Source: Firmicutes bacterium HGW-Firmicutes-1
Lineage (GTDB): Bacteria; Bacillota; Clostridia; Lachnospirales; Vallitaleaceae
DNA: 64,000 nucleotides
Reading direction: 5' to 3'
NCBI GenBank assembly: GCA_002841625.1
Contig: PHAG01000007.1
Location: 62,001 to 126,000 of the forward strand
The translations under genes and the position numbers were made by a program. Positions 1 through 64,000 of the stretch are shown here, piece after piece. How positions within the stretch are numbered: the stretch's first letter is position 1; every line of letters starts with the position of its first letter. The notes under the pieces are model-generated. The model had not been told where the DNA came from. It saw nothing but the letters and a program-made list of their open reading frames with translations, and searched no databases.

Positions 1-1
1 T

Positions 2-76
2 TATAATCAGGCAATTGTTGATGTACAAAAATACATGAGTGAAAAAATTGAAGATATGTATGGGCTTATGCACTAA
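2..76 (+). CDS. C-terminal end of an unknown protein (partial)
   Basis: An open frame runs from the window edge to a TAA at 74-76 and encodes about 24 residues ending in DMYGLMH. The start lies upstream of the window. Too little is present to assign a family. It is read as coding because the frame is open to the edge and an independent small gene with its own ribosome binding site follows. Confidence 0.4.
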   Translation, partial: YNQAIVDVQKYMSEKIEDMYGLMH

Positions 77-151
77 GCTTTTGAATAAATCTTTTCCTTT
101 ACATAGATACTAAAGAGAACTATAAACCATTTAGTAGAAAGGAAAAGAAAT

Positions 152-292
152 ATGGATAACAACAAAAATAGAATGAGAGATAGAGAAAAAAGCACTCCTG
201 ATTTAAGAAAGATGCAGCCAAAAGACAATGAAGATGTTGGGATTATTGATGGTCAGAAAATTGAGGTACATGAAAGCAAGCATGAAAAATAG
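152..292 (+). CDS. Small hydrophilic hypothetical protein (46 aa)
   Basis: The ATG at 152 is preceded by an AGAAAGGAAAAG Shine-Dalgarno stretch, and the frame closes with TAG at 290. The product is charged, rich in Asp, Lys, Arg and Asn, with no membrane segment or signal peptide. I do not recognise the family. A hairpin terminator follows directly at 303-330, so the gene closes its transcription unit. Confidence 0.5.
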   Translation: MDNNKNRMRDREKSTPDLRKMQPKDNEDVGIIDGQKIEVHESKHEK

Positions 293-302
293 TTACATGT
301 TC

Positions 303-330
303 AAAGGTTATCAATGAAAAGATAGCCTTT
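303..330 (+). terminator. Intrinsic terminator after the 46-aa gene
   Basis: A ten-pair stem (303-312 with 321-330, one G-T pair) has an eight-base loop and runs into a T-rich tail. It lies 10 bases after the stop codon of the small gene. Confidence 0.6.
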
Positions 331-485
331 TATCTTTATAATATGACATACTGTTGTCAAGGAGCAGGTGTTATATTACTGAAATTATGATTAAAGTGAA
401 TTTTTTGACGCTAAATACTCATTAGGAATTATTGCGCGACAAAAGCATTTGTTCCGATGCAAAAAATTGAATTTTCAGAATTACA

Positions 486-514
486 TTGACGTTACATATA
501 TATAAAGGTATAAT
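486..514 (+). promoter_or_regulatory. Sigma-A type promoter of the L25/ctc gene
   Basis: TTGACG at 486-491 and TATAAT at 509-514 are separated by exactly 17 bases. Transcription would start near 521, at the edge of the CIRCE operator. Confidence 0.8.
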
Positions 515-521
515 TATAGTA

Positions 522-548
522 TTAGCACTCGGATGTGGCGAGTGCTAA
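522..548 (+). promoter_or_regulatory. CIRCE operator (HrcA binding site)
   Basis: TTAGCACTC at 522-530 and GAGTGCTAA at 540-548 are separated by nine bases. This is the exact CIRCE consensus with no mismatch. HrcA represses groE and dnaK operons through this element. Its position just after the -10 box means repression would block initiation or early elongation. Neither groE nor dnaK follows. The next gene is the L25/Ctc family gene at 734. Confidence 0.93.
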
Positions 549-564
549 TACTATAATTGATTAG

Positions 565-678
565 ACATTATCTCAAGGATTTATCCATTTCTTGAATATT
601 TTCAAATACATTAACAAAGGATATTATTACCACAATGAACAAGCTGAACTAGCAGAGATTATTGAAAAGTTTGAATGA
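565..678 (+). other. Untranslated leader with a short open frame lacking a start codon
   Basis: Between the CIRCE element and the L25 gene lies about 185 bases of leader. One frame is open from a TAG at 562-564 to a TGA at 676-678. Its last 15 residues look protein-like (YYHNEQAELAEIIEK), but there is no start codon or ribosome binding site. It could be the remnant of a deleted heat-shock gene or chance. Coding status is not supported. Confidence 0.25.
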
Positions 679-733
679 GCTTAAGTAATCTTTTGCATAA
701 TGATGAATGGCTATATGCCAATATAGGAGAAAT

Positions 734-1327
734 ATGGAAGAGATTATTTTAGAAGCAGTAGAAAGAACGAAACAACCAGGAAAATTCAGAGAAGCTGGTT
801 TTGTACCGGGTGTAATTTACGGAGATAGTGTTGCTGGAGCAACTTCTGTAAAATTTAATGCAATTGCCTTAAGAAAGATAATTAACAAACATGGCTCTAA
901 CGCTAAAATATGGATTAAGTTTAATGACAGTAAGAAATTTGGATTTATTAAAGAGGTACAACAAAATCCGATCTCAAGGAATATTACTCATTTAGATGTT
1001 CAAATGGTTTCAAAAGAGCATGAAATAAAAATGCAAATCCCTATTATATTTAATGGTGATGAAGCGTTAAAAACGAGACAACTACAGCTACAAATATACA
1101 AATCTGAAATATCAGTTTTTGGGAAGATGGCTTTAATGCCCGATTCATTGACTGTCGATGTATCAGATATGCAATTAGGTGATTCCATCACTTTAAATAA
1201 TTTTACTTTGGATGAAAAGTTGAAAGTGAATGAAATGGAAGATGTAATCTTAGGAATGATAATTCATTTAAAGAATCAAGCAGCAGAAGTTGAAGATGAA
1301 GCTGAAGTTGAAGCTGAAACTAAGTAA
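734..1327 (+). CDS. rplY: Ribosomal protein L25 / general stress protein Ctc family
   Basis: The protein binds 5S rRNA on the large ribosomal subunit; the longer two-domain form is called TL5 or Ctc and is stress-induced in Bacillus. The 197-residue product has the N-terminal L25 domain (about 5-90, with the typical FVPGVIYGD stretch), a C-terminal beta domain (about 95-180), and an acidic Glu-rich tail. I chose ATG 734 because AGGAGA lies just ahead at 725-730; an upstream in-frame ATG at 707 has no ribosome binding site. The unit is monocistronic as far as visible and sits behind a perfect promoter and CIRCE operator, so heat-shock control by HrcA is likely. Confidence 0.88.
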   Translation: MEEIILEAVERTKQPGKFREAGFVPGVIYGDSVAGATSVKFNAIALRKIINKHGSNAKIWIKFNDSKKFGFIKEVQQNPISRNITHLDVQMVSKEHEIKMQIPIIFNGDEALKTRQLQLQIYKSEISVFGKMALMPDSLTVDVSDMQLGDSITLNNFTLDEKLKVNEMEDVILGMIIHLKNQAAEVEDEAEVEAETK

Positions 1328-1523
1328 GAAATTCTACATTATATCTGTCTATTAACATGAAATATAAATTCAAACTGAACTGGGACTTTGTTTTAGGTCA
1401 CAGTTCATATTTGAACTTTCTTTATCGACAACCATATCTTAAACACCTCAATTAACTTATCTTAAACTCAAATCAAATTTACGACTCTTGATTAACCTGC
1501 CTAGAAAATTACGGAGGAAAAAA

Positions 1524-2567
1524 ATGAAAGCACTATTTCTTGCCGGAGGGATGGGCACTAGACTTCAACCTCTAACGGATAAGCTGCCCAAACCGATGGT
1601 TCCTATTATGAATAAACCATTACTTGAAAGAACTATGCTCAACCTTAAAAAGTGCGGCATATCGGATATTATAATAAGCACTTGCTATCAACCCGAATAC
1701 ATTGAACACTATTTCGGAAATGGAAGTAGTTTGAATTTAAACATAGAATATATAGTAGAAGATAGTCCAATGGGTACTGGTGGAGCTGTTAAAATGGCAG
1801 AAGATAAATTCGATGATTCTTTTGTTGTGTTTAACTCAGATATACTAAGTGATATTGACTTAAGCAAAATGATCGATTTCCATAAATCAAAACAAGCAAT
1901 TGCCACAATAGCAGTAACTGAAGTTCAGGATCCTTCGATGTATGGCGTCATTGAATGTGATTCAAGTGGATATGCGACTTCGTTTAAAGAAAAGCCAAAA
2001 CAAGGGGAAACATCGTCAACATCCATAAATGCTGGTATTTACATATTTGAGCCAGAAATCTTCGAAGAGATTGCATTCGATAAGTTAGTATCTATTGAAA
2101 GAGAAACTTTCCCCAAATTACTTGAAAAAGATAAAAAAATTGGGGTTTATCATAGTGGTAGTTATTGGATGGATATTGGCACAATTGCAAAATATATGCA
2201 GACGCATATAGACATATTGGATGGAAAATGCAAGCTTGTTGATTGTGAATTAAATAGTGACAAAATTAGCTTTGGTGAAAATGTTCAAGTCCATCCGAAT
2301 TCTAAAATTATTGGTCCGGCATATATCGGAGATAACGTTATAATTGGAGAAGAAGTTGTCATAAAACATTCTGTAATAGGTAATAACGTTTCCATTGAGG
2401 CTAAAAGTAGGATTACTGGAAGTATTCTTTGGGATGGCGTCATTATAAACAAAAATGTGAGATTAATGAACACCATAGTTACATCAAACAGTTGTGTAGA
2501 TAAGGACATAAATCTTTTGAACACAGTATATGATAGTGAAATTACCCAGCTATATGAAATTATCTAA
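1524..2567 (+). CDS. Sugar-phosphate nucleotidyltransferase (mannose-1-phosphate guanylyltransferase-like)
   Basis: The enzyme activates a sugar 1-phosphate to an NDP-sugar. The 347-residue product starts with the nucleotide-binding signature GGMGTRLQPLT (8-18) followed by PKPM. The N-terminal two thirds is the Rossmann-like transferase domain (NTP_transferase), and the last 100 residues are hexapeptide repeats of a left-handed beta helix. This architecture is common in GDP-mannose and glucose-1-phosphate enzymes; the exact nucleotide and sugar cannot be read from sequence. ATG 1524 is preceded by GGAGGA at 1513-1518. It leads a run with a GT4 transferase, a six-hairpin protein and a GH130 phosphorylase, which favours a GDP-mannose product. 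Confidence 0.85.
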   Translation: MKALFLAGGMGTRLQPLTDKLPKPMVPIMNKPLLERTMLNLKKCGISDIIISTCYQPEYIEHYFGNGSSLNLNIEYIVEDSPMGTGGAVKMAEDKFDDSFVVFNSDILSDIDLSKMIDFHKSKQAIATIAVTEVQDPSMYGVIECDSSGYATSFKEKPKQGETSSTSINAGIYIFEPEIFEEIAFDKLVSIERETFPKLLEKDKKIGVYHSGSYWMDIGTIAKYMQTHIDILDGKCKLVDCELNSDKISFGENVQVHPNSKIIGPAYIGDNVIIGEEVVIKHSVIGNNVSIEAKSRITGSILWDGVIINKNVRLMNTIVTSNSCVDKDINLLNTVYDSEITQLYEII

Positions 2568-2617
2568 CGTAGTAACAGATTTTTAACAGATTGAAAATAT
2601 GAAAGGATGTTGTTAAT

Positions 2618-3802
2618 TTGAAACAAGCGAAAGCATATAAAAACATAGCATTTTTAAGCACGTATCCACCTAGAGAATGTGGAATAGCTACATTTACAGA
2701 GGATCTCATTACCACCATGGATCATATTGGGAAATTAAATACACATGTCATTGCTATTAGTAATTCTGAGAAGTGTTCTTACGGTAGTAAGGTTATGGCA
2801 GAAATTAGGCAAAATGAACAAAATGATTATATTGAAATGGCAAAGCAGTTGAATGCTTCAAATATTGAATTGCTTGTCATTGAGCATGAATATGGGATTT
2901 TTGGTGGCGATCATGGAGATTATATCCTTGACTTAGTGAACAATTTAGAAATACCAGTTGTGACTACTCTCCATACGATATTATCAAAACCTACGCCTAA
3001 ACAAAAGCATATCATTCATGAGCTTGGAAAAAAGAGCGAGAAAATAATAACGATGGCTCAAAATACCAAACGAATACTTCAAGCTGATTATGGTGTTAAA
3101 GCAGAAAAAATCGAAGTCATTCATCATGGAGTTCCCAAAAAACCGCTACAATTAAGGGAAACGGTAAAGAAGAAACTTGGATATGAAAATAGACAAATTA
3201 TATGTACCTTTGGTTTAATTGGACCGGGAAAAGGTATAGAACATGGTATTGAAGCTATAGCTAAGGTAATCAATAGTAGTTCTACTAGAGACAATAGTGA
3301 TGTACTGTATCTTATTCTGGGACAGACGCATCCGTCATTGAAAGAAAAAGGAATGGCTTATAGAAATAAGTTAGAAGATCTTGTAAATGAGCTTGGCATA
3401 AGTGAAAATGTTAAATTTATTAACAAATACCTTACAAAAGACGAAATAATACTGCACTTGTTGTTAACGGATATTTATATGACGCCGTATCTGGCTAAGG
3501 ATCAGGCAGTGAGTGGAACATTGGCTTATGCAGTAGGTTATGGCAAGGCAATCGTTTCGACGCCTTACCTATATGCAGAGGAAATGCTTGCAGAAGAAAG
3601 AGGATTACTTGCTGAATTCAACAATCCTGACTCATTGGCTACTTGTATAAAACAAATTTTAGAAGAGCCTATTAGAAAATCAAAAATGGAAAGAAATACT
3701 GCTAAGATTGGACGAACAATGTATTGGGATAAGGTTGCATTACGATATACAAATGTATTATTAGGTATTATGACAGCAACCACCGAAATTGGGGTAGTGT
3801 AA
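2618..3802 (+). CDS. Glycosyltransferase family 4
   Basis: This is a retaining GT-B glycosyltransferase of 394 residues. It opens with the typical STYPPRECGIATFTEDL stretch, then GIFGGDHGD and HHGVP, and has the C-terminal donor-binding half with GLIGPGKGIE and the AVSGTLAYAVGYGKA region. The start is TTG at 2618 behind AAAGGATG; no better ATG exists. The stop overlaps the start of the next gene (TAATG at 3800-3804), so the two are translationally coupled. With the upstream nucleotidyltransferase and downstream GH130 it probably transfers mannose. Acceptor and linkage are unknown. Confidence 0.85.
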   Translation: MKQAKAYKNIAFLSTYPPRECGIATFTEDLITTMDHIGKLNTHVIAISNSEKCSYGSKVMAEIRQNEQNDYIEMAKQLNASNIELLVIEHEYGIFGGDHGDYILDLVNNLEIPVVTTLHTILSKPTPKQKHIIHELGKKSEKIITMAQNTKRILQADYGVKAEKIEVIHHGVPKKPLQLRETVKKKLGYENRQIICTFGLIGPGKGIEHGIEAIAKVINSSSTRDNSDVLYLILGQTHPSLKEKGMAYRNKLEDLVNELGISENVKFINKYLTKDEIILHLLLTDIYMTPYLAKDQAVSGTLAYAVGYGKAIVSTPYLYAEEMLAEERGLLAEFNNPDSLATCIKQILEEPIRKSKMERNTAKIGRTMYWDKVALRYTNVLLGIMTATTEIGVV

Positions 3803-4848
3803 TGGAACTAAAGAGCAGTGATGCATTATTTGAAAATTATCTAGCAGACATAACTGATGATGTGGGTATATTCCAACACAGCATTTACGGTATCCCAGAC
3901 TTAAGTAAAGGGTATACGACTGACGATAATTCAAGAGCATTGATATTAGCAGTATTGCTTTTTGAACGATTTAAGAAAAGAAAACATTTAAAACTTATAT
4001 ATAAATACCTGGCTTTTCTGCTTTATGCTCAAAATGATAATGGAAAGTTTAAAAATTTCATGAATTATAACAGAGAGTTTTTAGAAGAAGAGGGGTCCGA
4101 AGATTGCTTTGGAAGATGTCTTTGGGCTATAGGACGTACAATTTCAAGTGATGCTATTCCGGAAAATATGAAAAGAAGTTGTTGGCATATTGTTAATAAA
4201 GCCTTAGAACAGTGGCCAACACTTAATTCGCCAAGGGCAAAAGCCTACTCTATAGTTGGATTAAGCTATTTGACACAGAGACCAGAAGTGATTAAACATA
4301 TTGAGGATTTATCAATGTCCTTAGTAAAGCAATATTCAAAGTTCAAGGATGGCGATTGGCATTGGTTTGAAGACTCTATGACTTATGGAAACGCTTTTTT
4401 CCCGTGGTCTCTATTTAAAGCATATCATATTCTGGGAACAGATATTATGCGTGAAACGGCTATTGAAAGTATGGATTTTCTTGGTAGCATAACCTTAAAG
4501 GAAGCCTATTTTAAACCGATCGGATGTAATGGTTGGTTAATGAAAGGTGAAGCACCAGCAGCGTATGATGAACAACCCTTAGAGGCATGCGAGACACTAC
4601 TTGCGTATCTAGATTATTATGAAATGACTTCAGATAAAAAGTATCTTGAGAGTGCAGAAAAATGTTTTAATTGGTACAAAGGTCAAAATTCAAAGGGACT
4701 ATCTTTAATTGATGAAGATACCGGAGCTTGTTATGACGGTCTAAATGAAAATGGCTTGAATTTAAATCAAGGCTCAGAATGTGTAGTATCATATGGTATA
4801 GCGTTTATGGAAATATCAAAACATTTAAAAGTCCAAACTATTCTTTAA
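3802..4848 (+). CDS. Six-hairpin glycosidase-like protein
   Basis: This is a 348-residue cytoplasmic protein with the pattern of an (alpha/alpha)6 barrel: repeated helical pairs, a TTDDNSRAL motif near residue 40, and FFPWSLFKAYHILG around residue 200. Proteins of this type are found next to GT4 and GH130 genes in Clostridia and are often annotated as glycosyltransferases or glycosidases without experimental proof. It is coupled to the GT4 gene by a one-base overlap and shares its transcript. A hairpin overlaps its stop codon. I infer a role in making or trimming the same oligosaccharide; the reaction is unknown. Confidence 0.6.
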   Translation: MELKSSDALFENYLADITDDVGIFQHSIYGIPDLSKGYTTDDNSRALILAVLLFERFKKRKHLKLIYKYLAFLLYAQNDNGKFKNFMNYNREFLEEEGSEDCFGRCLWAIGRTISSDAIPENMKRSCWHIVNKALEQWPTLNSPRAKAYSIVGLSYLTQRPEVIKHIEDLSMSLVKQYSKFKDGDWHWFEDSMTYGNAFFPWSLFKAYHILGTDIMRETAIESMDFLGSITLKEAYFKPIGCNGWLMKGEAPAAYDEQPLEACETLLAYLDYYEMTSDKKYLESAEKCFNWYKGQNSKGLSLIDEDTGACYDGLNENGLNLNQGSECVVSYGIAFMEISKHLKVQTIL

Positions 4849-4856
4849 TAGTTTGG
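4833..4856 (+). terminator. Hairpin spanning the stop codon, possible attenuator
   Basis: CCAAACTATT at 4833-4842 and AATAGTTTGG at 4847-4856 form a perfect ten-pair stem with a four-base loop. The stop codon of the preceding gene is at 4846-4848, so a translating ribosome would melt the stem. The following ATTTTAAC is a poor T-run. It could limit read-through into GH130 or protect the upstream mRNA. Confidence 0.45.
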
Positions 4857-4886
4857 ATTTTAACTCGATTAGAAAGGAATTCTATA

Positions 4887-5858
4887 ATGATAAAATTTAC
4901 TAAACTAGGTGTTGTGATGAGACCATTTAAGGATCAATTTGGAAGCTTTGCTAGATTCAATCCTGGCATACAATTGAAGGACGGAATTGTACATATGTTA
5001 TATAGAGCGACAAATAGTGATATTAAAGATAAAGAAAAATATATATCTTACATTGGTTATGCGAAGTTAGATACAAAAACCAATATTTTATATGACTCAA
5101 ATGATAAGGTGATTTATCCAACACTACCTGAGGAGATTAAAGGTTGTGAAGATCCGAGAATTGTTGAATTTGAGGGTTGTTTTTACATTTTTTATACTGC
5201 CTATGATGGAATCACAGCTAGAGTGGCTATAGCTAAAACAGAGGATTTCATTAAATATGATAAACTGGGCGTAATAAAACATTTTAGTTGGGATAAAGAC
5301 GCGTTTATTTTTCCTGAAAGAATTAATGGAATGATTGGATATTTGCACAGAATTTCGCCGAATATTCAGTTAGACTATTTTGAAAGTTTTGATGAACTTC
5401 TTTCTATAAATTCATGGGAAGATTATGAAAATAAGATTGAAACATCAACAATTATGAAAAGCGAGTATTTCTGGGAGAATCAAAAAATTGGCGGCAGCGT
5501 GCCACCAATTAAAACAGCAAAGGGATGGCTATTATTATATCATGCAGTTGATGATCAGTTTGTATATCGCGGTAGTGTAGCGCTTCTTGATTTAGAGAAT
5601 CCTTCAAATGTAATTGCTCGCATACCTTACCCTCTTCTTGAGCCGGTGGAAGAATATGAACTATTCGGTGATGTCAATAATGTAGTCTTTCCCGAAGGTG
5701 CTTATATCCATGAAGGAGAATTGTATATATATTATGGTGCAGCTGATAAGTATATAGCCGTTGCTAAAATAGAAGTTGATTTACTACTTGCGGAACTAAC
5801 CAAGTATCCTGTAAATTATAAGCTAGTTAAGCTACAATCATTGCCAAAGGATATTTAG
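4887..5858 (+). CDS. GH130 beta-mannoside phosphorylase
   Basis: GH130 enzymes cleave beta-mannosides by phosphorolysis to give mannose 1-phosphate; known members act on beta-1,2-mannobiose, beta-1,2-oligomannan or mannosyl-glucose. The 323-residue product shows FGSFARFNPG near the N terminus, YRATN, the conserved EDPR motif with Asp89 (the likely general acid), and GGSVPPIKT with YHAVD further on, as expected of a five-bladed beta propeller. I chose ATG 4887, preceded by GAAAGGAAT; a longer frame from 4779 overlaps the previous gene and has no ribosome binding site. It closes the four-gene unit and would recycle mannose 1-phosphate to the nucleotidyltransferase. Confidence 0.82.
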   Translation: MIKFTKLGVVMRPFKDQFGSFARFNPGIQLKDGIVHMLYRATNSDIKDKEKYISYIGYAKLDTKTNILYDSNDKVIYPTLPEEIKGCEDPRIVEFEGCFYIFYTAYDGITARVAIAKTEDFIKYDKLGVIKHFSWDKDAFIFPERINGMIGYLHRISPNIQLDYFESFDELLSINSWEDYENKIETSTIMKSEYFWENQKIGGSVPPIKTAKGWLLLYHAVDDQFVYRGSVALLDLENPSNVIARIPYPLLEPVEEYELFGDVNNVVFPEGAYIHEGELYIYYGAADKYIAVAKIEVDLLLAELTKYPVNYKLVKLQSLPKDI

Positions 5859-5984
5859 GATTGGTTGATTATTATCGTATTAAATAGTAGATTTAAGTTT
5901 ATTGCATAGACTGAATTAATCAAGGTAAAAATAAGTAGTGATAATAATACATTGCAAATTTGCGTAATTAATGGAGGTCTAAAT

Positions 5985-6137
5985 ATGAATTTATTGAAAT
6001 GGGTAGGTGGAATTGTTGTAGGTTTTTGGATATTAGGGTTGGTATTTAGGATCGGTGGAGGGCTTATTCATTTATTACTTATTGTAGCGGCAATTGTGTT
6101 TATAGTAGATTTTATTAAAAGAAAAGTTTCTTCATAA
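5985..6137 (+). CDS. Small membrane protein, lmo0937/DUF5670-like
   Basis: A 50-residue protein with two hydrophobic segments (about 5-22 and 27-43) around a GGGLIH turn, ending in a short basic tail. This pattern is typical of the lmo0937 family of small membrane proteins, whose function is unknown. ATG 5985 has a strong GGAGG at 5974-5978. A terminator hairpin follows at 6179-6212, so it is a single-gene unit. Confidence 0.7.
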   Translation: MNLLKWVGGIVVGFWILGLVFRIGGGLIHLLLIVAAIVFIVDFIKRKVSS

Positions 6138-6178
6138 AACTTGATGCAAACGTAGATTTTAGTGGTAGTCAGATTATA

Positions 6179-6212
6179 GGGGAGAAAGGTATTAGTAAAT
6201 ACTTTTCTCCCC
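6179..6212 (+). terminator. Intrinsic terminator after the small membrane protein gene
   Basis: GGGGAGAAAGGTATT at 6179-6193 pairs with ATACTTTTCTCCCC at 6199-6212 through a five-base loop, with G-T pairs. Only a short T-run follows. Confidence 0.65.
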
Positions 6213-6240
6213 TTCAAATATATTATATGTAATTTTTAAC

Positions 6241-6273
6241 AAAAAAAACTTAAACCTTTTTATCGATTTAAGT
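6241..6273 (-). terminator. Intrinsic terminator of the RiPP unit (minus strand)
   Basis: On the minus strand ACTTAAA (6273-6267) pairs with TTTAAGT (6254-6248) and runs straight into an eight-T tail. It lies about 40 bases after the precursor peptide gene. Confidence 0.7.
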
Positions 6274-6311
6274 ATGGCAGAATATATGTAGTTATAGTGA
6301 TATTTGAAAAC

Positions 6312-6509
6312 TCACTTGCTATTGCTAGCTCCATCATATGCCTCATTGCGGTCATCTGAAAATAGACAGCTGCATCTACAAACATTTTCATTGGTTTGAC
6401 CATTGCTTGCTCCATCAAAAGTACTGTTTTGATCATCAAATTGACTGCACTTACAATTACAAGTTGCTCTTACTGCATCTGATTCAAAATTACCCTTAAC
6501 TTCCTTCAT
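6312..6509 (-). CDS. Cys-rich RiPP precursor peptide with two core repeats
   Basis: A 65-residue peptide with no signal peptide: a short leader (1-16) followed by two units with a 27-residue period. Unit 1 has C17-x-C19-x-C21-x3-D25-D26 and DGASN at 32-36; unit 2 has C44-x-C46-x-C48-x3-D52-D53 and DGASN at 59-63. Its ATG follows AAGGAGGTGA, the best ribosome binding site in the region, as expected for an abundant substrate. It lies 21 bases after the radical SAM/SPASM gene on the same strand. It resembles the Cys-rich substrates of clostridial SPASM maturases, where Cys-sulfur is crosslinked to a nearby residue. The C-x3-D spacing matches the thioether pattern known from ranthipeptides such as freyrasin. 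The real crosslinks are unknown. Confidence 0.75.
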   Translation of the reverse strand: MKEVKGNFESDAVRATCNCKCSQFDDQNSTFDGASNGQTNENVCRCSCLFSDDRNEAYDGASNSK

Positions 6510-6530
6510 CTTATTTCACCTCCTTATTGA

Positions 6531-7985
6531 TTAATAAATAGTTGCATTATCCCATTCTTGTATTTTCTCAGGGTATGTTTTTGATATACTGATATAATCA
6601 GCGATTTTTTGGTTGAAGGAACGTCTTACCTTTTCGCAATTAATTCTTTTCTTATCTTGGTTAAACAAACCATTTTCATAAGCATGAAGATAACACAAGG
6701 TACAATTAGAAATGGCAACACAAGACTGACAATCCTCGAAGGATTTTTCTGCATATTCCGCTATCACATTCTGAATATTTAAAAGATCAATTCCTGTGAG
6801 AGCATGACCAATATTTGGGCAACCATGAACGCGTTCACATATTTTGTAATGTCCCTCGACTGATACATAGAGTTTTTGAACTGCGGGTACACAACATCCA
6901 TTAGGATAAAAACTATTCCTATGACCTGAAAAGGTAGGTCGTTGGTGAAAAAACAAGTATGATTTATCAAACATATTTTCGAGCAATGTGTTTTTTTTCT
7001 CGATTCTGATTTCTGATAACCATTCATCGTAAAGGCTCATGTCAATTCCTTTATGAGGAGGTTCCTCAAAAATGAAATGTTCAGGAGCATCTACAAGGGA
7101 AGTTTGCGCACGAATGTTTCTTGGTAGCCAAGACTCTTGGTCCCAAAGCTGATGAAGCTGGCTCAACCAACTCAAGGAAGGAATAACCATATTGAGACCA
7201 ATTAAGTTGTGTCTTTCGGAGGGATATATATCTAATAAGGTTTTCAGTCCATTAATCGTAGTCTCATAGCTACCTGTCCCATTAGGATATTGGCGAAAAC
7301 GATCATGCATATCCTTTGGACCATCAAGACTTACTAAAACGTTAAATGAATGGTCATTTAAAAATTGAGCTATTTCAAAATTAATGAGTGTTGCATTGGT
7401 AGTAATAGAAAAGCTTATAGGACGAAGGGAATGTGTTTTAGCAAAAAATACTGCATACTTTATTTTTTCAAAAGCTAATAAAGGTTCACCACCATAAAAT
7501 CCAATAGATATACGTTCGCTTTCTTGACTACATTGGATGGCTTCTAGGATTGCCTTTTCAAGAATGACAGTGGACATTTCCAAATTGCCATGGGTACGAT
7601 GGTCGCTGTAACCACCACCAAACGCACAATATTTACATCTTAAGTTACACTTGTCGGTTATTTCAACTAGAGTTTTTGCTCTTTTGCTGTTGATTAGCGT
7701 TATGATTTCAGGCCAAGATGCATGAAATGACAAGTATTGTGGAGGATTACATGAAAATAAGCCCCGTTCAATCATTGTCTTAATTTCAGATACAATTTCC
7801 GAGAATTGAAGCTGGAGATCGGTAAGACTAGTTCCACTTAGCCATCGGCTGAAAACCTCGCTTTCTGACTCGGATATTTCAAACAAACGATTCGTGTGGT
7901 GATCGAGCACATAGTGGCCATCAGGAGTATTGTAAAGTGCAATATATGGTGGAGCTGAAATGAAATCGAACATGTCATTGATCAT
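6531..7985 (-). CDS. Radical SAM/SPASM peptide maturase
   Basis: A 484-residue enzyme that would install crosslinks in the neighbouring Cys-rich peptide. The first 105 residues look like a precursor-recognition region. The SAM cluster motif CNLRCKYC gives Cys113, Cys117 and Cys120, followed by GFYGGEPLLAF. The C-terminal SPASM part has many cysteines, including CERVHGC, CQSCVAISNCTLC and a final NCEKV, enough for two auxiliary [4Fe-4S] clusters. ATG 7985 is preceded by GGGAGG eleven bases upstream. It is transcribed ahead of the peptide gene. No transporter or protease gene is adjacent on either side, so export must rely on genes elsewhere or the product stays inside. Confidence 0.85.
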   Translation of the reverse strand: MINDMFDFISAPPYIALYNTPDGHYVLDHHTNRLFEISESESEVFSRWLSGTSLTDLQLQFSEIVSEIKTMIERGLFSCNPPQYLSFHASWPEIITLINSKRAKTLVEITDKCNLRCKYCAFGGGYSDHRTHGNLEMSTVILEKAILEAIQCSQESERISIGFYGGEPLLAFEKIKYAVFFAKTHSLRPISFSITTNATLINFEIAQFLNDHSFNVLVSLDGPKDMHDRFRQYPNGTGSYETTINGLKTLLDIYPSERHNLIGLNMVIPSLSWLSQLHQLWDQESWLPRNIRAQTSLVDAPEHFIFEEPPHKGIDMSLYDEWLSEIRIEKKNTLLENMFDKSYLFFHQRPTFSGHRNSFYPNGCCVPAVQKLYVSVEGHYKICERVHGCPNIGHALTGIDLLNIQNVIAEYAEKSFEDCQSCVAISNCTLCYLHAYENGLFNQDKKRINCEKVRRSFNQKIADYISISKTYPEKIQEWDNATIY

Positions 7986-8291
7986 AGCTGAATTTGCCTC
8001 CCAATAGAGTTGACTGTAGAAAAAAGAGTAAGGGGGAACGATTATTTAAAAAACAGTATAATACTGCTATATATTACCACTAAATCGATTGTTTTTCAAT
8101 ATATCAACGAAATAAATTCGTATATTTTTGATAACTATGATAGTGAGGATTTTCTATAAAGGAGAACATATAGATGTTTTTTGCTTTCTGTGATAAAATA
8201 ACTTAAAGGGAATAATGAAATAGTTGAGATTGTTCAACTCCTAAGTTTAGATGTGAGGATAAGTAAGAACATAAAATGGAGGAATTTTTAA
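7986..8291. other. Divergent intergenic region (maturase / uppP)
   Basis: About 300 bases between the divergent maturase and uppP genes. CAGTATAATACTG at 8054-8066 is a perfect 13-base palindrome that contains a -10-like TATACT on the minus strand, so it may be the maturase promoter with a repressor site. No gene is seen. Confidence 0.4.
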
Positions 8292-9110
8292 ATGCAATTT
8301 ATCGAAATTATTAAGGCGATTATTTTAGGTATTGTTGAAGGTCTTACGGAGTGGATACCTATCAGTAGTACAGGACATATGATTTTAGTGGATGAGTTTT
8401 TACAGCTCAACATGAGTGATGCTTTTAAAGAAATGTTTTTTGTAGTGATACAACTAGGTGCAATCATGGCGGTTGTGGTGTTGTATTGGAAGAAGCTAAT
8501 GCCCTTTCAATTCAAAGAGAAGTTAATTGTAAAAAAAGATACGATGTCAATGTGGTTTAAAATTATTACGGCTTGTTTACCAGCAGCAGTAATTGGTCTT
8601 CTATTTAATGATAAAATTGATGAACTATTTTACAACTATTTGACTGTTGCAATTACTTTGATCGTGTATGGAATTCTATTTATTGTAATTGAGAGTAAGA
8701 ATAGAAAGCCCTGGATAAATGAGCTTTCTCAAATTACGTATAGAACCGCAATATTAATTGGTGTATTTCAAGTACTGGCGTTGATTCCTGGTACATCTAG
8801 ATCAGGAGCGACGATACTTGGTGCAATATTAATAGGAACATCACGAACAGTTGCTGCAGAATTTACCTTTTTCTTAGCTATTCCAGTTATGTTTGGAGCG
8901 AGTTTGGTAAAAATATTGAAATTTGGTTTGGTATTTACCGGAGATGAACTTATTATATTATCGACTGGGATGCTGGTTGCCTTTGTAGTTTCAATATTAG
9001 CGATTAAATTCTTGATGGGATATATTAAGAAACATGATTTCAAGGCATTTGGATGGTATAGAATTGTTTTAGGTGTGATTGTTATTGCGTACTTCTTAAC
9101 GATGGGTTAG
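8292..9110 (+). CDS. uppP: Undecaprenyl-diphosphatase UppP (BacA)
   Basis: This membrane enzyme recycles undecaprenyl diphosphate to the monophosphate carrier for peptidoglycan and is linked to bacitracin resistance. The 272-residue product has the two family signatures, [14 protein letters not shown] (16-29) and PGTSRSGAT (around 165-175), and about eight membrane helices. ATG 8292 follows GGAGGAATTTTTA. It forms its own unit. A bidirectional hairpin at 9152-9210 separates it from the convergent LiaF-like gene, another envelope-stress type gene. Confidence 0.95.
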
Positions 9111-9151
9111 ATAGGAAAAAATAGATTACATACTATTTGTATTTGAAAAAG

Positions 9152-9210
9152 AAAGAGGATGTTCTTTATTGCACATCGCATTTGCGGTCATGTATAAAGA
9201 ACGTCCCTTT
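9152..9210. terminator. Bidirectional terminator between convergent genes
   Basis: AAAGAGGATGTTCTTTAT at 9152-9169 pairs with ATAAAGAACGTCCCTTT at 9194-9210, with T-rich flank on the plus side and A-rich flank on the other. It lies between the stops of uppP and the minus-strand gene. Confidence 0.7.
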
Positions 9211-9243
9211 ATTTTTAATTAATGTTTGTATGAGCCGATATTT

Positions 9244-9918
9244 TTATTTTATTTCAATGCCACCACAGATGAGGAAACATTTGATAGTAACTACCTTGGC
9301 TGATGGATTAGGAGTTACATTTGACCTGCGTTTATTATCCCAACCACCAAGTAATGGCAAGCCTTTCATTTCTACTCGCCATTCATCTGGCACTTTGAAG
9401 GTAATGCCTCCGAAGGCTGTAAAGGCGTCAATCACAATAGGTTCATTAGTTGTTATAACTGAATTTCTTAGGTCAACATCCATACCACCAAAGATTGCTG
9501 TTACTTCTCCGCCTCTAAAATCTTGAGAGGTATTAATGATATTTGCGCCTGAAAAAATCACAGTATTATTAAGTGTATCGAAGTTGAAGGCTTGTTTTCT
9601 TTTTGGAAATATAAACCAAATTCCTACTAAAATGATGATGGTAGGCCATATGAATTCCCATATATTCACTCCTTCAAAGAACCATCCAAGTATTTTTAAT
9701 TGATAAAACACCCCGATTATGATAGCCATCAAGCCAAAGGAGTTACGCGTTGATCGATCCAATAAGGTATAAAGGCCAAAGATAATAAGGAGTATTGGCC
9801 AATAGGTTTCAAAGATATTTTCATCTAATATACCCATCGTATTCAAAAACAAACAAATACCAACTAACATAATCATGACACCTAAAAAAGAACGTTTGCT
9901 AAATTTATATTTTTCCAT
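9244..9918 (-). CDS. LiaF-like membrane protein
   Basis: A 224-residue protein with four predicted membrane helices in the first 115 residues (LiaI/LiaF-like region, including WPILLIIFGLY and WPTIIILVGIWF) and a soluble C-terminal beta domain with IFGGMDVDLR and AFGGITFKVP. That domain is typical of the LiaF family (cell wall-active antibiotics response protein). In Bacillus, LiaF inhibits the LiaRS envelope-stress system; no liaS or liaR is adjacent here, so it may act on its own. ATG 9918 has an AGGATG ribosome binding site. The end of the gene faces uppP. Confidence 0.8.
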   Translation of the reverse strand: MEKYKFSKRSFLGVMIMLVGICLFLNTMGILDENIFETYWPILLIIFGLYTLLDRSTRNSFGLMAIIIGVFYQLKILGWFFEGVNIWEFIWPTIIILVGIWFIFPKRKQAFNFDTLNNTVIFSGANIINTSQDFRGGEVTAIFGGMDVDLRNSVITTNEPIVIDAFTAFGGITFKVPDEWRVEMKGLPLLGGWDNKRRSNVTPNPSAKVVTIKCFLICGGIEIK

Positions 9919-10326
9919 TTTTCATCCTCCCAAACATAATGCATTTGTCTATAACCTCATTATATACATTAATATTTTTTAAAGCATTAGAATTTGGTTA
10001 AAATTCAATCAAATATTCTTAAGGATTGAGTTCTAATTCTAGATTGCTAATAAAAAGATATATTTTGAAAAATGAATCAAAATTTTCTTGAAGCTTCAAA
10101 ATTAATAAAAAAACCAATGTTCATAAAAAATAATTTTATAAAATAAAAAAATAATTGTTAGAAATTACTAACATATATCATGAAATTGATATACATTAGG
10201 CATTTTAACACGGAAAATATCCGATATATTAAAAAAATAGATAATATTATTGAGTCATAACAGTGGCGATTGGTGATATTAACCATATAAAAATATGCAA
10301 GAAAATAAAATGGAACTTGTAAAAAC
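9919..10326. other. AT-rich region upstream of the nif promoter
   Basis: No gene is seen in about 400 very AT-rich bases. Two inverted repeats stand out: TGTTAG/CTAACA at 10156-10173 and ATATCA/TGATAT at 10175-10192 (six-base gap). They lie 135-170 bases before the nif -35 box and could bind a regulator. The first resembles a GlnR/TnrA box but has eight instead of seven central bases. Confidence 0.35.
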
Positions 10327-10355
10327 TTGATTTCTTTAAATTGTCATGTTATAAT
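10327..10355 (+). promoter_or_regulatory. nif operon promoter
   Basis: TTGATT at 10327-10332 and TATAAT at 10350-10355 are 17 bases apart. A vegetative-type promoter fits with control at the level of the leader rather than a sigma-54/NifA system. The transcript would start near 10362, just before the ANTAR hairpins. Confidence 0.65.
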
Positions 10356-10376
10356 TTCATCAGCATCATAGATTAG

Positions 10377-10473
10377 ATAAAGATAATGTTGTCTTTATAC
10401 CATAATCGATGAGGGCATAGGAGCTCTAACAAATCTACGTACGTCAAGTATGTGAATTTGTTAGAGCTTTTTT
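10377..10473 (+). promoter_or_regulatory. ANTAR-type antitermination leader of the nif operon
   Basis: Two hairpins precede a terminator. P1: stem 10377-10384 with 10391-10398, six-base loop AATGTT. P2: stem 10412-10416 with 10423-10427, six-base loop ATAGGA. Both loops have A at position 1 and G at position 4, the signature of ANTAR-protein targets (EutV, NasR, AmiR). The terminator is a perfect 12-pair stem, 10423-10434 with 10456-10467, followed by six Ts. The 3' arm of P2 is the 5' end of the terminator stem, so the two folds exclude each other. An ANTAR protein bound to P1 and P2 would allow read-through into nifH. No ANTAR gene lies in this window. Confidence 0.85.
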
Positions 10474-10476
10474 ATT

Positions 10477-10558
10477 GATAAGAAAGTCCTGCATAAGCAA
10501 TTGGAAAAGCGGCAGATAGGTAACGCGAGTTTAACTCGGAGTAGCCGATTTTCTTATC
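10477..10558 (+). other. Second structured segment of the nif leader
   Basis: GATAAGAAA at 10477-10485 pairs perfectly with TTTCTTATC at 10550-10558 and encloses about 64 bases with further short stems, including CGAG/CTCG and CTGC/GCAG pairs. It lies between the ANTAR terminator and nifH. I do not recognise it as a known riboswitch class. It may stabilise the nifH mRNA or sense a ligand. Confidence 0.4.
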
Positions 10559-10594
10559 TATCAGGAAGGTTCTAAAACCCAATTCATTGTTTGA

Positions 10595-11428
<834 letters not shown>

Positions 11429-11696
11429 TCATATAAGGTTGGACGCCCCATGAGGAGTCAGCATCCCAAGTTCCATAGGCACATAGTGCCAGTATATTTT
11501 AACATAATGAATGGGATTAAGCAATCTATACGTATATAATGCCTATCCCATATACACTAAAATCAAAGAGAATTAAAATAAATCAAGACAAAATAAATCA
11601 AAATAATATAAGACCTAACCAAAAGAAGACCTAAACAATATAAAGTATAAAGCTAAGCCATAATAAAAAATACAAACTAATATAGGAGTGAATGCC
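11429..11696 (+). other. nifH-nifI1 intergenic region
   Basis: About 270 bases with no gene. GGCAC/GTGCC at 11478-11490 forms a short three-base-loop hairpin soon after nifH and is followed by a T-rich stretch. The second half (about 11560-11690) is A-rich and unstructured. The hairpin could cause partial termination or mark the 3' end of a stable nifH message. Confidence 0.4.
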
Positions 11697-12023
11697 ATGA
11701 AAATGATTAGAGCCATTGTTCGACCAGAAAAAGCAACAGAAATAATGAAGGAATTATCCGATGCAGGGTACCCAGCAGTAACGAAAATTGATGTTGTAGG
11801 TAGAGGTAAGCAACGTGGTGTAAAGGTTGGAGATATCCATTACGATGAAATACCAAAAGAGATTTTAATGATCGTAGTAAAAGATGATGAGGCAAAAGAA
11901 GAAGTAGTAAGCATCATCAAGAAAACAGCTAAGACAGGAAATGGAACATTTGGAGATGGTAAAATATTTGTTACTGATGTTGAAGAGGCTTATACCATTA
12001 GTACAGGTGTAAAGGAACTTTAA
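11697..12023 (+). CDS. nifI1: Nitrogenase PII-type regulator NifI1
   Basis: A 108-residue GlnB-family protein. With NifI2 it binds NifDK and switches off nitrogenase when ammonium appears, as shown in methanogens. It begins MKMIRAIVRPEK and has GRGKQRG before the T-loop and TGNGTFGDGKIFV near the end, both family signatures. I chose ATG 11697 because AGGAG lies at 11684-11688 with proper spacing; the in-frame GTG at 11688 overlaps that Shine-Dalgarno. Its place between nifH and nifD is diagnostic for the nifI1/I2 pair in clostridia and archaea. Confidence 0.93.
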   Translation: MKMIRAIVRPEKATEIMKELSDAGYPAVTKIDVVGRGKQRGVKVGDIHYDEIPKEILMIVVKDDEAKEEVVSIIKKTAKTGNGTFGDGKIFVTDVEEAYTISTGVKEL

Positions 12024-12054
12024 TAAACGCAAATCAAAATAGGGAGTGAACCTT

Positions 12055-12438
12055 ATGAAAGAAATATCAGCAATAATCAGAATGAACAAAGTGAATGATA
12101 CAAAAAAGGCTCTATCAGAAGCAGGGTTTCCTGCAGTAACTTGTAGAAAGGTATCTGGTCGTGGGAAAAAAGCTGTTAATTTTGAAATCATTCAAGAATT
12201 ACTTGAGGGACATGATATTCAAGCACCAGCCTTAATGGAATCTATAACGGAAGGTCATCGTTTGATTACAAAAAGAATGATTATGATGGTTGTTTTAGAT
12301 GGTGAGGTAGATAGTGCGGTAAAGGCTATTATTGATGCAAATCAAACAGGTAATATGGGTGATGGTAAAATATTTATTTGCCCAATTTCAGAAACGATTA
12401 GAATTAGAACCGGTGAAACTGGTGATGAAGCAGTATAA
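12055..12438 (+). CDS. nifI2: Nitrogenase PII-type regulator NifI2
   Basis: A 127-residue GlnB-family protein, partner of NifI1 in post-translational control of nitrogenase. It begins MKEISAIIRMNK and has GRGKKAVN, then a longer T-loop region than NifI1, and TGNMGDGKIFICP near the end, as typical of NifI2. ATG 12055 follows GGGAGTGAA. It is 31 bases after nifI1 and 67 before nifD, in one transcript. Confidence 0.93.
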   Translation: MKEISAIIRMNKVNDTKKALSEAGFPAVTCRKVSGRGKKAVNFEIIQELLEGHDIQAPALMESITEGHRLITKRMIMMVVLDGEVDSAVKAIIDANQTGNMGDGKIFICPISETIRIRTGETGDEAV

Positions 12439-12505
12439 CTCAAACCATTTAGACCATCAGCTTAAGCGAAGGGTGGTCATTATGACTTAGAAAGAGGTGA
12501 TAATT

Positions 12506-14116
12506 ATGCCGCAAAATATAAATAAAGTTGTTGAGAAGGTGTTAGATTCTTATCCTGCAAAAGTTATGAAAAACAGAAAGAGTCACACCGTGATTAGAGA
12601 TACAGGAAAAACCCAAGAAATTGATGCGAATACAAGAACAATACCAGGAATTATTACCAATAGGGGTTGTGCCTACGCTGGATGTAAAGGTGTTGTTATT
12701 GGGCCAATTATTGATATGCTGCATATCGTTCATGGTCCAATTGGTTGCTCTTATTACACTTGGGGAACAAGAAGAAATAAAGGAAGAACCAGAGAAGGCG
12801 GTCAAAACTTCCTAGAATATTCGTTTAGTACAGATCTAGGTGAAAGCGATATTGTTTTTGGTGGAGAAAAGAAACTTATAAAAGCTATAGATGAAGCTGT
12901 TGAATTATTTCATCCGAAAGCGATCTCCATTAGTGCAACATGTCCAGTAGGTTTGATTGGTGACGACATACATCAAATAGCAAAACAAGCTACGCAAAAA
13001 TATGGTATACCTGTTTTAGCTTTTAGCTGTGAAGGTTATAAAGGTGTTAGCCAATCTGCAGGGCATCATATTGCCAACAACAAATTAATGTCAGAAGTGA
13101 TTGGTAAAAATGAAACCTATGAAGCAAAGGCTTATTCAATCAATATGTTAGGTGAATATAACATAGGTGGAGATGAGTGGGAAATATCCAGAGTCATGAA
13201 TAAGATTGGCTATCATGTCGTCACTTCTATGACTGGTAATTCAGTTTATGATGAAATTGCTGCAGCGCATAAGGCAGATTTAAACATTGTTCAATGTCAT
13301 CGTTCTATTAATTATATTGCAGAAATGATTGAAAAAAAATATGGTTTGCCTTGGATTAAAGTGAATTTTATCGGTATTGAATCTATGAGTAAATCCTTAA
13401 GAGATATTGCGAAGTATTTTGGAGATGAAGAGCTTATAAAAAGGACAGAACAAGTTATTGCTGAGGAGATTGCTGAAATTGAACAGGATATTCTACATTA
13501 TAAAAAAATGTGTGAAGGAAAGACAGCAATGTTATTTGTGGGTGGATCTCGTGCACATCATTTCCAAGGTATGTTAAAAGAATTGGGTATGGAAACAATT
13601 TTAGCTGGTTATGAATTTGGTCATAGGGATGACTATGAAGGTAGAGATGTTATACCTAATATAAAAATAGATGCAGATAGTAGAAATATCGAAGAAATAC
13701 AAGTTGAGAAAGATCAAGACAATTATCAACTTCGAATTTCTGAAGAAAAATACAAACAATTACAAGAAGAAATTCCACTTGGTAAATACAAAGGTATGAT
13801 CAATGAAATGGGAGATGGAACCGTTGTTATTGATGATTTGAACCATTTTGAAACAGAGCAATTTGTAAAGGCTTTGAAACCAGATATGTTTGGCTCAGGT
13901 ATCAAGGATAAGTATATGGTTCAGAAAATGGGTGTTTATTCTAAGCAAATCCATTCCTATGATTATGCAGGTCCTTATGCAGGATTTAGAGGTTCGGTAA
14001 ACTTTGCTAAAGATATTGCTGCAGGTATGAATACTTCTGCATGGAAGTATATCATTTCGCCTTGGAAGAAAGAACCAACTATTACAGGTAAGATGGGAGT
14101 TGATCAAGTATGTTAA
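12506..14116 (+). CDS. nifD: Nitrogenase MoFe protein alpha chain NifD
   Basis: The catalytic alpha subunit, 536 residues. P-cluster cysteines are Cys55 (RGCAYAGC), Cys81 (HGPIGCSYY) and Cys146 (SATCPVG). FeMo-cofactor ligands match Azotobacter Cys275 (IVQCHRSINYI) and His442 (QIHSYDYAGPY), and the GVSQSAGHHIAN stretch with the substrate-site Gln and His is intact. Between GHRDDYEG and the His ligand there is an extra segment of about 50 residues (roughly 380-430), as known from C. pasteurianum NifD. ATG 12506 follows AAAGAGGTGA. The 3' end overlaps nifK by seven bases, so translation is coupled. Confidence 0.97.
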   Translation: MPQNINKVVEKVLDSYPAKVMKNRKSHTVIRDTGKTQEIDANTRTIPGIITNRGCAYAGCKGVVIGPIIDMLHIVHGPIGCSYYTWGTRRNKGRTREGGQNFLEYSFSTDLGESDIVFGGEKKLIKAIDEAVELFHPKAISISATCPVGLIGDDIHQIAKQATQKYGIPVLAFSCEGYKGVSQSAGHHIANNKLMSEVIGKNETYEAKAYSINMLGEYNIGGDEWEISRVMNKIGYHVVTSMTGNSVYDEIAAAHKADLNIVQCHRSINYIAEMIEKKYGLPWIKVNFIGIESMSKSLRDIAKYFGDEELIKRTEQVIAEEIAEIEQDILHYKKMCEGKTAMLFVGGSRAHHFQGMLKELGMETILAGYEFGHRDDYEGRDVIPNIKIDADSRNIEEIQVEKDQDNYQLRISEEKYKQLQEEIPLGKYKGMINEMGDGTVVIDDLNHFETEQFVKALKPDMFGSGIKDKYMVQKMGVYSKQIHSYDYAGPYAGFRGSVNFAKDIAAGMNTSAWKYIISPWKKEPTITGKMGVDQVC

Positions 14117-15477
14117 ATGCTACACCAAAAGAGCAAATTGAAAGAACAGGACTTACAATTAATCCGGCTAAAACTTGTCAACCTTTAGGAGCTATGTATG
14201 CAGCCTTAGGGATTAACAAGTGTTTACCACATAGCCATGGGTCACAAGGTTGTTGCTCCTTTCATAGAATGCACCTAACAAGACATTATAGGGATCCAAT
14301 CATCGCATCAACAAGTTCCTTTACAGAAGGCTCTTGTGTATTCGGTGGGAAGTCAAATTTAACACAAGGTCTAACAAATATATTTAATGTTTATAATCCA
14401 GATGTTGTTGCTATCAATACTACCTGCTTGTCGGAGACAATTGGTGATGATGTAGGTGAAATTGTTAGGGATGCCAAAATTCCTGAGGGTAAAACAGTAA
14501 TATATGCGAGTACCCCAAGCTATCAAGGTTCTCATATTACAGGTTTTTCTAATATGTGCAAGTCCATGGTTAGCCAATTGGCAGTTAAGGAAGAAGATAA
14601 ATCAAATGGAAAAATCAACATTTTTCCTGGTTTCGTAGAACCTAGTGATATGAAAGAAATAAAACGTATCGCTAAAGAACTGAAGGTAGAATTTATTATG
14701 TATCCAGATACCAGTGAGGTTGTAAATACGCCAAATACAGGTAGATATGAAATGTATCCGAGTGGTGGTACAACAGTTGCGGATATTAAAGATTCAGGTA
14801 ATTCAATTGCAACTTTAGCATTGGGTTCTTATGCCTCACAAGATGCAGCATTTACGCTTGAAAAGCAATGTGATATCAACCCATATATTTTAAAAACACC
14901 AATTGGTATTAAAGCTACAGATGCTATGATCATGAATCTATTAGAACTAACTGGAGGATCTGTTTCTAAGGAATTAGAAGTTGAAAGAGGACAGCTAGTG
15001 GATTTAATGGTTGATATACATCATCATTATCATGATAAAAAGGTAGCAATCTATGGTGATCCAGATATCATTTTAGCTTTAACTGAGTTTGTGATTGATC
15101 TTGGAATGATTCCTAAATACATCATAACTGGTACGCCAGGAAAAACTTTCGATAAGGAAATAGCTGAAGTATTAGAAACAGCTGAAATAAAGGACTGTAT
15201 CGTAAAGATAGAAGGCGACTTATTTGGACTACATCAAATGATCAAAAACGAACCAGTAGATATGCTTATAGGGAATACCTATGGAAAATATATTGCAAGA
15301 GCAGAAAATATTCCCCTTGTAAGAATTGGGTTTCCAATTCTTGATAGAGTAGGTCATAGCTTCTTTCCAACTGTAGGCTACAGAGGTGCTATGAGATTGA
15401 TTGAAAAAATCAGCACAGCCTTCTTAGATAAGTATGATGTTGAATGTCTTGAAGAGGATTTTGAACTTGTTATGTAA
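14110..15477 (+). CDS. nifK: Nitrogenase MoFe protein beta chain NifK
   Basis: The beta subunit of the MoFe protein, 455 residues. P-cluster ligands are Cys23 (KTCQPLGA), Cys48 (GSQGC) and Cys106 (NTTCLSETIGDD). It lacks the roughly 50-residue N-terminal extension of proteobacterial NifK, like the C. pasteurianum protein; that loss matches the insertion in NifD. The ATG overlaps the last codons of nifD. About 160 bases with weak hairpins separate it from nifE. Confidence 0.97.
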   Translation: MLNATPKEQIERTGLTINPAKTCQPLGAMYAALGINKCLPHSHGSQGCCSFHRMHLTRHYRDPIIASTSSFTEGSCVFGGKSNLTQGLTNIFNVYNPDVVAINTTCLSETIGDDVGEIVRDAKIPEGKTVIYASTPSYQGSHITGFSNMCKSMVSQLAVKEEDKSNGKINIFPGFVEPSDMKEIKRIAKELKVEFIMYPDTSEVVNTPNTGRYEMYPSGGTTVADIKDSGNSIATLALGSYASQDAAFTLEKQCDINPYILKTPIGIKATDAMIMNLLELTGGSVSKELEVERGQLVDLMVDIHHHYHDKKVAIYGDPDIILALTEFVIDLGMIPKYIITGTPGKTFDKEIAEVLETAEIKDCIVKIEGDLFGLHQMIKNEPVDMLIGNTYGKYIARAENIPLVRIGFPILDRVGHSFFPTVGYRGAMRLIEKISTAFLDKYDVECLEEDFELVM

Positions 15478-15639
15478 GGGTAAAAGAGAATAGATAATAA
15501 ATCATTGTTAAATCTATTTCGGGTTGTTGCTGCACAGTAATAAGGGTTTATTAATGTGATGGTTTCATCCCGAGATGATTTTAAACTATAAATAAGCTTG
15601 CTCTAGACGTAAAAAAATAAAAGAATTGTGGTGATTCTG

Positions 15640-16977
15640 GTGGAAAAAAACAATCTATTAGAGGGTAGAAAAAAATTCATTATGCAAAAAGAAAACGAAG
15701 CACCGATGGTTATCAGCTGTGATGAAAATAGCTTATCAGGTGCAGTAAGCCAAAGAGCATGTGTTTACTGTGGTGCCAGAGTTGTCTTAAATCCTATAAC
15801 AGATGCGTTACATCTTGTGCATGGTCCAATTGGTTGCGCAAGTTATACTTGGGACATTAGAGGTAGTCTTAGTAGTGATTCACAGTTGTATCGAAACAGC
15901 TTTTCCACTGATTTAAGAGAAAAAGATATTGTTTTTGGTGGAGAAAAAAAGCTAGCTTCGGCAATTGTTGAAGCTTATGAGGAGTATCATCCCAAGGTAA
16001 TTTTTGTCTATGCTACTTGTGTTGTAGGGGTTATAGGTGATGATATTGATGCTGTTTGTAAAAATGCAGAGAATGAGTTAGGTATTCGTGTACTTCCTGT
16101 TAAATCACCAGGGTTTTCTGGGAACAAAAGGAGTGGGTACAAGGCTGGGTGTAATGCTATTTTGCAGTTAATGGGAGAAACAAAGGTTGCTGAAACAATA
16201 CCTGATTCTATTAATTACTTAGGTGATTTTAATTTAGCCGCAGAAGCTTGGATTATTAAAAGCTATCTAAATGAGATGGGTGTTAAACTCCTTACAGTAC
16301 TTACAGGTGATTCAAATTATGAAAGTCTTTTGCAAGCACCAAGAGCAGAGCTGAATATTGTCCAATGTGCGGGATCAATGACTTATTTGGCCAAGCAAAT
16401 GGAAAGTGCTTATCAAATTCCGTTTGATAAAGTGCGGTTTCTTGGAGTTGATGAGACTGTAAGTGCGTTAAGGAAAATAGCCAATCTGCTAGGCAATACT
16501 GATATTATCATAAGAACAGAAAAACTTATTGAAAGAAAACTAACTGAAGTAAATGACGTATTAGATCAATATCGTAAAAAGGTGAAAGGACATAAAGCGG
16601 CTATCTACGTTGGTGGTGGATTTAAGGCAATAGCACTTATAAAGCAATTCAACAATTTAGGTATAGATACAGTTGTAATTGGTACGCAAACAGGCGATCA
16701 GGAGGAGTATGAAATGATACGAAGCTTGACCAAACAGGGTACAGTCATACTCGATGATACCAATCCAAATGAATTGCAAAAATTTATACTTGAAAAAGGT
16801 GCTGACATTCTTGTAGGTGGTGTAAAGGAAAGACCCCTTGCTTACAAACTAGGAATCGCATTTATTGACCATAATCATGAAAGAAAGCATGCATTAGCGG
16901 GTTTTGAAGGTGCAATTAATTTTGCTCAAGAAGTAGACTTAACGGTCAATAGCCCAGTGTGGGATTACTTAACCTAA
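15640..16977 (+). CDS. nifE: FeMo-cofactor scaffold protein NifE
   Basis: NifE with NifN forms the scaffold on which the NifB product is matured to FeMo-cofactor. The product has SQRACVYCGAR and HGPIGCASYTWD, giving the cysteines expected for NifE, and YATCVVGVIGDD. It lacks the His that holds the cofactor in NifD. The start is uncertain: GTG 15640 (445 residues) has GGTGAT ahead, GTG 15628 is also in frame, and ATG 15682 would shorten it. It resembles clostridial NifE in length. Its 3' end overlaps a short copy of the dispersed repeat (16969-16998). Confidence 0.94.
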   Translation: MEKNNLLEGRKKFIMQKENEAPMVISCDENSLSGAVSQRACVYCGARVVLNPITDALHLVHGPIGCASYTWDIRGSLSSDSQLYRNSFSTDLREKDIVFGGEKKLASAIVEAYEEYHPKVIFVYATCVVGVIGDDIDAVCKNAENELGIRVLPVKSPGFSGNKRSGYKAGCNAILQLMGETKVAETIPDSINYLGDFNLAAEAWIIKSYLNEMGVKLLTVLTGDSNYESLLQAPRAELNIVQCAGSMTYLAKQMESAYQIPFDKVRFLGVDETVSALRKIANLLGNTDIIIRTEKLIERKLTEVNDVLDQYRKKVKGHKAAIYVGGGFKAIALIKQFNNLGIDTVVIGTQTGDQEEYEMIRSLTKQGTVILDDTNPNELQKFILEKGADILVGGVKERPLAYKLGIAFIDHNHERKHALAGFEGAINFAQEVDLTVNSPVWDYLT

Positions 16978-16998
16978 TGCGGAAGCTTTGTAACATTG
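16969..16998 (+). repeat. Dispersed repeat, short copy D
   Basis: TTAACCTAATGC, then GGAAGCTTTGTAACATTG. It matches copy C at 53629 in 26 of 30 positions and the 3' half of copies A and B. It covers the stop codon of nifE and part of the nifE-nifN gap. Confidence 0.6.
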
Positions 16999-17036
16999 GA
17001 AATAAATATATAAAATTTGAAAGGGGAGTAGTCCAT

Positions 17037-18425
17037 ATGGTCCAATCAAAGTCAAGAAGCTTCGTTAATTTAAATGTGAACCCTTGTAAAATGTGCATGC
17101 CAATGGGAGCATCTCTGGCTTTTGAGGGTATTGAAGACAGTATGGTACTCATTCACGGTTCTCAAGGCTGTAGTACCTATATAAGGCGCCATATTGCAAC
17201 TCATTTTAATGAACCTATAGATATAGCCTCTTCTTCCTTAAGTGAGCAAGGTACTGTTTACGGAGGTGCCGCCAACCTAGTTCAAGGTCTTAAAAATGTT
17301 GCAGCAATTTATAACCCGAAGGTCATAGGTGTATTAACTACTTGCTTAGCAGAAACCATAGGTGAAGATATTACACATATCATAAAGGAAAGTGGTATTG
17401 CAAGTGAACTTAAAGGAATTGATATCATACCAGTTCCCACTCCGGGATATGCAGCAAGTGAATATAATGGATATTTTGTTGCTCTCAAAAAAATAGTAGA
17501 GTTTTATGCAAAGGAACCCAAAGTGAAAACCAAACACATTAATGTGATCGTGACTGATTTGACACCAGCAGATATCAGAGAGCTTAAAAGGATTCTAAAC
17601 TTGTTTGAAGTGGAATATACCATTTTTCCGGACATATCAGAAACCTTAGATGCTCCTTATAAAAAGGGTTTTGATAGAAAAACAGAGGGAGGCACAACGA
17701 AATCACAGCTTAAAAGAATGTCAGCTGCCATTGCAACGATTGAGTTCGGTTGGATGACGCCAGTAGGCTTATCGTCAGGGCGATATTTAGAAGAAAACTT
17801 TGGTGTACCTCTTTATTCCTGTCCGTTGCCAATTGGATTGAAAGGAACAGATTTATTTCTTGAAGCTATTTCCAATATTTTCGACAAGCAAGTGCCAGAG
17901 GAGTTGAAAAAAGCTAGGGGTCGTATGCTAGATGCGATGATTGATTCTCATAAATTAAATCGTGAAGGTAGATCCGTGATTTATGGCAATCCAGAACTGA
18001 TCTATGCAGTAAGCAACTTATGTATTGAAAATGGTATTGAGCCTGTTGTTATTGCCACAGGTACTGATACAAATCCATTGGAAGATCAGTTAGAAAAGCT
18101 ACTTGTTAAATATCAGTATAAGCCTATCATTTTAAAGGACTGTGACTTTGAAAGTATACAAAAAAAAGCTATAGAGCAAAAGGCAAATCTATTGATTGGA
18201 AATTCAGATGGTAAATTTATGAAAGAAAAAGAAAATATTCCGTTAGTGCGAATTGGTTTTCCTATACATGACAATATTGGGGCTTCTAGACAACTTTTCA
18301 TAGGATATGAAGGAAGCTTAAGATTTTTAGATCAAATAACCAATACGCTAATCGATAAGAAGCATGAGGCCTATCGTGATAAAATGTATAACAAATATTT
18401 TGTAAATGAAGGATTAATCTTGTGA
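17037..18425 (+). CDS. nifN: FeMo-cofactor scaffold protein NifN
   Basis: The second subunit of the NifEN scaffold, 462 residues, beta-subunit-like. It has NPCKMCMPMGAS, HGSQGCSTY and LTTCLAETIGED. ATG 17037 follows AAGGGGAG; a longer frame from 16959 overlaps nifE and has no ribosome binding site. In C. pasteurianum nifN is fused to nifB; here nifN ends with its own stop and nifB is separate, 16 bases on. Confidence 0.95.
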   Translation: MVQSKSRSFVNLNVNPCKMCMPMGASLAFEGIEDSMVLIHGSQGCSTYIRRHIATHFNEPIDIASSSLSEQGTVYGGAANLVQGLKNVAAIYNPKVIGVLTTCLAETIGEDITHIIKESGIASELKGIDIIPVPTPGYAASEYNGYFVALKKIVEFYAKEPKVKTKHINVIVTDLTPADIRELKRILNLFEVEYTIFPDISETLDAPYKKGFDRKTEGGTTKSQLKRMSAAIATIEFGWMTPVGLSSGRYLEENFGVPLYSCPLPIGLKGTDLFLEAISNIFDKQVPEELKKARGRMLDAMIDSHKLNREGRSVIYGNPELIYAVSNLCIENGIEPVVIATGTDTNPLEDQLEKLLVKYQYKPIILKDCDFESIQKKAIEQKANLLIGNSDGKFMKEKENIPLVRIGFPIHDNIGASRQLFIGYEGSLRFLDQITNTLIDKKHEAYRDKMYNKYFVNEGLIL

Positions 18426-18441
18426 AAAGGGAGGATAACCG

Positions 18442-19320
18442 ATGTTAAAATGCAATAATAATACGCCTTTAAACAAACAATTCATGTCTTCAGAATTAAA
18501 GGAAAAAACAGCAAAGCATCCCTGCTATAATCCGGATGCAATAGATTATGCGAGGATGCATCTCCCAGTTGCACCAAAATGTAATGTGCAGTGCAATTAT
18601 TGCAATAGAAAATACGATTGCCAAAATGAAAGTAGACCAGGAGTTACCAGTATGATTATGTCACCAAAGCAGTCCTTTGAACGATATAAAGAAGAAAAAT
18701 TAAAGTATGATAAATTAACAGTAGTAGGTTTTGCAGGACCAGGAGATGCCATGGCAAATTTTGAGGAAGTCAAAGAGACCATTGAGCTCATTAAAGAATA
18801 TGACGCTACTGCAATTTTTTGTTTATCAACCAATGGATTGGCTTTATATGAACATATTGATGAGGTGATCCAATTAGGGGTTTCGCATATCACGATTACA
18901 ATCAATACTATTTATCCAGAGGTAGCTGCCCAAATATATAAATTCATTGATTTAGATGGAAAGCGTTATACGGGTATTGAAGCAGGAGAAATAATTGTAA
19001 AAAGACAGTTTGAAGCTCTAGAAAAGCTATGCCAAAACAATGTTATGGTGAAAGTAAATATTGTTTATATCAAGGGTTTAAATGATAATCATATTGATAA
19101 GGTTGTTGAAAGAGCAGCAACTTTAGGGGTAGCCATGACAAATATTATGCCACTTATACCAACAGAAAACACAGCCTTCGCAGAATTTCCTAAACCATCA
19201 GCTACAGAGCTTTTATTGGTTAGAAAAAAATGTGAAAAGTATGTAACTCAAATGTATCATTGCAAGCAGTGTCGTGCAGATGCAGTTGGAACACTATGTG
19301 GGAAAAAACAAATAGGGTAG
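18442..19320 (+). CDS. nifB: FeMo-cofactor biosynthesis radical SAM protein NifB
   Basis: NifB builds the carbide-containing 8Fe core of FeMo-cofactor from two [4Fe-4S] clusters and SAM. The 292-residue product has the radical SAM motif CNVQCNYC (Cys47, Cys51, Cys54), HPCYNPDA before it (Cys28 a likely auxiliary-cluster ligand), GFAGPGDAMAN, and a C-terminal CKQCRADAVG. It has no NifX/NafY-type C-terminal domain, so it is the short, stand-alone form found in clostridia and methanogens. ATG 18442 follows GGGAGGATAA. Confidence 0.95.
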   Translation: MLKCNNNTPLNKQFMSSELKEKTAKHPCYNPDAIDYARMHLPVAPKCNVQCNYCNRKYDCQNESRPGVTSMIMSPKQSFERYKEEKLKYDKLTVVGFAGPGDAMANFEEVKETIELIKEYDATAIFCLSTNGLALYEHIDEVIQLGVSHITITINTIYPEVAAQIYKFIDLDGKRYTGIEAGEIIVKRQFEALEKLCQNNVMVKVNIVYIKGLNDNHIDKVVERAATLGVAMTNIMPLIPTENTAFAEFPKPSATELLLVRKKCEKYVTQMYHCKQCRADAVGTLCGKKQIG

Positions 19321-19373
19321 TAATACCATGAAATATGAACTTAATAAAAAAAATTGTTTGGAGGTAATGAAAG

Positions 19374-19679
19374 ATGGAAAAACCTAAACATCATATTTTC
19401 GTATGCACAAGTTCTAGATTAACAGGAGAAAATAAGGGTTTTTGTGTTCAACAAAAAGGAAAGGAAATTATCCAAGCCTTTGTAGAAGAGATACAGGATC
19501 GAGATTTGGACTCAGAAGTATTGGTGACGAACACTGGTTGTCTTGGACTTTGTACTATGGGCCCTGTTGTAATCATTTATCCAGACCAAATATGGTATGG
19601 AAAAGTAACAGTTCAAGATGTCGAAGAAATACTAGATGCACTAGAAGAAGGAAATCTTGTAGAACGATTATTACTATAA
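19374..19679 (+). CDS. [2Fe-2S] ferredoxin of the C. pasteurianum type
   Basis: A 101-residue thioredoxin-like ferredoxin, close in pattern to the C. pasteurianum [2Fe-2S] protein that interacts with nitrogenase. Cluster ligands Cys11, Cys24, Cys56 and Cys60 are all present. The non-ligand Cys14 of the C. pasteurianum protein is Ser here. PKHHIFVC and TGCLGLC are typical. ATG 19374 follows TTGGAGGTAATG. Its place between nifB and modA suggests a dedicated electron carrier for NifB, NifEN or nitrogenase. Confidence 0.9.
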   Translation: MEKPKHHIFVCTSSRLTGENKGFCVQQKGKEIIQAFVEEIQDRDLDSEVLVTNTGCLGLCTMGPVVIIYPDQIWYGKVTVQDVEEILDALEEGNLVERLLL

Positions 19680-19708
19680 GGGTTATTAATTTATAAGGTG
19701 GATAAAGT

Positions 19709-20518
19709 ATGGTATTAAAAAAAGCAAAAATAATTTTTATAGCATTAGGGTTATTACTTACTTGTATCAGCTTAATAGGTTGTTCGCAAGAGGAGAAAAA
19801 AACAAAATTAACGATCTTAGCGGCTGCGAGTCTTACAGAGGTTTATACTGAGCTAGAAAAAGGGTTTGAGGCACAATATACAGATATAGATCTTCAATTT
19901 ACCTTTGCAGGAACCACAACATTATTACCTCAAATCAAAGAAGGTATAGAGGCTGATATTTTTGTATCTGCCAGTGAATCGGCTATACTTGAACTCTTAG
20001 ATGAGGGATACATAAAAGAAGAAGCTGTTAAGGTATTTGCACATAATCAATTGGCATTCATGATTTACAAAGATTCAAACTTTGATGTTAAATCTATGGA
20101 AGATGTACTCCAAGAGGGCATCAAAGTTATTATTGGAGAACCCAATCTACCTGTTGGGAAATACACAGTTGAGATGTTAGACAAAATTGAGGCCGAAGGA
20201 CTCTATGGAGAAAATTACAAAGAGCTTTTCATGGATCATGTAGTATCAATGGAAAATTCGGTGAAGGCTGTAGCTATAAAGGTTGAAATGGGTGAAGCAG
20301 ATGTTGGGGTTGTGTATGCTACAGATTTTACGTCTTTAAATAACAAATGGGTCTATGGTATAGATATTCCAAAAGCTTATAATCCTAAAGCAACCTATGA
20401 ATTGGCAACGTTAAAAAATAGCAAGAATAAAAGAATGGCCGATAAGTTTGTTGCGTATGTTCTTGGTAAAGAAGGGCAAGATTATTTGCTTAAATATGGT
20501 TTTATCTTACCCGAGTAG
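19709..20518 (+). CDS. modA: Molybdate ABC transporter substrate-binding lipoprotein ModA
   Basis: ModA binds molybdate outside the membrane. The 269-residue product has a lipoprotein signal peptide with the lipobox LIGC, then AAASLTEVY, TFAGTTTLLPQI and GEADVGVVYATD, the usual oxyanion-binding segments. ATG 19709 follows AAGGTGGATAA. It is followed by modB 22 bases on. It supplies Mo for the FeMo-cofactor made by the genes upstream. Confidence 0.92.
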   Translation: MVLKKAKIIFIALGLLLTCISLIGCSQEEKKTKLTILAAASLTEVYTELEKGFEAQYTDIDLQFTFAGTTTLLPQIKEGIEADIFVSASESAILELLDEGYIKEEAVKVFAHNQLAFMIYKDSNFDVKSMEDVLQEGIKVIIGEPNLPVGKYTVEMLDKIEAEGLYGENYKELFMDHVVSMENSVKAVAIKVEMGEADVGVVYATDFTSLNNKWVYGIDIPKAYNPKATYELATLKNSKNKRMADKFVAYVLGKEGQDYLLKYGFILPE

Positions 20519-20540
20519 GGCAGTTGGGAGTTGATATGTT

Positions 20541-21386
20541 GTGGAAAGAAGTGGAGTTACGCTGGAGGAATCAAAATTTTTCCTTCAACCAAAAAAGGAG
20601 TTATCTTTTAAAAAATTAAACATTACTTACCTCATGTTATGGTCGGTAGTATTGGTTAATTTTATAGGTATTATAAGCGTTTTATATGCGATGATTGCAA
20701 ATGTTTCCACTGAGAATCTGAATAAGCTTGTAGCAACAGGAGATACATTTTCTGCTCTTAAAACAACTTTTTTCTCCATCCTAATTTCTGTAAGTATCGT
20801 ATGTATCATCGGTATTCCTGTAGCATATATGCTAGCTATCCATAAAGGTGTTTTTTATAATTTGATTGAGATCATTACCTTTATACCGCTAGTTTTACCT
20901 CCATCTGTCGCTGGTCTTGCCTTGTTAATGACATTTGGAAAGCATGGAATAATAGGCGAAAAGTTAGACCAATGGGGCATTCAATTACCCTTTACTTTTT
21001 TTGCAATTGTACTAGTTCAAGTTTTTATATGTATGCCATTTTTTATTCAAATTGTTAAAAATGGATTTGATACTGTAGAAACGGAAGTAATAGAAGCCGC
21101 AAAAGTATTTGGGGCAGGAGACGGGATTCTTTTGTGTAAGTTTTATATACCAATAAATATAAAGGCTATATTTGCAGGGATCATTCTTTGTTGCCTGAGA
21201 GCGGCAGGGGAATTTGGTGCAACAATTATGTTAGCAGGTAATATGGTTGGAAAAACGCAGACGATAACAACAAGAATTTTTTCGTTATATCAATATGATG
21301 TTATGCAAGCGGTCGCTTTGGCTGCTGTTCAGCTATTCTTATTACTAATTCCATTGCTTCTATTAAAATTGTTTTTTAAGCATTAA
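20541..21386 (+). CDS. modB: Molybdate ABC transporter permease ModB
   Basis: The membrane channel of the molybdate importer, 281 residues. It has about six membrane helices, PLVLPPSVAGLALL, and the ABC coupling motif region EAAKVFGAGDGILLCKFYIP with RAAGEFGATIM. The start is GTG 20541 with GGGAGTTGAT upstream. No modC ATPase gene follows; nifV begins 19 bases later. The ATPase must come from elsewhere or be shared. Confidence 0.92.
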   Translation: MERSGVTLEESKFFLQPKKELSFKKLNITYLMLWSVVLVNFIGIISVLYAMIANVSTENLNKLVATGDTFSALKTTFFSILISVSIVCIIGIPVAYMLAIHKGVFYNLIEIITFIPLVLPPSVAGLALLMTFGKHGIIGEKLDQWGIQLPFTFFAIVLVQVFICMPFFIQIVKNGFDTVETEVIEAAKVFGAGDGILLCKFYIPINIKAIFAGIILCCLRAAGEFGATIMLAGNMVGKTQTITTRIFSLYQYDVMQAVALAAVQLFLLLIPLLLLKLFFKH

Positions 21387-21405
21387 AAAGAAGGAGAGTG
21401 GCTTT

Positions 21406-22458
21406 ATGTCCAGGCTTTATATTGTTGATACAACCTTAAGAGATGGGGAACAGACAGCGGGCGTTTCTTTTGCGAAAGATGAGAAACTTAAGATTGCAGT
21501 AGCACTTGCTGATTTGGGTGTAGATATTATCGAGGTAGGAATACCTGCTATGAGTGCGAGAGAAAGGGAAGTTATTCGAGAAATCAATGAACTTCACTTA
21601 TCCTCTGAGTTATTGGTATGGAATAGGATGTCAATTTCTGATGTTAAACTGTCTATAGAGACAGGGGTACAGCAACTTCATATCACTGTTCCAGCATCAG
21701 ATCTTCATATGCAGAAAAAGCTAGGAATTACCCGAAAAGAGCTCATAAAAAGAATGAATGAAACGATTTCCTTTGCTATAGAAAAAGGATGTAAAGTTTC
21801 AGTAGGAGCAGAGGATGCTTCGAGAACAGAGTTGAATTTTTTGATTCAACTTTATAAAGAGGCTGTTAGCCAGGGTGCTCATAGAGTACGATATGCAGAT
21901 ACGGTTGGTCGACTAGACCCTTTTTCTACCTATCATATTATTCGCTCTATTAAAGAAGAGATTGGTGTAGATATTGATTTTCATGGGCACAATGATCTAG
22001 GAATGGGAACTGCGAACGCGTTAGCGGCCTACAAAGGGGGAGCTGGATATATTAGTTGCAGTGTCAACGGACTAGGGGAAAGGGCAGGAAATACGCCATT
22101 AGAAGAAATTGTTACAGCAATTCGCTATGTTGAAGGTTGTGAAGAGAAAATGAAGATGAAGAAAATTATGACGGTATCTAAAATGGTTGAAAAGTATTCG
22201 GGGCGAAAGGTTCAAGATTCCAAACCTATTGTTGGCAAGGAGGTTTTCTCCCATGAAGCAGGTATTCATGTGGATGGCTTATTAAAAGACATATTAACCT
22301 ATGAAGAAATCTCTCCTGAGATATTTGGAAGACATAGAAAAATTGTTTTAGGTAAGCATTCGGGAAAACACGCGATTAAGCATGACTATCAGAAAAGAGG
22401 TATTGTCATTTCTGATGCAGAGGTTGAACAAATATTAAAGGAACTACGACAAGGTTAG
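21406..22458 (+). CDS. nifV: Homocitrate synthase NifV
   Basis: NifV condenses acetyl-CoA and 2-oxoglutarate to homocitrate, the organic ligand of FeMo-cofactor. The 350-residue product has the TIM-barrel start VDTTLRDGEQTAGV, the metal-binding HGHNDLGMGTANAL and the NGLGERAGNTPLEEI motif, and a C-terminal subdomain with SHEAGIHVDG. In C. pasteurianum the enzyme is split in two genes (nifV-omega and nifV-alpha); here it is one chain. ATG 21406 follows AAGGAGAGTGG. It closes the nif operon, ahead of a 23-pair inverted repeat. Confidence 0.92.
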   Translation: MSRLYIVDTTLRDGEQTAGVSFAKDEKLKIAVALADLGVDIIEVGIPAMSAREREVIREINELHLSSELLVWNRMSISDVKLSIETGVQQLHITVPASDLHMQKKLGITRKELIKRMNETISFAIEKGCKVSVGAEDASRTELNFLIQLYKEAVSQGAHRVRYADTVGRLDPFSTYHIIRSIKEEIGVDIDFHGHNDLGMGTANALAAYKGGAGYISCSVNGLGERAGNTPLEEIVTAIRYVEGCEEKMKMKKIMTVSKMVEKYSGRKVQDSKPIVGKEVFSHEAGIHVDGLLKDILTYEEISPEIFGRHRKIVLGKHSGKHAIKHDYQKRGIVISDAEVEQILKELRQG

Positions 22459-22506
22459 AGGATAAAAATTTGAATAGTGCGCGTACTGAATTCTAGGAGT
22501 TCATAC

Positions 22507-22561
22507 CATTCATAATATAATGCCCGACAGTTGCTGAATGTCGGGCATTATATTATGAATG
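22507..22561. terminator. 23-bp perfect inverted repeat at the end of the nif operon
   Basis: Bases 22507-22529 and 22539-22561 are perfect reverse complements with a nine-base loop. The core is TGCCCGACA/TGTCGGGCA with AT-rich outer arms. There is no good T-run, but it lies between the convergent nifV and epimerase genes and probably works as a bidirectional terminator. Confidence 0.7.
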
Positions 22562-22582
22562 TAAGTATATATTTGTGAATGA

Positions 22583-23461
22583 CTACTTTATGGTGATTGA
22601 GTAATGAGCTGAAAAGGTACCCATTGCTTCAAGTGATTGAATACCTAGCTTTTCTTTTAATTGACCACTAGCAGTCACTTCATCGGCAATACCAAACCAA
22701 GGTTCAATGCATACAAATGGAGCATCCTTTTTTGGAGGTGACCATATACCGACATAAGGGAAATCATCTAGGGTGAAGGAAATAGAATGCTCTGTTTTAT
22801 CTGATTGTATTGAAAAAACATTCCTTCCTTTTGTTTCATAAATGATGGCGTCATTGTCAAATAAGTTTCTATTTAGAGCAAGATTAGCAGTGGTTTGTGT
22901 TAGAAATTTATTTGAGGTATCTAAATAAGGTCCCTTCAATGGGATTATCGTTCTTGAGAGTGTTGGTGATATTGCAAGGTAATAATCTTCGAATTTTGTG
23001 TCTTCAGTAATAGGAACATTGAAGCCAGGATGACCACCTATTGAAAAGTACATCATTTCCTTCACGTTTGGATTTTCAACTAAGTAAGTTACAGTTACTG
23101 TATTTTCTTCTAGTTTATAAGTAATGGTTAAGTTAAAGTCATAAGGATATATGGCTTTTGTAGTGGAATCAGAGGTTAAGCATAAACTGACGTTTGTGTC
23201 ACTTTGAGAGCTAATCCTAAAAGTGTAATCACGTGCAAAGCCGTGTTGTCCCATAGGATAGATTTGTTCATCAATTAGGTATTGATCATTGATCAAACGT
23301 CCAATAATTGGGAACAGTACGGGTGCTTGTCTTCCCCAATAGGTTGAATTCCCTTGCCACAAGTATTCAAGCCCAGTATCAATGCTTTTTATGCTTGAGA
23401 GTTCTGCACCTTTTTCTGACACCAAAACGATTAAATGATTATTTTGAAGTTGTATAGTCAT
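22583..23461 (-). CDS. Aldose 1-epimerase family protein
   Basis: A 292-residue cytoplasmic protein of the galactose mutarotase fold (LacX/YeaD-like group). It has LFPIIGRL, the catalytic-type HPGFNVP motif, and CIEPWFGIADE near the end, all typical of this subgroup. These enzymes interconvert anomers of hexoses or hexose phosphates; the substrate cannot be read here. ATG 23461 has GGAGG upstream on the minus strand. It stands alone, convergent with nifV and divergent from uvsE. Confidence 0.85.
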   Translation of the reverse strand: MTIQLQNNHLIVLVSEKGAELSSIKSIDTGLEYLWQGNSTYWGRQAPVLFPIIGRLINDQYLIDEQIYPMGQHGFARDYTFRISSQSDTNVSLCLTSDSTTKAIYPYDFNLTITYKLEENTVTVTYLVENPNVKEMMYFSIGGHPGFNVPITEDTKFEDYYLAISPTLSRTIIPLKGPYLDTSNKFLTQTTANLALNRNLFDNDAIIYETKGRNVFSIQSDKTEHSISFTLDDFPYVGIWSPPKKDAPFVCIEPWFGIADEVTASGQLKEKLGIQSLEAMGTFSAHYSITIK

Positions 23462-23612
23462 ATCTGCTCCTCCAATTATGTAAATTATTAATATTATAGC
23501 ATATAGCTACAAAAGGATATACTACATAAAAACATTTCGTTTGCAATAAAAATGGAAAAGTGATTAAATAAATACATATAGAAAAATGAAAAGATGAGAG
23601 AGGAGTTAGACA

Positions 23613-24872
23613 ATGAGCATAGGATATGCGTGCCTAACGGTTGGAGTACTAGGAACTGATCAAAAAAGTTGCATTCTTAAAAATGTGAGCAAAGAAAAAC
23701 TGGTGGAATTAATTGCCTACAACTTGAATTCTCTAGAAAAAATAATTGATTATAATATTGAAAACAATATAAAGTTGTTTAGAATTAGTTCGGATTTAAT
23801 ACCATTTGGATCAAGTCCTGCGAATAATCTTCCTTGGTGGAATATATTCGCAGATCAATTTCAAGAAATCGGGAACAAAGCACAACAGAATGGAATTAGG
23901 CTTTCTATGCATCCAGGGCAATATACAGTGCTGAACTCCCCTCATATTGAAGTGGTAAAGAGGGCGATTGATGATTTGAATTATCACACTCAAGTGCTGG
24001 AAAGTCTTGGTGTAGGACCTAACCATAAAATTGTTTTGCATATCGGAGGCATCTACAATGATAAAGCGGAAGCCATTAAGAGATTTATAACGAATTATCA
24101 CCATTTGCAGGACTCGGTAAAGCAACGACTCATCATAGAAAATGATGATAAATCCTATAATATAAGTGACGTACTGGAAATAGGTACAGCCTTAAGTGCT
24201 CCTGTTGTTTTTGATAATCTTCATAATAAAATAAATCCTTCTAACAAAGAAATGAGCGATTTATATTGGATTAATGAGTGTAGAAAGACTTGGAAGGGAA
24301 AGGATGGCCAACAGAAAATCCATTATTCTCAACAAGATCCATTCAAGAAGGCCGGATCACATTCTAGTACTATTTATATAAATGAATTTATGGAATTTTA
24401 TGATAACATTGATAGAAGTGACCTAGATATAATGCTTGAGGTTAAGGATAAAAATCTCTCAGCTGTCAAATGCATAAATTGTACTTCTGTTGATAAGAAC
24501 ATAAAAGCACTTGAGTTGGAATGGAGTAAGTACAAATATAAAATTCTTGAAAATTCACATCTAGATTATGTGGAAATACGAAAACTGCTACGTAATAAAA
24601 ATGATTATCCTGCTATTTCTTTTTATAATTTAGTAGAAGGGGCATTAGAAAAGGAAAGTAATGTAGGGGGTTCCATAAATGCTGCGCAGCATATTTGGGG
24701 GTACTTTAAAGATATTGCTTCAGATAAAGAAAAAGACAGTTTTTTCAAAAGCATTGAAAGCTATAAACAAGGTTTAACATCGGTTAAGACGATAAGAAAT
24801 CTATTGTGGAAAATGACGGTTAAATACAATCAACAATATTTATTGAATTCCTACTATTTTGTGATTCAATGA
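23613..24872 (+). CDS. uvsE: UV damage endonuclease UvsE fused to a DUF1722 (YbgA) domain
   Basis: UvsE is a TIM-barrel endonuclease that nicks DNA 5' of UV photoproducts in a photolyase-independent pathway. Residues 1-300 match the family: IGYACLTVG at the start, LFRISSDLIPFGS, MHPGQYTVLNSP, VLHIGG, LIIENDD, and VFDNLHNK. The family is usually near 300 residues; this one has 419. The extra 115 residues (KYKYKILENSHLDY, INAAQHIWGYFKD, ESYKQGLTSVKTIRNLL) match the DUF1722/YbgA pattern. In E. coli ybgA adjoins the photolyase gene phr, so a fusion to another UV repair enzyme makes sense. ATG 23613 follows AGAGGAG. A TspO gene follows 25 bases on. Confidence 0.88.
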   Translation: MSIGYACLTVGVLGTDQKSCILKNVSKEKLVELIAYNLNSLEKIIDYNIENNIKLFRISSDLIPFGSSPANNLPWWNIFADQFQEIGNKAQQNGIRLSMHPGQYTVLNSPHIEVVKRAIDDLNYHTQVLESLGVGPNHKIVLHIGGIYNDKAEAIKRFITNYHHLQDSVKQRLIIENDDKSYNISDVLEIGTALSAPVVFDNLHNKINPSNKEMSDLYWINECRKTWKGKDGQQKIHYSQQDPFKKAGSHSSTIYINEFMEFYDNIDRSDLDIMLEVKDKNLSAVKCINCTSVDKNIKALELEWSKYKYKILENSHLDYVEIRKLLRNKNDYPAISFYNLVEGALEKESNVGGSINAAQHIWGYFKDIASDKEKDSFFKSIESYKQGLTSVKTIRNLLWKMTVKYNQQYLLNSYYFVIQ

Positions 24873-24897
24873 TAATTAGAATGGAGGAGGAATAAAA

Positions 24898-25689
24898 ATG
24901 ACTACTAATAAAACGAGTTTATTTATAAAAGTATTTGTTTCTATAACGTTTTTGGCAATGATTCTTGTAAATGCACTGGCAAATAGTATTCCAATTAATG
25001 GAATAGGAACTGGTCAAGTATCTGATTACTATAAAAATCTATTTGCACCAGCTGGTATAACATTTGCTATATGGGGGCTCATTTATCTATTGCTTGCGGG
25101 TTATACACTTTATCAGCTTGGGGTTTTTCAAGGTTCGAATAAGTCAGACTTATTGAATAGAGTTGGAGTTTGTTTTTCCATCTCATCAATTGCAAATGCA
25201 GTGTGGATTTTCTCTTGGCATTACCAAGTGATAGCTGTATCTATGGTTCTGATGATCATAATATTAGGTTGTTTAATTTTCATTAACAAAGAAATAAATA
25301 AAGCAGAGCTTATAAGCAGAGAAAAATTTTTTGTTAGGTTGCCTTTTAGTGTGTATTTCGGTTGGATTACAGTAGCAACAATTGCAAACGTCACCACACT
25401 TCTAGTTAGCATAGGTTGGGATGGGTTTGGATTACCAGAACAGACTTGGACTGTAATGATACTTTTGGTTGGAGCTGCAATTGGTATTGCTACAACATTG
25501 AGAAATAAAGATATGGCTTATGGGCTTGTTATTATATGGGCTTATGCAGGGATATTATTAAAGCATTTATCAGAAAGTGGGTTTTCTAAGCAATATCCTA
25601 CAGTAATTATGACAAGTATTATTTGCTTGGTTTTATTCTTTATGGTTGAAGTTTATGTTTTGATTTTCAATAAAAAAGAACTTATATAG
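24898..25689 (+). CDS. tspO: TspO/MBR-family membrane protein
   Basis: A 263-residue membrane protein with about seven hydrophobic helices. FAPAGITFAIWGLIYLLLAGY and the Trp-rich stretch AVWIFSWHY match the TspO/MBR-like family, here in its longer form (classical TspO is near 160 residues). TspO proteins bind porphyrins and are tied to light and oxidative stress. ATG 24898 follows GGAGGAGGAAT. The close spacing to uvsE suggests a joint transcript for photodamage defence. Confidence 0.72.
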   Translation: MTTNKTSLFIKVFVSITFLAMILVNALANSIPINGIGTGQVSDYYKNLFAPAGITFAIWGLIYLLLAGYTLYQLGVFQGSNKSDLLNRVGVCFSISSIANAVWIFSWHYQVIAVSMVLMIIILGCLIFINKEINKAELISREKFFVRLPFSVYFGWITVATIANVTTLLVSIGWDGFGLPEQTWTVMILLVGAAIGIATTLRNKDMAYGLVIIWAYAGILLKHLSESGFSKQYPTVIMTSIICLVLFFMVEVYVLIFNKKELI

Positions 25690-25796
25690 ATTAACGCCTA
25701 CATAAAAATGAGATTCTAATATTGCGGTATTTATTTATCAGGTATATAAAGTGATTAAATACAAGTGTACCAGTTATAGTTGGTGATCAGACTGTC

Positions 25797-25937
25797 GATA
25801 AAAGCATTTTTTCTGATAGGTGTATACATTATTGGGCAGTAAGTGTTCATTTTTCTGGCCTTACCCTTCGGCCGGTCTGGCGAAAAATGAACACTTACTG
25901 CCTTTTATATTTATATAGAAGAAAAAATGCTTTTATC
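25797..25937. repeat. Nested perfect inverted repeats (141 bp)
   Basis: An outer perfect 17-bp pair (25797-25813 with 25921-25937) encloses an inner perfect 21-bp pair (25835-25855 with 25882-25902). Between the inner arms lies a GC-rich core with GGCC elements. The unpaired spacers are 21 and 18 bases. It sits between the convergent tspO and threonine aldolase genes. It could be a double terminator or a small palindromic mobile element. Confidence 0.75.
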
Positions 25938-25978
25938 TCTGTTTTGCTAATTTATAGTTAATTAAATTGTCAACAACT

Positions 25979-26006
25979 GAAGTCCCCTACGAATAATGGG
26001 GACTTC
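25979..26006. terminator. Hairpin between convergent genes
   Basis: GAAGTCCCC at 25979-25987 pairs with GGGGACTTC at 25998-26006 across a ten-base loop and is followed by TTT. It is a second stop signal in the 416-base gap between tspO and the aldolase gene. Confidence 0.6.
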
Positions 26007-26106
26007 TTTAATGAAACAAAATTTAGTTTAATCAGATAGTACTTGATTAAAATATCATAGAGATGTTAAGGGTAGTAGCTTGCTTTCGCTATCTTTAGTA
26101 CGTCTT

Positions 26107-27120
26107 TTAATAGGAAGCCAGCAAATCAATAACATTTTCGATGTCAGCTTCTTTGACATCATTATGAGTAACAAATCTCCAGATTCCATTTTCTGGGCCA
26201 TTTATTTTTATATGATTTTCAAGAAAAAATGACACCAATTGATCAGGTTGAATGCGTTCAGGAAGTGTAAAGAAGACCATGTTAATATGGATATCATCAA
26301 GGAATACTTGGACGCCATCAATTTTATTCAATGCTTCACCTAGTTTTAAGGCCAAGGCGTGATCCTGATATAATCGCGGAATCATTCTATCTAAGGAGAC
26401 GAGCGCAGGTGCAGCGAGGACGCCAACTTGTCTTAAACCGCCACCCATAATTTTTCTGTTTTTTCTAGCTCTTTCTATAAAAGATTTTGATCCAGCTAGG
26501 ATGGAACCAACAGGAGCACATAGTCCTTTAGAGAGACAAAACATAACAGAATCACAGTATTGAGTAATCTCGGTTGGAGCTACCTTAAGGTAAGTAGCTG
26601 CATTGAAAATTCGTGCACCATCTAGATGGACATGTACAGAATGCTTTTCTGCCATATTATGTACTTCTTTCATATAGGAAAGAGGAAGAACTCTTCCATT
26701 AGAGTAAGCATTTTCTAAGCAAATGAGAGCTGTTTTGGGGTAATGGATATTTTCTTCTTTTCTAATTTTAGCATCTATTTCATTTATATTCATATAACCC
26801 ATTTCTGTATTTATAGTTCTTAATTGTACACCAGCAATAATCGCTGAAGCGCCAGTTTCATGACATACGATATGAGAATCATCCCCAACAATAACTTCAT
26901 CACCTCTATTGCAATGTGTAAAAAGTGCAAGTTGATTTCCAAAGGTACCGCTGGGAACGAATAAAGACGCTTCTTTTCCAACAAGCTTTGCTGCTTTATC
27001 TTCAAGTTCCTTAACGGTAGGATCATCTTCGTAAATATCATCGCCTACTACTGCTTCATACATGCTCACGCGCATTTCCCAGGTTGGCATTGTTACGGTA
27101 TCGCTTCTTAAATCTATCAT
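26107..27120 (-). CDS. ltaE: Low-specificity L-threonine aldolase
   Basis: A PLP enzyme that cleaves threonine or allo-threonine to glycine and acetaldehyde. The 337-residue product starts with IDLRSDTVTMPT, has DDIYEDDPTVKELE, VPSGTFGNQLAL, HLDGARIFNA (PLP-binding Asp), and CLSKGLCAPVGS with the Schiff-base Lys. Length and order of motifs are normal. ATG 27120 has GGGAGAAC upstream on the minus strand. It is divergent from the M24 peptidase gene. Confidence 0.93.
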   Translation of the reverse strand: MIDLRSDTVTMPTWEMRVSMYEAVVGDDIYEDDPTVKELEDKAAKLVGKEASLFVPSGTFGNQLALFTHCNRGDEVIVGDDSHIVCHETGASAIIAGVQLRTINTEMGYMNINEIDAKIRKEENIHYPKTALICLENAYSNGRVLPLSYMKEVHNMAEKHSVHVHLDGARIFNAATYLKVAPTEITQYCDSVMFCLSKGLCAPVGSILAGSKSFIERARKNRKIMGGGLRQVGVLAAPALVSLDRMIPRLYQDHALALKLGEALNKIDGVQVFLDDIHINMVFFTLPERIQPDQLVSFFLENHIKINGPENGIWRFVTHNDVKEADIENVIDLLASY

Positions 27121-27323
27121 AATGTTCTCCCTTAACTATTCAATCATATTTAAATCAATTATACTAAGAGAGGGGTTATTATACAAGGGGAATAACAAGG
27201 TAATTGTTTATGCTTTAGAAAATTCACATCAAAAAAAGTCCTTAATAATTTTCACTACCCCAGCATTTCATTTTATGGTACTATTAAAGCATTAAATTTA
27301 GTATAGCTCAAGGAGAAAAAACA

Positions 27324-28511
27324 ATGATTTTAAATCCAACAAAAAAAGAATTAGAATATAGAATTTCAAAGTTATTTGAAGCTTTAAATGCTGCAGAAAA
27401 TCAGTTTGATACTGCAATCATTATCAGCAAGGTGAATCAATATTACTTTACGGGTACGATGCAAGATGGCATTCTGATCGTGAAAAAGGATGGCACAACA
27501 GCTTTTTTTGTAAGAAAGAGCTTTGAAAGAGCAAAGCTAGAATGTCCACTAGATATTGTACATAAAATGTCTACTTATAAGGATATGTTAAATGTTATTC
27601 CATCAGCGTTAGGCAGCACCTATATAGAAACCGAAATCGTTCCGATTGCAATGATTGAAAGATTAAAAAAATATTTTAGTATGGATAAAATAAGTCCTCT
27701 TGACAGGATCATATTAAGTCTTAGAGCTGTAAAAAGCGAATATGAATTAGAAATCATAACGGAATCAGGTAAACAGCATCAGTACTTACTTGAAACGATC
27801 GTGCCAGAAATTTTGCAAGTAGGTATGAGTGAAACGGATTTTCTTACAGAATTATATAATAGAATGGTGAAGTTAGGGCATCATGGCGTCTCAAGATTTT
27901 CAATGTTTCAAATGGAATTAATTGTTGGACAAGTAGGATTCGGAGAAAGCTCAATTTATCCAACTAATTTTGACGGTCCAGGTGGAATGCTAGGTATGAG
28001 TCCTGCGGTCCCAATTATTGGAAATAGAAAACGCTATCTTAAAAAAGGGGATATTGTTTTTGTTGATGTGGGTTATGGTGTTTTGGGATATCATAGTGAT
28101 AAAACACAGGTATACTCTTTTGGAATAAAACCAGATCAAGATGTTGAGAAAATTCATAATGACTGTAAAGACCTTATTATAAAAACAGCAAACCTATTAA
28201 AAGTAAATGCGATACCATCAGAAATTTACAATGAAATTACTAGCAATCTCCCCATTAGCCTATCTGAGAATTTTATGGGCTATGGTGAAAGTGTTAAATT
28301 TTTGGGACATGGTGTTGGACTTCACATTGATGAGATGCCAGTGATCTCGGGTGGGTTTAAAGTTCCACTCAAGGAAAATATGGTGATAGCGTTAGAACCA
28401 AAATGTGGGTTAGCAGGTGTAGGAACAGTAGGTGTTGAGGAAACTTATGTTGTGAAAGAGACTGGTGTGGTTTGTTTAACTGGTGGTCCTAGAGAGATCA
28501 TGGTTGTATAG
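27324..28511 (+). CDS. M24 family aminopeptidase (Xaa-Pro peptidase-like)
   Basis: A 395-residue protein with the two-domain creatinase/Xaa-Pro peptidase layout: an N-terminal substrate-side domain (1-150) and a pita-bread metal domain. The metal ligands are visible in order: FVDVGYG and HSDKTQ (two Asp), GHGVGLHIDEMP (His), and ALEPKCG and GVEETYVV (two Glu). It should remove N-terminal residues ahead of proline or act on related peptides. ATG 27324 follows AAGGAGAAAAAAC. A strong terminator follows at 28533. Confidence 0.88.
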   Translation: MILNPTKKELEYRISKLFEALNAAENQFDTAIIISKVNQYYFTGTMQDGILIVKKDGTTAFFVRKSFERAKLECPLDIVHKMSTYKDMLNVIPSALGSTYIETEIVPIAMIERLKKYFSMDKISPLDRIILSLRAVKSEYELEIITESGKQHQYLLETIVPEILQVGMSETDFLTELYNRMVKLGHHGVSRFSMFQMELIVGQVGFGESSIYPTNFDGPGGMLGMSPAVPIIGNRKRYLKKGDIVFVDVGYGVLGYHSDKTQVYSFGIKPDQDVEKIHNDCKDLIIKTANLLKVNAIPSEIYNEITSNLPISLSENFMGYGESVKFLGHGVGLHIDEMPVISGGFKVPLKENMVIALEPKCGLAGVGTVGVEETYVVKETGVVCLTGGPREIMVV

Positions 28512-28532
28512 ATGAAAAAAGTTTAGAGCAAG

Positions 28533-28586
28533 AAATAAAGCTTTCTATGAATGAAGATTCAATAAATAGAGAGCTTTATTTTTTTT
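28533..28586 (+). terminator. Intrinsic terminator after the M24 peptidase
   Basis: An AAATAAAGCTTTCTAT arm pairs with ATAGAGAGCTTTATTT across a loop of about 17 bases and runs into a long T tract. Confidence 0.75.
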
Positions 28587-28761
28587 GACTACTTGTCTTT
28601 TTGATTTTATAAAATAGTGGCTCAATTAACAGTATAATGTTAAAATATATAAATAATACAAAGTAAATATAACAAATATGATTAAATTTCGGTATGTAAG
28701 TGAGAGTAATTCAAATAAAGTTCATATAAAAAAATAAAATTATTGAGGAGTGATAAACGGA

Positions 28762-31299
28762 GTGGGAAATTCATTTACAAGAATAAACTCAATATTTGTT
28801 GGATTAGTAATGATGTTATCAATGTTTATGAGTATGCCATCAATGGCAACAGATAGTGATGCAGGCCTTAATGACATTTATAGCGAGTATGATTATATAG
28901 GAGCTTTTACCGAAGGTCTTGCAATAGTTGAAAAAAACGGGAAATATGGTCATATAAACAAAACAGGTAAAGTTATAGTTCCTATAATTTATGATGATTC
29001 TTTGTGTTTTGAAGAAGGATTAGCTGGAGTAAAAAGAAATGGGAAATGGGGTTTTATAGACAAAACAGGAAAAGAAATCATTCCAATTATTTATGATAGC
29101 ATTGGTCGTTTTTCTGAAGGCTTCATACATGTGAAAAGAGATGGTAAATGGGGATACGTAGACAAATTGGGAGAAGAAATAATTCCTATTATCTATGACG
29201 ATGTATGGTACTTCTCAGAAGGATTAGCTGGAGTTAAAGTTAATGGAAAGTGGGGTTTTATAGATAAAACTGGTGAAGAAATAATTTCAATTATTTATGA
29301 CTATCCAGAGTGTTTCAGCAATGGAATAGCTATCGTCAATAAAAGCGGGAAATGGGGTTCGATAGATAAAACGGGTAAAGAATTAATGCCGTTCATTTAT
29401 GAGGAGAATATGCTAATTAGAGCAAATGATGATAAAGTATTTAGAGATTATGAATATGTGCAGTTGTTCTCTGACGGACTTGCAATGGCTTGGAAAAGTG
29501 GAAAATGTGGTTATGTAGATGAGAATGGGAAAGAAGTAATTCCTGTTATTTACGAATCTTTAGATTCCTTGTACGGGGATTATATCATATTTGAAAGAAA
29601 TGGAAAGCTTGGTTATGTGGATTATAAAGGCAAAGAAATAATTTCAACCAATTATGATAGTATAGATTTCATGTTCGAGGGTATGGCAGTAGTTGAAAAA
29701 AACAATAAATTTGGTTATATAGATGATACCGGTAGAGAAGTAATTTCGACTATTTATGAAAGCGCAAGTTTTTTTCTTCAAGGTTTAGCAATAGTTGAAA
29801 AAAACGGGAAGTTTGGCTTAATTGATAAAATGGGGAAAGAAATAATTCCTTTTATTTATGATCAAGTAGAATACTATTACTCTGAAAATGGTTTTATTGA
29901 AGTTAAAAAAGATGGAAAGCACGGATTTATAGATCAAACAGGTAAAGAGATATGCCCACTTATTTATTCCTACGTATCTCGATTTTCAGAAGGTTTTGCA
30001 GCGGTTGAGAAAGATGAAAAGTATGGCTATATAGACGAGACAGGAAAAGAGATTATACCCATTATTTATGACAGTGCCTTTGAATTTGAAGAAGGATTGG
30101 CATGTGTTAAAGTAGATGGAAAATATGGTTATATAGATAAAATAGGGAAAGAAATAATACCTATTATTTATGATGATTTAAGAAGGTGCTTCAAAGAAGG
30201 TTTCATTTTTGCAAAAAAGAATGGAAAGTATGGTTTTATAGATAAAACAGGAAAAGAAATAATACCTATTATTTATGAGGAGTTAGAGGACTATTTTTCT
30301 GAAGGTTTATGTCGAGCAAAAAAGAAAGGAAAATATGGTTATATTGATAAAACAGGCAAAGAAATCATTCCTTTTATTTATGATGATATAAACTGGTTTT
30401 CAGATGATTTGATAGGAGCTAAGAAAAATGGAAAATGGGGCTATTTGGACAAAACAGGCAAAGAAATAATATCAATTATTTATGATGAAATAGGCAGTTT
30501 AACAGACGATTTAGTAAGAGTTAAGAAAAATGGAAAATGGGGCTATTTGGACAAAACAGGCAAAGAAATAATTCCATTTATTTATGATGATATAAGTTAC
30601 TTTTCGGGGGGGTTAGTACTAGTACAAAAAAATAATAAATGGGGTTACATAGATAAAACGGGAAAAGAGATTATTCATGTTATTTATGATAATATAAGAA
30701 ATTGGTGGGGCATATTAGAAGTTGAAAAAGATGGAAAACGAGGTTATTTGGACAAAACAGGCAAAGTAATCATACCAATTATTTACGATTATATTGAACG
30801 CATTTCAGAGGATTTGATGCTAGTTGTAAAAGATGGAAAATATAAATTGCTAGACAAATCTGGAAAGGAAGTGTTTGCTACTCCAACGTTTTCAGTCGTT
30901 CTGGTAAATGGAAAACAAACTTCCGTTGATGCGTATACAATCAATGGAAACAATTACTTCAAGCTAAGAGATTTGGCAAAGATGATAAACGGAACAGAAA
31001 AACAATTTGAAATCTCATGGAATCAAACTGAGAAGGCAATCAACCTTATATCATATAGCCCTTACACTGTAGTAGGCGGGGAGATGGTTAAGGGAGATGG
31101 AAAAACTATAGCACCTTTAGTCAACTTTTCTAAGATATTATTAGATGGAGTAGAGATTGGACCTATGGCCTATACAATTAATGATAACAACTATTTTAAA
31201 TTAAGAGATATTGCAGAAGTTCTTGATTTTGGTGTTACATGGGAGGATAGTACAAATTCAATAGCTATTGATACTAATATAGGGTATACGAAACCATAA
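28762..31299 (+). CDS. Secreted WG-repeat protein with a copper amine oxidase-like stalk domain
   Basis: An exported protein of about 845 residues. A signal peptide (to about SMA-TDSD) is followed by 19 WG-type repeats of about 33 residues each, pattern GKWGYIDKTGKEIIPIIYD, spanning about 45-705. The C-terminal 150 residues have two copies of a DAYTINGNNYFKLRDLA-type unit, as in the copper amine oxidase N-terminal-like stalk domain common in clostridial surface proteins. The start is GTG 28762 (GAGGAG eleven bases ahead) or GTG 28750. WG repeats form beta propellers or beta-rich superhelices; no activity is known. A paralogue follows directly. Confidence 0.8.
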   Translation: MGNSFTRINSIFVGLVMMLSMFMSMPSMATDSDAGLNDIYSEYDYIGAFTEGLAIVEKNGKYGHINKTGKVIVPIIYDDSLCFEEGLAGVKRNGKWGFIDKTGKEIIPIIYDSIGRFSEGFIHVKRDGKWGYVDKLGEEIIPIIYDDVWYFSEGLAGVKVNGKWGFIDKTGEEIISIIYDYPECFSNGIAIVNKSGKWGSIDKTGKELMPFIYEENMLIRANDDKVFRDYEYVQLFSDGLAMAWKSGKCGYVDENGKEVIPVIYESLDSLYGDYIIFERNGKLGYVDYKGKEIISTNYDSIDFMFEGMAVVEKNNKFGYIDDTGREVISTIYESASFFLQGLAIVEKNGKFGLIDKMGKEIIPFIYDQVEYYYSENGFIEVKKDGKHGFIDQTGKEICPLIYSYVSRFSEGFAAVEKDEKYGYIDETGKEIIPIIYDSAFEFEEGLACVKVDGKYGYIDKIGKEIIPIIYDDLRRCFKEGFIFAKKNGKYGFIDKTGKEIIPIIYEELEDYFSEGLCRAKKKGKYGYIDKTGKEIIPFIYDDINWFSDDLIGAKKNGKWGYLDKTGKEIISIIYDEIGSLTDDLVRVKKNGKWGYLDKTGKEIIPFIYDDISYFSGGLVLVQKNNKWGYIDKTGKEIIHVIYDNIRNWWGILEVEKDGKRGYLDKTGKVIIPIIYDYIERISEDLMLVVKDGKYKLLDKSGKEVFATPTFSVVLVNGKQTSVDAYTINGNNYFKLRDLAKMINGTEKQFEISWNQTEKAINLISYSPYTVVGGEMVKGDGKTIAPLVNFSKILLDGVEIGPMAYTINDNNYFKLRDIAEVLDFGVTWEDSTNSIAIDTNIGYTKP

Positions 31300-31348
31300 A
31301 AGAGAAGTTAAAACAATAAGTTTAAACTTTAACATAGGAGGAAAAGTT

Positions 31349-33013
31349 ATGGAAAAGTTAGTTAAAAAAATTATAAAGGGATTTTTTGCAGCAACTATAA
31401 TTTCGTCAATGTTGATGAGCATGTCTGCAATGGCAGCCGATGAAATTATTTGGATTAATAACGATTATGATGTCGTTGGTGGTTTATGTAACGGATATGC
31501 AATTGTTATGAAAAGTGGAAAATGGGGTCTTATAGATAAAACCGGTGAAGAAATCATACCACTTATCTATGATAGAGTGGATTTTATTTATGACGAAGGT
31601 TTAGTAACGGTAAGTAAAAACGGAAAATGGGGCGTGATTGATGTTACTGGAAAAGAAGTGATTTCAATTATTTATGACAATATAGGATTTTTAGATAATG
31701 ATGTTACTATTGTTGAAAAAGATGGAAAAAGTGGAGTTGTTGATAAAACTGGCAAACAAATTATTCCGATTATTTATGATGAAGTTGGTCGTTATTATGA
31801 AGGGTTTGCAACAGTTAAAAACAATGAGAAATGGGGTATTGTAGATAATGCAGGAAATACTATAGTTCCATTGACGTATGATTGGATACAATGCTTTTCG
31901 GAAAGCTTAGCTGGGGTTGGGAAAAATGGGAAATATGGCTTTGTAGACAAAACGGGTAAGGAAATAATTCCGCTTATTTATGACAGTGTAGGATATTTTT
32001 CAGAAGGCTTAGCGGGTATTGAAAAAGACGGAAAATGGGGTTATATAAACAAAACAGGTAAACAAATGGTTCCATTTATATACGATTATGCTTATAGTTA
32101 TTGGAAAGACTTAGCAGAGGTCAATAAAAATGGTAAGATTGGATGCATAGACAAAACAGGGAAAGAAATTGTTCCAAATATCTATGACTATATAGGTTAT
32201 TATAGTGAAGAGCTTGCAGTGGTTGAAAAAGATGGTAAATATGGTTTCATAGATAAAAAGGGCAAAGAAATAACTCCAATTATTTACGATGTTGCTGAAT
32301 ATTTTGCTGAAGGTTTAGCACTTGTTACAAAGAACGGAAAATGGGGATATATAGACTCTACCGGAAAAGAAGTAATTCCTTTAATTTATGATGGGGGAGA
32401 AAGGTTTTTTGAAGGTTTAGCAGTGGTGCAAATAGAAAACAAAAGTGGTTATATTGATAAAACTGGTAAAGAGATAGTACCAATTATATATGACAAAGCA
32501 AGCGATTTCAGTGGAGGTGTTGCAATAGTTGAAAAAAATGGTGAATATGGCATTGTTAACATAACAAACAAGAAAATCATACCTATTACTGCTATACCAA
32601 CATCTTCAAAGGTATTAGTAAATGGCAAAGCAATTTTTTTTGATGCTTATTCAATTAATGATAATAATTATTTCAAGCTAAGGGACTTTGGTAAGGTTAT
32701 TATTGGAACAGAAAAACAATTTGAAGTAACTTGGGATAATGATAAAAAGGCAATTAACCTTATATCTAATAAACCGTACACAGTAATAGGTGGAGAGATG
32801 GCTAAGGGTGATGGTAAGATTAAAACACCGGTAGTAAATACTTCTAATATTTATATTGATGGTGTAGAAAGCGATTTAACTGCCTATACGATTTATGGTA
32901 ATAACTACTTTAAACTTAGAGATATTGCACAAGCTTTTAATATTGGAGTTACTTGGGAAAGTACTTCTAATACAATAGTCATAGATACAAGTCAAGGATA
33001 TACTACGCCATAA
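31349..33013 (+). CDS. Secreted WG-repeat protein, shorter paralogue
   Basis: A 554-residue paralogue of the preceding protein with the same plan: signal peptide (cleavage near SAMAADE), about 11 WG-type repeats, and the two-unit copper amine oxidase-like C-terminal domain (KVLVNGKAIFFDAYSIND onward). The two genes are 49 bases apart on one strand and look like a tandem duplication followed by gain or loss of repeats. ATG 31349 follows AGGAGGAAAAG. Function unknown; a role at the cell surface is inferred. Confidence 0.82.
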   Translation: MEKLVKKIIKGFFAATIISSMLMSMSAMAADEIIWINNDYDVVGGLCNGYAIVMKSGKWGLIDKTGEEIIPLIYDRVDFIYDEGLVTVSKNGKWGVIDVTGKEVISIIYDNIGFLDNDVTIVEKDGKSGVVDKTGKQIIPIIYDEVGRYYEGFATVKNNEKWGIVDNAGNTIVPLTYDWIQCFSESLAGVGKNGKYGFVDKTGKEIIPLIYDSVGYFSEGLAGIEKDGKWGYINKTGKQMVPFIYDYAYSYWKDLAEVNKNGKIGCIDKTGKEIVPNIYDYIGYYSEELAVVEKDGKYGFIDKKGKEITPIIYDVAEYFAEGLALVTKNGKWGYIDSTGKEVIPLIYDGGERFFEGLAVVQIENKSGYIDKTGKEIVPIIYDKASDFSGGVAIVEKNGEYGIVNITNKKIIPITAIPTSSKVLVNGKAIFFDAYSINDNNYFKLRDFGKVIIGTEKQFEVTWDNDKKAINLISNKPYTVIGGEMAKGDGKIKTPVVNTSNIYIDGVESDLTAYTIYGNNYFKLRDIAQAFNIGVTWESTSNTIVIDTSQGYTTP

Positions 33014-33237
33014 AGAATCATAGCGGAATATAATTCTTAAGTAGGGACGGGACGTAAACACGGGAAATTATTGAATCGAATGATTGCAGTATTAGTTATC
33101 TGGGGTATGATGTATATCTGTTATTAATTTAATATATCACCATCACCTAACAAATCTGCCAAAAACCTAACAAATATGATATATTGAAAGCCCAATCCTT
33201 GGTATTATTATAGAATAAATTGAGGAGGGCATATCAT

Positions 33238-35376
33238 ATGAAACCTATCAGGAAAAGTCTTAACAAAAGTATTCAGCTCAGAAACTCAATTGGTTTTAAG
33301 CTATTAAGCATTATCCTTGCTATTGTAATAACAGGGATGAGTATACTTTCATTTTTTGCCATTGAGATTGCAAAAAAGAGTCTCGTTACCAATGAGATTG
33401 AAGCTTCAAAAACGCTTATGAAAGAAATTCAGCTTTATCTAGAAAGTGTTTCTAATCAAATTAATGGTAGTAGTGAATTAATATTTTCAAATAAACGATT
33501 GGTTTACGATGTTTGGTTAAATGAAAATTTGAAAGGTGATATCAAAGAAATCAGTAAGATTAACACACAAATGGATGAGGAAATTTTTCGGCCAATGATT
33601 ACTAGCAATAAAGCCATTCGTGCGATATGGATGCTAAATGAGGATGGGATTGCGTTAGGAACGAATGAATTTGACTTGAAAAAAGCTAATTCTGATGAGT
33701 TCCAATATGCTGCCCTAGCTGGCTTTGATAAAATTCAAAACTTGCAAGAGGCGGACAAAGGTAAAATAAAATGGGTTCCAGTACATAAAGAAGAATACAA
33801 GCTTTATAATAGCTATCAAGTGATTTCCTTAATGAGATGGTTTAGAACGGGCGTATCCAGAAATCAATCGATTTATAGTGGTATTATAGTCTTTAATTTA
33901 GAACCTTCCTTTGTTTCAAGCGCTTTAGAAAGCTTAGCGCAAATGGATATTTTAAAAAAGGACGCAGTATTTTACATAACAGATATAAATGGTACAGTTC
34001 TATCTAAGCTTGATGAAACAGGGCAAATCATTAAATTTAGTCAAGAATCAGAAAATGAAAATCTATCTAAGGAGTCCTTTTATAAGGATTGTTTAAGTGC
34101 AACAGAAGATATAAATTCTACTATAGTAGGTGATTATTTAATTTCCTATGCTAAATCAGATGACTTAGGATTGGTTGTCATTAGTAAAACACCTTTGAGC
34201 AGTTTATTTACAAGTATTGAGCAAATGAAAACCACCATACTCATTATTGGTATCATAATTATATTGCTTATCGTGATCTTGACAACAATGATTGTATTGA
34301 AAATGTCACGTAGAATGAAAAACATGATCCATGCCATGAAGGCAGTTGAAGCAGGTGATTTTTCTATAGAAATACAGGATAAAAAAGCAGATGAGTTAGG
34401 GTTACTGAGTCATGCTTTCAATAAAATGATCCGTAGCGTAAGAGAACTTATCATCCTATCTACGAATAGTGCGAACAATGTTACACTTGTTTCAGGGGAA
34501 GTAGAAGCACATTCTGAAAACAGTTTGGTACTTGCAAGTGAAGTTGGGAATGCGATTGAGCACATTGCAGGATCTATTGATGAACAGGTCTATGCATCAC
34601 AAGAAGGCTTGAAGAAAATTCTAGAGTTGTCTGATAATATGAATGAAATATCAAAGCGTTACGAAAAAGTTGATTCTATTTCTAAAGCAACTAGAGAAGT
34701 TAGTAATTCGGGCATTGCAATCATCAGTGATCTTGATAAGAGTTCAACAATAATGAATTCAACGATCATTCAAGTATTTGAACTTGCCAATCATTTAATT
34801 GAATCTTCAAAACGCATTAGTCAGATAGCAGATAGCATTACTTCAATTTCAGAACAAACAAATTTGATTTCTATCAATGCTTCTATAGAAGCTGCAAGAG
34901 CTAGTACCGCTGGTAAAGGCTTTGCGGTTGTAGCTACAGAAGTTCGTAAACTAGCGTCTCAGTCTGCTAATGAAGTTATAGAAATTGAAAAAATTATTAA
35001 AATGACCATACAGGATATTAATAAGACACGTCAGATTTCAGAGGAGCTTTTGCAAATTAATCAGAATCAACAGCTATACGTCAAAGACACAATTGACATA
35101 TTTAAAGATATCAATCAAAACATTGAATTCATTAATGATGCGGATTCTGAATTAGACGCTGCACTAACACTCGCACTTAAAAACATTAGTTCCATTGAAA
35201 TAGAAGTCAATCATATTGTAGAAACTATTGAAGCGGCCTCGGCGGCCACCAATGAGATTTCGGTTTCCACAGAGGATCAGATTGAATCTATGAAAGATTT
35301 AAAATCAATGGTAACCAAGATGAAAGATGTTATTGTGGGATTGGAAAAATCGGTAGCCATATTTACACTGGAATAA
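33238..35376 (+). CDS. Methyl-accepting chemotaxis protein
   Basis: A 712-residue transmembrane chemoreceptor. TM1 is at about 21-43, a large extracellular Cache-like sensor follows to about 330, TM2 ([16 protein letters not shown] region) at about 333-356, then HAMP, and a cytoplasmic signalling domain. The hairpin tip [19 protein letters not shown] is intact, so it should couple to CheA/CheW. ATG 33238 follows GAGGAGGGCATATC; an upstream in-frame start at 33220 overlaps this site. It is a single-gene unit with a terminator at 35467. No che genes are nearby. The ligand is unknown. Confidence 0.92.
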
Positions 35377-35466
35377 GGATTTAATACAAATCTTCAGAAT
35401 ACACCCTATCATTTTATATATAATATTATCTGATGTAGAAATATGTAGGTTACAGCAGAATGGTTT

Positions 35467-35508
35467 AAACCACCTTTAAGAGGATGAAATACTCATTAGG
35501 TGGTTTTT
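35467..35508 (+). terminator. Intrinsic terminator after the chemoreceptor gene
   Basis: AAACCACCT at 35467-35475 pairs with AGGTGGTTT at 35498-35506 across 22 bases and ends in a T-run. Confidence 0.75.
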
Positions 35509-35613
35509 ATCATCTAATGGTAATTGAGTTGTAAATAATATTTAATAAAAAAATTGTGATATAGAAGTTGAAAATATAGTACAATGAGATAATACAGTAC
35601 ATACAATAATGTT

Positions 35614-35687
35614 TTAATCGATGTGCAAGCGAAGTTTGCGTTTCGCTTTCGAAACCGTAGCGAATGTGGAGGTTTTGTAACATTGAC
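35614..35687 (+). repeat. Dispersed repeat, full copy A
   Basis: A 74-bp unit starting TTAATCGATGTGCAAGCGAA and ending GGAGGTTTTGTAACATTGAC. It shares about 55 positions with copy B at 36723. The first half has an AAGCGAA/TTCGCTT hairpin. It lies 86 bases before the coiled-coil gene. Confidence 0.8.
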
Positions 35688-35772
35688 TAGAGTATATTAC
35701 TGAAACGGTCGATACTTTAGATAAATGACGTTTTTGATTAGTACCAATAATTTTATAACAGGGAGAATAAAT

Positions 35773-36726
35773 ATGTTTGATACAGATAAGCTAAGTGAAA
35801 TGAATGTAGCAATTCAAGAAGTTGTTAACACGATACAAGAAGGTAAGATATATAATAGTCAAAAGAGAAACGCGGAGGAGTCTTTAACTTCGCTAAAACA
35901 TAGACTAAATGAGCTAAATGATCAGTTGAGAAAAGAAGAGAAGGATGTTGATAAGCTTCAATCTATCTCATTTTCAAATCTGTTTCATAGTTTAATCAAC
36001 GACAAGCCTGAGAAACTATCAAAGGAAGCTCAAGAGGTTCTCACCGTAAAGGCACAAATAGATAGTTTGCAATATGAGATTGTAGCAACTGAAGAACGCA
36101 TCAAGGTTCTTGAAGGTAAGTTATCAGAAGTAGTAGATGCAAAAAAGAGATATGAGGAATTATTCCAACAAAAGAAAGATTATATTGAAGCTGAAATACC
36201 TGATAAATGGAAAGAAATCGATAGCTATACACATCAGATCTATGATTTAACACTTAATCAAAAAGAACTCACGGAAGCCTTGACTGCTGGGAGGATGGTA
36301 ATGAGTTGTATTGAAGGTATTCAAGATTCATTAAACTCTGCAGAGGGTTGGGGAATGTATGACATAATAGGTGGAGGTCTGCTTTCTACAATGGTAAAAA
36401 GAAATCACATGGATGTGGCACAAAATCAAATTCATGAGCTTAAACATAAACTAACAACCTTTGATCAAGAGCTAAGTGATGTTGGAACCGCACTTGATGT
36501 TAACCTAGGGTTAGATGATTTTCTAGGATTTGCAGATTGGTTCTTTGATGGGTTATTTGTAGACATTGCGGTGCAGTCAAAAATCAACAATGCGATAGAC
36601 CAGATTGAGAGCTTAAGAAATAAGGTAGATAGCATCATTTGTCGTCTGGAAAATGATTATAAAACAATAACTACGAAAGCAACAACTATGCAGAACGAAT
36701 GTGATGACTTTATTAAGAGTATTTAA
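35773..36726 (+). CDS. Coiled-coil protein of unknown function
   Basis: A 317-residue soluble protein, almost entirely helical, with long coiled coils at about 25-185 and 215-310 and a short Gly-rich break (MYDIIGGGLLSTMVKRNH, about 200-217). There is no signal peptide or membrane segment. I do not recognise the family. ATG 35773 follows GGGAGAATAA; a longer frame from 35725 has no ribosome binding site. Copies of the dispersed repeat lie on both sides (35614 and 36723), the second covering its stop codon. Confidence 0.7.
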   Translation: MFDTDKLSEMNVAIQEVVNTIQEGKIYNSQKRNAEESLTSLKHRLNELNDQLRKEEKDVDKLQSISFSNLFHSLINDKPEKLSKEAQEVLTVKAQIDSLQYEIVATEERIKVLEGKLSEVVDAKKRYEELFQQKKDYIEAEIPDKWKEIDSYTHQIYDLTLNQKELTEALTAGRMVMSCIEGIQDSLNSAEGWGMYDIIGGGLLSTMVKRNHMDVAQNQIHELKHKLTTFDQELSDVGTALDVNLGLDDFLGFADWFFDGLFVDIAVQSKINNAIDQIESLRNKVDSIICRLENDYKTITTKATTMQNECDDFIKSI

Positions 36727-36795
36727 CCGATGTGCAAGCGAAGCTTGTATTCAGTTACGAAACCGTGGCGAATGCGGAGGTTTTGTAACATTGAC
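36723..36795 (+). repeat. Dispersed repeat, full copy B
   Basis: A 73-bp unit, TTAACCGATGTGCAAGCGAA to GGAGGTTTTGTAACATTGAC. It begins at the stop codon of the coiled-coil gene and ends 18 bases before the next start codon. Sequence between the conserved ends differs from copy A in the middle 20 bases. Confidence 0.8.
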
Positions 36796-36813
36796 AAAAA
36801 GAGGGGGGTTATT

Positions 36814-38100
36814 ATGAATACAACAGACCAAAAAATATTTCCATTAAATGGTCAGGATCGTTTCAATTATCTTGCTAGCTTTAAATCATTTAATGCGCAG
36901 ATTCATGCGATTTTAACATTTCAAGAACATTTAGATATTGAGTTATTGAAAAAAGCGGTGAGACTATCCATTGAAGCGGAACCAATATTGAGTTGTGGAG
37001 TAGTGGAAGAAGATTTAGTGCCTTTTTGGAGAAGCTTTGATAATCTTGATACAATTGAATGGTTTACGTTTGTTGAAAGTAATGAGGTAGAGTATAAAAC
37101 TCAAGAATTTCTTCAAAAACCACTAGGTTTAGAAGGGCAACAACAGTTATATGTACAATTAATTCGATCAGTTGATGAGGATGTTCTAGGAGTTAAGATG
37201 AATCATGCAAGTGCTGATGGTGGAGGTGTCAAGGAGTATTTAATTTTATTGGCTGGAATATATACACGACTATGCCAAGAGCCTCTTTATCAACCACAAA
37301 TTAATTATGATGCTAGACGAGATCAAAAGAATTATTTTGATACCCTCGGGATATCTGAACCTATTACCTTGTTTAATCCAGATCAATCACCTGAGTTACC
37401 GACCTGGACATTTCCTTATCAGAATCTTGATATAGGGAGTATGTTCGTTTCAAAACGAAGAATAAATGGTGAAAATTATCGTCGTTTGTTGGAATATAGC
37501 AAAGAGCAATCGGTTACAGTAAATACAATCATATTAACTTCACTATATAGGAGTTTGTTTAAGTTGATTAGGCCTCCATTTGAAGAGGAGATGGAAATTA
37601 ATGTGACCAAGGACCTTAGAAGGGAATGTACTTGTAAGCAAACAATTTGCAACCTATCTTCAAAATTGTCGATGAGAATCCCGCGATTACAAGAGGAAAC
37701 ATACGTAAGTACGTTGAAACGTGTTGATTTTGAAATGAAACGAATGAAAGAACGAGATAGTGGGTTAGATACAGCACTTTTTTTTGAAGTTCTTGGGGTG
37801 ATTGAATATGCTCAAGCAATAGAAATACTTGACGGTTTAAAGCAGCAAGCCATTGAGAGTGGTAAATGCACACCGTTTCTATCCAATATGGGTGTTATAC
37901 AACCGCTAAATTTTAATTTCGTTCAAGCAAAAGACGCATATATGCTTACACCATATATGTATGCACCAGAGTTTATGTTAGGGGTAAGCACTTATAAAGA
38001 GACGCTAACTTTAGCAGTTAGCTACAGTGAAATTTCTACTAGAAAAGAGGATGTGGAGACGTTTCTTCAACAAATGTATGAGGAGTTAACTGAGCTTTAG
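36814..38100 (+). CDS. Condensation-domain-like acyltransferase
   Basis: A 428-residue cytoplasmic protein with the fold pattern of stand-alone condensation or alcohol acetyltransferase enzymes. The active-site motif HxxxDG is present as NHASADGGG near residue 130, and DLR in NVTKDLRRECT near residue 268 fits the second conserved spot. These enzymes acylate alcohols or amines from CoA or carrier-bound donors. No carrier protein or NRPS gene is nearby, so substrate and product are unknown. ATG 36814 follows GAGGGGGG just after repeat copy B. Confidence 0.65.
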   Translation: MNTTDQKIFPLNGQDRFNYLASFKSFNAQIHAILTFQEHLDIELLKKAVRLSIEAEPILSCGVVEEDLVPFWRSFDNLDTIEWFTFVESNEVEYKTQEFLQKPLGLEGQQQLYVQLIRSVDEDVLGVKMNHASADGGGVKEYLILLAGIYTRLCQEPLYQPQINYDARRDQKNYFDTLGISEPITLFNPDQSPELPTWTFPYQNLDIGSMFVSKRRINGENYRRLLEYSKEQSVTVNTIILTSLYRSLFKLIRPPFEEEMEINVTKDLRRECTCKQTICNLSSKLSMRIPRLQEETYVSTLKRVDFEMKRMKERDSGLDTALFFEVLGVIEYAQAIEILDGLKQQAIESGKCTPFLSNMGVIQPLNFNFVQAKDAYMLTPYMYAPEFMLGVSTYKETLTLAVSYSEISTRKEDVETFLQQMYEELTEL

Positions 38101-38264
38101 AAGATGTATTCCTACACAGACTTAAGTAATGTGTGATATTATAATTGTATAACAATATGGGAAGAATTATAAAACACACCTTATCTATTTCTTTAATGGT
38201 TTTAACAACATTTGGAATAGGATATTGACGAAGTTAAAAAAATTATTACTAAGGAGTGAAGAGA

Positions 38265-38693
38265 ATGGCTATACAAGTATATATTAATTTTAATGGAAAC
38301 TGTCGTGAAGCTGTAGAATTTTATGCTGAGGTGTTTAAAACAGAAAAGCCACAATTTATGTTGTTCGGAGATACACCACCAGACCCTGACTTTACAATAA
38401 TCGAAGAAGCTAAAAATCTAATTATGCACACAGAACTTAACGTTGAAGGAAGCACGATTATGTTTTCCGACACTCCCCCAGACATGCCTTATGTTCAAGG
38501 GAACAACATAAGCTTAACAATTGTAAGTAAGGACATGGATAATATCAAAAATATGTTTAATCAACTTAAGGTCGATGGAACTATCATCATGGAGCTTCAA
38601 GAAACCTTCTGGAGCAAATGCTATGGATTTCTAATTGATCGATTTGGAATTGGATGGCAGTTTAGCCATGATAGTGGTGAAATGGAAGCCTAG
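38265..38693 (+). CDS. VOC family protein (PhnB/glyoxalase-like)
   Basis: A 142-residue protein with the double beta-alpha-beta fold of the vicinal oxygen chelate family, PhnB-like subgroup: VYINFNGNCREAVEFY at the start, MFSDTPP in the middle and DRFGIGWQFSH at the end. Members include fosfomycin resistance proteins and isomerases, but PhnB-like ones mostly have no known reaction. ATG 38265 follows AAGGAG at 38251-38256. A terminator follows immediately. Confidence 0.85.
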   Translation: MAIQVYINFNGNCREAVEFYAEVFKTEKPQFMLFGDTPPDPDFTIIEEAKNLIMHTELNVEGSTIMFSDTPPDMPYVQGNNISLTIVSKDMDNIKNMFNQLKVDGTIIMELQETFWSKCYGFLIDRFGIGWQFSHDSGEMEA

Positions 38694-38699
38694 TTATAA

Positions 38700-38749
38700 A
38701 AAAAGCAATTACTACTCTAGTAAAATAGAGAAGGATTAATTGCTTTTTT
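38700..38749 (+). terminator. Intrinsic terminator after the VOC gene
   Basis: AAAAAGCAATTA at the left pairs with TAATTGCTTTTT at the right; CTCTA/TAGAG pairs inside. It ends in a T-run. Confidence 0.75.
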
Positions 38750-38858
38750 ATTTTATTCAAAATACTTAGGAAAGATATTTAATGGTGTAATATTCATTGC
38801 TATTATTGCAACGGTCGGGGAAGCGGCTAAGCATGTTTACTATATGTTTAAGAAATAA
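38733..38858 (+). pseudogene. Possible C-terminal remnant of a membrane protein
   Basis: A frame without a start codon runs to a TAA at 38856-38858. It encodes a hydrophobic stretch (KIFNGVIFIAIIATV) and then EAAKHVYYMFKK, which looks like the end of a small membrane protein. It begins inside the VOC terminator. It may be what remains of a deleted gene. The rest of the 350-base gap (38694-39047) holds no gene. Confidence 0.25.
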
Positions 38859-39047
38859 TTACAGGTTTAATGGATTGAGTAGGGTGATTTTACAGTTCAA
38901 TTGCTTGACCTTTTACAATAAATAGATTAAAATACGCATATGATTGATAAGTTGAATAAATAAAGTATAAATTATTAGGCTAGATAAAATCTAGCCATTT
39001 ATTTTGAAAAGGAATTGGGTTTATAGCCAGGAAGGTAAAACAATAAT

Positions 39048-40490
39048 ATGATAAGCAATTTAGAAAATGAATTTAGTAAGATGTATGGTATAGGTGAAGA
39101 TATCTGTAAGGCGTTAGATATTCTGGGTTATAATAAGCCTATGGCAGTACAAGATATCGTTATCCCACATATACTTGAGGGAAAAGATTTGATTGTACAA
39201 TCTCAGACGGGAAGTGGTAAAACTGCAGCCTTTGGTATTCCAATTGCAGAGAAGTTGGAGATTGATGAAAACTTACCACAAGTGCTTGTCCTAACTCCGA
39301 CTAGGGAGCTAGCAGTTCAGGTATGTGAAGAAATCGCGAGTATTGGTAGATATAAAAAAATACGTTGTCTTCCTATTTATGGTAAGCAACCCATTCATAT
39401 TCAATTAAGACAATTAAAGCAAAGAGTTCATGTGGCGGTTGGTACGCCAGGACGTGTGGGTGATTTAATAAGCAGAAAAAATCTTTTGTTGGAGCAAATT
39501 AAGTATTTGGTTATAGATGAGGCAGATGAACTGCTTAAGAGGGGTTTTCTGGAGGATGTTGAGGCGATTATACAGAGATTACCAAAGGAACGTACAACAC
39601 TTCTCTTTTCAGCTACTATGCCACCAGAAATAGAAGCAATTTGTTCAGAACATATGATCAGTCCATTACGCATTGAGGTTGAGTCAACACAAGCACCGAT
39701 TGATCAAATCAAACAAGTTTGGTATGAGGTTGCAGATGATTGGAAGTTTATGCTTTTAACAAAGCTGATGGATGAATTGAAACCAAGAAGTTGCATGATC
39801 TTTTGCAATACCCGAAATAAAGCCGACCAATTGGTACAAAAGCTTATTAATGGAAAGTATGATTGTATCGCGCTTCATGGTGGTATGGCTCAAAAGGATC
39901 GACTAAGATCTATATCTGCCTTTAAAAATGGAGAAGTAACCTATTTGATAGCTACTGATTTAGCAGCAAGAGGGATACATGTAGATAGTCTTGATTTAGT
40001 AGTTAATTATAATGTTCCTAGTGATAATGAAAATTATGTCCACCGTATTGGTCGAACGGGACGTGTCGGTGAAGAGGGACGAGCAATCACATTCGTATCA
40101 GTACATGATCAAAAAAAGTGGGATGAAATTCAACATTTTATTGGATACAAGGTTCCACTTGGAGATTCAGAAGTACTGAACAAGAGGGAAAATACGAAAT
40201 CAACGAAACCAAAAGACAAACCAAAGCCAATTAGAGAAAAGAAAGAGAAACTTCATAAAGATATTACAAGACTTCGCATTAATGCCGGAAAAAATAAAAA
40301 AATGCGTGCAGGTGATGTACTTGGTGCTATTAGTAATCTTTCAGGTATTGGATCAGAAGATATCGGAATTATTGACATTCAGGATACGTGCACCTATGTA
40401 GAGATTTTTAATAAAAAAGGTCAACTGGTTCAAGAAGGATTGAGTAAAGTTAAGGTCAAGGGTAAAGATGTAACGATTAAGAAGGTATAG
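39048..40490 (+). CDS. dbpA: DEAD-box RNA helicase DbpA/YxiN-type
   Basis: An ATP-dependent RNA helicase, 480 residues. Motifs in order: Q motif region, QTGSGKT (53-59), PTRELA, TPGR, DEAD, SAT, and HRIGRTGR. A charged linker near 385-405 leads to a C-terminal DbpA RNA-binding domain (RLRINAGKNKKMRAGD onward), which in E. coli DbpA and B. subtilis YxiN targets hairpin 92 of 23S rRNA. The role is thus late assembly of the large ribosomal subunit. ATG 39048 has CAGGAAGG about 14 bases ahead. A very strong terminator follows. Confidence 0.92.
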   Translation: MISNLENEFSKMYGIGEDICKALDILGYNKPMAVQDIVIPHILEGKDLIVQSQTGSGKTAAFGIPIAEKLEIDENLPQVLVLTPTRELAVQVCEEIASIGRYKKIRCLPIYGKQPIHIQLRQLKQRVHVAVGTPGRVGDLISRKNLLLEQIKYLVIDEADELLKRGFLEDVEAIIQRLPKERTTLLFSATMPPEIEAICSEHMISPLRIEVESTQAPIDQIKQVWYEVADDWKFMLLTKLMDELKPRSCMIFCNTRNKADQLVQKLINGKYDCIALHGGMAQKDRLRSISAFKNGEVTYLIATDLAARGIHVDSLDLVVNYNVPSDNENYVHRIGRTGRVGEEGRAITFVSVHDQKKWDEIQHFIGYKVPLGDSEVLNKRENTKSTKPKDKPKPIREKKEKLHKDITRLRINAGKNKKMRAGDVLGAISNLSGIGSEDIGIIDIQDTCTYVEIFNKKGQLVQEGLSKVKVKGKDVTIKKV

Positions 40491-40505
40491 TTGGATTTAT
40501 TCATG

Positions 40506-40553
40506 CAGCAGCTCCAGAATCGAAAGGGTTCGATTCTGGAGCTGCTGTTTTTT
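40506..40553 (+). terminator. Strong intrinsic terminator after dbpA
   Basis: A perfect 19-bp stem (40506-40524 with 40529-40547) with an AGGG loop, followed by six Ts. Confidence 0.92.
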
Positions 40554-40783
40554 ATCCAGTAGGAAAGTTCTACTTTCCACGAAGCATAGAATAAAGCGTT
40601 AGATAAGCATAAATGTTACGTAACGAGCTGACAAGCGCTTTGTTATATTGCAAAAGAAAGTGCTGCTAACTGGAGGATTAGAAAATAATAATTATAAAGC
40701 GAAGTAATATTGATGTAGTAATTGTAATGTGTTATATTTTTATATAAGTAAAGATAACAGCATGCAGCAGAGGAGGGTGAAGT

Positions 40784-41653
40784 ATGAGCAATCATGTTGA
40801 ATATATAACAATGAACGTACAGAGCGCACTAAAAGAATTAAAAAGAAAGGTTCCATATGGTTGGGATTTAAACATATACAGAGGTTGTCAGCATGGTTGT
40901 GAATATTGCTATGCTATGTATTCCCATGAATATTTAGGAGCAAATAGTTTCTCAGAAGAAATATATGTAAAAGAAAATATTGTAGATGAACTAGAGAAAG
41001 AACTAAAAGTTGAGGGGTGGAAAAGAGAGATCGTTAATATTGGGGGTGTTACAGACAGTTATCAGCCAGCAGAAGCAATTTATAAGTTGATGCCAGCAAT
41101 ATTGAGGCTGCTTATTAAGTATAAGACACCAGCAATCATCTCTACGAAGTCCAGCTTGATATTACGAGATTTTGATTTAATAGATGAGTTGTCAAGGTTA
41201 ACTTACATAAACATTGCAGCTACTATAATAACTTCTGATGAGGAGCTATGTGCTTTGCTTGAACCTGGAGCAGACAGTTGCGTGAATAGATTTAAAGTAT
41301 TGGAAGAGTTTAGGAAAACGAATGCGAGCATCGGAATGCATGTAATGCCTATTATTCCTTTTGTTACAGATAGCCCAGAGAATTTAGAAAGCATCTACAG
41401 TAGTGCAGCAAGTGTAAAGGTTGATTACGTTCTTCCAGGAACCCTTTATTTAAGAGGTGCAACTAGAAAGTGTTTCTTTGAATTTATTGAAAATAAATTG
41501 CCTGATCAGCTTAATGATTTGAAAGCTTTATATAAGACTGGAGGAGCTGGAGTTGAGTATAAAAATCAACTTTACAGTACGGTGAATCAGCTTAAAGAAA
41601 AGTACGGAATTTCAAGTAGTTATACGAAAGCCATGAGAGATAAAATGAAATAA
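40784..41653 (+). CDS. SPL-family radical SAM protein (spore photoproduct lyase-like)
   Basis: A 289-residue radical SAM protein with the cluster motif CQHGCEYC (Cys35, Cys39, Cys42) preceded by GWDLNIYRG and followed by YAMYSHEY, typical of the SplB-related group. True spore photoproduct lyases repair the thymine dimer of UV-treated spores; this shorter group is widespread and less well studied, so DNA repair is only a possibility. ATG 40784 follows GAGGAGGGTGAAGT. It is followed by the padR promoter. Confidence 0.8.
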   Translation: MSNHVEYITMNVQSALKELKRKVPYGWDLNIYRGCQHGCEYCYAMYSHEYLGANSFSEEIYVKENIVDELEKELKVEGWKREIVNIGGVTDSYQPAEAIYKLMPAILRLLIKYKTPAIISTKSSLILRDFDLIDELSRLTYINIAATIITSDEELCALLEPGADSCVNRFKVLEEFRKTNASIGMHVMPIIPFVTDSPENLESIYSSAASVKVDYVLPGTLYLRGATRKCFFEFIENKLPDQLNDLKALYKTGGAGVEYKNQLYSTVNQLKEKYGISSSYTKAMRDKMK

Positions 41654-41659
41654 AAAACA

Positions 41660-41709
41660 TTGACGCTAACCAACATTGGATATATAATAAACATATACAA
41701 CGTTGGTTA
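41660..41709 (+). promoter_or_regulatory. padR promoter with flanking operator arms
   Basis: TTGACG at 41660-41665 and TATAAT at 41683-41688 are 17 bases apart. TAACCAACATTG at 41667-41678 and CAACGTTGGTTA at 41698-41709 are inverted repeats with one mismatch, one inside the promoter spacer and one after the -10 box. This fits autorepression by the PadR protein encoded next. Confidence 0.8.
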
Positions 41710-41725
41710 ATTTGGAGGAAACAAT

Positions 41726-42436
41726 GTGATAAAAACGTTTATTTTGTATTATTTAAATATTAAGTCAACCCATGGGTATGAGATACAAAAGTATATTCAA
41801 GTGAATCAAATGGATAACTGGACTAAAATCCAATCTGGTTCCATTTATTATGCACTTAGCAAGCTTGAAAAGGAGAAAAGTATTGAGCTTTTCAAGGAAG
41901 AAAGCATTGGGGCTAAGGTAAGAAAAATTTATAAAATCACTGAACAAGGAAAACAAGAACTAAAAAAAAGCATGAAGGAAGAACTCAACAAAGAAATTTA
42001 TAATATTGGATCTGATAAATTTATTATTTATCCAATATTAAATGGTCTTGAAAAAGAAGTACTTGTTGAAGAGATCAAGAAGCATATTAAGTCGCTTTAT
42101 TCAAAGAAAGATTATGTTGGTAAATGGAGAAAAATTAAGATAAATGTGCATTCTCTAAAGGTAGAAGCAATTTGTTTTGAAATGATGTTATCAAGTATAA
42201 TGTATCAGATAAGTTGGCATGAAGCTCTACTAGAAGAAATTGATTCATGTATTATGGTAAGTAAACAATTATCAGATTTGATTAGACAGGTAGATTTCTC
42301 AACGGTTGAAGATATAGACGAAACAATTCTATCGAATACAAAAGCGAGTGTTGATAAACTGAGAGAAGAAATTCTTGCAAATCCTGAAGCTGCAGCTCAA
42401 AAGCTAGAAGAGCTTATTAAAATGCTGAACAAATAA
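41726..42436 (+). CDS. PadR family transcriptional regulator
   Basis: A 236-residue repressor with an N-terminal winged helix (YYLNIKSTHGYEIQKYI, SGSIYYALSKLEKEK, and the KIYKITEQGKQEL wing), as in PadR. The C-terminal half is helical and longer than in small PadR proteins (PadR2-like). The start is GTG 41726 behind TTTGGAGGAAACA; an ATG two bases upstream hits a stop at once. The promoter carries inverted-repeat arms, and a matching perfect palindrome precedes the next gene, so both are likely under its control. The inducer is unknown. Confidence 0.88.
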   Translation: MIKTFILYYLNIKSTHGYEIQKYIQVNQMDNWTKIQSGSIYYALSKLEKEKSIELFKEESIGAKVRKIYKITEQGKQELKKSMKEELNKEIYNIGSDKFIIYPILNGLEKEVLVEEIKKHIKSLYSKKDYVGKWRKIKINVHSLKVEAICFEMMLSSIMYQISWHEALLEEIDSCIMVSKQLSDLIRQVDFSTVEDIDETILSNTKASVDKLREEILANPEAAAQKLEELIKMLNK

Positions 42437-42469
42437 GGCTAAAGAATAAGATTGAAAAATAAAGATAAC

Positions 42470-42489
42470 GCCTATCTAACTAGATAGGC
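42470..42489 (+). terminator. Hairpin after padR
   Basis: GCCTATCTA at 42470-42478 pairs with TAGATAGGC at 42481-42489 with a tiny loop, followed by AAATTTTA. It may end the padR message ahead of the operator at 42500. Confidence 0.5.
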
Positions 42490-42499
42490 AAATTTTACC

Positions 42500-42529
42500 C
42501 CCAACATATCCAACGTTGGATATGTTGGG
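42500..42529. promoter_or_regulatory. Perfect 30-bp palindromic operator
   Basis: Bases 42500-42529 are a perfect palindrome centred on ATCCAACGTTGGAT. The core CCAACGTTGG matches the arms in the padR promoter. It lies 25 bases before the flavoprotein start codon, where bound PadR would block transcription. Confidence 0.85.
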
Positions 42530-42553
42530 CCATAATTAAAGGAGAATTAGAAA

Positions 42554-43345
42554 ATGAAAGTATTGGTATTAATGGGAAGTCCACGTAAAAAAGATGGGTA
42601 TCATATTTGTGAACAAATGAAAGATCAGTTGAACCAAAATGAAAAGGTAGAATTCGAATATGTTTTTTTGAAGGCGCTTAATGTTGAAGAATGTAGAGGC
42701 TGTGATCAATGTTTTCAAAAGGGAGAAGCTTATTGCCCTATGCAAGACGATATAAAACAGCTAAAAGAAAAGCTTGTTCATGCGGACGGAATCATATTTG
42801 TATCTCCTGTATATGCGTATCAAGTAACGGGTACCTTTAAAAAGGTAATTGATAGATTGGCATATTTATTCCATAGACCTGAACTTGTTGGGAAACCCGC
42901 ATTAACTGTTGTGACAACAGGTGGAGGTGGAAGCAAAGCGGTAACGAAATATCTCAAAATGACGGCATGTGGATGGGGATGCAATTTAGTGGGCAAAATT
43001 GAAGTAATTTCTTCGATGTACTTTGAAGATAATGAGAAGAATTCTTTTTATAGACTTAAATATTATTACAAGTCTACCCAAAAAATAAATACTGCCACCA
43101 TGAAATTTCTTGCAACCATAAAAAGCAACACATTACCATCTCCAAGCTTTTACAATATCTACATGTTTAATGGCTTGAAAAGCAAAACATTGACCTCTCA
43201 GGCGGATTATAAGTTTTGGGAGAGTAGAGGTTGGTTAGAAGCAAATTATTATTATGAAGGCAAGCTTAACCCTCTTAAGAGGCTATTTGGATATTTCCTA
43301 GATTGTCTAATAAAGTCAGTGTGGAAGAATATGCTAAAAGAATAG
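42554..43345 (+). CDS. Flavodoxin-like NAD(P)H reductase / iron-sulfur flavoprotein
   Basis: A 263-residue protein with the flavodoxin-like FMN reductase fold: VLVLMGSPRKKDGYH for FMN phosphate binding, then the Cys-rich ECRGCDQCFQKGEAYC segment (about 46-61), and FVSPVYAYQVTGTFK. The four cysteines resemble those of iron-sulfur flavoproteins, so it may hold a [4Fe-4S] cluster. The last 80 residues are not typical. ATG 42554 follows AAAGGAGAATTAG. The PadR-type operator directly upstream suggests induction by a toxic compound that the enzyme reduces. Confidence 0.82.
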   Translation: MKVLVLMGSPRKKDGYHICEQMKDQLNQNEKVEFEYVFLKALNVEECRGCDQCFQKGEAYCPMQDDIKQLKEKLVHADGIIFVSPVYAYQVTGTFKKVIDRLAYLFHRPELVGKPALTVVTTGGGGSKAVTKYLKMTACGWGCNLVGKIEVISSMYFEDNEKNSFYRLKYYYKSTQKINTATMKFLATIKSNTLPSPSFYNIYMFNGLKSKTLTSQADYKFWESRGWLEANYYYEGKLNPLKRLFGYFLDCLIKSVWKNMLKE

Positions 43346-43362
43346 AAAACGCAATGTGATTT

Positions 43363-43809
43363 TTACAAGGTATCAAATAAATCATCAAGGAGCTGGTTAT
43401 ACTCGGTCAGTTGATGAATTCGTGTGGTTTGGATTTTTATGATCTCATTATAAAGTATGAATAAAGCATCAAAATCCTTCACTTGTCTAGCAATCAATAT
43501 ATCATCAGTATATGCGTTAATTTGACCTAGAGTAGCCTTCATAGCTTCTTGTTGATCTGTTATTAAAACAGCATAGTTTTTCAATGTTTCTAATTGTTCA
43601 GTTGATATTTCAACGTTATTATCGGATAGAAGTTGGATTTTTTCCTTGATTAGCATTGTATTATCTCGCACATCGTTCGCTAGCGTTTTGATCGTAGCTT
43701 TATTCTCTCCAACCACTTTTGCTGCTGAAAAAGGACTTGTTCTCTCTTGCGCATAGGAGGAAGAAACGAACAGGATAATCAGAATTAAAAATATGAGTAA
43801 TTTTTTCAT
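43363..43809 (-). CDS. Exported helical protein of unknown function
   Basis: A 148-residue protein with a signal peptide (cleavage near SYAQE) and then an all-helical body of about 125 residues without cysteines. I do not recognise the family. Its ATG overlaps the stop of the lipoprotein gene (TAATG), and the two follow the sensor kinase gene, so they may be outputs or accessory sensors of that system. Confidence 0.7.
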   Translation of the reverse strand: MKKLLIFLILIILFVSSSYAQERTSPFSAAKVVGENKATIKTLANDVRDNTMLIKEKIQLLSDNNVEISTEQLETLKNYAVLITDQQEAMKATLGQINAYTDDILIARQVKDFDALFILYNEIIKIQTTRIHQLTEYNQLLDDLFDTL

Positions 43810-44168
43810 TATTTGACACCTCCTTCTTTTATAATATTGTCGTCGGATAACGTATCTTCTTCTAATTCCTCGAGATTGCCTAAGGTGACATCTAGCAAAT
43901 AATCTATTTCATAAAGAATTAAAGTTCTTTCGCTTATTTCAGCCAAATCTTTTGATTTAGCAATGATAATGGAGTCTTGTGAGCTAGTATTGCTGGTTAT
44001 TTGAGCTTCAATCAGTGGTTCTTCGTCTTCAAAGTAAGGTGAATCTTCAGCGAGTTCATTAGGTAATGCTCCATCAACCACTACTAATTTAGTAACCTTT
44101 CTATCTTGACAGCCGGATAGCAATAGCAATAACATAAATAGTGTAGCAACAATAAGCCGGTTTCTCAT
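43809..44168 (-). CDS. Small lipoprotein in the sensor kinase operon
   Basis: A 119-residue protein with a lipoprotein signal peptide (MRNRLIVATLFMLLLLLSGC). The mature part is acidic with two helical stretches, no known domain. It begins 12 bases after the kinase gene and is coupled to the next gene by a one-base overlap. A periplasm-side accessory of the kinase is possible. Confidence 0.7.
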   Translation of the reverse strand: MRNRLIVATLFMLLLLLSGCQDRKVTKLVVVDGALPNELAEDSPYFEDEEPLIEAQITSNTSSQDSIIIAKSKDLAEISERTLILYEIDYLLDVTLGNLEELEEDTLSDDNIIKEGGVK

Positions 44169-44180
44169 TTTTTATCTCCT

Positions 44181-45581
44181 TTATAAGGGGAACCACATGG
44201 TTACAGTCGTTCCTTTTTTTAGCTCACTTGAGATTTCTATCTTTCCTTTATGAAGCTCAATTAATTTCTTCACTATACTTAAACCAAGTCCACTGCCTTC
44301 AAAGGGTTCAGAGATATTTCTGACACGGTAATATTTTTGAAAAACCTTCTCTAAATAAACTTTTTTAATGCCAATACCATTATCTTTAACTTGTAGACAG
44401 AGCGAATCCTCTTTTACAAAACAATAAATATTAATATTTACTGAGTGATTAGAGTACTTAATGGAATTACTAATTAAGTTTGAAAGTACTTGTCTTATTT
44501 TGTTTTCATCAGCATAAATAGTTATATTTTGTTCGCAACTAAGCGTAAATTCAATGTTCTTTTTAATATTGACGCTTGATAGCTTGATGATGTCTTCAAG
44601 TAAAGGCCTGAGCTTAAAAATGGTTGGTTCAAGGTAGATTTCTAAATCTTTATTGCTCGTTTTTGTCACAATATCTTTTGTGAGTTGGGTGAGTCGATGG
44701 GTTTCTTGATAAATGATATCTAAAGCTTCCGTGACTTCGCTCCCATCTATGACGCCATCGTGAATTGCTTCTAAATAGCCAGAAATGACGGTCAGAGGTG
44801 TTTTGACTTCATGAGATATCATGCTTATAAAGGCTTTTTTATCACTTTCGATACGGATAAGTTCAGATTTCATATAGTTGAATGCATCGGTGAGTTCATT
44901 GAGTTCTGAGTAAAGAGAGTTATCAATATCTTCTATGGTCTCGCCATTCGCAATTTTGAGGGCGGAATCTCTAACTAATTTGATGGGTTTAGCAATCTTT
45001 TTAGCACTAACAAAGAGTATAACTCCTACTATAATCATTGAAATCAGGGATATGCTTAAAATTATGGTTACCATCACTCGGATATTTCGACTAACGGAGC
45101 TAATAGGTGAAAAGATAATGATTGCACCTTTGATTTGGTCTCCTTCTATGAGTGGTCTTCCATAAAAAATCATCCTGGTATCAAAGGTTTCTGTGTATTG
45201 ACTATTTCTAAATACCTCTTTTCCATTTATAATATCCTTCAAATCCTCATATAAATAATCATCTAAATCTTCATTTGCAAGATCAAGACCTTTTAAGTTT
45301 TTTATATTGCCGTTGTCAATGTTCAATATGTAAAGCTTCGATTTAGAAACATAGGCCATTGCATCCATATAATCTTGTAATTTAGTTTCTACAATGAGCC
45401 CTTTTTCCCAATTAGAATAAAGGCTTTCTGTTTTCAGAGCCATATCTGCCAAACGTTCTTTTTCTAGTTGATATATATGGTTGGAATAAAGGAAGGAAAG
45501 GGCAAGGGATAGCACCACAATCAAGCCGAATAAGATATATAAATTGGTCATGAGTAATTTTGAAAAAATACTTCTATTCAA
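44181..45581 (-). CDS. Sensor histidine kinase
   Basis: A 466-residue membrane kinase: TM1 at about 13-33, extracellular sensor 34-165, TM2 at about 168-192, HAMP to about 245, HisKA with the phosphorylated His257 (MISHEVKTPLTVISGY), and an HATPase domain with N, G1 (DNGIGI) and GSGLGLSIVKKL motifs. No response regulator is adjacent; the OmpR-type regulator at 51854 is the likely partner because the same 22-bp motif precedes the kinase gene and lies ahead of the regulator gene. ATG 45581 is followed by two exported-protein genes in one unit. Confidence 0.93.
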   Translation of the reverse strand: MNRSIFSKLLMTNLYILFGLIVVLSLALSFLYSNHIYQLEKERLADMALKTESLYSNWEKGLIVETKLQDYMDAMAYVSKSKLYILNIDNGNIKNLKGLDLANEDLDDYLYEDLKDIINGKEVFRNSQYTETFDTRMIFYGRPLIEGDQIKGAIIIFSPISSVSRNIRVMVTIILSISLISMIIVGVILFVSAKKIAKPIKLVRDSALKIANGETIEDIDNSLYSELNELTDAFNYMKSELIRIESDKKAFISMISHEVKTPLTVISGYLEAIHDGVIDGSEVTEALDIIYQETHRLTQLTKDIVTKTSNKDLEIYLEPTIFKLRPLLEDIIKLSSVNIKKNIEFTLSCEQNITIYADENKIRQVLSNLISNSIKYSNHSVNINIYCFVKEDSLCLQVKDNGIGIKKVYLEKVFQKYYRVRNISEPFEGSGLGLSIVKKLIELHKGKIEISSELKKGTTVTMWFPL

Positions 45582-45636
45582 TTGAAGGCCCCCTTATGAT
45601 TAAGGTCTGAAGTGGTATACTTTTATTATAACAAAT

Positions 45637-45658
45637 AAATGTAAGAAAAGTGTGTGAA
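45637..45658. promoter_or_regulatory. Shared 22-bp motif, copy 1 (upstream of the kinase)
   Basis: AAATGTAAGAAAAGTGTGTG plus AA; 20 of 22 bases match each of the other two copies. It lies about 56 bases upstream of the kinase start. On the minus strand a TATAAT follows about 10 bases downstream of it, so it covers the -35 region. Confidence 0.65.
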
Positions 45659-45696
45659 ATTAATTCTTAATGATTAAAAATTATGAAAGGGTATTA

Positions 45697-45720
45697 AATA
45701 GAGGCCAATTGGCCTCTATT
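45697..45720. terminator. Perfect 24-bp palindrome downstream of paralogue 1
   Basis: AATAGAGGCCAA and its exact reverse complement form a 24-bp palindrome. It terminates the minus-strand secreted-protein gene. Nearly the same hairpin follows paralogue 2 at 50753-50790. Confidence 0.75.
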
Positions 45721-45743
45721 ATTTATGTAAATTTATTGCTATA

Positions 45744-46511
45744 TTAGAACAGGGAGTTCATGCAATCTAACTTAAATTGTTCAAATTCATTTTCTTGTAG
45801 TAAGTAAGCGTAGAGTTTCTGTATACTTGATGCTGCATCGTTGGTGTCATTGGCTTCAATAGCTGTACGAAGTTCTTCACGAACGACTTTGATTTCAACA
45901 GCTTTTGCGTCCCATTCGTAGCTTGTAGCTGAGATGGCATCTTTATAAGCAGCTTTACTGGCTTTAAATTCAACTCGTCTATCTTTTATGTAGGATTTTA
46001 TGCTTTCTTGAGCTTCTCTATATGTCAATTTACCTTCATTCACTTGTTCGAAAAGATCTTTCTTTAGTACTTCTAATTCCACCTTTGTTTTGTCACTATA
46101 AGTTGTTCTTATAGTAGATTGTGTGTCTAAAAATTCTATACGAAGGGCATCTTCATTTTCGATTGCTGTTTTATTGGGGATTACTAAGTCTGGTGAATAT
46201 TTTTCTACTATTTCTAAATACTCTGCATTTTTTTCTTGTTTTCGATCTGAAAATCTTGAATTAAATGACTCTCTTAAATTAATTGAATTTTTTATGTTTA
46301 AGGAACCTTTTAAACTTAGTAAATCTTTTATATTAGTACGTGAATCTTGATTGGTACGTGAAATTTGTTCTTGTTCAGAGGAATAACCATTAAATCGATC
46401 ATTATCTGTTGCTTTGGTTTTGGGGGCTGCATTAGCGCTAACCACCATTGTTGAAGAGAACATCAGGACCATTGTAAAGACTATAAATACTTTTTTTTCA
46501 TATGAAATCAC
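45744..46511 (-). CDS. Secreted helical protein, paralogue 1
   Basis: A 255-residue exported protein: signal peptide (MVVSANA cleavage), a variable Asn/Arg/Ser-rich region (about 35-95), then a conserved helical domain (EYLEIVEKYSPDLV to the end). It is a paralogue of the protein at 50820. The family is unknown to me. The reading frame has an oddity at its start: the ATG matching paralogue 2 (at 46501) is followed by eight As and runs out of frame to a stop; only GTG 46511, which overlaps the Shine-Dalgarno, reads the long frame. Slippage in the A tract could restore the normal start. Confidence 0.75.
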   Translation of the reverse strand: MISYEKKVFIVFTMVLMFSSTMVVSANAAPKTKATDNDRFNGYSSEQEQISRTNQDSRTNIKDLLSLKGSLNIKNSINLRESFNSRFSDRKQEKNAEYLEIVEKYSPDLVIPNKTAIENEDALRIEFLDTQSTIRTTYSDKTKVELEVLKKDLFEQVNEGKLTYREAQESIKSYIKDRRVEFKASKAAYKDAISATSYEWDAKAVEIKVVREELRTAIEANDTNDAASSIQKLYAYLLQENEFEQFKLDCMNSLF

Positions 46512-46567
46512 TCCTTTTTGATTTGATAAGCCTAGTATAACCCTGAAATCAAGTAAAAATTAGGTAT

Positions 46568-46589
46568 AAATGTATGAAAAGTATGTGAA
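46568..46589. promoter_or_regulatory. Shared 22-bp motif, copy 2 (paralogue 1 / ger operon)
   Basis: AAATGTATGAAAAGTATGTG plus AA. It lies about 57 bases upstream of paralogue 1 and about 90 bases before the ger operon on the other strand. A -10-like TATACT for the minus-strand gene has no clear -35, consistent with activation. Confidence 0.65.
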
Positions 46590-46680
46590 GTGTTAAACGT
46601 ATTTTAAGCATAAAGAATAAAATTACATAAATTTGCTAATAGTAGTAATGATAATCTCTTTTTAAGCTGAGGGTAAATTT

Positions 46681-47802
46681 ATGACAACAGTTAACATTAA
46701 CAAATGGCAACTCTATTGTTTAATGATGTTATTTGAAATAGGCAGTACTACGGTTTTTGGTTTAGGAATAGATGCAAAACAAGATGCATGGATTGCTATT
46801 TTAGTAGCCATGTTATTTGGATTTGTATTAGTTCTAATATACAGTGAAATTCAAAACCATTATCGTGATAAAGATTTTGCAGAAATCATATCCACAGTAT
46901 TTAGTAAATGGCTCTCAATACCGTTGATTTTAATATATGCATTAGAATTCTTTTGGGTTTCAACTTTAAATTTTCGTGAGTTCGGGGAGCTTGTCTCAAT
47001 GATTTTACTCCCGGCAACCCCCTTATGGGTTATTCTAACCGTTTTTATGCTTACTTCTATATACATTCTTTTTTTAGGAGTAGAGGTATTGGCTAGAATG
47101 GGAGAAATTATGTTTCCAATAGTAATCTTTTTCATTCTTAGTATCATTGTTTTTAGTATAATATCAGGAGAAGTAGATTTAACTAGATTACAGCCAGTTC
47201 TAGGGAGTGGTCCAATGCCTGTTTTTAAAGCTGCAGTACCTGCCGTAGTAAACTTTCCCTTTGGAGAAATGGTTGTTTTTTTAATGTACTGGAAATACAT
47301 TAATGATAAAAAAGCTGTAAGAAAAGTTGCACTTTATGTTTCATTAACAATAGGGTTATTATTGTCTAGCATCTTAGCTCTAATGGTTGCTGTTTTAGAT
47401 GTTGCCTATGTTGTAGGATCAACCATTCCAATATATGAAGTTATTAAGCTAATTAATATTGCTGATATCATAACAAATCTAGATGCAATAGCAACAGTTG
47501 TAATGTTTATTGGTGGGTTTTTTAAAATGACCATTCATTTTTTCGGTGGGGTATTGGCTATTAAAGCGTTATTTAATGCAAGGAATGATAAAGGGATTAT
47601 CATAATATCTGGAATTATTTGGACTGTTTTTTCACTCACCTACTATCCTAATCTTATTTTCCATAGATGGGCAGGCTTGAAGTTATCCATTACTTATTTT
47701 TACAGTGGATTTACTGTTTTAGAAATTGTCTGTCCGTTACTTATTTTAGTTGCAATACTTTTGAAAACAAAAATCCAAGAGAAAAAAATGGTAGAGGGTT
47801 AA
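46681..47802 (+). CDS. gerAB: Spore germination permease (GerAB/GerKB family)
   Basis: The B subunit of a germinant receptor in the inner spore membrane, an APC-type permease that binds amino acid germinants. The 373-residue product has ten predicted helices and the family features FEIGSTTVFGLG near the start and FPFGEMVVFLMYWKY in the middle. ATG 46681 has a weak GAGGGT ahead. The operon order is B, small membrane protein, A, C. Confidence 0.92.
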   Translation: MTTVNINKWQLYCLMMLFEIGSTTVFGLGIDAKQDAWIAILVAMLFGFVLVLIYSEIQNHYRDKDFAEIISTVFSKWLSIPLILIYALEFFWVSTLNFREFGELVSMILLPATPLWVILTVFMLTSIYILFLGVEVLARMGEIMFPIVIFFILSIIVFSIISGEVDLTRLQPVLGSGPMPVFKAAVPAVVNFPFGEMVVFLMYWKYINDKKAVRKVALYVSLTIGLLLSSILALMVAVLDVAYVVGSTIPIYEVIKLINIADIITNLDAIATVVMFIGGFFKMTIHFFGGVLAIKALFNARNDKGIIIISGIIWTVFSLTYYPNLIFHRWAGLKLSITYFYSGFTVLEIVCPLLILVAILLKTKIQEKKMVEG

Positions 47803-47806
47803 TAGG

Positions 47807-47974
47807 ATGAGTGCTAACTTAGATACAACATTAGATTTTCAAACTATTATTGATATAGGCTTTGTTCCAAGTGCTTTAATTATAGGGGGATGGATATGTG
47901 CTTTAATCTTAACCCTTGTATGCATTTATTACTCAGTTGTCTATATTTATTATCACACAAGAAAAAAACCTTGA
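47807..47974 (+). CDS. Small membrane protein in the ger operon (55 aa)
   Basis: ATG 47807 follows AATAGG four bases after gerAB and the frame ends with TGA at 47972. The 55-residue product has one strong membrane helix (ALIIGGWICALILTLV and following Tyr-rich residues) and a short basic tail. Some germinant receptors have small D subunits with two helices; this one has a single helix, so equivalence is uncertain. Its tight packing between B and A argues that it is real. Confidence 0.65.
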   Translation: MSANLDTTLDFQTIIDIGFVPSALIIGGWICALILTLVCIYYSVVYIYYHTRKKP

Positions 47975-47992
47975 AATAGGAGTTGGATTCTA

Positions 47993-49570
47993 TTGATTAA
48001 AATAATTTCAAAAAAACTACCAATAAATAAAGCTATAAAAACAACCAAATTTATTGAAAGTAAAGTAGATAAGAATATCCACCAGAATAAAATTATGTTG
48101 GATGATCTAATTGGTAGTAGTGACGATGTAATTATTCGAAAGTTTGAAGTCGAAAACAAGATGTTTATGGTTTGCTATATTAAAGGTATGGCAAATGTTA
48201 AAATGATTGATGAAGAGATTATTAGTGCTATTATGGATCCCTTAAACAAGTTGAAGGAAATAAATCCTGAAAATTTGTATCAAATTGTAAAGGATAGCAT
48301 TATCTGTGTATCTGATTTGAAAGATGTTGAAGCTATGGATGAAGTAGCATTGGCCATTTTAAGTGGTGAATCAGCTCTTTTTATTAATGGATTTGAAACA
48401 GCTATAGTGATTAATACAAAGGGTTTTGAAGCAAGAAGTGTTGAAGAGCCTCAAACAGAAACAGTAGTTAGGGGGCCAAGAGAAGGCTTTACTGAAAATA
48501 TTCTGGTGAATACGGCATTAATTCGTCGCAGATTAAAGAGTCGTGAATTGGTTTTTGAAAAAATGATTTTGGGAAAACAGACGAATACGACAATTGTTAT
48601 AGCCTATATTAACAATATTGCAAATCCAAAAGTAGTTGAGGAAGTTAAGTTGAGATTAACACGAATAAAAGACCATATTGATGCTATTTTAGAATCTGGA
48701 TATATTGAGCAATATATTGAAGACAATCCTAGATCCATTTTTCCAACTATAGGAAATAGCGAAAGACCAGATGCTGTTGCAGGTAAATTATTAGAAGGTA
48801 AAGTTGCAATAGTGTGTGATTGTACACCATTTGTCTTAATGGTACCATATTTATTTATTGAAAACATACAGCATAGTGAAGATTATTATATTGGTCCATA
48901 CATTGCCACTTGTTTTAGGTTAATTAGGCTTTTGGCTTATATCATTACCATATCCTTACCCGCATTATATATTGCCGTTACAGTTTTTCATTATGAGATG
49001 ATTCCAACGATACTTTTTATAACAATGGCAGCAGCGAGAGAGGGAATACCATTACCTTCTTCTGCTGAAGCTTTTTTTATTGTAATTATTTTTGAAATTA
49101 TTAGAGAAACGGGAACAAGAATGCCTAAGCCTGTAGGACAAGCAATTAGTATAGTTGGTGCATTGGTTCTTGGGCAGGCGGCGGTAGATGCAGGAATTGT
49201 TAGTAGTCCTATGATTATAGTAGTAGCAATAACAGGAATAACAACTTTTATAAACCCTTCGCTTGTCAATACTAGTTTTATTCTGAGAGCTTTCTTTATG
49301 ATCTTGGCTACTGGTCTTGGATTATATGGTATACTCATTGGATTTTTCTTTGTTTTAGCGCATATGTGTTCCTTAAGATCCTTTGGTGTCCCATTCTTTA
49401 CACCTATAGCACCAATGGTTTTTAAGGAGCTAAAAGATTCTATAATTAGACTGCCATTATGGTCCATGACGACAAGGCCGGAGTCTATTGCCCAGGGGGG
49501 GAATAGTAAAAGACAGGCCACAGATTTAAAACCAGGGCCTCCTAAGGAAAGAAAGAAGGGGAAAAAGTGA
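47993..49570 (+). CDS. gerAA: Spore germination protein A subunit (GerAA/GerKA family)
   Basis: The A subunit of the germinant receptor, a 525-residue membrane protein. The N-terminal soluble part has LIGSSDDVIIRKF, and the membrane part holds about five helices with PSLVNTSFILRAFFMILA and the RPESIAQGGNSKRQ motif near the end. The start is TTG 47993 behind TAGGAG. The last bases overlap the start of gerAC. Confidence 0.95.
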   Translation: MIKIISKKLPINKAIKTTKFIESKVDKNIHQNKIMLDDLIGSSDDVIIRKFEVENKMFMVCYIKGMANVKMIDEEIISAIMDPLNKLKEINPENLYQIVKDSIICVSDLKDVEAMDEVALAILSGESALFINGFETAIVINTKGFEARSVEEPQTETVVRGPREGFTENILVNTALIRRRLKSRELVFEKMILGKQTNTTIVIAYINNIANPKVVEEVKLRLTRIKDHIDAILESGYIEQYIEDNPRSIFPTIGNSERPDAVAGKLLEGKVAIVCDCTPFVLMVPYLFIENIQHSEDYYIGPYIATCFRLIRLLAYIITISLPALYIAVTVFHYEMIPTILFITMAAAREGIPLPSSAEAFFIVIIFEIIRETGTRMPKPVGQAISIVGALVLGQAAVDAGIVSSPMIIVVAITGITTFINPSLVNTSFILRAFFMILATGLGLYGILIGFFFVLAHMCSLRSFGVPFFTPIAPMVFKELKDSIIRLPLWSMTTRPESIAQGGNSKRQATDLKPGPPKERKKGKK

Positions 49571-50754
49571 AATTAAGATATTTTTTAATACCATTTTGTT
49601 TGTTTTTTTTAGTTGGTTGTAGTGAATCTCAGCTTAATCGAGTGGGTATAGTTGTAGCGGTAGCAATTGATAAAGATCAAGCTACAGATAAAATAATTTA
49701 TACTGCCCAGGTCATTAGGCCTGGTTCACTCATCAAAAATTCTAGTAGTAAAGAAGCTGTTATTGAAATGGTTACCTCAGAAGGCACTACAATATTTGAA
49801 GCCATTAGAAATAATACCCAAGAATTTGATAGAATTAACTTCTATGCACATACAAAAGTCATTATCTTAAGTGAAGCAGTTGCCAAAGATGGAGCGTTAT
49901 CTTATCTTGATTTTTTTGTGAGAGGAAAAGAATTAAGAGGGTATACCTTAATATGTGTTGCAAAAGATGTGGAAGCTAGGGAAATAATTGGTGTTAAAGA
50001 GGGAATTGATAATATAGGGGCAATTTATTTGATGAACATTATTGAAAATCAGAAATTTCATAACAAATCAATTGCATCAACGGTAATACAATATTATAGA
50101 GATGTATTAAAAGAAGGAATAAATCCAACCATGGGGGTATTAGAGTTAGTAGATACAGAAAATTATGCAAACGAGGATAAGCAAACAAATAAATCTCAAG
50201 CAGTTAAACTCACAGGGACAGCAGTATTTGATAAAGATGTTCTAGTTGGGTATCTTACTGAGGAAGAAACAAAAGGATATAATTGGATTCATGGTGAAGC
50301 AAAAGATGTGGCTATGGTTTTACCTTCTATATTAGAAGAAGGAAGGTTTGTAACGATTGAAATTGAAAAACAAAAATCAAAGATTATTCCTAAAATTAAG
50401 GACGGAGATATATCCTTTACTATTGAAGTAGAAGTGAATGCAAGCTTAGTCGAAGAACAAGGTGAAAAGAGCATCATTTATCCGAAAGCAATGCTTGATT
50501 ATCTTGATGAATTAAAGGTTGGCGCAGAAAAGCAAATTGACGAAGATATCAATATTTCGATGAAAAGAGCACAAAAAGAGCTTGATTCAGATATTTTTGG
50601 ATTTGGTGTAGCATTAAATAATAAATATCCAAAAAAATGGAAAGAGGTAAAGGATCATTGGGATGATATTTTCCCCTACATTGTTTATGACACAGAGATT
50701 AAGGTTAATTTTATTGGCACTGATTTAAAGGAAGGGATATTTGAAATTAAATAA
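49567..50754 (+). CDS. gerAC: Spore germination lipoprotein C subunit (GerAC family)
   Basis: The lipid-anchored C subunit of the germinant receptor, 395 residues. It has a lipobox LVGC in the first 20 residues, then VGIVVAVAIDKDQ and the ARE-I region typical of Ger(x)C proteins, and a helical end with WKEVKDHWDDIFP. The GTG start at 49567 overlaps the stop of gerAA (GTGA). A hairpin directly after the stop closes the operon. Confidence 0.95.
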   Translation: MKLRYFLIPFCLFFLVGCSESQLNRVGIVVAVAIDKDQATDKIIYTAQVIRPGSLIKNSSSKEAVIEMVTSEGTTIFEAIRNNTQEFDRINFYAHTKVIILSEAVAKDGALSYLDFFVRGKELRGYTLICVAKDVEAREIIGVKEGIDNIGAIYLMNIIENQKFHNKSIASTVIQYYRDVLKEGINPTMGVLELVDTENYANEDKQTNKSQAVKLTGTAVFDKDVLVGYLTEEETKGYNWIHGEAKDVAMVLPSILEEGRFVTIEIEKQKSKIIPKIKDGDISFTIEVEVNASLVEEQGEKSIIYPKAMLDYLDELKVGAEKQIDEDINISMKRAQKELDSDIFGFGVALNNKYPKKWKEVKDHWDDIFPYIVYDTEIKVNFIGTDLKEGIFEIK

Positions 50755-50790
50755 CCTAAAAATAGAGGCCAAGTGGCCTCTATTTAGGTT
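50753..50790. terminator. Bidirectional terminator between gerAC and paralogue 2
   Basis: An AACCTAAAAATAGAGGCCA arm pairs with TGGCCTCTATTTAGGTT, one bulged base. The AATAGAGGCCA core is the same as in the palindrome downstream of paralogue 1. Confidence 0.8.
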
Positions 50791-50819
50791 TGAAAACTGT
50801 GTTTATGAAAGTTGATATA

Positions 50820-51674
50820 TTAAAACATTGCGTTCATGGTATCTAACTTAAATTGTACTAATTCATTATATTCTATTAAGTAAGTATAGAGTTTCTGAAT
50901 GCTAACTGCTGCAGTGTTGGCGTCTTCGGCTTCAGTTGCTGTACGCAGGTCTTCTTGAATGGATTTGATTTCAATAGCTTTTGATTCCCATTCGTTGCTT
51001 GCAGCTAAAATGGCAACTTTATAAGCAGCTTTACTAGCTTTATAAGTATTCAAACTATCTATCATGAAGGTTTTTATGCTTTGTCTAGCTTCTTCAGTTG
51101 TAATTTCTCCTGCTTTAACTTTGGCATAAAGATCTGTCTTTACAACTTCTAATTCAGCCATTGTTTTGTCTCTATAAGTTGTTTTTATAGTAGATCGTGT
51201 ATTTGATATTGCTACTTTAAGCTCATCTTTATTCTCAAGTGCTGTTTTATAAGAGTTAACTAACTCTGGTGAATATTTTGCTACTGTTTCTAAATACTCT
51301 ACATTTGTTTCTTTAACTTCTGGATTAGAGCATTTTGAATTACATAAACCTTTTAGGTTGGTACATGTATCGTTTTTATCAATACAGGTATCTTTTGTAT
51401 TGGTACATGCATCTTTTGTATTAGTACATACCTCTTGTTTATCAGTGCGATAATCTTTTTTGTATGTACGAAGGTCTTGCTTATCGGTACGAAAATCTTT
51501 TTCATTTGTGCGAAGGTCTTGTTTATCGATACGAGATTCTTGTTTCTGGTCAAATGAACAATCATTATATTTATCATTATTCGTTGATTTAGTTTTGGGA
51601 GATGCATTTGCACTAACCACCATTGTTGATGAGAACATCAGGACCATTGTGAAGATTATTAATAACTTTTTCAT
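50820..51674 (-). CDS. Secreted helical protein, paralogue 2, with seven-residue repeats
   Basis: A 284-residue exported protein with a signal peptide (cleavage near SANA-SPK). Residues about 45-115 are a run of seven-residue repeats, RTDKQDL, RTNEKDF, RTYKKDY, then CTNTKDA, CIDKNDT and CTNLKGL, in which the first position changes from Arg to Cys. The conserved C-terminal helical domain (VEYLETVAKYSPELV to the end) matches paralogue 1. I chose ATG 51674, with AAGGAG eight bases ahead; a GTG at 51683 overlaps that site. Function unknown; the Cys run suggests disulfide crosslinking outside the cell. Confidence 0.78.
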   Translation of the reverse strand: MKKLLIIFTMVLMFSSTMVVSANASPKTKSTNNDKYNDCSFDQKQESRIDKQDLRTNEKDFRTDKQDLRTYKKDYRTDKQEVCTNTKDACTNTKDTCIDKNDTCTNLKGLCNSKCSNPEVKETNVEYLETVAKYSPELVNSYKTALENKDELKVAISNTRSTIKTTYRDKTMAELEVVKTDLYAKVKAGEITTEEARQSIKTFMIDSLNTYKASKAAYKVAILAASNEWESKAIEIKSIQEDLRTATEAEDANTAAVSIQKLYTYLIEYNELVQFKLDTMNAMF

Positions 51675-51740
51675 ATAAATCACTCCTTATTTAATTTGAT
51701 AAGCCTAGTATAACTTTGAAATTAAGTAAAAAATAGGTAT

Positions 51741-51762
51741 AAATGTATGAAAAGTGTGTTAA
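51741..51762. promoter_or_regulatory. Shared 22-bp motif, copy 3 (paralogue 2 / regulator)
   Basis: AAATGTATGAAAAGTGTGTT plus AA, in the same place relative to paralogue 2 as copy 2 is to paralogue 1, and 91 bases before the response regulator on the other strand. Confidence 0.65.
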
Positions 51763-51853
51763 ATACAATACCTATTCCTTAAACCTTGTGAACTTCTATT
51801 ATAATAGATATAATAAGGAGACAAGCAATCCTAGAATTAAGGAGGCTAAAAGA

Positions 51854-52543
51854 GTGAAACATATTTTTGTTGTTGATGATGATAAAGAAATTCGACTTCT
51901 CATAAAGAAGTATCTTGAAAAAGAAAGCTTTAAGGTTACTGATTTTTCGGATGCTACCTTAGTTTATTCTGAGATACAAAGACTATCACCTGATTTGATC
52001 ATATTAGATATTATGATGCCAAGTATTGATGGCATTGAACTCTGTAAGAAGATAAGGAAGGATTACGACTTGCCTATTATTTTTGTTTCTGCTAGAGGAG
52101 AAGAAGTGGATCGTATCATTGGTCTTGAAGTGGGCGGGGATGATTATGTAGCGAAACCCTTTAGCCCAAGAGAATTACTTGCAAGAATAAAAAATATATT
52201 ACGAAGATTAGAAAAGGTGAGTGATCATGGTGAAGAATTAGAAGAGTCTGTTATGATTAGAAATACAACTCTTTCATTTTCCACAAGGCTTGTAGAGATC
52301 AATGGAACTGAAATTAGCCTAACTGTAAAAGAATTTGATATTTTAAAGCTCATGATGGAGAATCAAAACAAAGCTTTCAACCGAGATCAGCTCCTTGAAA
52401 AAGTTTGGGATTATGATTTTGCTGGGGAAGGTCGAGTCGTTGATGATGTGATAAAGAGGATAAGAAAGAAACTTAATGATGCAGGTAGTGAGATGGAGAT
52501 TTTGACTGTTTGGGGGTTTGGTTATAAAATTGAAAGCTCATAG
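51854..52543 (+). CDS. OmpR/PhoB-type response regulator
   Basis: A 229-residue DNA-binding response regulator. The receiver has the acidic pair and the phosphorylated Asp52 (LIILDIMMPS), then Lys in DDYVAKPFSPRE, and a C-terminal winged helix (VVDDVIKRIRKKL recognition region, VWGFGYKI at the end). The start is GTG 51854 with GGAGG eight bases ahead; the longer frame from 51743 has no ribosome binding site. The likely partner is the kinase at 44181-45581. The two are separated by the ger operon and the paralogue pair. Confidence 0.93.
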   Translation: MKHIFVVDDDKEIRLLIKKYLEKESFKVTDFSDATLVYSEIQRLSPDLIILDIMMPSIDGIELCKKIRKDYDLPIIFVSARGEEVDRIIGLEVGGDDYVAKPFSPRELLARIKNILRRLEKVSDHGEELEESVMIRNTTLSFSTRLVEINGTEISLTVKEFDILKLMMENQNKAFNRDQLLEKVWDYDFAGEGRVVDDVIKRIRKKLNDAGSEMEILTVWGFGYKIESS

Positions 52544-52565
52544 AAAGGTAGACTACTTACAAACT

Positions 52566-52604
52566 AAAAGAAGTCCAACACTGATTAGGTGAGGGGCTTC
52601 TTTT
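52566..52604. terminator. Bidirectional terminator between regulator and SLH genes
   Basis: AAAAGAAGTCC at 52566-52576 pairs with GGGCTTCTTTT at 52594-52604, one G-T pair, with A-tract and T-tract flanks in both directions. Confidence 0.8.
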
Positions 52605-52649
52605 GAGTATTACTTCTAATATACATGGTAAGGGTTTATGGTACATCTC

Positions 52650-53309
52650 TTAGTTTTGCACTCCAACGATCACATCTGGATCTGTCTCAGTTACTGCGAT
52701 AATTTCAAGATTTAGGCTGGTATGAACTGCAACCAATGCTTCGGCTCTACTAATGGGTGCATTAGGTTTGAAACTGCCATCTGGGTATCCGATCATGATA
52801 TTTGCTTCAGTTGCAGCAATAACGGCTTGCTTGCTCCAAAGTGCAATAGAAGACGCATCGGTAAAGTAAAGTGTATTCGATATCGCTGTCAGAGATTTGA
52901 GACGTTTGATAATGACAGCCCCTTCCTGACGGGATATGTTGCCTTCGGGACGAATACTACCATTTGGATAGCCTATGATATATCCTGCTGTTTGAGCTTT
53001 TTCAATAACGGGTACATACCAGGAATTACGTGCCACATCCGTGTATGTAGTCATTGAAGCACTCGTGTAGTTAAAGGCATTGTTTACTAAGGAAAAAAAC
53101 TCTGCTCGTGTAATTGCTTCGTCGGGCTTGAATGACCCATCAGGATATCCTTTTGTAATTCCAGATTCGAGGGATGACTTTATTGTTTCGCTAGCCCAAT
53201 GTGACGCATAGTCATTTACCGGAGTTGCACCAAATATTGGTACAATTGCCGAGAAAACGATAAGCAAACAAAGAACCAGTGTTAATGGTCTATAAATTAA
53301 TTTTTTCAT
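52650..53309 (-). CDS. SLH-domain protein
   Basis: A 219-residue exported protein: a signal peptide (to about IFGATP) and three S-layer homology domains (about 33-75, 92-135 and 150-195), each with the ITRAEF/GYPDGSFKP pattern. SLH domains anchor proteins to pyruvylated secondary cell wall polymer. There is nothing beyond the SLH triplet, so the protein is an anchor without a visible cargo domain. ATG 53309 has AAGGAG upstream on the minus strand. Confidence 0.9.
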   Translation of the reverse strand: MKKLIYRPLTLVLCLLIVFSAIVPIFGATPVNDYASHWASETIKSSLESGITKGYPDGSFKPDEAITRAEFFSLVNNAFNYTSASMTTYTDVARNSWYVPVIEKAQTAGYIIGYPNGSIRPEGNISRQEGAVIIKRLKSLTAISNTLYFTDASSIALWSKQAVIAATEANIMIGYPDGSFKPNAPISRAEALVAVHTSLNLEIIAVTETDPDVIVGVQN

Positions 53310-53628
53310 TTTATTCTCCTTAGGTACTTTTATCCCTGTGAATGTAAGCTTAAGTCATACGCTTTAATAAGTTAGGGTTGTGAAATGGAAAAGAAAGGAC
53401 GCTGTTAATAAATAATGACTGTTGCGCATACTTATCATACCCTAAATAGAATAATATAACAACAAGTATTATTTTATCCTATTTTTATTTTGCTATTTCA
53501 ACAGTTACGAGAGGTTAAGATTACGCCTGTTTAAGGGGGTATAAAATTGAAAAAAGTAACTGACAGTTTTTTATCAATATGTTAAAATTAAAACTATAGT
53601 TGAAAACAGATTAAAGTTATAATTATTT
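53310..53628. other. Intergenic region between SLH and membrane protein genes
   Basis: About 320 bases without a gene, between divergent genes. It should hold both promoters, but I see no convincing -35/-10 pair. The dispersed repeat copy C follows. Confidence 0.4.
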
Positions 53629-53660
53629 TTAACCGAATGCAGAGGTTTTGTAACATTGAC
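53629..53660 (+). repeat. Dispersed repeat, short copy C
   Basis: TTAACCGAATGC, then AGAGGTTTTGTAACATTGAC. It equals the two ends of full copy B with the middle 41 bases absent. It lies 27 bases before the start codon of the membrane protein gene. Confidence 0.7.
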
Positions 53661-53686
53661 TGAGATAAAGAGGAGAAGGATAAACC

Positions 53687-54427
53687 GTGGGTACAAAAAC
53701 AATCATTAAAATTGCAATGTTGAATTTGGCAATCGTTGTGCTTAATATAGTGATTTTCTCAAAAGGGCTTTTAGATATTGAAATAGGAGGGACAAGTGTT
53801 TTTGAAACTGCGTTTGGTTTTACGGCTATATTAATGAGTTTCATCATTTTTGTTTTAGGAAACTACAAACTTATATCTGGAAAAAAAGAAATAATTCATG
53901 CGATTGAACTCAAAACAGTTGAGGATTGTATAATAGCGCTTAAACAGCAGCATGTAAAAAAAACTTTTTCAAAAGATATTGCTAATATATTAGAACAAAT
54001 AGAAAGGTTCATGAAAAAGAAAGAAACACTAAAGGATATTCTACTTCAGAAATTTAACATTGGAGAAATGAGTTATTTAAAATTTGAAGGAGCTGTATTA
54101 GGTATTCAAGAAGTGTTTTACATAAATATCAAAAGTATATTAAATAAATTAAACGCTTTTGATGAACAAGATTACAATCGTATTCGAAACGATAGTATTC
54201 AAAAAAATTTCACAAAAGAATTCATTCAAACTAAGCTTAGCATATATAATGAGTATATTGTATTTGTAAAAGATTCAATTGAAGACAATGAACAAATTTT
54301 ACTTAAACTTGACAAGCTTCTTTTGGAAATATCTAAGTTTAGCAGTTTGGAAGATGGAGAAATTGAGAAAATGAGTGCAATGATAGAGGTAGATGAACTG
54401 ATTAACAAGACAAAGCTTTACAAATAA
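53687..54427 (+). CDS. Membrane-anchored coiled-coil protein in the telA cluster
   Basis: A 246-residue protein with two membrane helices (about 6-26 and 40-60) and a long cytoplasmic helical part. The layout resembles XpaC-type proteins, which are usual partners of TelA, but I cannot confirm the family by motif. The start is GTG 53687 with GAGGAGAAGG ahead. It leads a three-gene unit with the SBP-VWA and TelA genes. Confidence 0.7.
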   Translation: MGTKTIIKIAMLNLAIVVLNIVIFSKGLLDIEIGGTSVFETAFGFTAILMSFIIFVLGNYKLISGKKEIIHAIELKTVEDCIIALKQQHVKKTFSKDIANILEQIERFMKKKETLKDILLQKFNIGEMSYLKFEGAVLGIQEVFYINIKSILNKLNAFDEQDYNRIRNDSIQKNFTKEFIQTKLSIYNEYIVFVKDSIEDNEQILLKLDKLLLEISKFSSLEDGEIEKMSAMIEVDELINKTKLYK

Positions 54428-54451
54428 AAAGACACAGGAGTGAGAGCAAAT

Positions 54452-56149
54452 ATGAATGAGAAAAACAATTCAATTAAAATGATTATCATTTTGACAGTTA
54501 TTGCAGTAGTCGTTTTTGGAATTATTTATGGAGGTATTCAGGTAACAAGAAATTTAGGGAAAAGTGAAAAAGTTGTGACAACGGAAAATGCTATGGAAAC
54601 ATTGAAGGATCTTTACAGTGAGATAACCGTAAACACAATAACACCTAGAAAGGTTCCGGTAAGTCTTGAAACCACAAGTTTAGAGGAATCATTGCCGAGT
54701 ATAGATAAATTTCCAGCACAAGTAGAAAATACAACGGATACTTATATCGAAATATTTTCTTCCACTGAAAAATCGGGTGAAGGAAAAGACGGCTGGTTAA
54801 ATGACGTTGCAAAAGCCTTTAATGATGCAGCTATAAAAGTGAACGATCAAACGGTTTCTGTAAAAATTAGAGGTATAGCCTCTGGAACGGGAATGGATTA
54901 TATCGTTTCAGGAAAATATATTCCAGATGCATTTACTCCCTCCAATGAACTATGGGGAGAAATGATGTTATCAAAAGGAACAGACATCACATTGGTTGAT
55001 GAGAGACTAACCGGAAATGTGCCGGGAGTTCTTTTAACCAAAGCTAAATATGATGAACTTATTGATAAGTATGGTGCAATTAACCTGAAGGTAATCACTG
55101 AAGCAGTTGCCAATAATGAAATTGCAATGGGTTATACCAATCCGTTTGCAAGTTCTACAGGACTTAATTTCTTAGTATCTACATTATATACTTTTGACGA
55201 AAAGAATCCATTAAGTGAAAAGGCTGTTCAAGGTTTTGAAACATTCCAAACGAACATACCATTTGTGGCATTTACGACTTTGCAAATGAGAGAATCCGCC
55301 AAATCTGGTGTTTTGGATGGTTTTATTATGGAATATCAAACGTATCACAATTCACCGGACTTAAAGTCTGATTATATATTCACTCCATTTGGTGTCAGAC
55401 ATGATAGTCCAATGTATGAAATAGGAAACCTTTCTACTGAAAAGAAAGAAATCTTGAGCAAGTTTATTGAATTCTGCAAAATGGAAGAAAGCCAAAAACT
55501 AGCCTCGGAGTATGGATTTAATAATCTAAATGAATATAAACCGGAAATAGGTAATATCAACGGAGATACCATTACACAAGCTCAGAAACTATGGAAAGAA
55601 AAGAAAAACGGTACGAATGATATTGTTGCAGTATTCGTAGCGGATATATCTGGAAGCATGGAGGGGGAACCCTTGAATAAACTTAAGGAATCTCTTCTAA
55701 GTGGTTCACAATTTATCGGAAAAGATAATTCAGTGGGATTTGTTACATTTTCAACGGATGTGAATATTAATCTTCCTATTGGGAAATTTGACCTGAATCA
55801 GAGATCATTATTTACAGGAGCTGTAACAGATATGCAGGCAACAGGAAGTACAGCCATGTTTGATGCAATTGTTGTAGCTACAAAAATGCTGATGGATGAA
55901 AAAGCCAATAATCCCAATGCAAAACTAATGCTCTTTGTGTTAAGTGATGGTGAAACAAATCAAGGCTACAATTTTAACGATATAGAGAGCATGGTAGAAG
56001 TTTTGAAAATACCTGTTTATACAATCGGATATAATGCCAACATAAAAGTATTGCAAAATATTTCAAGTATAAATGAAGCAGCAAGTATTAATGCGGATAC
56101 AGATGATGTTATTTATAAGCTCCAAAACTTATTCAATGCGCAAATGTAA
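54452..56149 (+). CDS. Extracellular substrate-binding-protein-like/VWA fusion protein
   Basis: A 565-residue protein with one N-terminal membrane anchor (about 8-28). Residues about 85-370 look like a periplasmic binding protein (YIEIFSSTEKSGEGKDGWLN, IRGIASGTGMDYIVSG, IAMGYTNPFASSTGL). Residues about 388-560 are a von Willebrand A domain with the MIDAS motif DISGSMEG and TGSTAMFDAI, so it should bind a divalent metal. The domain faces outside. ATG 54452 follows AGGAGTGAGAG. It lies between the membrane protein and telA genes. Confidence 0.8.
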   Translation: MNEKNNSIKMIIILTVIAVVVFGIIYGGIQVTRNLGKSEKVVTTENAMETLKDLYSEITVNTITPRKVPVSLETTSLEESLPSIDKFPAQVENTTDTYIEIFSSTEKSGEGKDGWLNDVAKAFNDAAIKVNDQTVSVKIRGIASGTGMDYIVSGKYIPDAFTPSNELWGEMMLSKGTDITLVDERLTGNVPGVLLTKAKYDELIDKYGAINLKVITEAVANNEIAMGYTNPFASSTGLNFLVSTLYTFDEKNPLSEKAVQGFETFQTNIPFVAFTTLQMRESAKSGVLDGFIMEYQTYHNSPDLKSDYIFTPFGVRHDSPMYEIGNLSTEKKEILSKFIEFCKMEESQKLASEYGFNNLNEYKPEIGNINGDTITQAQKLWKEKKNGTNDIVAVFVADISGSMEGEPLNKLKESLLSGSQFIGKDNSVGFVTFSTDVNINLPIGKFDLNQRSLFTGAVTDMQATGSTAMFDAIVVATKMLMDEKANNPNAKLMLFVLSDGETNQGYNFNDIESMVEVLKIPVYTIGYNANIKVLQNISSINEAASINADTDDVIYKLQNLFNAQM

Positions 56150-56207
56150 ATAGTTGCTACTAGGTAAAAATATTACTTACCAATAAATGATTAGGAGGGT
56201 TATTCAT

Positions 56208-57350
56208 ATGAGTTTTTCTATGGAAGTTACAGATACAGAATTAGTTAAAAAAGAGATTGTTGAGCAGGTAAAGCCAGTTCCTGAAGAAATTGCTAAGTTA
56301 AAAGAGTTGGCAGATAATAATGTATCAGAAATCATGGCATTAGACATGGATTCATTAGAAAAAAGAAAAGTAGTACTTCAATCAATTGATGAATTTGGAC
56401 TGGAAACACTTCACAGTTCAGCGAAGAAAAATTCACTACTACAAGTTTCTGTTGGAAGTTTATCTAAAATGGGAGGTGAAGGTGGATCAGTTGCAACTAG
56501 CCTTCTTGATTTGCATCATGAAATCAAAGATCTTGATCCCAGCTTAATTGACTTTACAAAAACAGGAATTTTGGGAAAAATTTTCAACCCTTTAAGAGCT
56601 TATTTTGAGAAATACGAAAAGGCAGACAGTGTGATTAATGATATTGTGGTATCTTTAGAAAAAGGTAAAACAACCTTGAAAAACGATAACACAACTTTGG
56701 AAATTGAAGAAATGTCCATGAGAGATCTTACAAAAAAACTTACAAAAGAAATTGAAATGGGAACAATGATGGACGAAACAATTTCTAAACAAATAGACAA
56801 CGCTAAAGCTAGCAATGAAGATCCGGAAAAAATCAGATTTATCACTGAAGAGATTTTATTCCCATTGAGACAAAGAATTATGGATATGCAGCAAATGATA
56901 GTAGTGAACCAACAAGGAATCATGGCTATTGAAGTCATAAGAAGAAATAATAAAGAACTCATTAGAGGCGTAGAGCGCGCAAAAAATGTAACGATTTCTG
57001 CAATGAGAATTGCTGCTATCGTTGCAAGCGCTTTGTATAATCAAAAAATTGTATTAAAAAAGATCGAAATGTTGAATGCAACAACAAATGAATTGATAAG
57101 CGGAACCTCTAGGATGTTGAAAGAACAAGGAGCAGAGATTCATAAGCAATCAATGGAAGCCAATATATCTGTGGATACTTTAAAGACAGCTTTTACAGAT
57201 GTTATTGCAGCTATGGACGCTATAAGTGCATATAAGCAAGAAGCGCTTCCTAAAATGAAGCAAACGATAAGTGAATTTAAAGAACTAGCTGAAATTGGTG
57301 AGCAACAAATACAAAGATTAGAGAAGGGAAGCCGACTTTCTATATCTTAG
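56208..57350 (+). CDS. TelA/KlaA toxic anion resistance family protein
   Basis: A 380-residue cytoplasmic helical protein of the TelA family: GILGKIFNPLRAYFEKYEKADSVI, QRIMDMQQMIVVNQQGIMA and ALYNQKIVLKKIE match the family pattern. TelA proteins are linked to tellurite and other envelope or anion stress, but the mechanism is unknown. ATG 56208 follows TTAGGAGGGTTATTC. It is the last gene of the unit; its terminator is the insertion point of the group II intron. Confidence 0.88.
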   Translation: MSFSMEVTDTELVKKEIVEQVKPVPEEIAKLKELADNNVSEIMALDMDSLEKRKVVLQSIDEFGLETLHSSAKKNSLLQVSVGSLSKMGGEGGSVATSLLDLHHEIKDLDPSLIDFTKTGILGKIFNPLRAYFEKYEKADSVINDIVVSLEKGKTTLKNDNTTLEIEEMSMRDLTKKLTKEIEMGTMMDETISKQIDNAKASNEDPEKIRFITEEILFPLRQRIMDMQQMIVVNQQGIMAIEVIRRNNKELIRGVERAKNVTISAMRIAAIVASALYNQKIVLKKIEMLNATTNELISGTSRMLKEQGAEIHKQSMEANISVDTLKTAFTDVIAAMDAISAYKQEALPKMKQTISEFKELAEIGEQQIQRLEKGSRLSIS

Positions 57351-57392
57351 TAGATAATCTGTCTCACAATTAAAACTAATATTCTCAAGCTC

Positions 57393-57421
57393 ACAACACT
57401 TCTTTATGGGAGTGTTGTTTT
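57393..57421 (+). terminator. telA terminator, target of the group II intron
   Basis: ACAACACT at 57393-57400 pairs with AGTGTTGT at 57411-57418 and ends in TTTT at 57418-57421. The intron begins at the next base. Confidence 0.85.
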
Positions 57422-59299
57422 GTGTTCGCCCAGCATGGGCGAACTCTTGCGGGTGAAAGTCCCGAGTGTGCCTTTGTAGTAGGAAGCACATAGCCAAGAA
57501 CAAGGGTGTCCACCGTGAGGTGGAATCTGAAGGAAGTTGGAGGCAAACCTCTGGTCTGACGGACAGAAATCACATATAAGGCAGTTCATAATGGATAAGG
57601 TTGCACAACAAACTGAAGTCCGATACTACTGGAATAATTATGAAGTGTAAATGTGGCAGATAGATGGAGGGAAAGAGTTCGTTCTTAACTGGGGAGATCT
57701 TATCTCCTACACCAAAGGCTTGCAGTGATGTAAGAATGGGAAATGAGAAGTCAGCAGAAGCCATAGTAGTGATGAAGCCTATGGAAACTTAGGAATAGCG
57801 AAGGGCTGAACAATCTTATCAGTTACTAAAATCGTGATTGCGTATCAATGCAACATCAGGTGCTTTAACACTCTATCGAAAGATAAGGCGATGGCAGAGA
57901 TACCACGAGAAGAATGGAGGTAGCGAATGTGAAAACTGAAAATCTTTTGGAGCAGATACTGAGTTCGGAAAATCTGAATGAAGCATATCTGCAAGTCAAA
58001 CGAAATAAGGGAGCAGAGGGAGTTGACGGAATGAAAGTCGATGAACTTAAGGAGCATCTTAGAACGAATGGCGAGAACATTAAGGAACAAATAAGGGAAA
58101 GAAGGTACCACCCTGAACCTGTAAGGCGAGTTGAAATACCAAAGCCTGATGGTGGGGTAAGAAACTTAGGAGTTCCAACAGTAACAGACCGATTCATCCA
58201 ACAAGCAATAGCACAGGTGCTGACACCAATCTATGAGGAACAATTCCACGACAACAGCTATGGATTTAGACCTAAAAGATGTGCAGAAATGGCAATCATC
58301 AAAAGCCTTGAAGTGATGAATGATGGCAATACGTGGGTAGTTGATATTGACCTGGAGAAATTCTTTGACAATGTAAACCACGATAAGCTGATGAATCTCA
58401 TAGCAAGGACGATTAAAGATGGAGATGCCATTTCAATCATCAGAAGATTTTTGGTAAGTGGAGTAATGATTGATGATGAATACAAAGAGACCATTATTGG
58501 TACACCACAAGGTGGGAATTTATCACCACTCTTAAGCAATATAATGCTTAATGAACTTGACAAGGAACTTGAAGGAAGAGGACTTAGCTTTGTGAGGTAT
58601 GCAGATGACTGTATTATTCTTTTGAAAAGCGAGAAAGCAGCCAACAGAGTCATGTCAAGCATAACGAAATTTATTGAAGAGAAGTTGGGATTGAAGGTCA
58701 ATGTAAGTAAAAGTAAAGTGGATAGACCCAATGGCATAAAGTACCTAGGATTTGGATTCTACTGGGACACATTTAGTCATCAGTTTAAAGCAAAACCACA
58801 CCAAAAGTCTGTAGAGAAGTTAAAAGAGAAACTTAAACGGCTCACATCGAGAAGTTGGGGTGTTAGTACGGCATACAGAATGGTGAAGTTGAAGCAATTG
58901 ATAATTGGATGGGTGAACTATTTTAAAATCGGTAGCATGAAGAAAATGTGTACTGAACTAGATGCACACATAAGATTTCGATTAAGAATGTGTATATGGA
59001 AGCAATGGAAAAAGGTTAAAACGAAGTACAAGAATCTTATGTTACTTGGCATCCCGAAGCAGAAGGCTTGGGAGTGGGCAAATTCTAGAAAAGGCTATGC
59101 GAGAATAGGTAGTTCATGGATTCTGCATAGAGCGATTACCAACGAAAGATTAAAGAAATTTGGCCTAGTATTGCTACTAGACCAGTATCAGTTAGTTCAC
59201 ATTTAGTTATAAGATTGAACCGCCGTATACGGAACCGTACGTACGGTGGTGTGAGAGGACGGAAATTTCTCATTCAGAGAAATTTCCTCCTACTCGATT
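57422..59299 (+). mobile_element. Group IIC intron
   Basis: The element starts with GTGTTCGCCCAGC directly after the T-run of an intrinsic terminator, the known target of class C introns. It carries its own reverse transcriptase gene. Domain V lies at about 59217-59250, with the CGC triad (GAACCGCCG) typical of class C and ACGTACGGT opposite it. Domain VI follows with a GGAAATTTCTC/GAGAAATTTCC stem, and the 3' end is CTACTCGAT near 59299. The exact 3' boundary may be off by a base or two. It looks intact and so may still move. Confidence 0.88.
57929..59206 (+). CDS. ltrA: Group II intron reverse transcriptase/maturase (class C)
   Basis: The intron-encoded protein helps the RNA fold, splice and reverse-splice. 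The product of about 425 residues has the RT domain with IPKPDGGVRNLGVPTVTDR, GFRPKR, TPQGGNLSPLLSNI and the catalytic FVRYADD, and a maturase X domain near 320-400. It has no HNH endonuclease domain, as usual for class C. The start is either GTG 57929 (GGAGG eight bases ahead) or ATG 57914. No frameshift is visible. Confidence 0.92.
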   Translation: MKTENLLEQILSSENLNEAYLQVKRNKGAEGVDGMKVDELKEHLRTNGENIKEQIRERRYHPEPVRRVEIPKPDGGVRNLGVPTVTDRFIQQAIAQVLTPIYEEQFHDNSYGFRPKRCAEMAIIKSLEVMNDGNTWVVDIDLEKFFDNVNHDKLMNLIARTIKDGDAISIIRRFLVSGVMIDDEYKETIIGTPQGGNLSPLLSNIMLNELDKELEGRGLSFVRYADDCIILLKSEKAANRVMSSITKFIEEKLGLKVNVSKSKVDRPNGIKYLGFGFYWDTFSHQFKAKPHQKSVEKLKEKLKRLTSRSWGVSTAYRMVKLKQLIIGWVNYFKIGSMKKMCTELDAHIRFRLRMCIWKQWKKVKTKYKNLMLLGIPKQKAWEWANSRKGYARIGSSWILHRAITNERLKKFGLVLLLDQYQLVHI

Positions 59300-59442
59300 T
59301 AAAACTTGGCACATTAGTGTTTAAAGAGTTTATTTATAATGCTGATATTAAGGGTATATTTTATGCAATAAAAAGAAAACAACTTATCCTAAATATGTTA
59401 ATATAAAGAATAAGGTATAAAAAAAATAAGGATGGTGTTAAT

Positions 59443-59934
59443 ATGCTAAACGAAGAACTAGAACTTATCAAACAAGCTATTGTCAATGAGGTTGAAGGAT
59501 ATGAATTTTATCGTATGGCTGCCAATCAATCCGCAAGTATAGGAAGTAAAGAAGCATTGTTATTACTAGCAGAGGAGGAATTAAAACATGTTGAATACTT
59601 AAAGCTGCTTTTTGATAAAATGAAAAATGGAGCAGCTGAGGATTATAAACTCGCATTTTTATCGGATCCTCCTTCTCCCAATATTTACAATTGGAATAAG
59701 GTGGAGAAAGAATCAATTGGTTTGGCAATGTCTGTTTTTAGTGTTGGGATGCAAATGGAAAGAGATGCCATAGCATTTTATGAAAATGCAAGAGAAAATA
59801 CTTCAATGGTAGAAGCTAAAAAGTTATTCTCACTCTTAATTGGTTGGGAAAAAATTCATTATGAGCAGTTTTCTCTGCAATATCAGATCTATAAAGTTGA
59901 GTGGTGGTTAGAGCAAGGGTTTAGTCCTTATTAG
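59443..59934 (+). CDS. Ferritin-like/rubrerythrin-type diiron protein
   Basis: A 163-residue four-helix protein with the repeated Glu and ExxH pattern of a diiron site: NEVEGYEFYR, EEELKHVEY, ERDAIAFYENA and WEKIHYEQF. It lacks the C-terminal rubredoxin domain of full rubrerythrin. Such proteins reduce peroxide or handle oxygen stress in anaerobes. ATG 59443 follows AAGGATGGTGTT. It is a single-gene unit ahead of the PocR kinase. Confidence 0.82.
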   Translation: MLNEELELIKQAIVNEVEGYEFYRMAANQSASIGSKEALLLLAEEELKHVEYLKLLFDKMKNGAAEDYKLAFLSDPPSPNIYNWNKVEKESIGLAMSVFSVGMQMERDAIAFYENARENTSMVEAKKLFSLLIGWEKIHYEQFSLQYQIYKVEWWLEQGFSPY

Positions 59935-60175
59935 AGGAGCAGAGTTTATAGTTGTAAAAATAAATGAAAGAAAAAATTGATATAGCAAGTTTCACGTTGA
60001 TTCAAACGATTGCTATTAGAAAAAAACTGTGATATTATAATATAACAATTAGCATCGGACTTGTAATGAAATTCAACTAATAGTGGATTAAAAAATGCGA
60101 AAATTTAAGACACGAAGACGTATTGTAAGAATAATATTAAGAGATTATTCAGTTTTTTGAAATGGAGGTAAGATA

Positions 60176-61525
60176 ATGCCATCAGGGATAAAAAAAGACT
60201 ACAAGCAGACACATCAACTCAAGACAGATGAATTAGTTGAAGATTTAGATAATGAAAATATAATAGGCAATGATGAAGGCTATAATGAGAGGTTTGAGTT
60301 AAAAGAACTTATAGACTTAAAATTGTTTAACGACATTCAAGAAGGGTTATCCAAGGTTACAGGATTGGCATTTGTTACTGTTGATTATAAAGGAGAACCC
60401 TTAACAAAAAGAACTAGTTTTTCTGAGTATTGTCGTGCACGTAGAAAAATTGATACGTATAAAAAAGCGTGCTATTTATCAGACGCTCACGGAGGATTGG
60501 AAGCTGCGATTAGAGGCAAACCATATATATATCGTTGCCCGGGTGGCTTAATCGATTTCGCGGTGCCTATTGTTGTGAAAGGTCAATATTTAGGAGCTGT
60601 TTTATGTGGACAAGCGAGAAGTAGTGAAAGTGACCGATTTGATGATATCAATGAATTTATCAAGGCAGATCCAAAGTGGAAAGAAAATCCTGAGTTATTA
60701 GCAATGTATGAGAAAACACTAGAGATTGATTATGAAAAAATAGTATCGGTTGCAGATTTGGTGCATTTAGTCATAAATCAATTGGTTGAAAAAGAAGCGA
60801 TTAACATTATTCAGGAAGAATTGAACCGACAAAGTTTACAGCTAGCGGTCGAAAAAAGAGCACGTTTAGAAATTGAAAAGGAATTGAAGGATGCGGAGCT
60901 TAAAACACTTAAGGCACAAATGAATCCTCATTTTATGTTTAATGTATTAAGTTCTATTAGTAACCTTGCCTTGGTAGAAGGTGCTAAGCAAACTGAAGAA
61001 ATGTCCTATTTGTTCTCCTACTTACTTAGATACAACATTGAAAACGGTGACAAAGAAGTGTTTTTAAAAGAAGACTTAGAAAATATTGAAAGATATTTAA
61101 AGGTTCAAAAAATTCGCTTTGGTGATAAATTGAATTATGAAATTATAATATCAGAGGAAATAGATACACAAAAAATACCACCATTTGTAATACAAACCTT
61201 TATTGAAAATGCTGTAAATCATGGTATTGTTCCTAAAGAAGGACCGGGAACTGTTATTGTAGAAGTATTTTTAGAAAATGGAGATGTGGTTATTAAAGTT
61301 GAAGATGACGGTGTGGGGATGTCAAAAAGAGCATTGCGCAAAATATTTTTGCTAAACCAAGAAAATTACGAAGGAAATTCTTTGGGAATTGGTATTCAAA
61401 ACACAAGAAAACGTTTGATGAATAATTTTGGTGACGCATATGACATAGAGATTATCAGCAGAGAAGATGTTGGAACATCAGTAATAATTAAGATTCCAGA
61501 ACATTTTGAAGAAAGGGTTAGCTAA
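60176..61525 (+). CDS. PocR-domain sensor histidine kinase (LytS/YesM type)
   Basis: A 449-residue soluble sensor kinase. The N-terminal PocR domain (about 45-205) has FSEYCRARR, KACYLSDAHGG and YRCPGGLIDFAVPI, with the cysteines typical of this ligand sensor, which in PocR controls propanediol genes. A short coiled coil leads to a His_kinase domain with His252 (KAQMNPHFMFNVLSSISN) and an HATPase (FIENAVNHGI, DDGVGM, GIGIQNTRKRL). There is no membrane segment, so it senses a cytoplasmic compound. ATG 60176 follows TGGAGGTAAGAT. The next gene starts one base after the stop. Confidence 0.92.
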   Translation: MPSGIKKDYKQTHQLKTDELVEDLDNENIIGNDEGYNERFELKELIDLKLFNDIQEGLSKVTGLAFVTVDYKGEPLTKRTSFSEYCRARRKIDTYKKACYLSDAHGGLEAAIRGKPYIYRCPGGLIDFAVPIVVKGQYLGAVLCGQARSSESDRFDDINEFIKADPKWKENPELLAMYEKTLEIDYEKIVSVADLVHLVINQLVEKEAINIIQEELNRQSLQLAVEKRARLEIEKELKDAELKTLKAQMNPHFMFNVLSSISNLALVEGAKQTEEMSYLFSYLLRYNIENGDKEVFLKEDLENIERYLKVQKIRFGDKLNYEIIISEEIDTQKIPPFVIQTFIENAVNHGIVPKEGPGTVIVEVFLENGDVVIKVEDDGVGMSKRALRKIFLLNQENYEGNSLGIGIQNTRKRLMNNFGDAYDIEIISREDVGTSVIIKIPEHFEERVS

Positions 61526-62527
61526 ATGCATAAAGTACTCATAGTAGATGATGAATATTTAATGAGAAAAGCACTGCGTATTGTTATTTCAGAAACAGAA
61601 GGTTTTCAAATTGTAGGAGAAGCAGAAAGTGGCTTACAGGCACTTAAACTTTCTGAAGAGTTGGTACCAGATATTATTTTTATGGATATTAAAATTCCAA
61701 CAATTAATGGATTAGAGGTCAGCCAAGTTATTAAGAAAAGAGCACCAAATACATCAATTATTGTACTAACAGCCCATAGTGATTTTCAGTATGCTCAAAC
61801 CGCAATTCAAATTGGTATAGATGAGTACTTATTAAAGCCATGTTCATTTGAAAAAATAAGAGAACTATTAAACAAATATAAGCAGAATCATGTAACAAAA
61901 AGTTCTCATTCAGCAGAGCTAATAAAACATTTATCAGAAAAAGATTTTGAAAAAACATATGAAAAGATCAATAAGGTTGTAGGTTATATTTTTAAACAAA
62001 CGCAAGACCCAAATTTGATTTATAGAGAACTTAAGGAAATGCTTGCTCAATGTTTAGATTTAATTGCTTGTATGGATAAAGATTATAGAGATTCCTATGA
62101 AAAAAAATTCCAAATCAATGAAGCCATATGTAAAGACGTTGTATTAGCAGAATTTTGGGTATTTGATTTACTAGATGAAGTTTTCAAGCAAAGGAGTATT
62201 CAAAATTATCCTCAATTGATTAAAGTATTTACCTATCTTGAGAATAATATAAAAAAGGATGTAAGTCTCCAATCAGCGGCAACCTATTCAGAACTTAGTC
62301 TTAGCTATTTAAGTAGATTGTTCAAAAAGGAATTCGGGATAAATTTCACAAATTATATTAGTATTAAAAAGGTAAGAAAATCCAAGAAATTATTAAAAGA
62401 AAGTGATATCGGTATAGCAGATGTAGCGTTTGAATTTGGGTATAATGAATCAAGCTATTTTTGCAAGGTATTTAAAGGAATTGAAGGAATTACGCCTACT
62501 CAGTACAGAGAAAACCTTAAGAAATAA
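61526..62527 (+). CDS. AraC-type response regulator
   Basis: A 333-residue response regulator of the YesN type: a receiver with Asp54 (IIFMDIKIPT) and DEYLLKPCSFEK, a helical linker (about 125-230), and a C-terminal AraC helix-turn-helix pair (SLSYLSRLFKKEFGINFTNYI and ADVAFEFGYNESSYFCKVFK). It directly follows the PocR kinase and precedes microcompartment shell genes by 490 bases, so it likely activates them when the substrate is present. Confidence 0.93.
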   Translation: MHKVLIVDDEYLMRKALRIVISETEGFQIVGEAESGLQALKLSEELVPDIIFMDIKIPTINGLEVSQVIKKRAPNTSIIVLTAHSDFQYAQTAIQIGIDEYLLKPCSFEKIRELLNKYKQNHVTKSSHSAELIKHLSEKDFEKTYEKINKVVGYIFKQTQDPNLIYRELKEMLAQCLDLIACMDKDYRDSYEKKFQINEAICKDVVLAEFWVFDLLDEVFKQRSIQNYPQLIKVFTYLENNIKKDVSLQSAATYSELSLSYLSRLFKKEFGINFTNYISIKKVRKSKKLLKESDIGIADVAFEFGYNESSYFCKVFKGIEGITPTQYRENLKK

Positions 62528-62568
62528 TAGTAGGTACAATTCGAAATATGATGAAAGCAACCAGTAGA

Positions 62569-62605
62569 GAGCATTTATATCTCAAATATAGATGTTCTTT
62601 TTTTT
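62569..62605 (+). terminator. Intrinsic terminator after the response regulator
   Basis: GAGCATTTATAT at 62569-62580 pairs with ATATAGATGTTC at 62586-62597 (two G-T pairs) and runs into eight Ts. Confidence 0.8.
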
Positions 62606-63016
62606 GTCCTATTTTAGCAGGAATGAAATGGTGAATAATCGAGGAAGGACAAAAAAGTATAACTGATTAAGCGGTTTTACAATGGCTTATTTTAATTGTG
62701 AGCAAAATAGTATAACCATGGTTTAAGATTACTGAAAAAGAAATTGGAAACCCCAAGTTCACAAGAAGAATTTAACTATTTACAGGTTAAAAGTGACAAT
62801 AATTAAGTGTTGTTATCGATGAGGTTGGTAATATTTCTTAACGTAACAATAGGACACGTGTAAAACTATAAAAAAATTATCAGGTTTTGTACAAATTTTT
62901 GTTACTTATTTTTTGAAAAAAACAGTAGCATATAGAGAGTAACACAAGAAAACTTCTAGTGCAAAGCAATATGCACTTCAGGTATAACTTAAAAAGGGTA
63001 AAAGGAGGAATACAAA
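62606..63016 (+). promoter_or_regulatory. Upstream region of the microcompartment operon
   Basis: About 410 bases without a gene. It should hold the regulated promoter and the binding sites of the AraC-type regulator. AGTGCA/TGCACT at 62958-62977 forms a hairpin about 40 bases before the first shell gene. GTTACT and AGTAAC arms enclose a TTTTTTGAAAAAA palindrome upstream. I see no clear -35/-10 pair, and the hairpin loop does not match an ANTAR target. Confidence 0.45.
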
Positions 63017-63298
63017 ATGTCACAAGAAGCTTTAGGAATGATTGAAACAAAAGGACTTGTTGGAGCGATTGAAGCTGCCGACGCAATGGTTAAATCAGCA
63101 AATGTTGAGCTAGTTGGATACGAAAAAATCGGATCAGGTTTGGTAACAGTTATGGTAAGAGGAGATGTAGGCGCGGTTAAAGCAGCTACTGATGCTGGAG
63201 CTGCAGCAGCTCAAAAGGTTGGCCAAGTAATTTCGACTCATGTAATTGCAAGACCACACACAGATGTAGAAAAACTAATATCAGTTGAAAAAAAGTAG
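63017..63298 (+). CDS. BMC shell protein, hexamer type (PduA/EutM-like)
   Basis: A 93-residue shell protein of a bacterial microcompartment, one BMC domain. It begins [21 protein letters not shown], has [17 protein letters not shown], and ends with [11 protein letters not shown], as in PduA and EutM. Six copies form a tile with a central pore. ATG 63017 follows AAAAGGAGGAA. It opens the shell operon, and a PduB-like gene follows 15 bases on. Confidence 0.95.
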
Positions 63299-63313
63299 AA
63301 GGAGGTCTGAAAA

Positions 63314-64000
63314 ATGGAAGATAAAGTAATGGAAAAAGTAATGGAAGAAGTAATGAAGAAATTAGGTAAGGAAGCAGAAGCACCAAATACAGAAAGTAAA
63401 ATGAATACGACTGGACTAACTGAATTTGTAGGAACTGCTATTGGAGATACATTAGGATTGGTTATTGCTAATATTGACCATTCACTACATAGCTTTATGA
63501 AGCTTGATCCTAAATACAAATCAATCGGTATCATCGGAGCAAGAACGGGTGCAGGCCCTCATGTTATGGCTGCTGATGAAGCGGTAAAAGCAACAAATAC
63601 AGAAATCATTTCTATTGAACTACCTAGAGATACAAAAGGTGGAGCAGGTCATGGTTGTTTGATTTTATTTGGAGCAGAAGATGTATCTGATGCTAGACGT
63701 GCAGTAGAAGTTTGCCTTAAAGAATTAGATAGAACTTTTGGAGATGTATATGCAAATGGCGCAGGTCATATTGAGCTTCAATATACAGCAAGAGCAAGTT
63801 ATGCATGTAACAAAGCTTTTGGAGCACCTATAGGAAAAGCTTTTGGATTGATCGTTGGAGCTCCTGCTGCTATTGGTGTTATTACTGCTGATACTGCAGT
63901 GAAAGCAGCTAATGTTGATATTATAGGTTATGCTTCACCTTCAACAACATCTTTTTCTAATGAAGTTATTTTATTTATTAGTGGAGATTCTGGAGCAGTT
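63314..64000 (+). CDS. pduB: BMC shell protein, tandem-domain trimer (PduB-like), partial
   Basis: The open frame runs off the window after 229 codons. An N-terminal helix rich in Glu, Val and Met (EDKVMEKVMEEVMKKL, about 2-18) is followed by a linker and two BMC-type domains, with GTAIGDTLGLVIANID and GAPIGKAFGLIVGAPAA at matching places. This is the PduB layout; in PduB the N-terminal extension ties the enzyme core to the shell. ATG 63314 follows GGAGGTCTGAAAA. Its presence points to a diol or glycyl-radical type compartment rather than a eut one, but the signature enzymes lie beyond the window. Confidence 0.9.
   Translation, partial: MEDKVMEKVMEEVMKKLGKEAEAPNTESKMNTTGLTEFVGTAIGDTLGLVIANIDHSLHSFMKLDPKYKSIGIIGARTGAGPHVMAADEAVKATNTEIISIELPRDTKGGAGHGCLILFGAEDVSDARRAVEVCLKELDRTFGDVYANGAGHIELQYTARASYACNKAFGAPIGKAFGLIVGAPAAIGVITADTAVKAANVDIIGYASPSTTSFSNEVILFISGDSGAV

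Follow-up and report, generated by a model that had tools for sequence, protein, structure and literature searches.

A probable ANTAR-type attenuator in the nif leader of Firmicutes bacterium HGW-Firmicutes-1, with NitR as its predicted regulator

What switches the nitrogenase genes on is the question raised by the leader that precedes nifH in the window, i.e. the whole 64,000-nt stretch of DNA analysed here. The control of nitrogen fixation in Clostridia is poorly known in comparison with the NifA/sigma-54 and GlnR systems. The initial annotation, made from the sequence alone, had proposed that an ANTAR regulator encoded elsewhere in the genome controls twelve downstream genes by RNA antitermination. 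The reading reached here, to which a probability of about 0.88 is assigned, is that the leader is an ANTAR-type attenuator opened at nitrogen scarcity by NitR, a protein encoded next to glnA, and that this type of switch is shared with the glutamine synthetase gene glnN and both ammonium-transporter (amtB) loci. Unless stated otherwise, positions are those of the window and features lie on the forward strand.

Anatomy and folding of the nif leader

A sigma-A type promoter was observed at nt 10327–10355, with TTGATT (10327–10332), a 17-nt spacer, and TATAAT (10350–10355) preceded by TG; it matched 10 of 12 positions, a match as common in shuffled sequences and hence not above background. Downstream lie hairpin P1 (nt 10377–10398; ATAAAGAU-AAUGUU-GUCUUUAU) with an 8-bp stem closed by a U-G pair, a 13-nt linker (nt 10399–10411), and the antiterminator hairpin P2 (nt 10412–10427; AGGGC-AUAGGA-GCUCU) with a 5-bp stem closed by C-G, both loops having A at position 1 (A1) and G at position 4 (G4). 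They are followed by an intrinsic terminator (nt 10420–10473), the 5′ arm of which starts inside the P2 loop and takes in the whole P2 3′ arm; its 13-bp core pairs nt 10422–10434 with nt 10456–10468, encloses an inner 7-bp stem, and runs into a U-tract of six T residues (nt 10468–10473). The promoter, the two hexaloop hairpins and the overlapping terminator of the initial annotation were thus all present. An ANTAR target is defined by a pair of hairpins, each with a six-base loop on a stem of 3 bp or more, by A1 and G4 in both loops, and by an intrinsic terminator that overlaps P2 and excludes it; all these features were found here, the mutual exclusion being indicated by folding.

The leader folded at -39.8 kcal/mol (z = -6.9 against shuffles). 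When folding of the growing transcript was simulated, P1 and P2 were both formed by nt 10430, and the terminator supplanted P2 in the minimum-energy fold from nt 10466 onwards. In the energy model, A1 of the P1 loop pairs with U6, leaving an AUGU tetraloop, so that the P1 hexaloop is uncertain in free RNA, where this loop may be a tetraloop. A strict motif was composed of a hairpin pair (stems of 4 bp or more) with RNNGNN hexaloops, closing pairs of C or U with G, a linker of at most 25 nt, and a terminator whose 5′ arm covers the 3′ arm of P2. This motif, which was written after the window and its relatives had been seen and follows the published one except that G is allowed at position 1, matched once in the window (both strands) and had no match among the 95.4 million strand-bases of 745 shuffles made with a second-order Markov model. 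None of 1820 shuffled leaders carried tandem hairpins together with an overlapping terminator.

With this arrangement, RNA polymerase, expected to start near nt 10362, would make P1 and then P2. If no active ANTAR protein is present, P2 would give way to the terminator's 3′ arm and transcription would stop at about nt 10473; when nitrogen is scarce, NitR would hold P2 through its hexaloop, the terminator would be blocked, and the twelve-gene nif operon would be read.

The operon (nt 10610–22458) comprises nifH, starting at nt 10610, two PII-like genes, nifD, nifK, nifE, nifN, nifB, a 2Fe-2S ferredoxin-like gene, modA, modB, and nifV. The products of nifH, nifD, nifK, and nifE scored over the NCBIfam cut-offs and those of nifB and nifV slightly under, while nifN was assigned from position and similarity, and the PII, ferredoxin, and mod gene names rest on sequence and position only. 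No strong intrinsic terminator was observed among the twelve genes (nt 10610–22458), the first after the leader being that located 3′ of nifV at nt 22521–22547, the likely end of the operon; a single switch could therefore govern all twelve genes, as had been supposed. A gap of about 260 nt between nifH and the first PII-like gene (nt 11429–11687) is AT-rich, has no terminator, and is perhaps an mRNA processing region.

Between the leader terminator and nifH, the structured stretch at nt 10474–10573 was considered as a second regulatory RNA and rejected, as it is a copy of a genus-specific interspersed repeat of about 80 bp with the core CTGCATAAGCAATTGGAAAAGCGGCAGATAGGTAACG...AGCCGATTTTCTT. 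About 50 copies, some in tandem at 82–95 bp, occur in the genome; the sister species has 12 matches, none of them in its nif leader, and the other family genomes have none. Elsewhere in the window, Group II intron domains were detected with Rfam at nt 57509–59298.

Related leaders at nif and other nitrogen genes

The expectation that the architecture would be retained in related nif leaders was borne out. In a sister species of the same genus (G002), the promoter, P1 (loop AAUGCU), the 13-nt linker, P2 (loop GUAGGA), and the terminator are kept while the remaining leader has diverged. A member of a second genus (G001) has the same architecture built from other stem sequences, with P1 uaucg-AAAGAC-cgaua, a linker of 4 nt, P2 aggc-GAAGGA-gccu, and a long terminator. 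Tandem hairpins with an overlapping terminator were thus present in the nif leaders of G000, G002, and G001, and the P2-terminator part was present in those of G009 and G015. The combination of A1 and G4 in both loops, noted in the initial annotation, holds for the window, but A1 is not invariant, position 1 of the P2 loop being G in both G002 and G001. In three genomes of one family genus (G005, G007, and G008), NitR and nif genes were present and a nif leader of ANTAR-target type was absent, which weighs against the present reading. In the corresponding place, the nif leaders of that genus (L086 and L088, at about nt 1310–1390) contain a strong hairpin with loop AAUAGA, in which position 4 is A; a U-tract is missing, giving the appearance of a decayed or repurposed attenuator.

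Outside the family, P2-type hairpins were observed at terminators in the nif leaders of diverse Clostridia, in some cases two or three in series. Such serial attenuators, without a clear P1, lie upstream of nifH in L014, L020, L003, and L004, and are possibly single-hexaloop ANTAR sites in series. In a set of 91 nif leaders, 32 hairpins overlapped a terminator, and 23 of these had loops with a purine in first and G in fourth position (R1/G4); among such hairpins of shuffled leaders the figure was 3 of 42 (Fisher p = 7.5e-9, a rough value because related leaders were counted separately). Of the 23, 20 close with C-G. A P1 with R1/G4 was clear in only five of the 91; tandem nif leaders are in the minority, and in many others the P2-type hairpin stands alone. 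Outside the family, a P2-type R1/G4 hairpin was present in 13 nif leaders; ANTAR proteins were encoded in the genomes of 11 of them, and the two cases lacking one (L073 and L074) also look the weakest, with closing pairs T-G and G-C. This co-occurrence is weak evidence, since many clostridial nif genomes in which no leader of ANTAR type is recognisable encode an ANTAR protein as well.

An ANTAR switch upstream of nif, as originally proposed, agrees with the tandem leader, but the switch is not specific to nif. The glnN leader of the same genome contains a P2 (gaac-AAUGGG-guuc) with a terminator, and the full motif was found at glnK-amtB on contig 17 (aauac-GAUGAC-guauu followed by auaggc-AAGGUA-gucuau) and at amtB-glnK on contig 4 (gaauuc-AAUGAC-gaauuc followed by agac-AAAGAG-gucu). 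In the family, the element precedes glnN at nearly all NitR loci; its P2, commonly GAAC-AAUGGC-GUUCU, is near-invariant, and its P1 is variable and recognisable in only part of the genomes. No ANTAR-like element was found upstream of glnA or gltB in the genome. As the scan for further targets covered chosen stretches of the genome, additional targets may exist.

When nine elements from nif and glnN leaders were aligned, both partners had changed in 7 of the 10 stem pairs, a count reached in 0 of 500 shuffles but biased, as the rows had been chosen for having hairpins and the G001 and amtB leaders were left out after MAFFT lost their register. A covariance model built mainly from glnN leaders had the glnN leader of the genome as its top match (27.3 bits); it placed the nif leader of the window in the right register at 9.3 bits (E 3.6), under spurious matches, and its remaining matches in the genome had no second hairpin with terminator. 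Since the same element precedes glnN, glnK-amtB, and amtB-glnK, nif is apparently one member of a nitrogen regulon, in which NitR would also release the terminators before these three targets as part of a single nitrogen-scavenging response. All targets have nitrogen-scavenging functions, so that activation under nitrogen scarcity is the natural reading.

NitR and the alternative explanations

The expectation that the genome would encode an ANTAR protein was confirmed: exactly one was found in the 99% complete genome, matching PF03861 at 54.5 bits, over the cut-off. This receiver-ANTAR protein of about 190 residues, designated here NitR, is encoded at C3:175717–176289 of the genome (nt 9715–10293 of L093, minus strand), between the glutamine synthetase genes glnA and glnN, the glnN leader lying directly 3′ of its gene. 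Orthologues were present in 18 of 22 family genomes (L094–L111). In all 18, the receiver has SS or SN where the acidic pair would be but retains the phospho-acceptor Asp and the Lys; NitR therefore lacks one element of the EutV-type receiver, which combines the acidic pair with these two residues, whereas some relatives have a second, EutV-like ANTAR protein in which the pair is intact. Because the acidic pair is lost throughout, control of NitR by phosphorylation is doubtful, and its signal is probably something other than plain receiver phosphorylation. In the ANTAR part, the position of Tyr164, which stacks on G4 in EutV, is taken by His in NitR, a point against the present reading; the equivalents of EutV Lys147, Lys149, Glu160, and Met172 are kept (numbering from an alignment with an offset of 2; residue roles from PMC8934654). 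In most other clostridial nif genomes with a P2-type hairpin, glnA again has an ANTAR gene as its neighbour, sometimes followed by gltB or amtB, as judged from neighbour gene names read by eye from the sequences.

Promoter and terminator alone would yield an RNA of about 110 nt, so the leader could be a constitutive attenuator or a free-standing short RNA, with nif controlled at initiation or post-transcriptionally and the hairpins incidental. This is improbable, as loop and stem features are kept between divergent leaders while the flanks vary, nif terminators specifically show an excess of R1/G4 loops, and the same element occurs at other nitrogen genes. Control by another kind of antiterminator, a BglG/LicT-type protein acting through a RAT hairpin, is suggested by bglG-cis-reg, which scored highest of the Rfam models in the leader (nt 10370–10489; 26.1 bits, E 0.014 in a small search). 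That score is far from the 80-bit gathering score of RF03530, and the match derives mostly from the terminator stem and P1, with many consensus pairs broken; moreover, the genes are not for sugar utilisation, and this explanation has hardly any likelihood. When the whole window was searched at the gathering threshold, Rfam gave nothing in the nif leader, and a lenient search gave only sub-threshold matches.

An ANTAR-type switch could also have a reader other than NitR, either a second factor or an ANTAR-like protein that escaped the Pfam model. In favour of this, the P1-P2 details differ between the nif and glnN leaders, and NitR has unusual residues. Against this stand the single ANTAR protein of a nearly complete genome and the situation in G001, where nif has the same tandem leader and the sole ANTAR protein is the NitR orthologue, making a second reader very unlikely. 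Recognition of the nif leader by NitR is the predicted interaction.

Relation to known ANTAR systems

Dual-hexaloop antitermination targets of ANTAR proteins were defined by Ramesh et al. 2012 (PMC3369931), and known pairs include the E. faecalis eut leaders with EutV, nasF with NasR, and amiE with AmiR. The window leader resembles these in its two hexaloop hairpins with A1 and G4, a linker, which is of variable length in such targets, and a P2 overlapping an intrinsic terminator; it differs in its nif target, its 13-nt linker, and the U-G closure of P1, and its sister leaders differ in the G at P2 position 1. Linkers of 5–12 nt are natural in the E. faecalis eut leaders and 14 nt is harmful (PMC3369931), so that the 13 nt observed here fall between the two, the range being that of EutV. 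From the structure of EutV with RNA (2022), a single hexaloop has been proposed as the minimal ANTAR site, with G4 and not A1 contacting the protein (PMC8934654). The occurrence of A or G at position 1 fits this contact, and the many clostridial nif leaders having only a P2-type hexaloop fit the minimal site, whereas the window leader represents the full tandem form.

The same 2012 study, in its text and Fig. 9, describes a predicted ANTAR nitrogenase regulon in Pelobacter carbinolicus, matches at nitrogenase subunits, and a general link of ANTAR targets to nitrogen genes (PMC3369931). As here, the targets lie upstream of nitrogenase transcription units; that organism is distant, and no glnA-linked regulator is named in those parts of the paper. 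A nitR/ANTAR gene in a Clostridium glutamine synthetase cluster (C. thermocellum Clo1313_2030) is reported in PMC4676874, which cites C. acetobutylicum work. It likewise encodes a receiver-ANTAR protein among ammonia-assimilation genes, proposed as an antiterminator, and the available text draws no tie to nif or to leader RNAs. Literature linking a glnA-linked ANTAR protein to clostridial nif leaders was not found within an incomplete coverage, and the supplementary tables of PMC3369931 may list such leaders. The RNA motif and its mechanism are thus already known, predicted nitrogenase targets included, and the window leader is a well-supported further case.

With its acidic pair lost and Asp and Lys kept, NitR may have a pseudo-receiver of AmiR type, which is unphosphorylated and controlled by a partner, and the loss sharpens the question of the nature of the nitrogen signal. 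Tentatively, and with somewhat less than even odds, a glnA-linked ANTAR protein whose receiver is degenerate might switch nitrogenase in many Clostridia, sensing nitrogen status by touching a partner directly (glutamine synthetase or a PII protein, for example) and not by way of a kinase; it would act on leaders that range from tandem to single-hexaloop. In the present genome, one candidate regulator and four target leaders can be named, and the same logic recurs in other clostridial diazotrophs. If true, glnA-linked ANTAR switching would play in Clostridia the part that the NtrC/NifA and GlnR systems play elsewhere.
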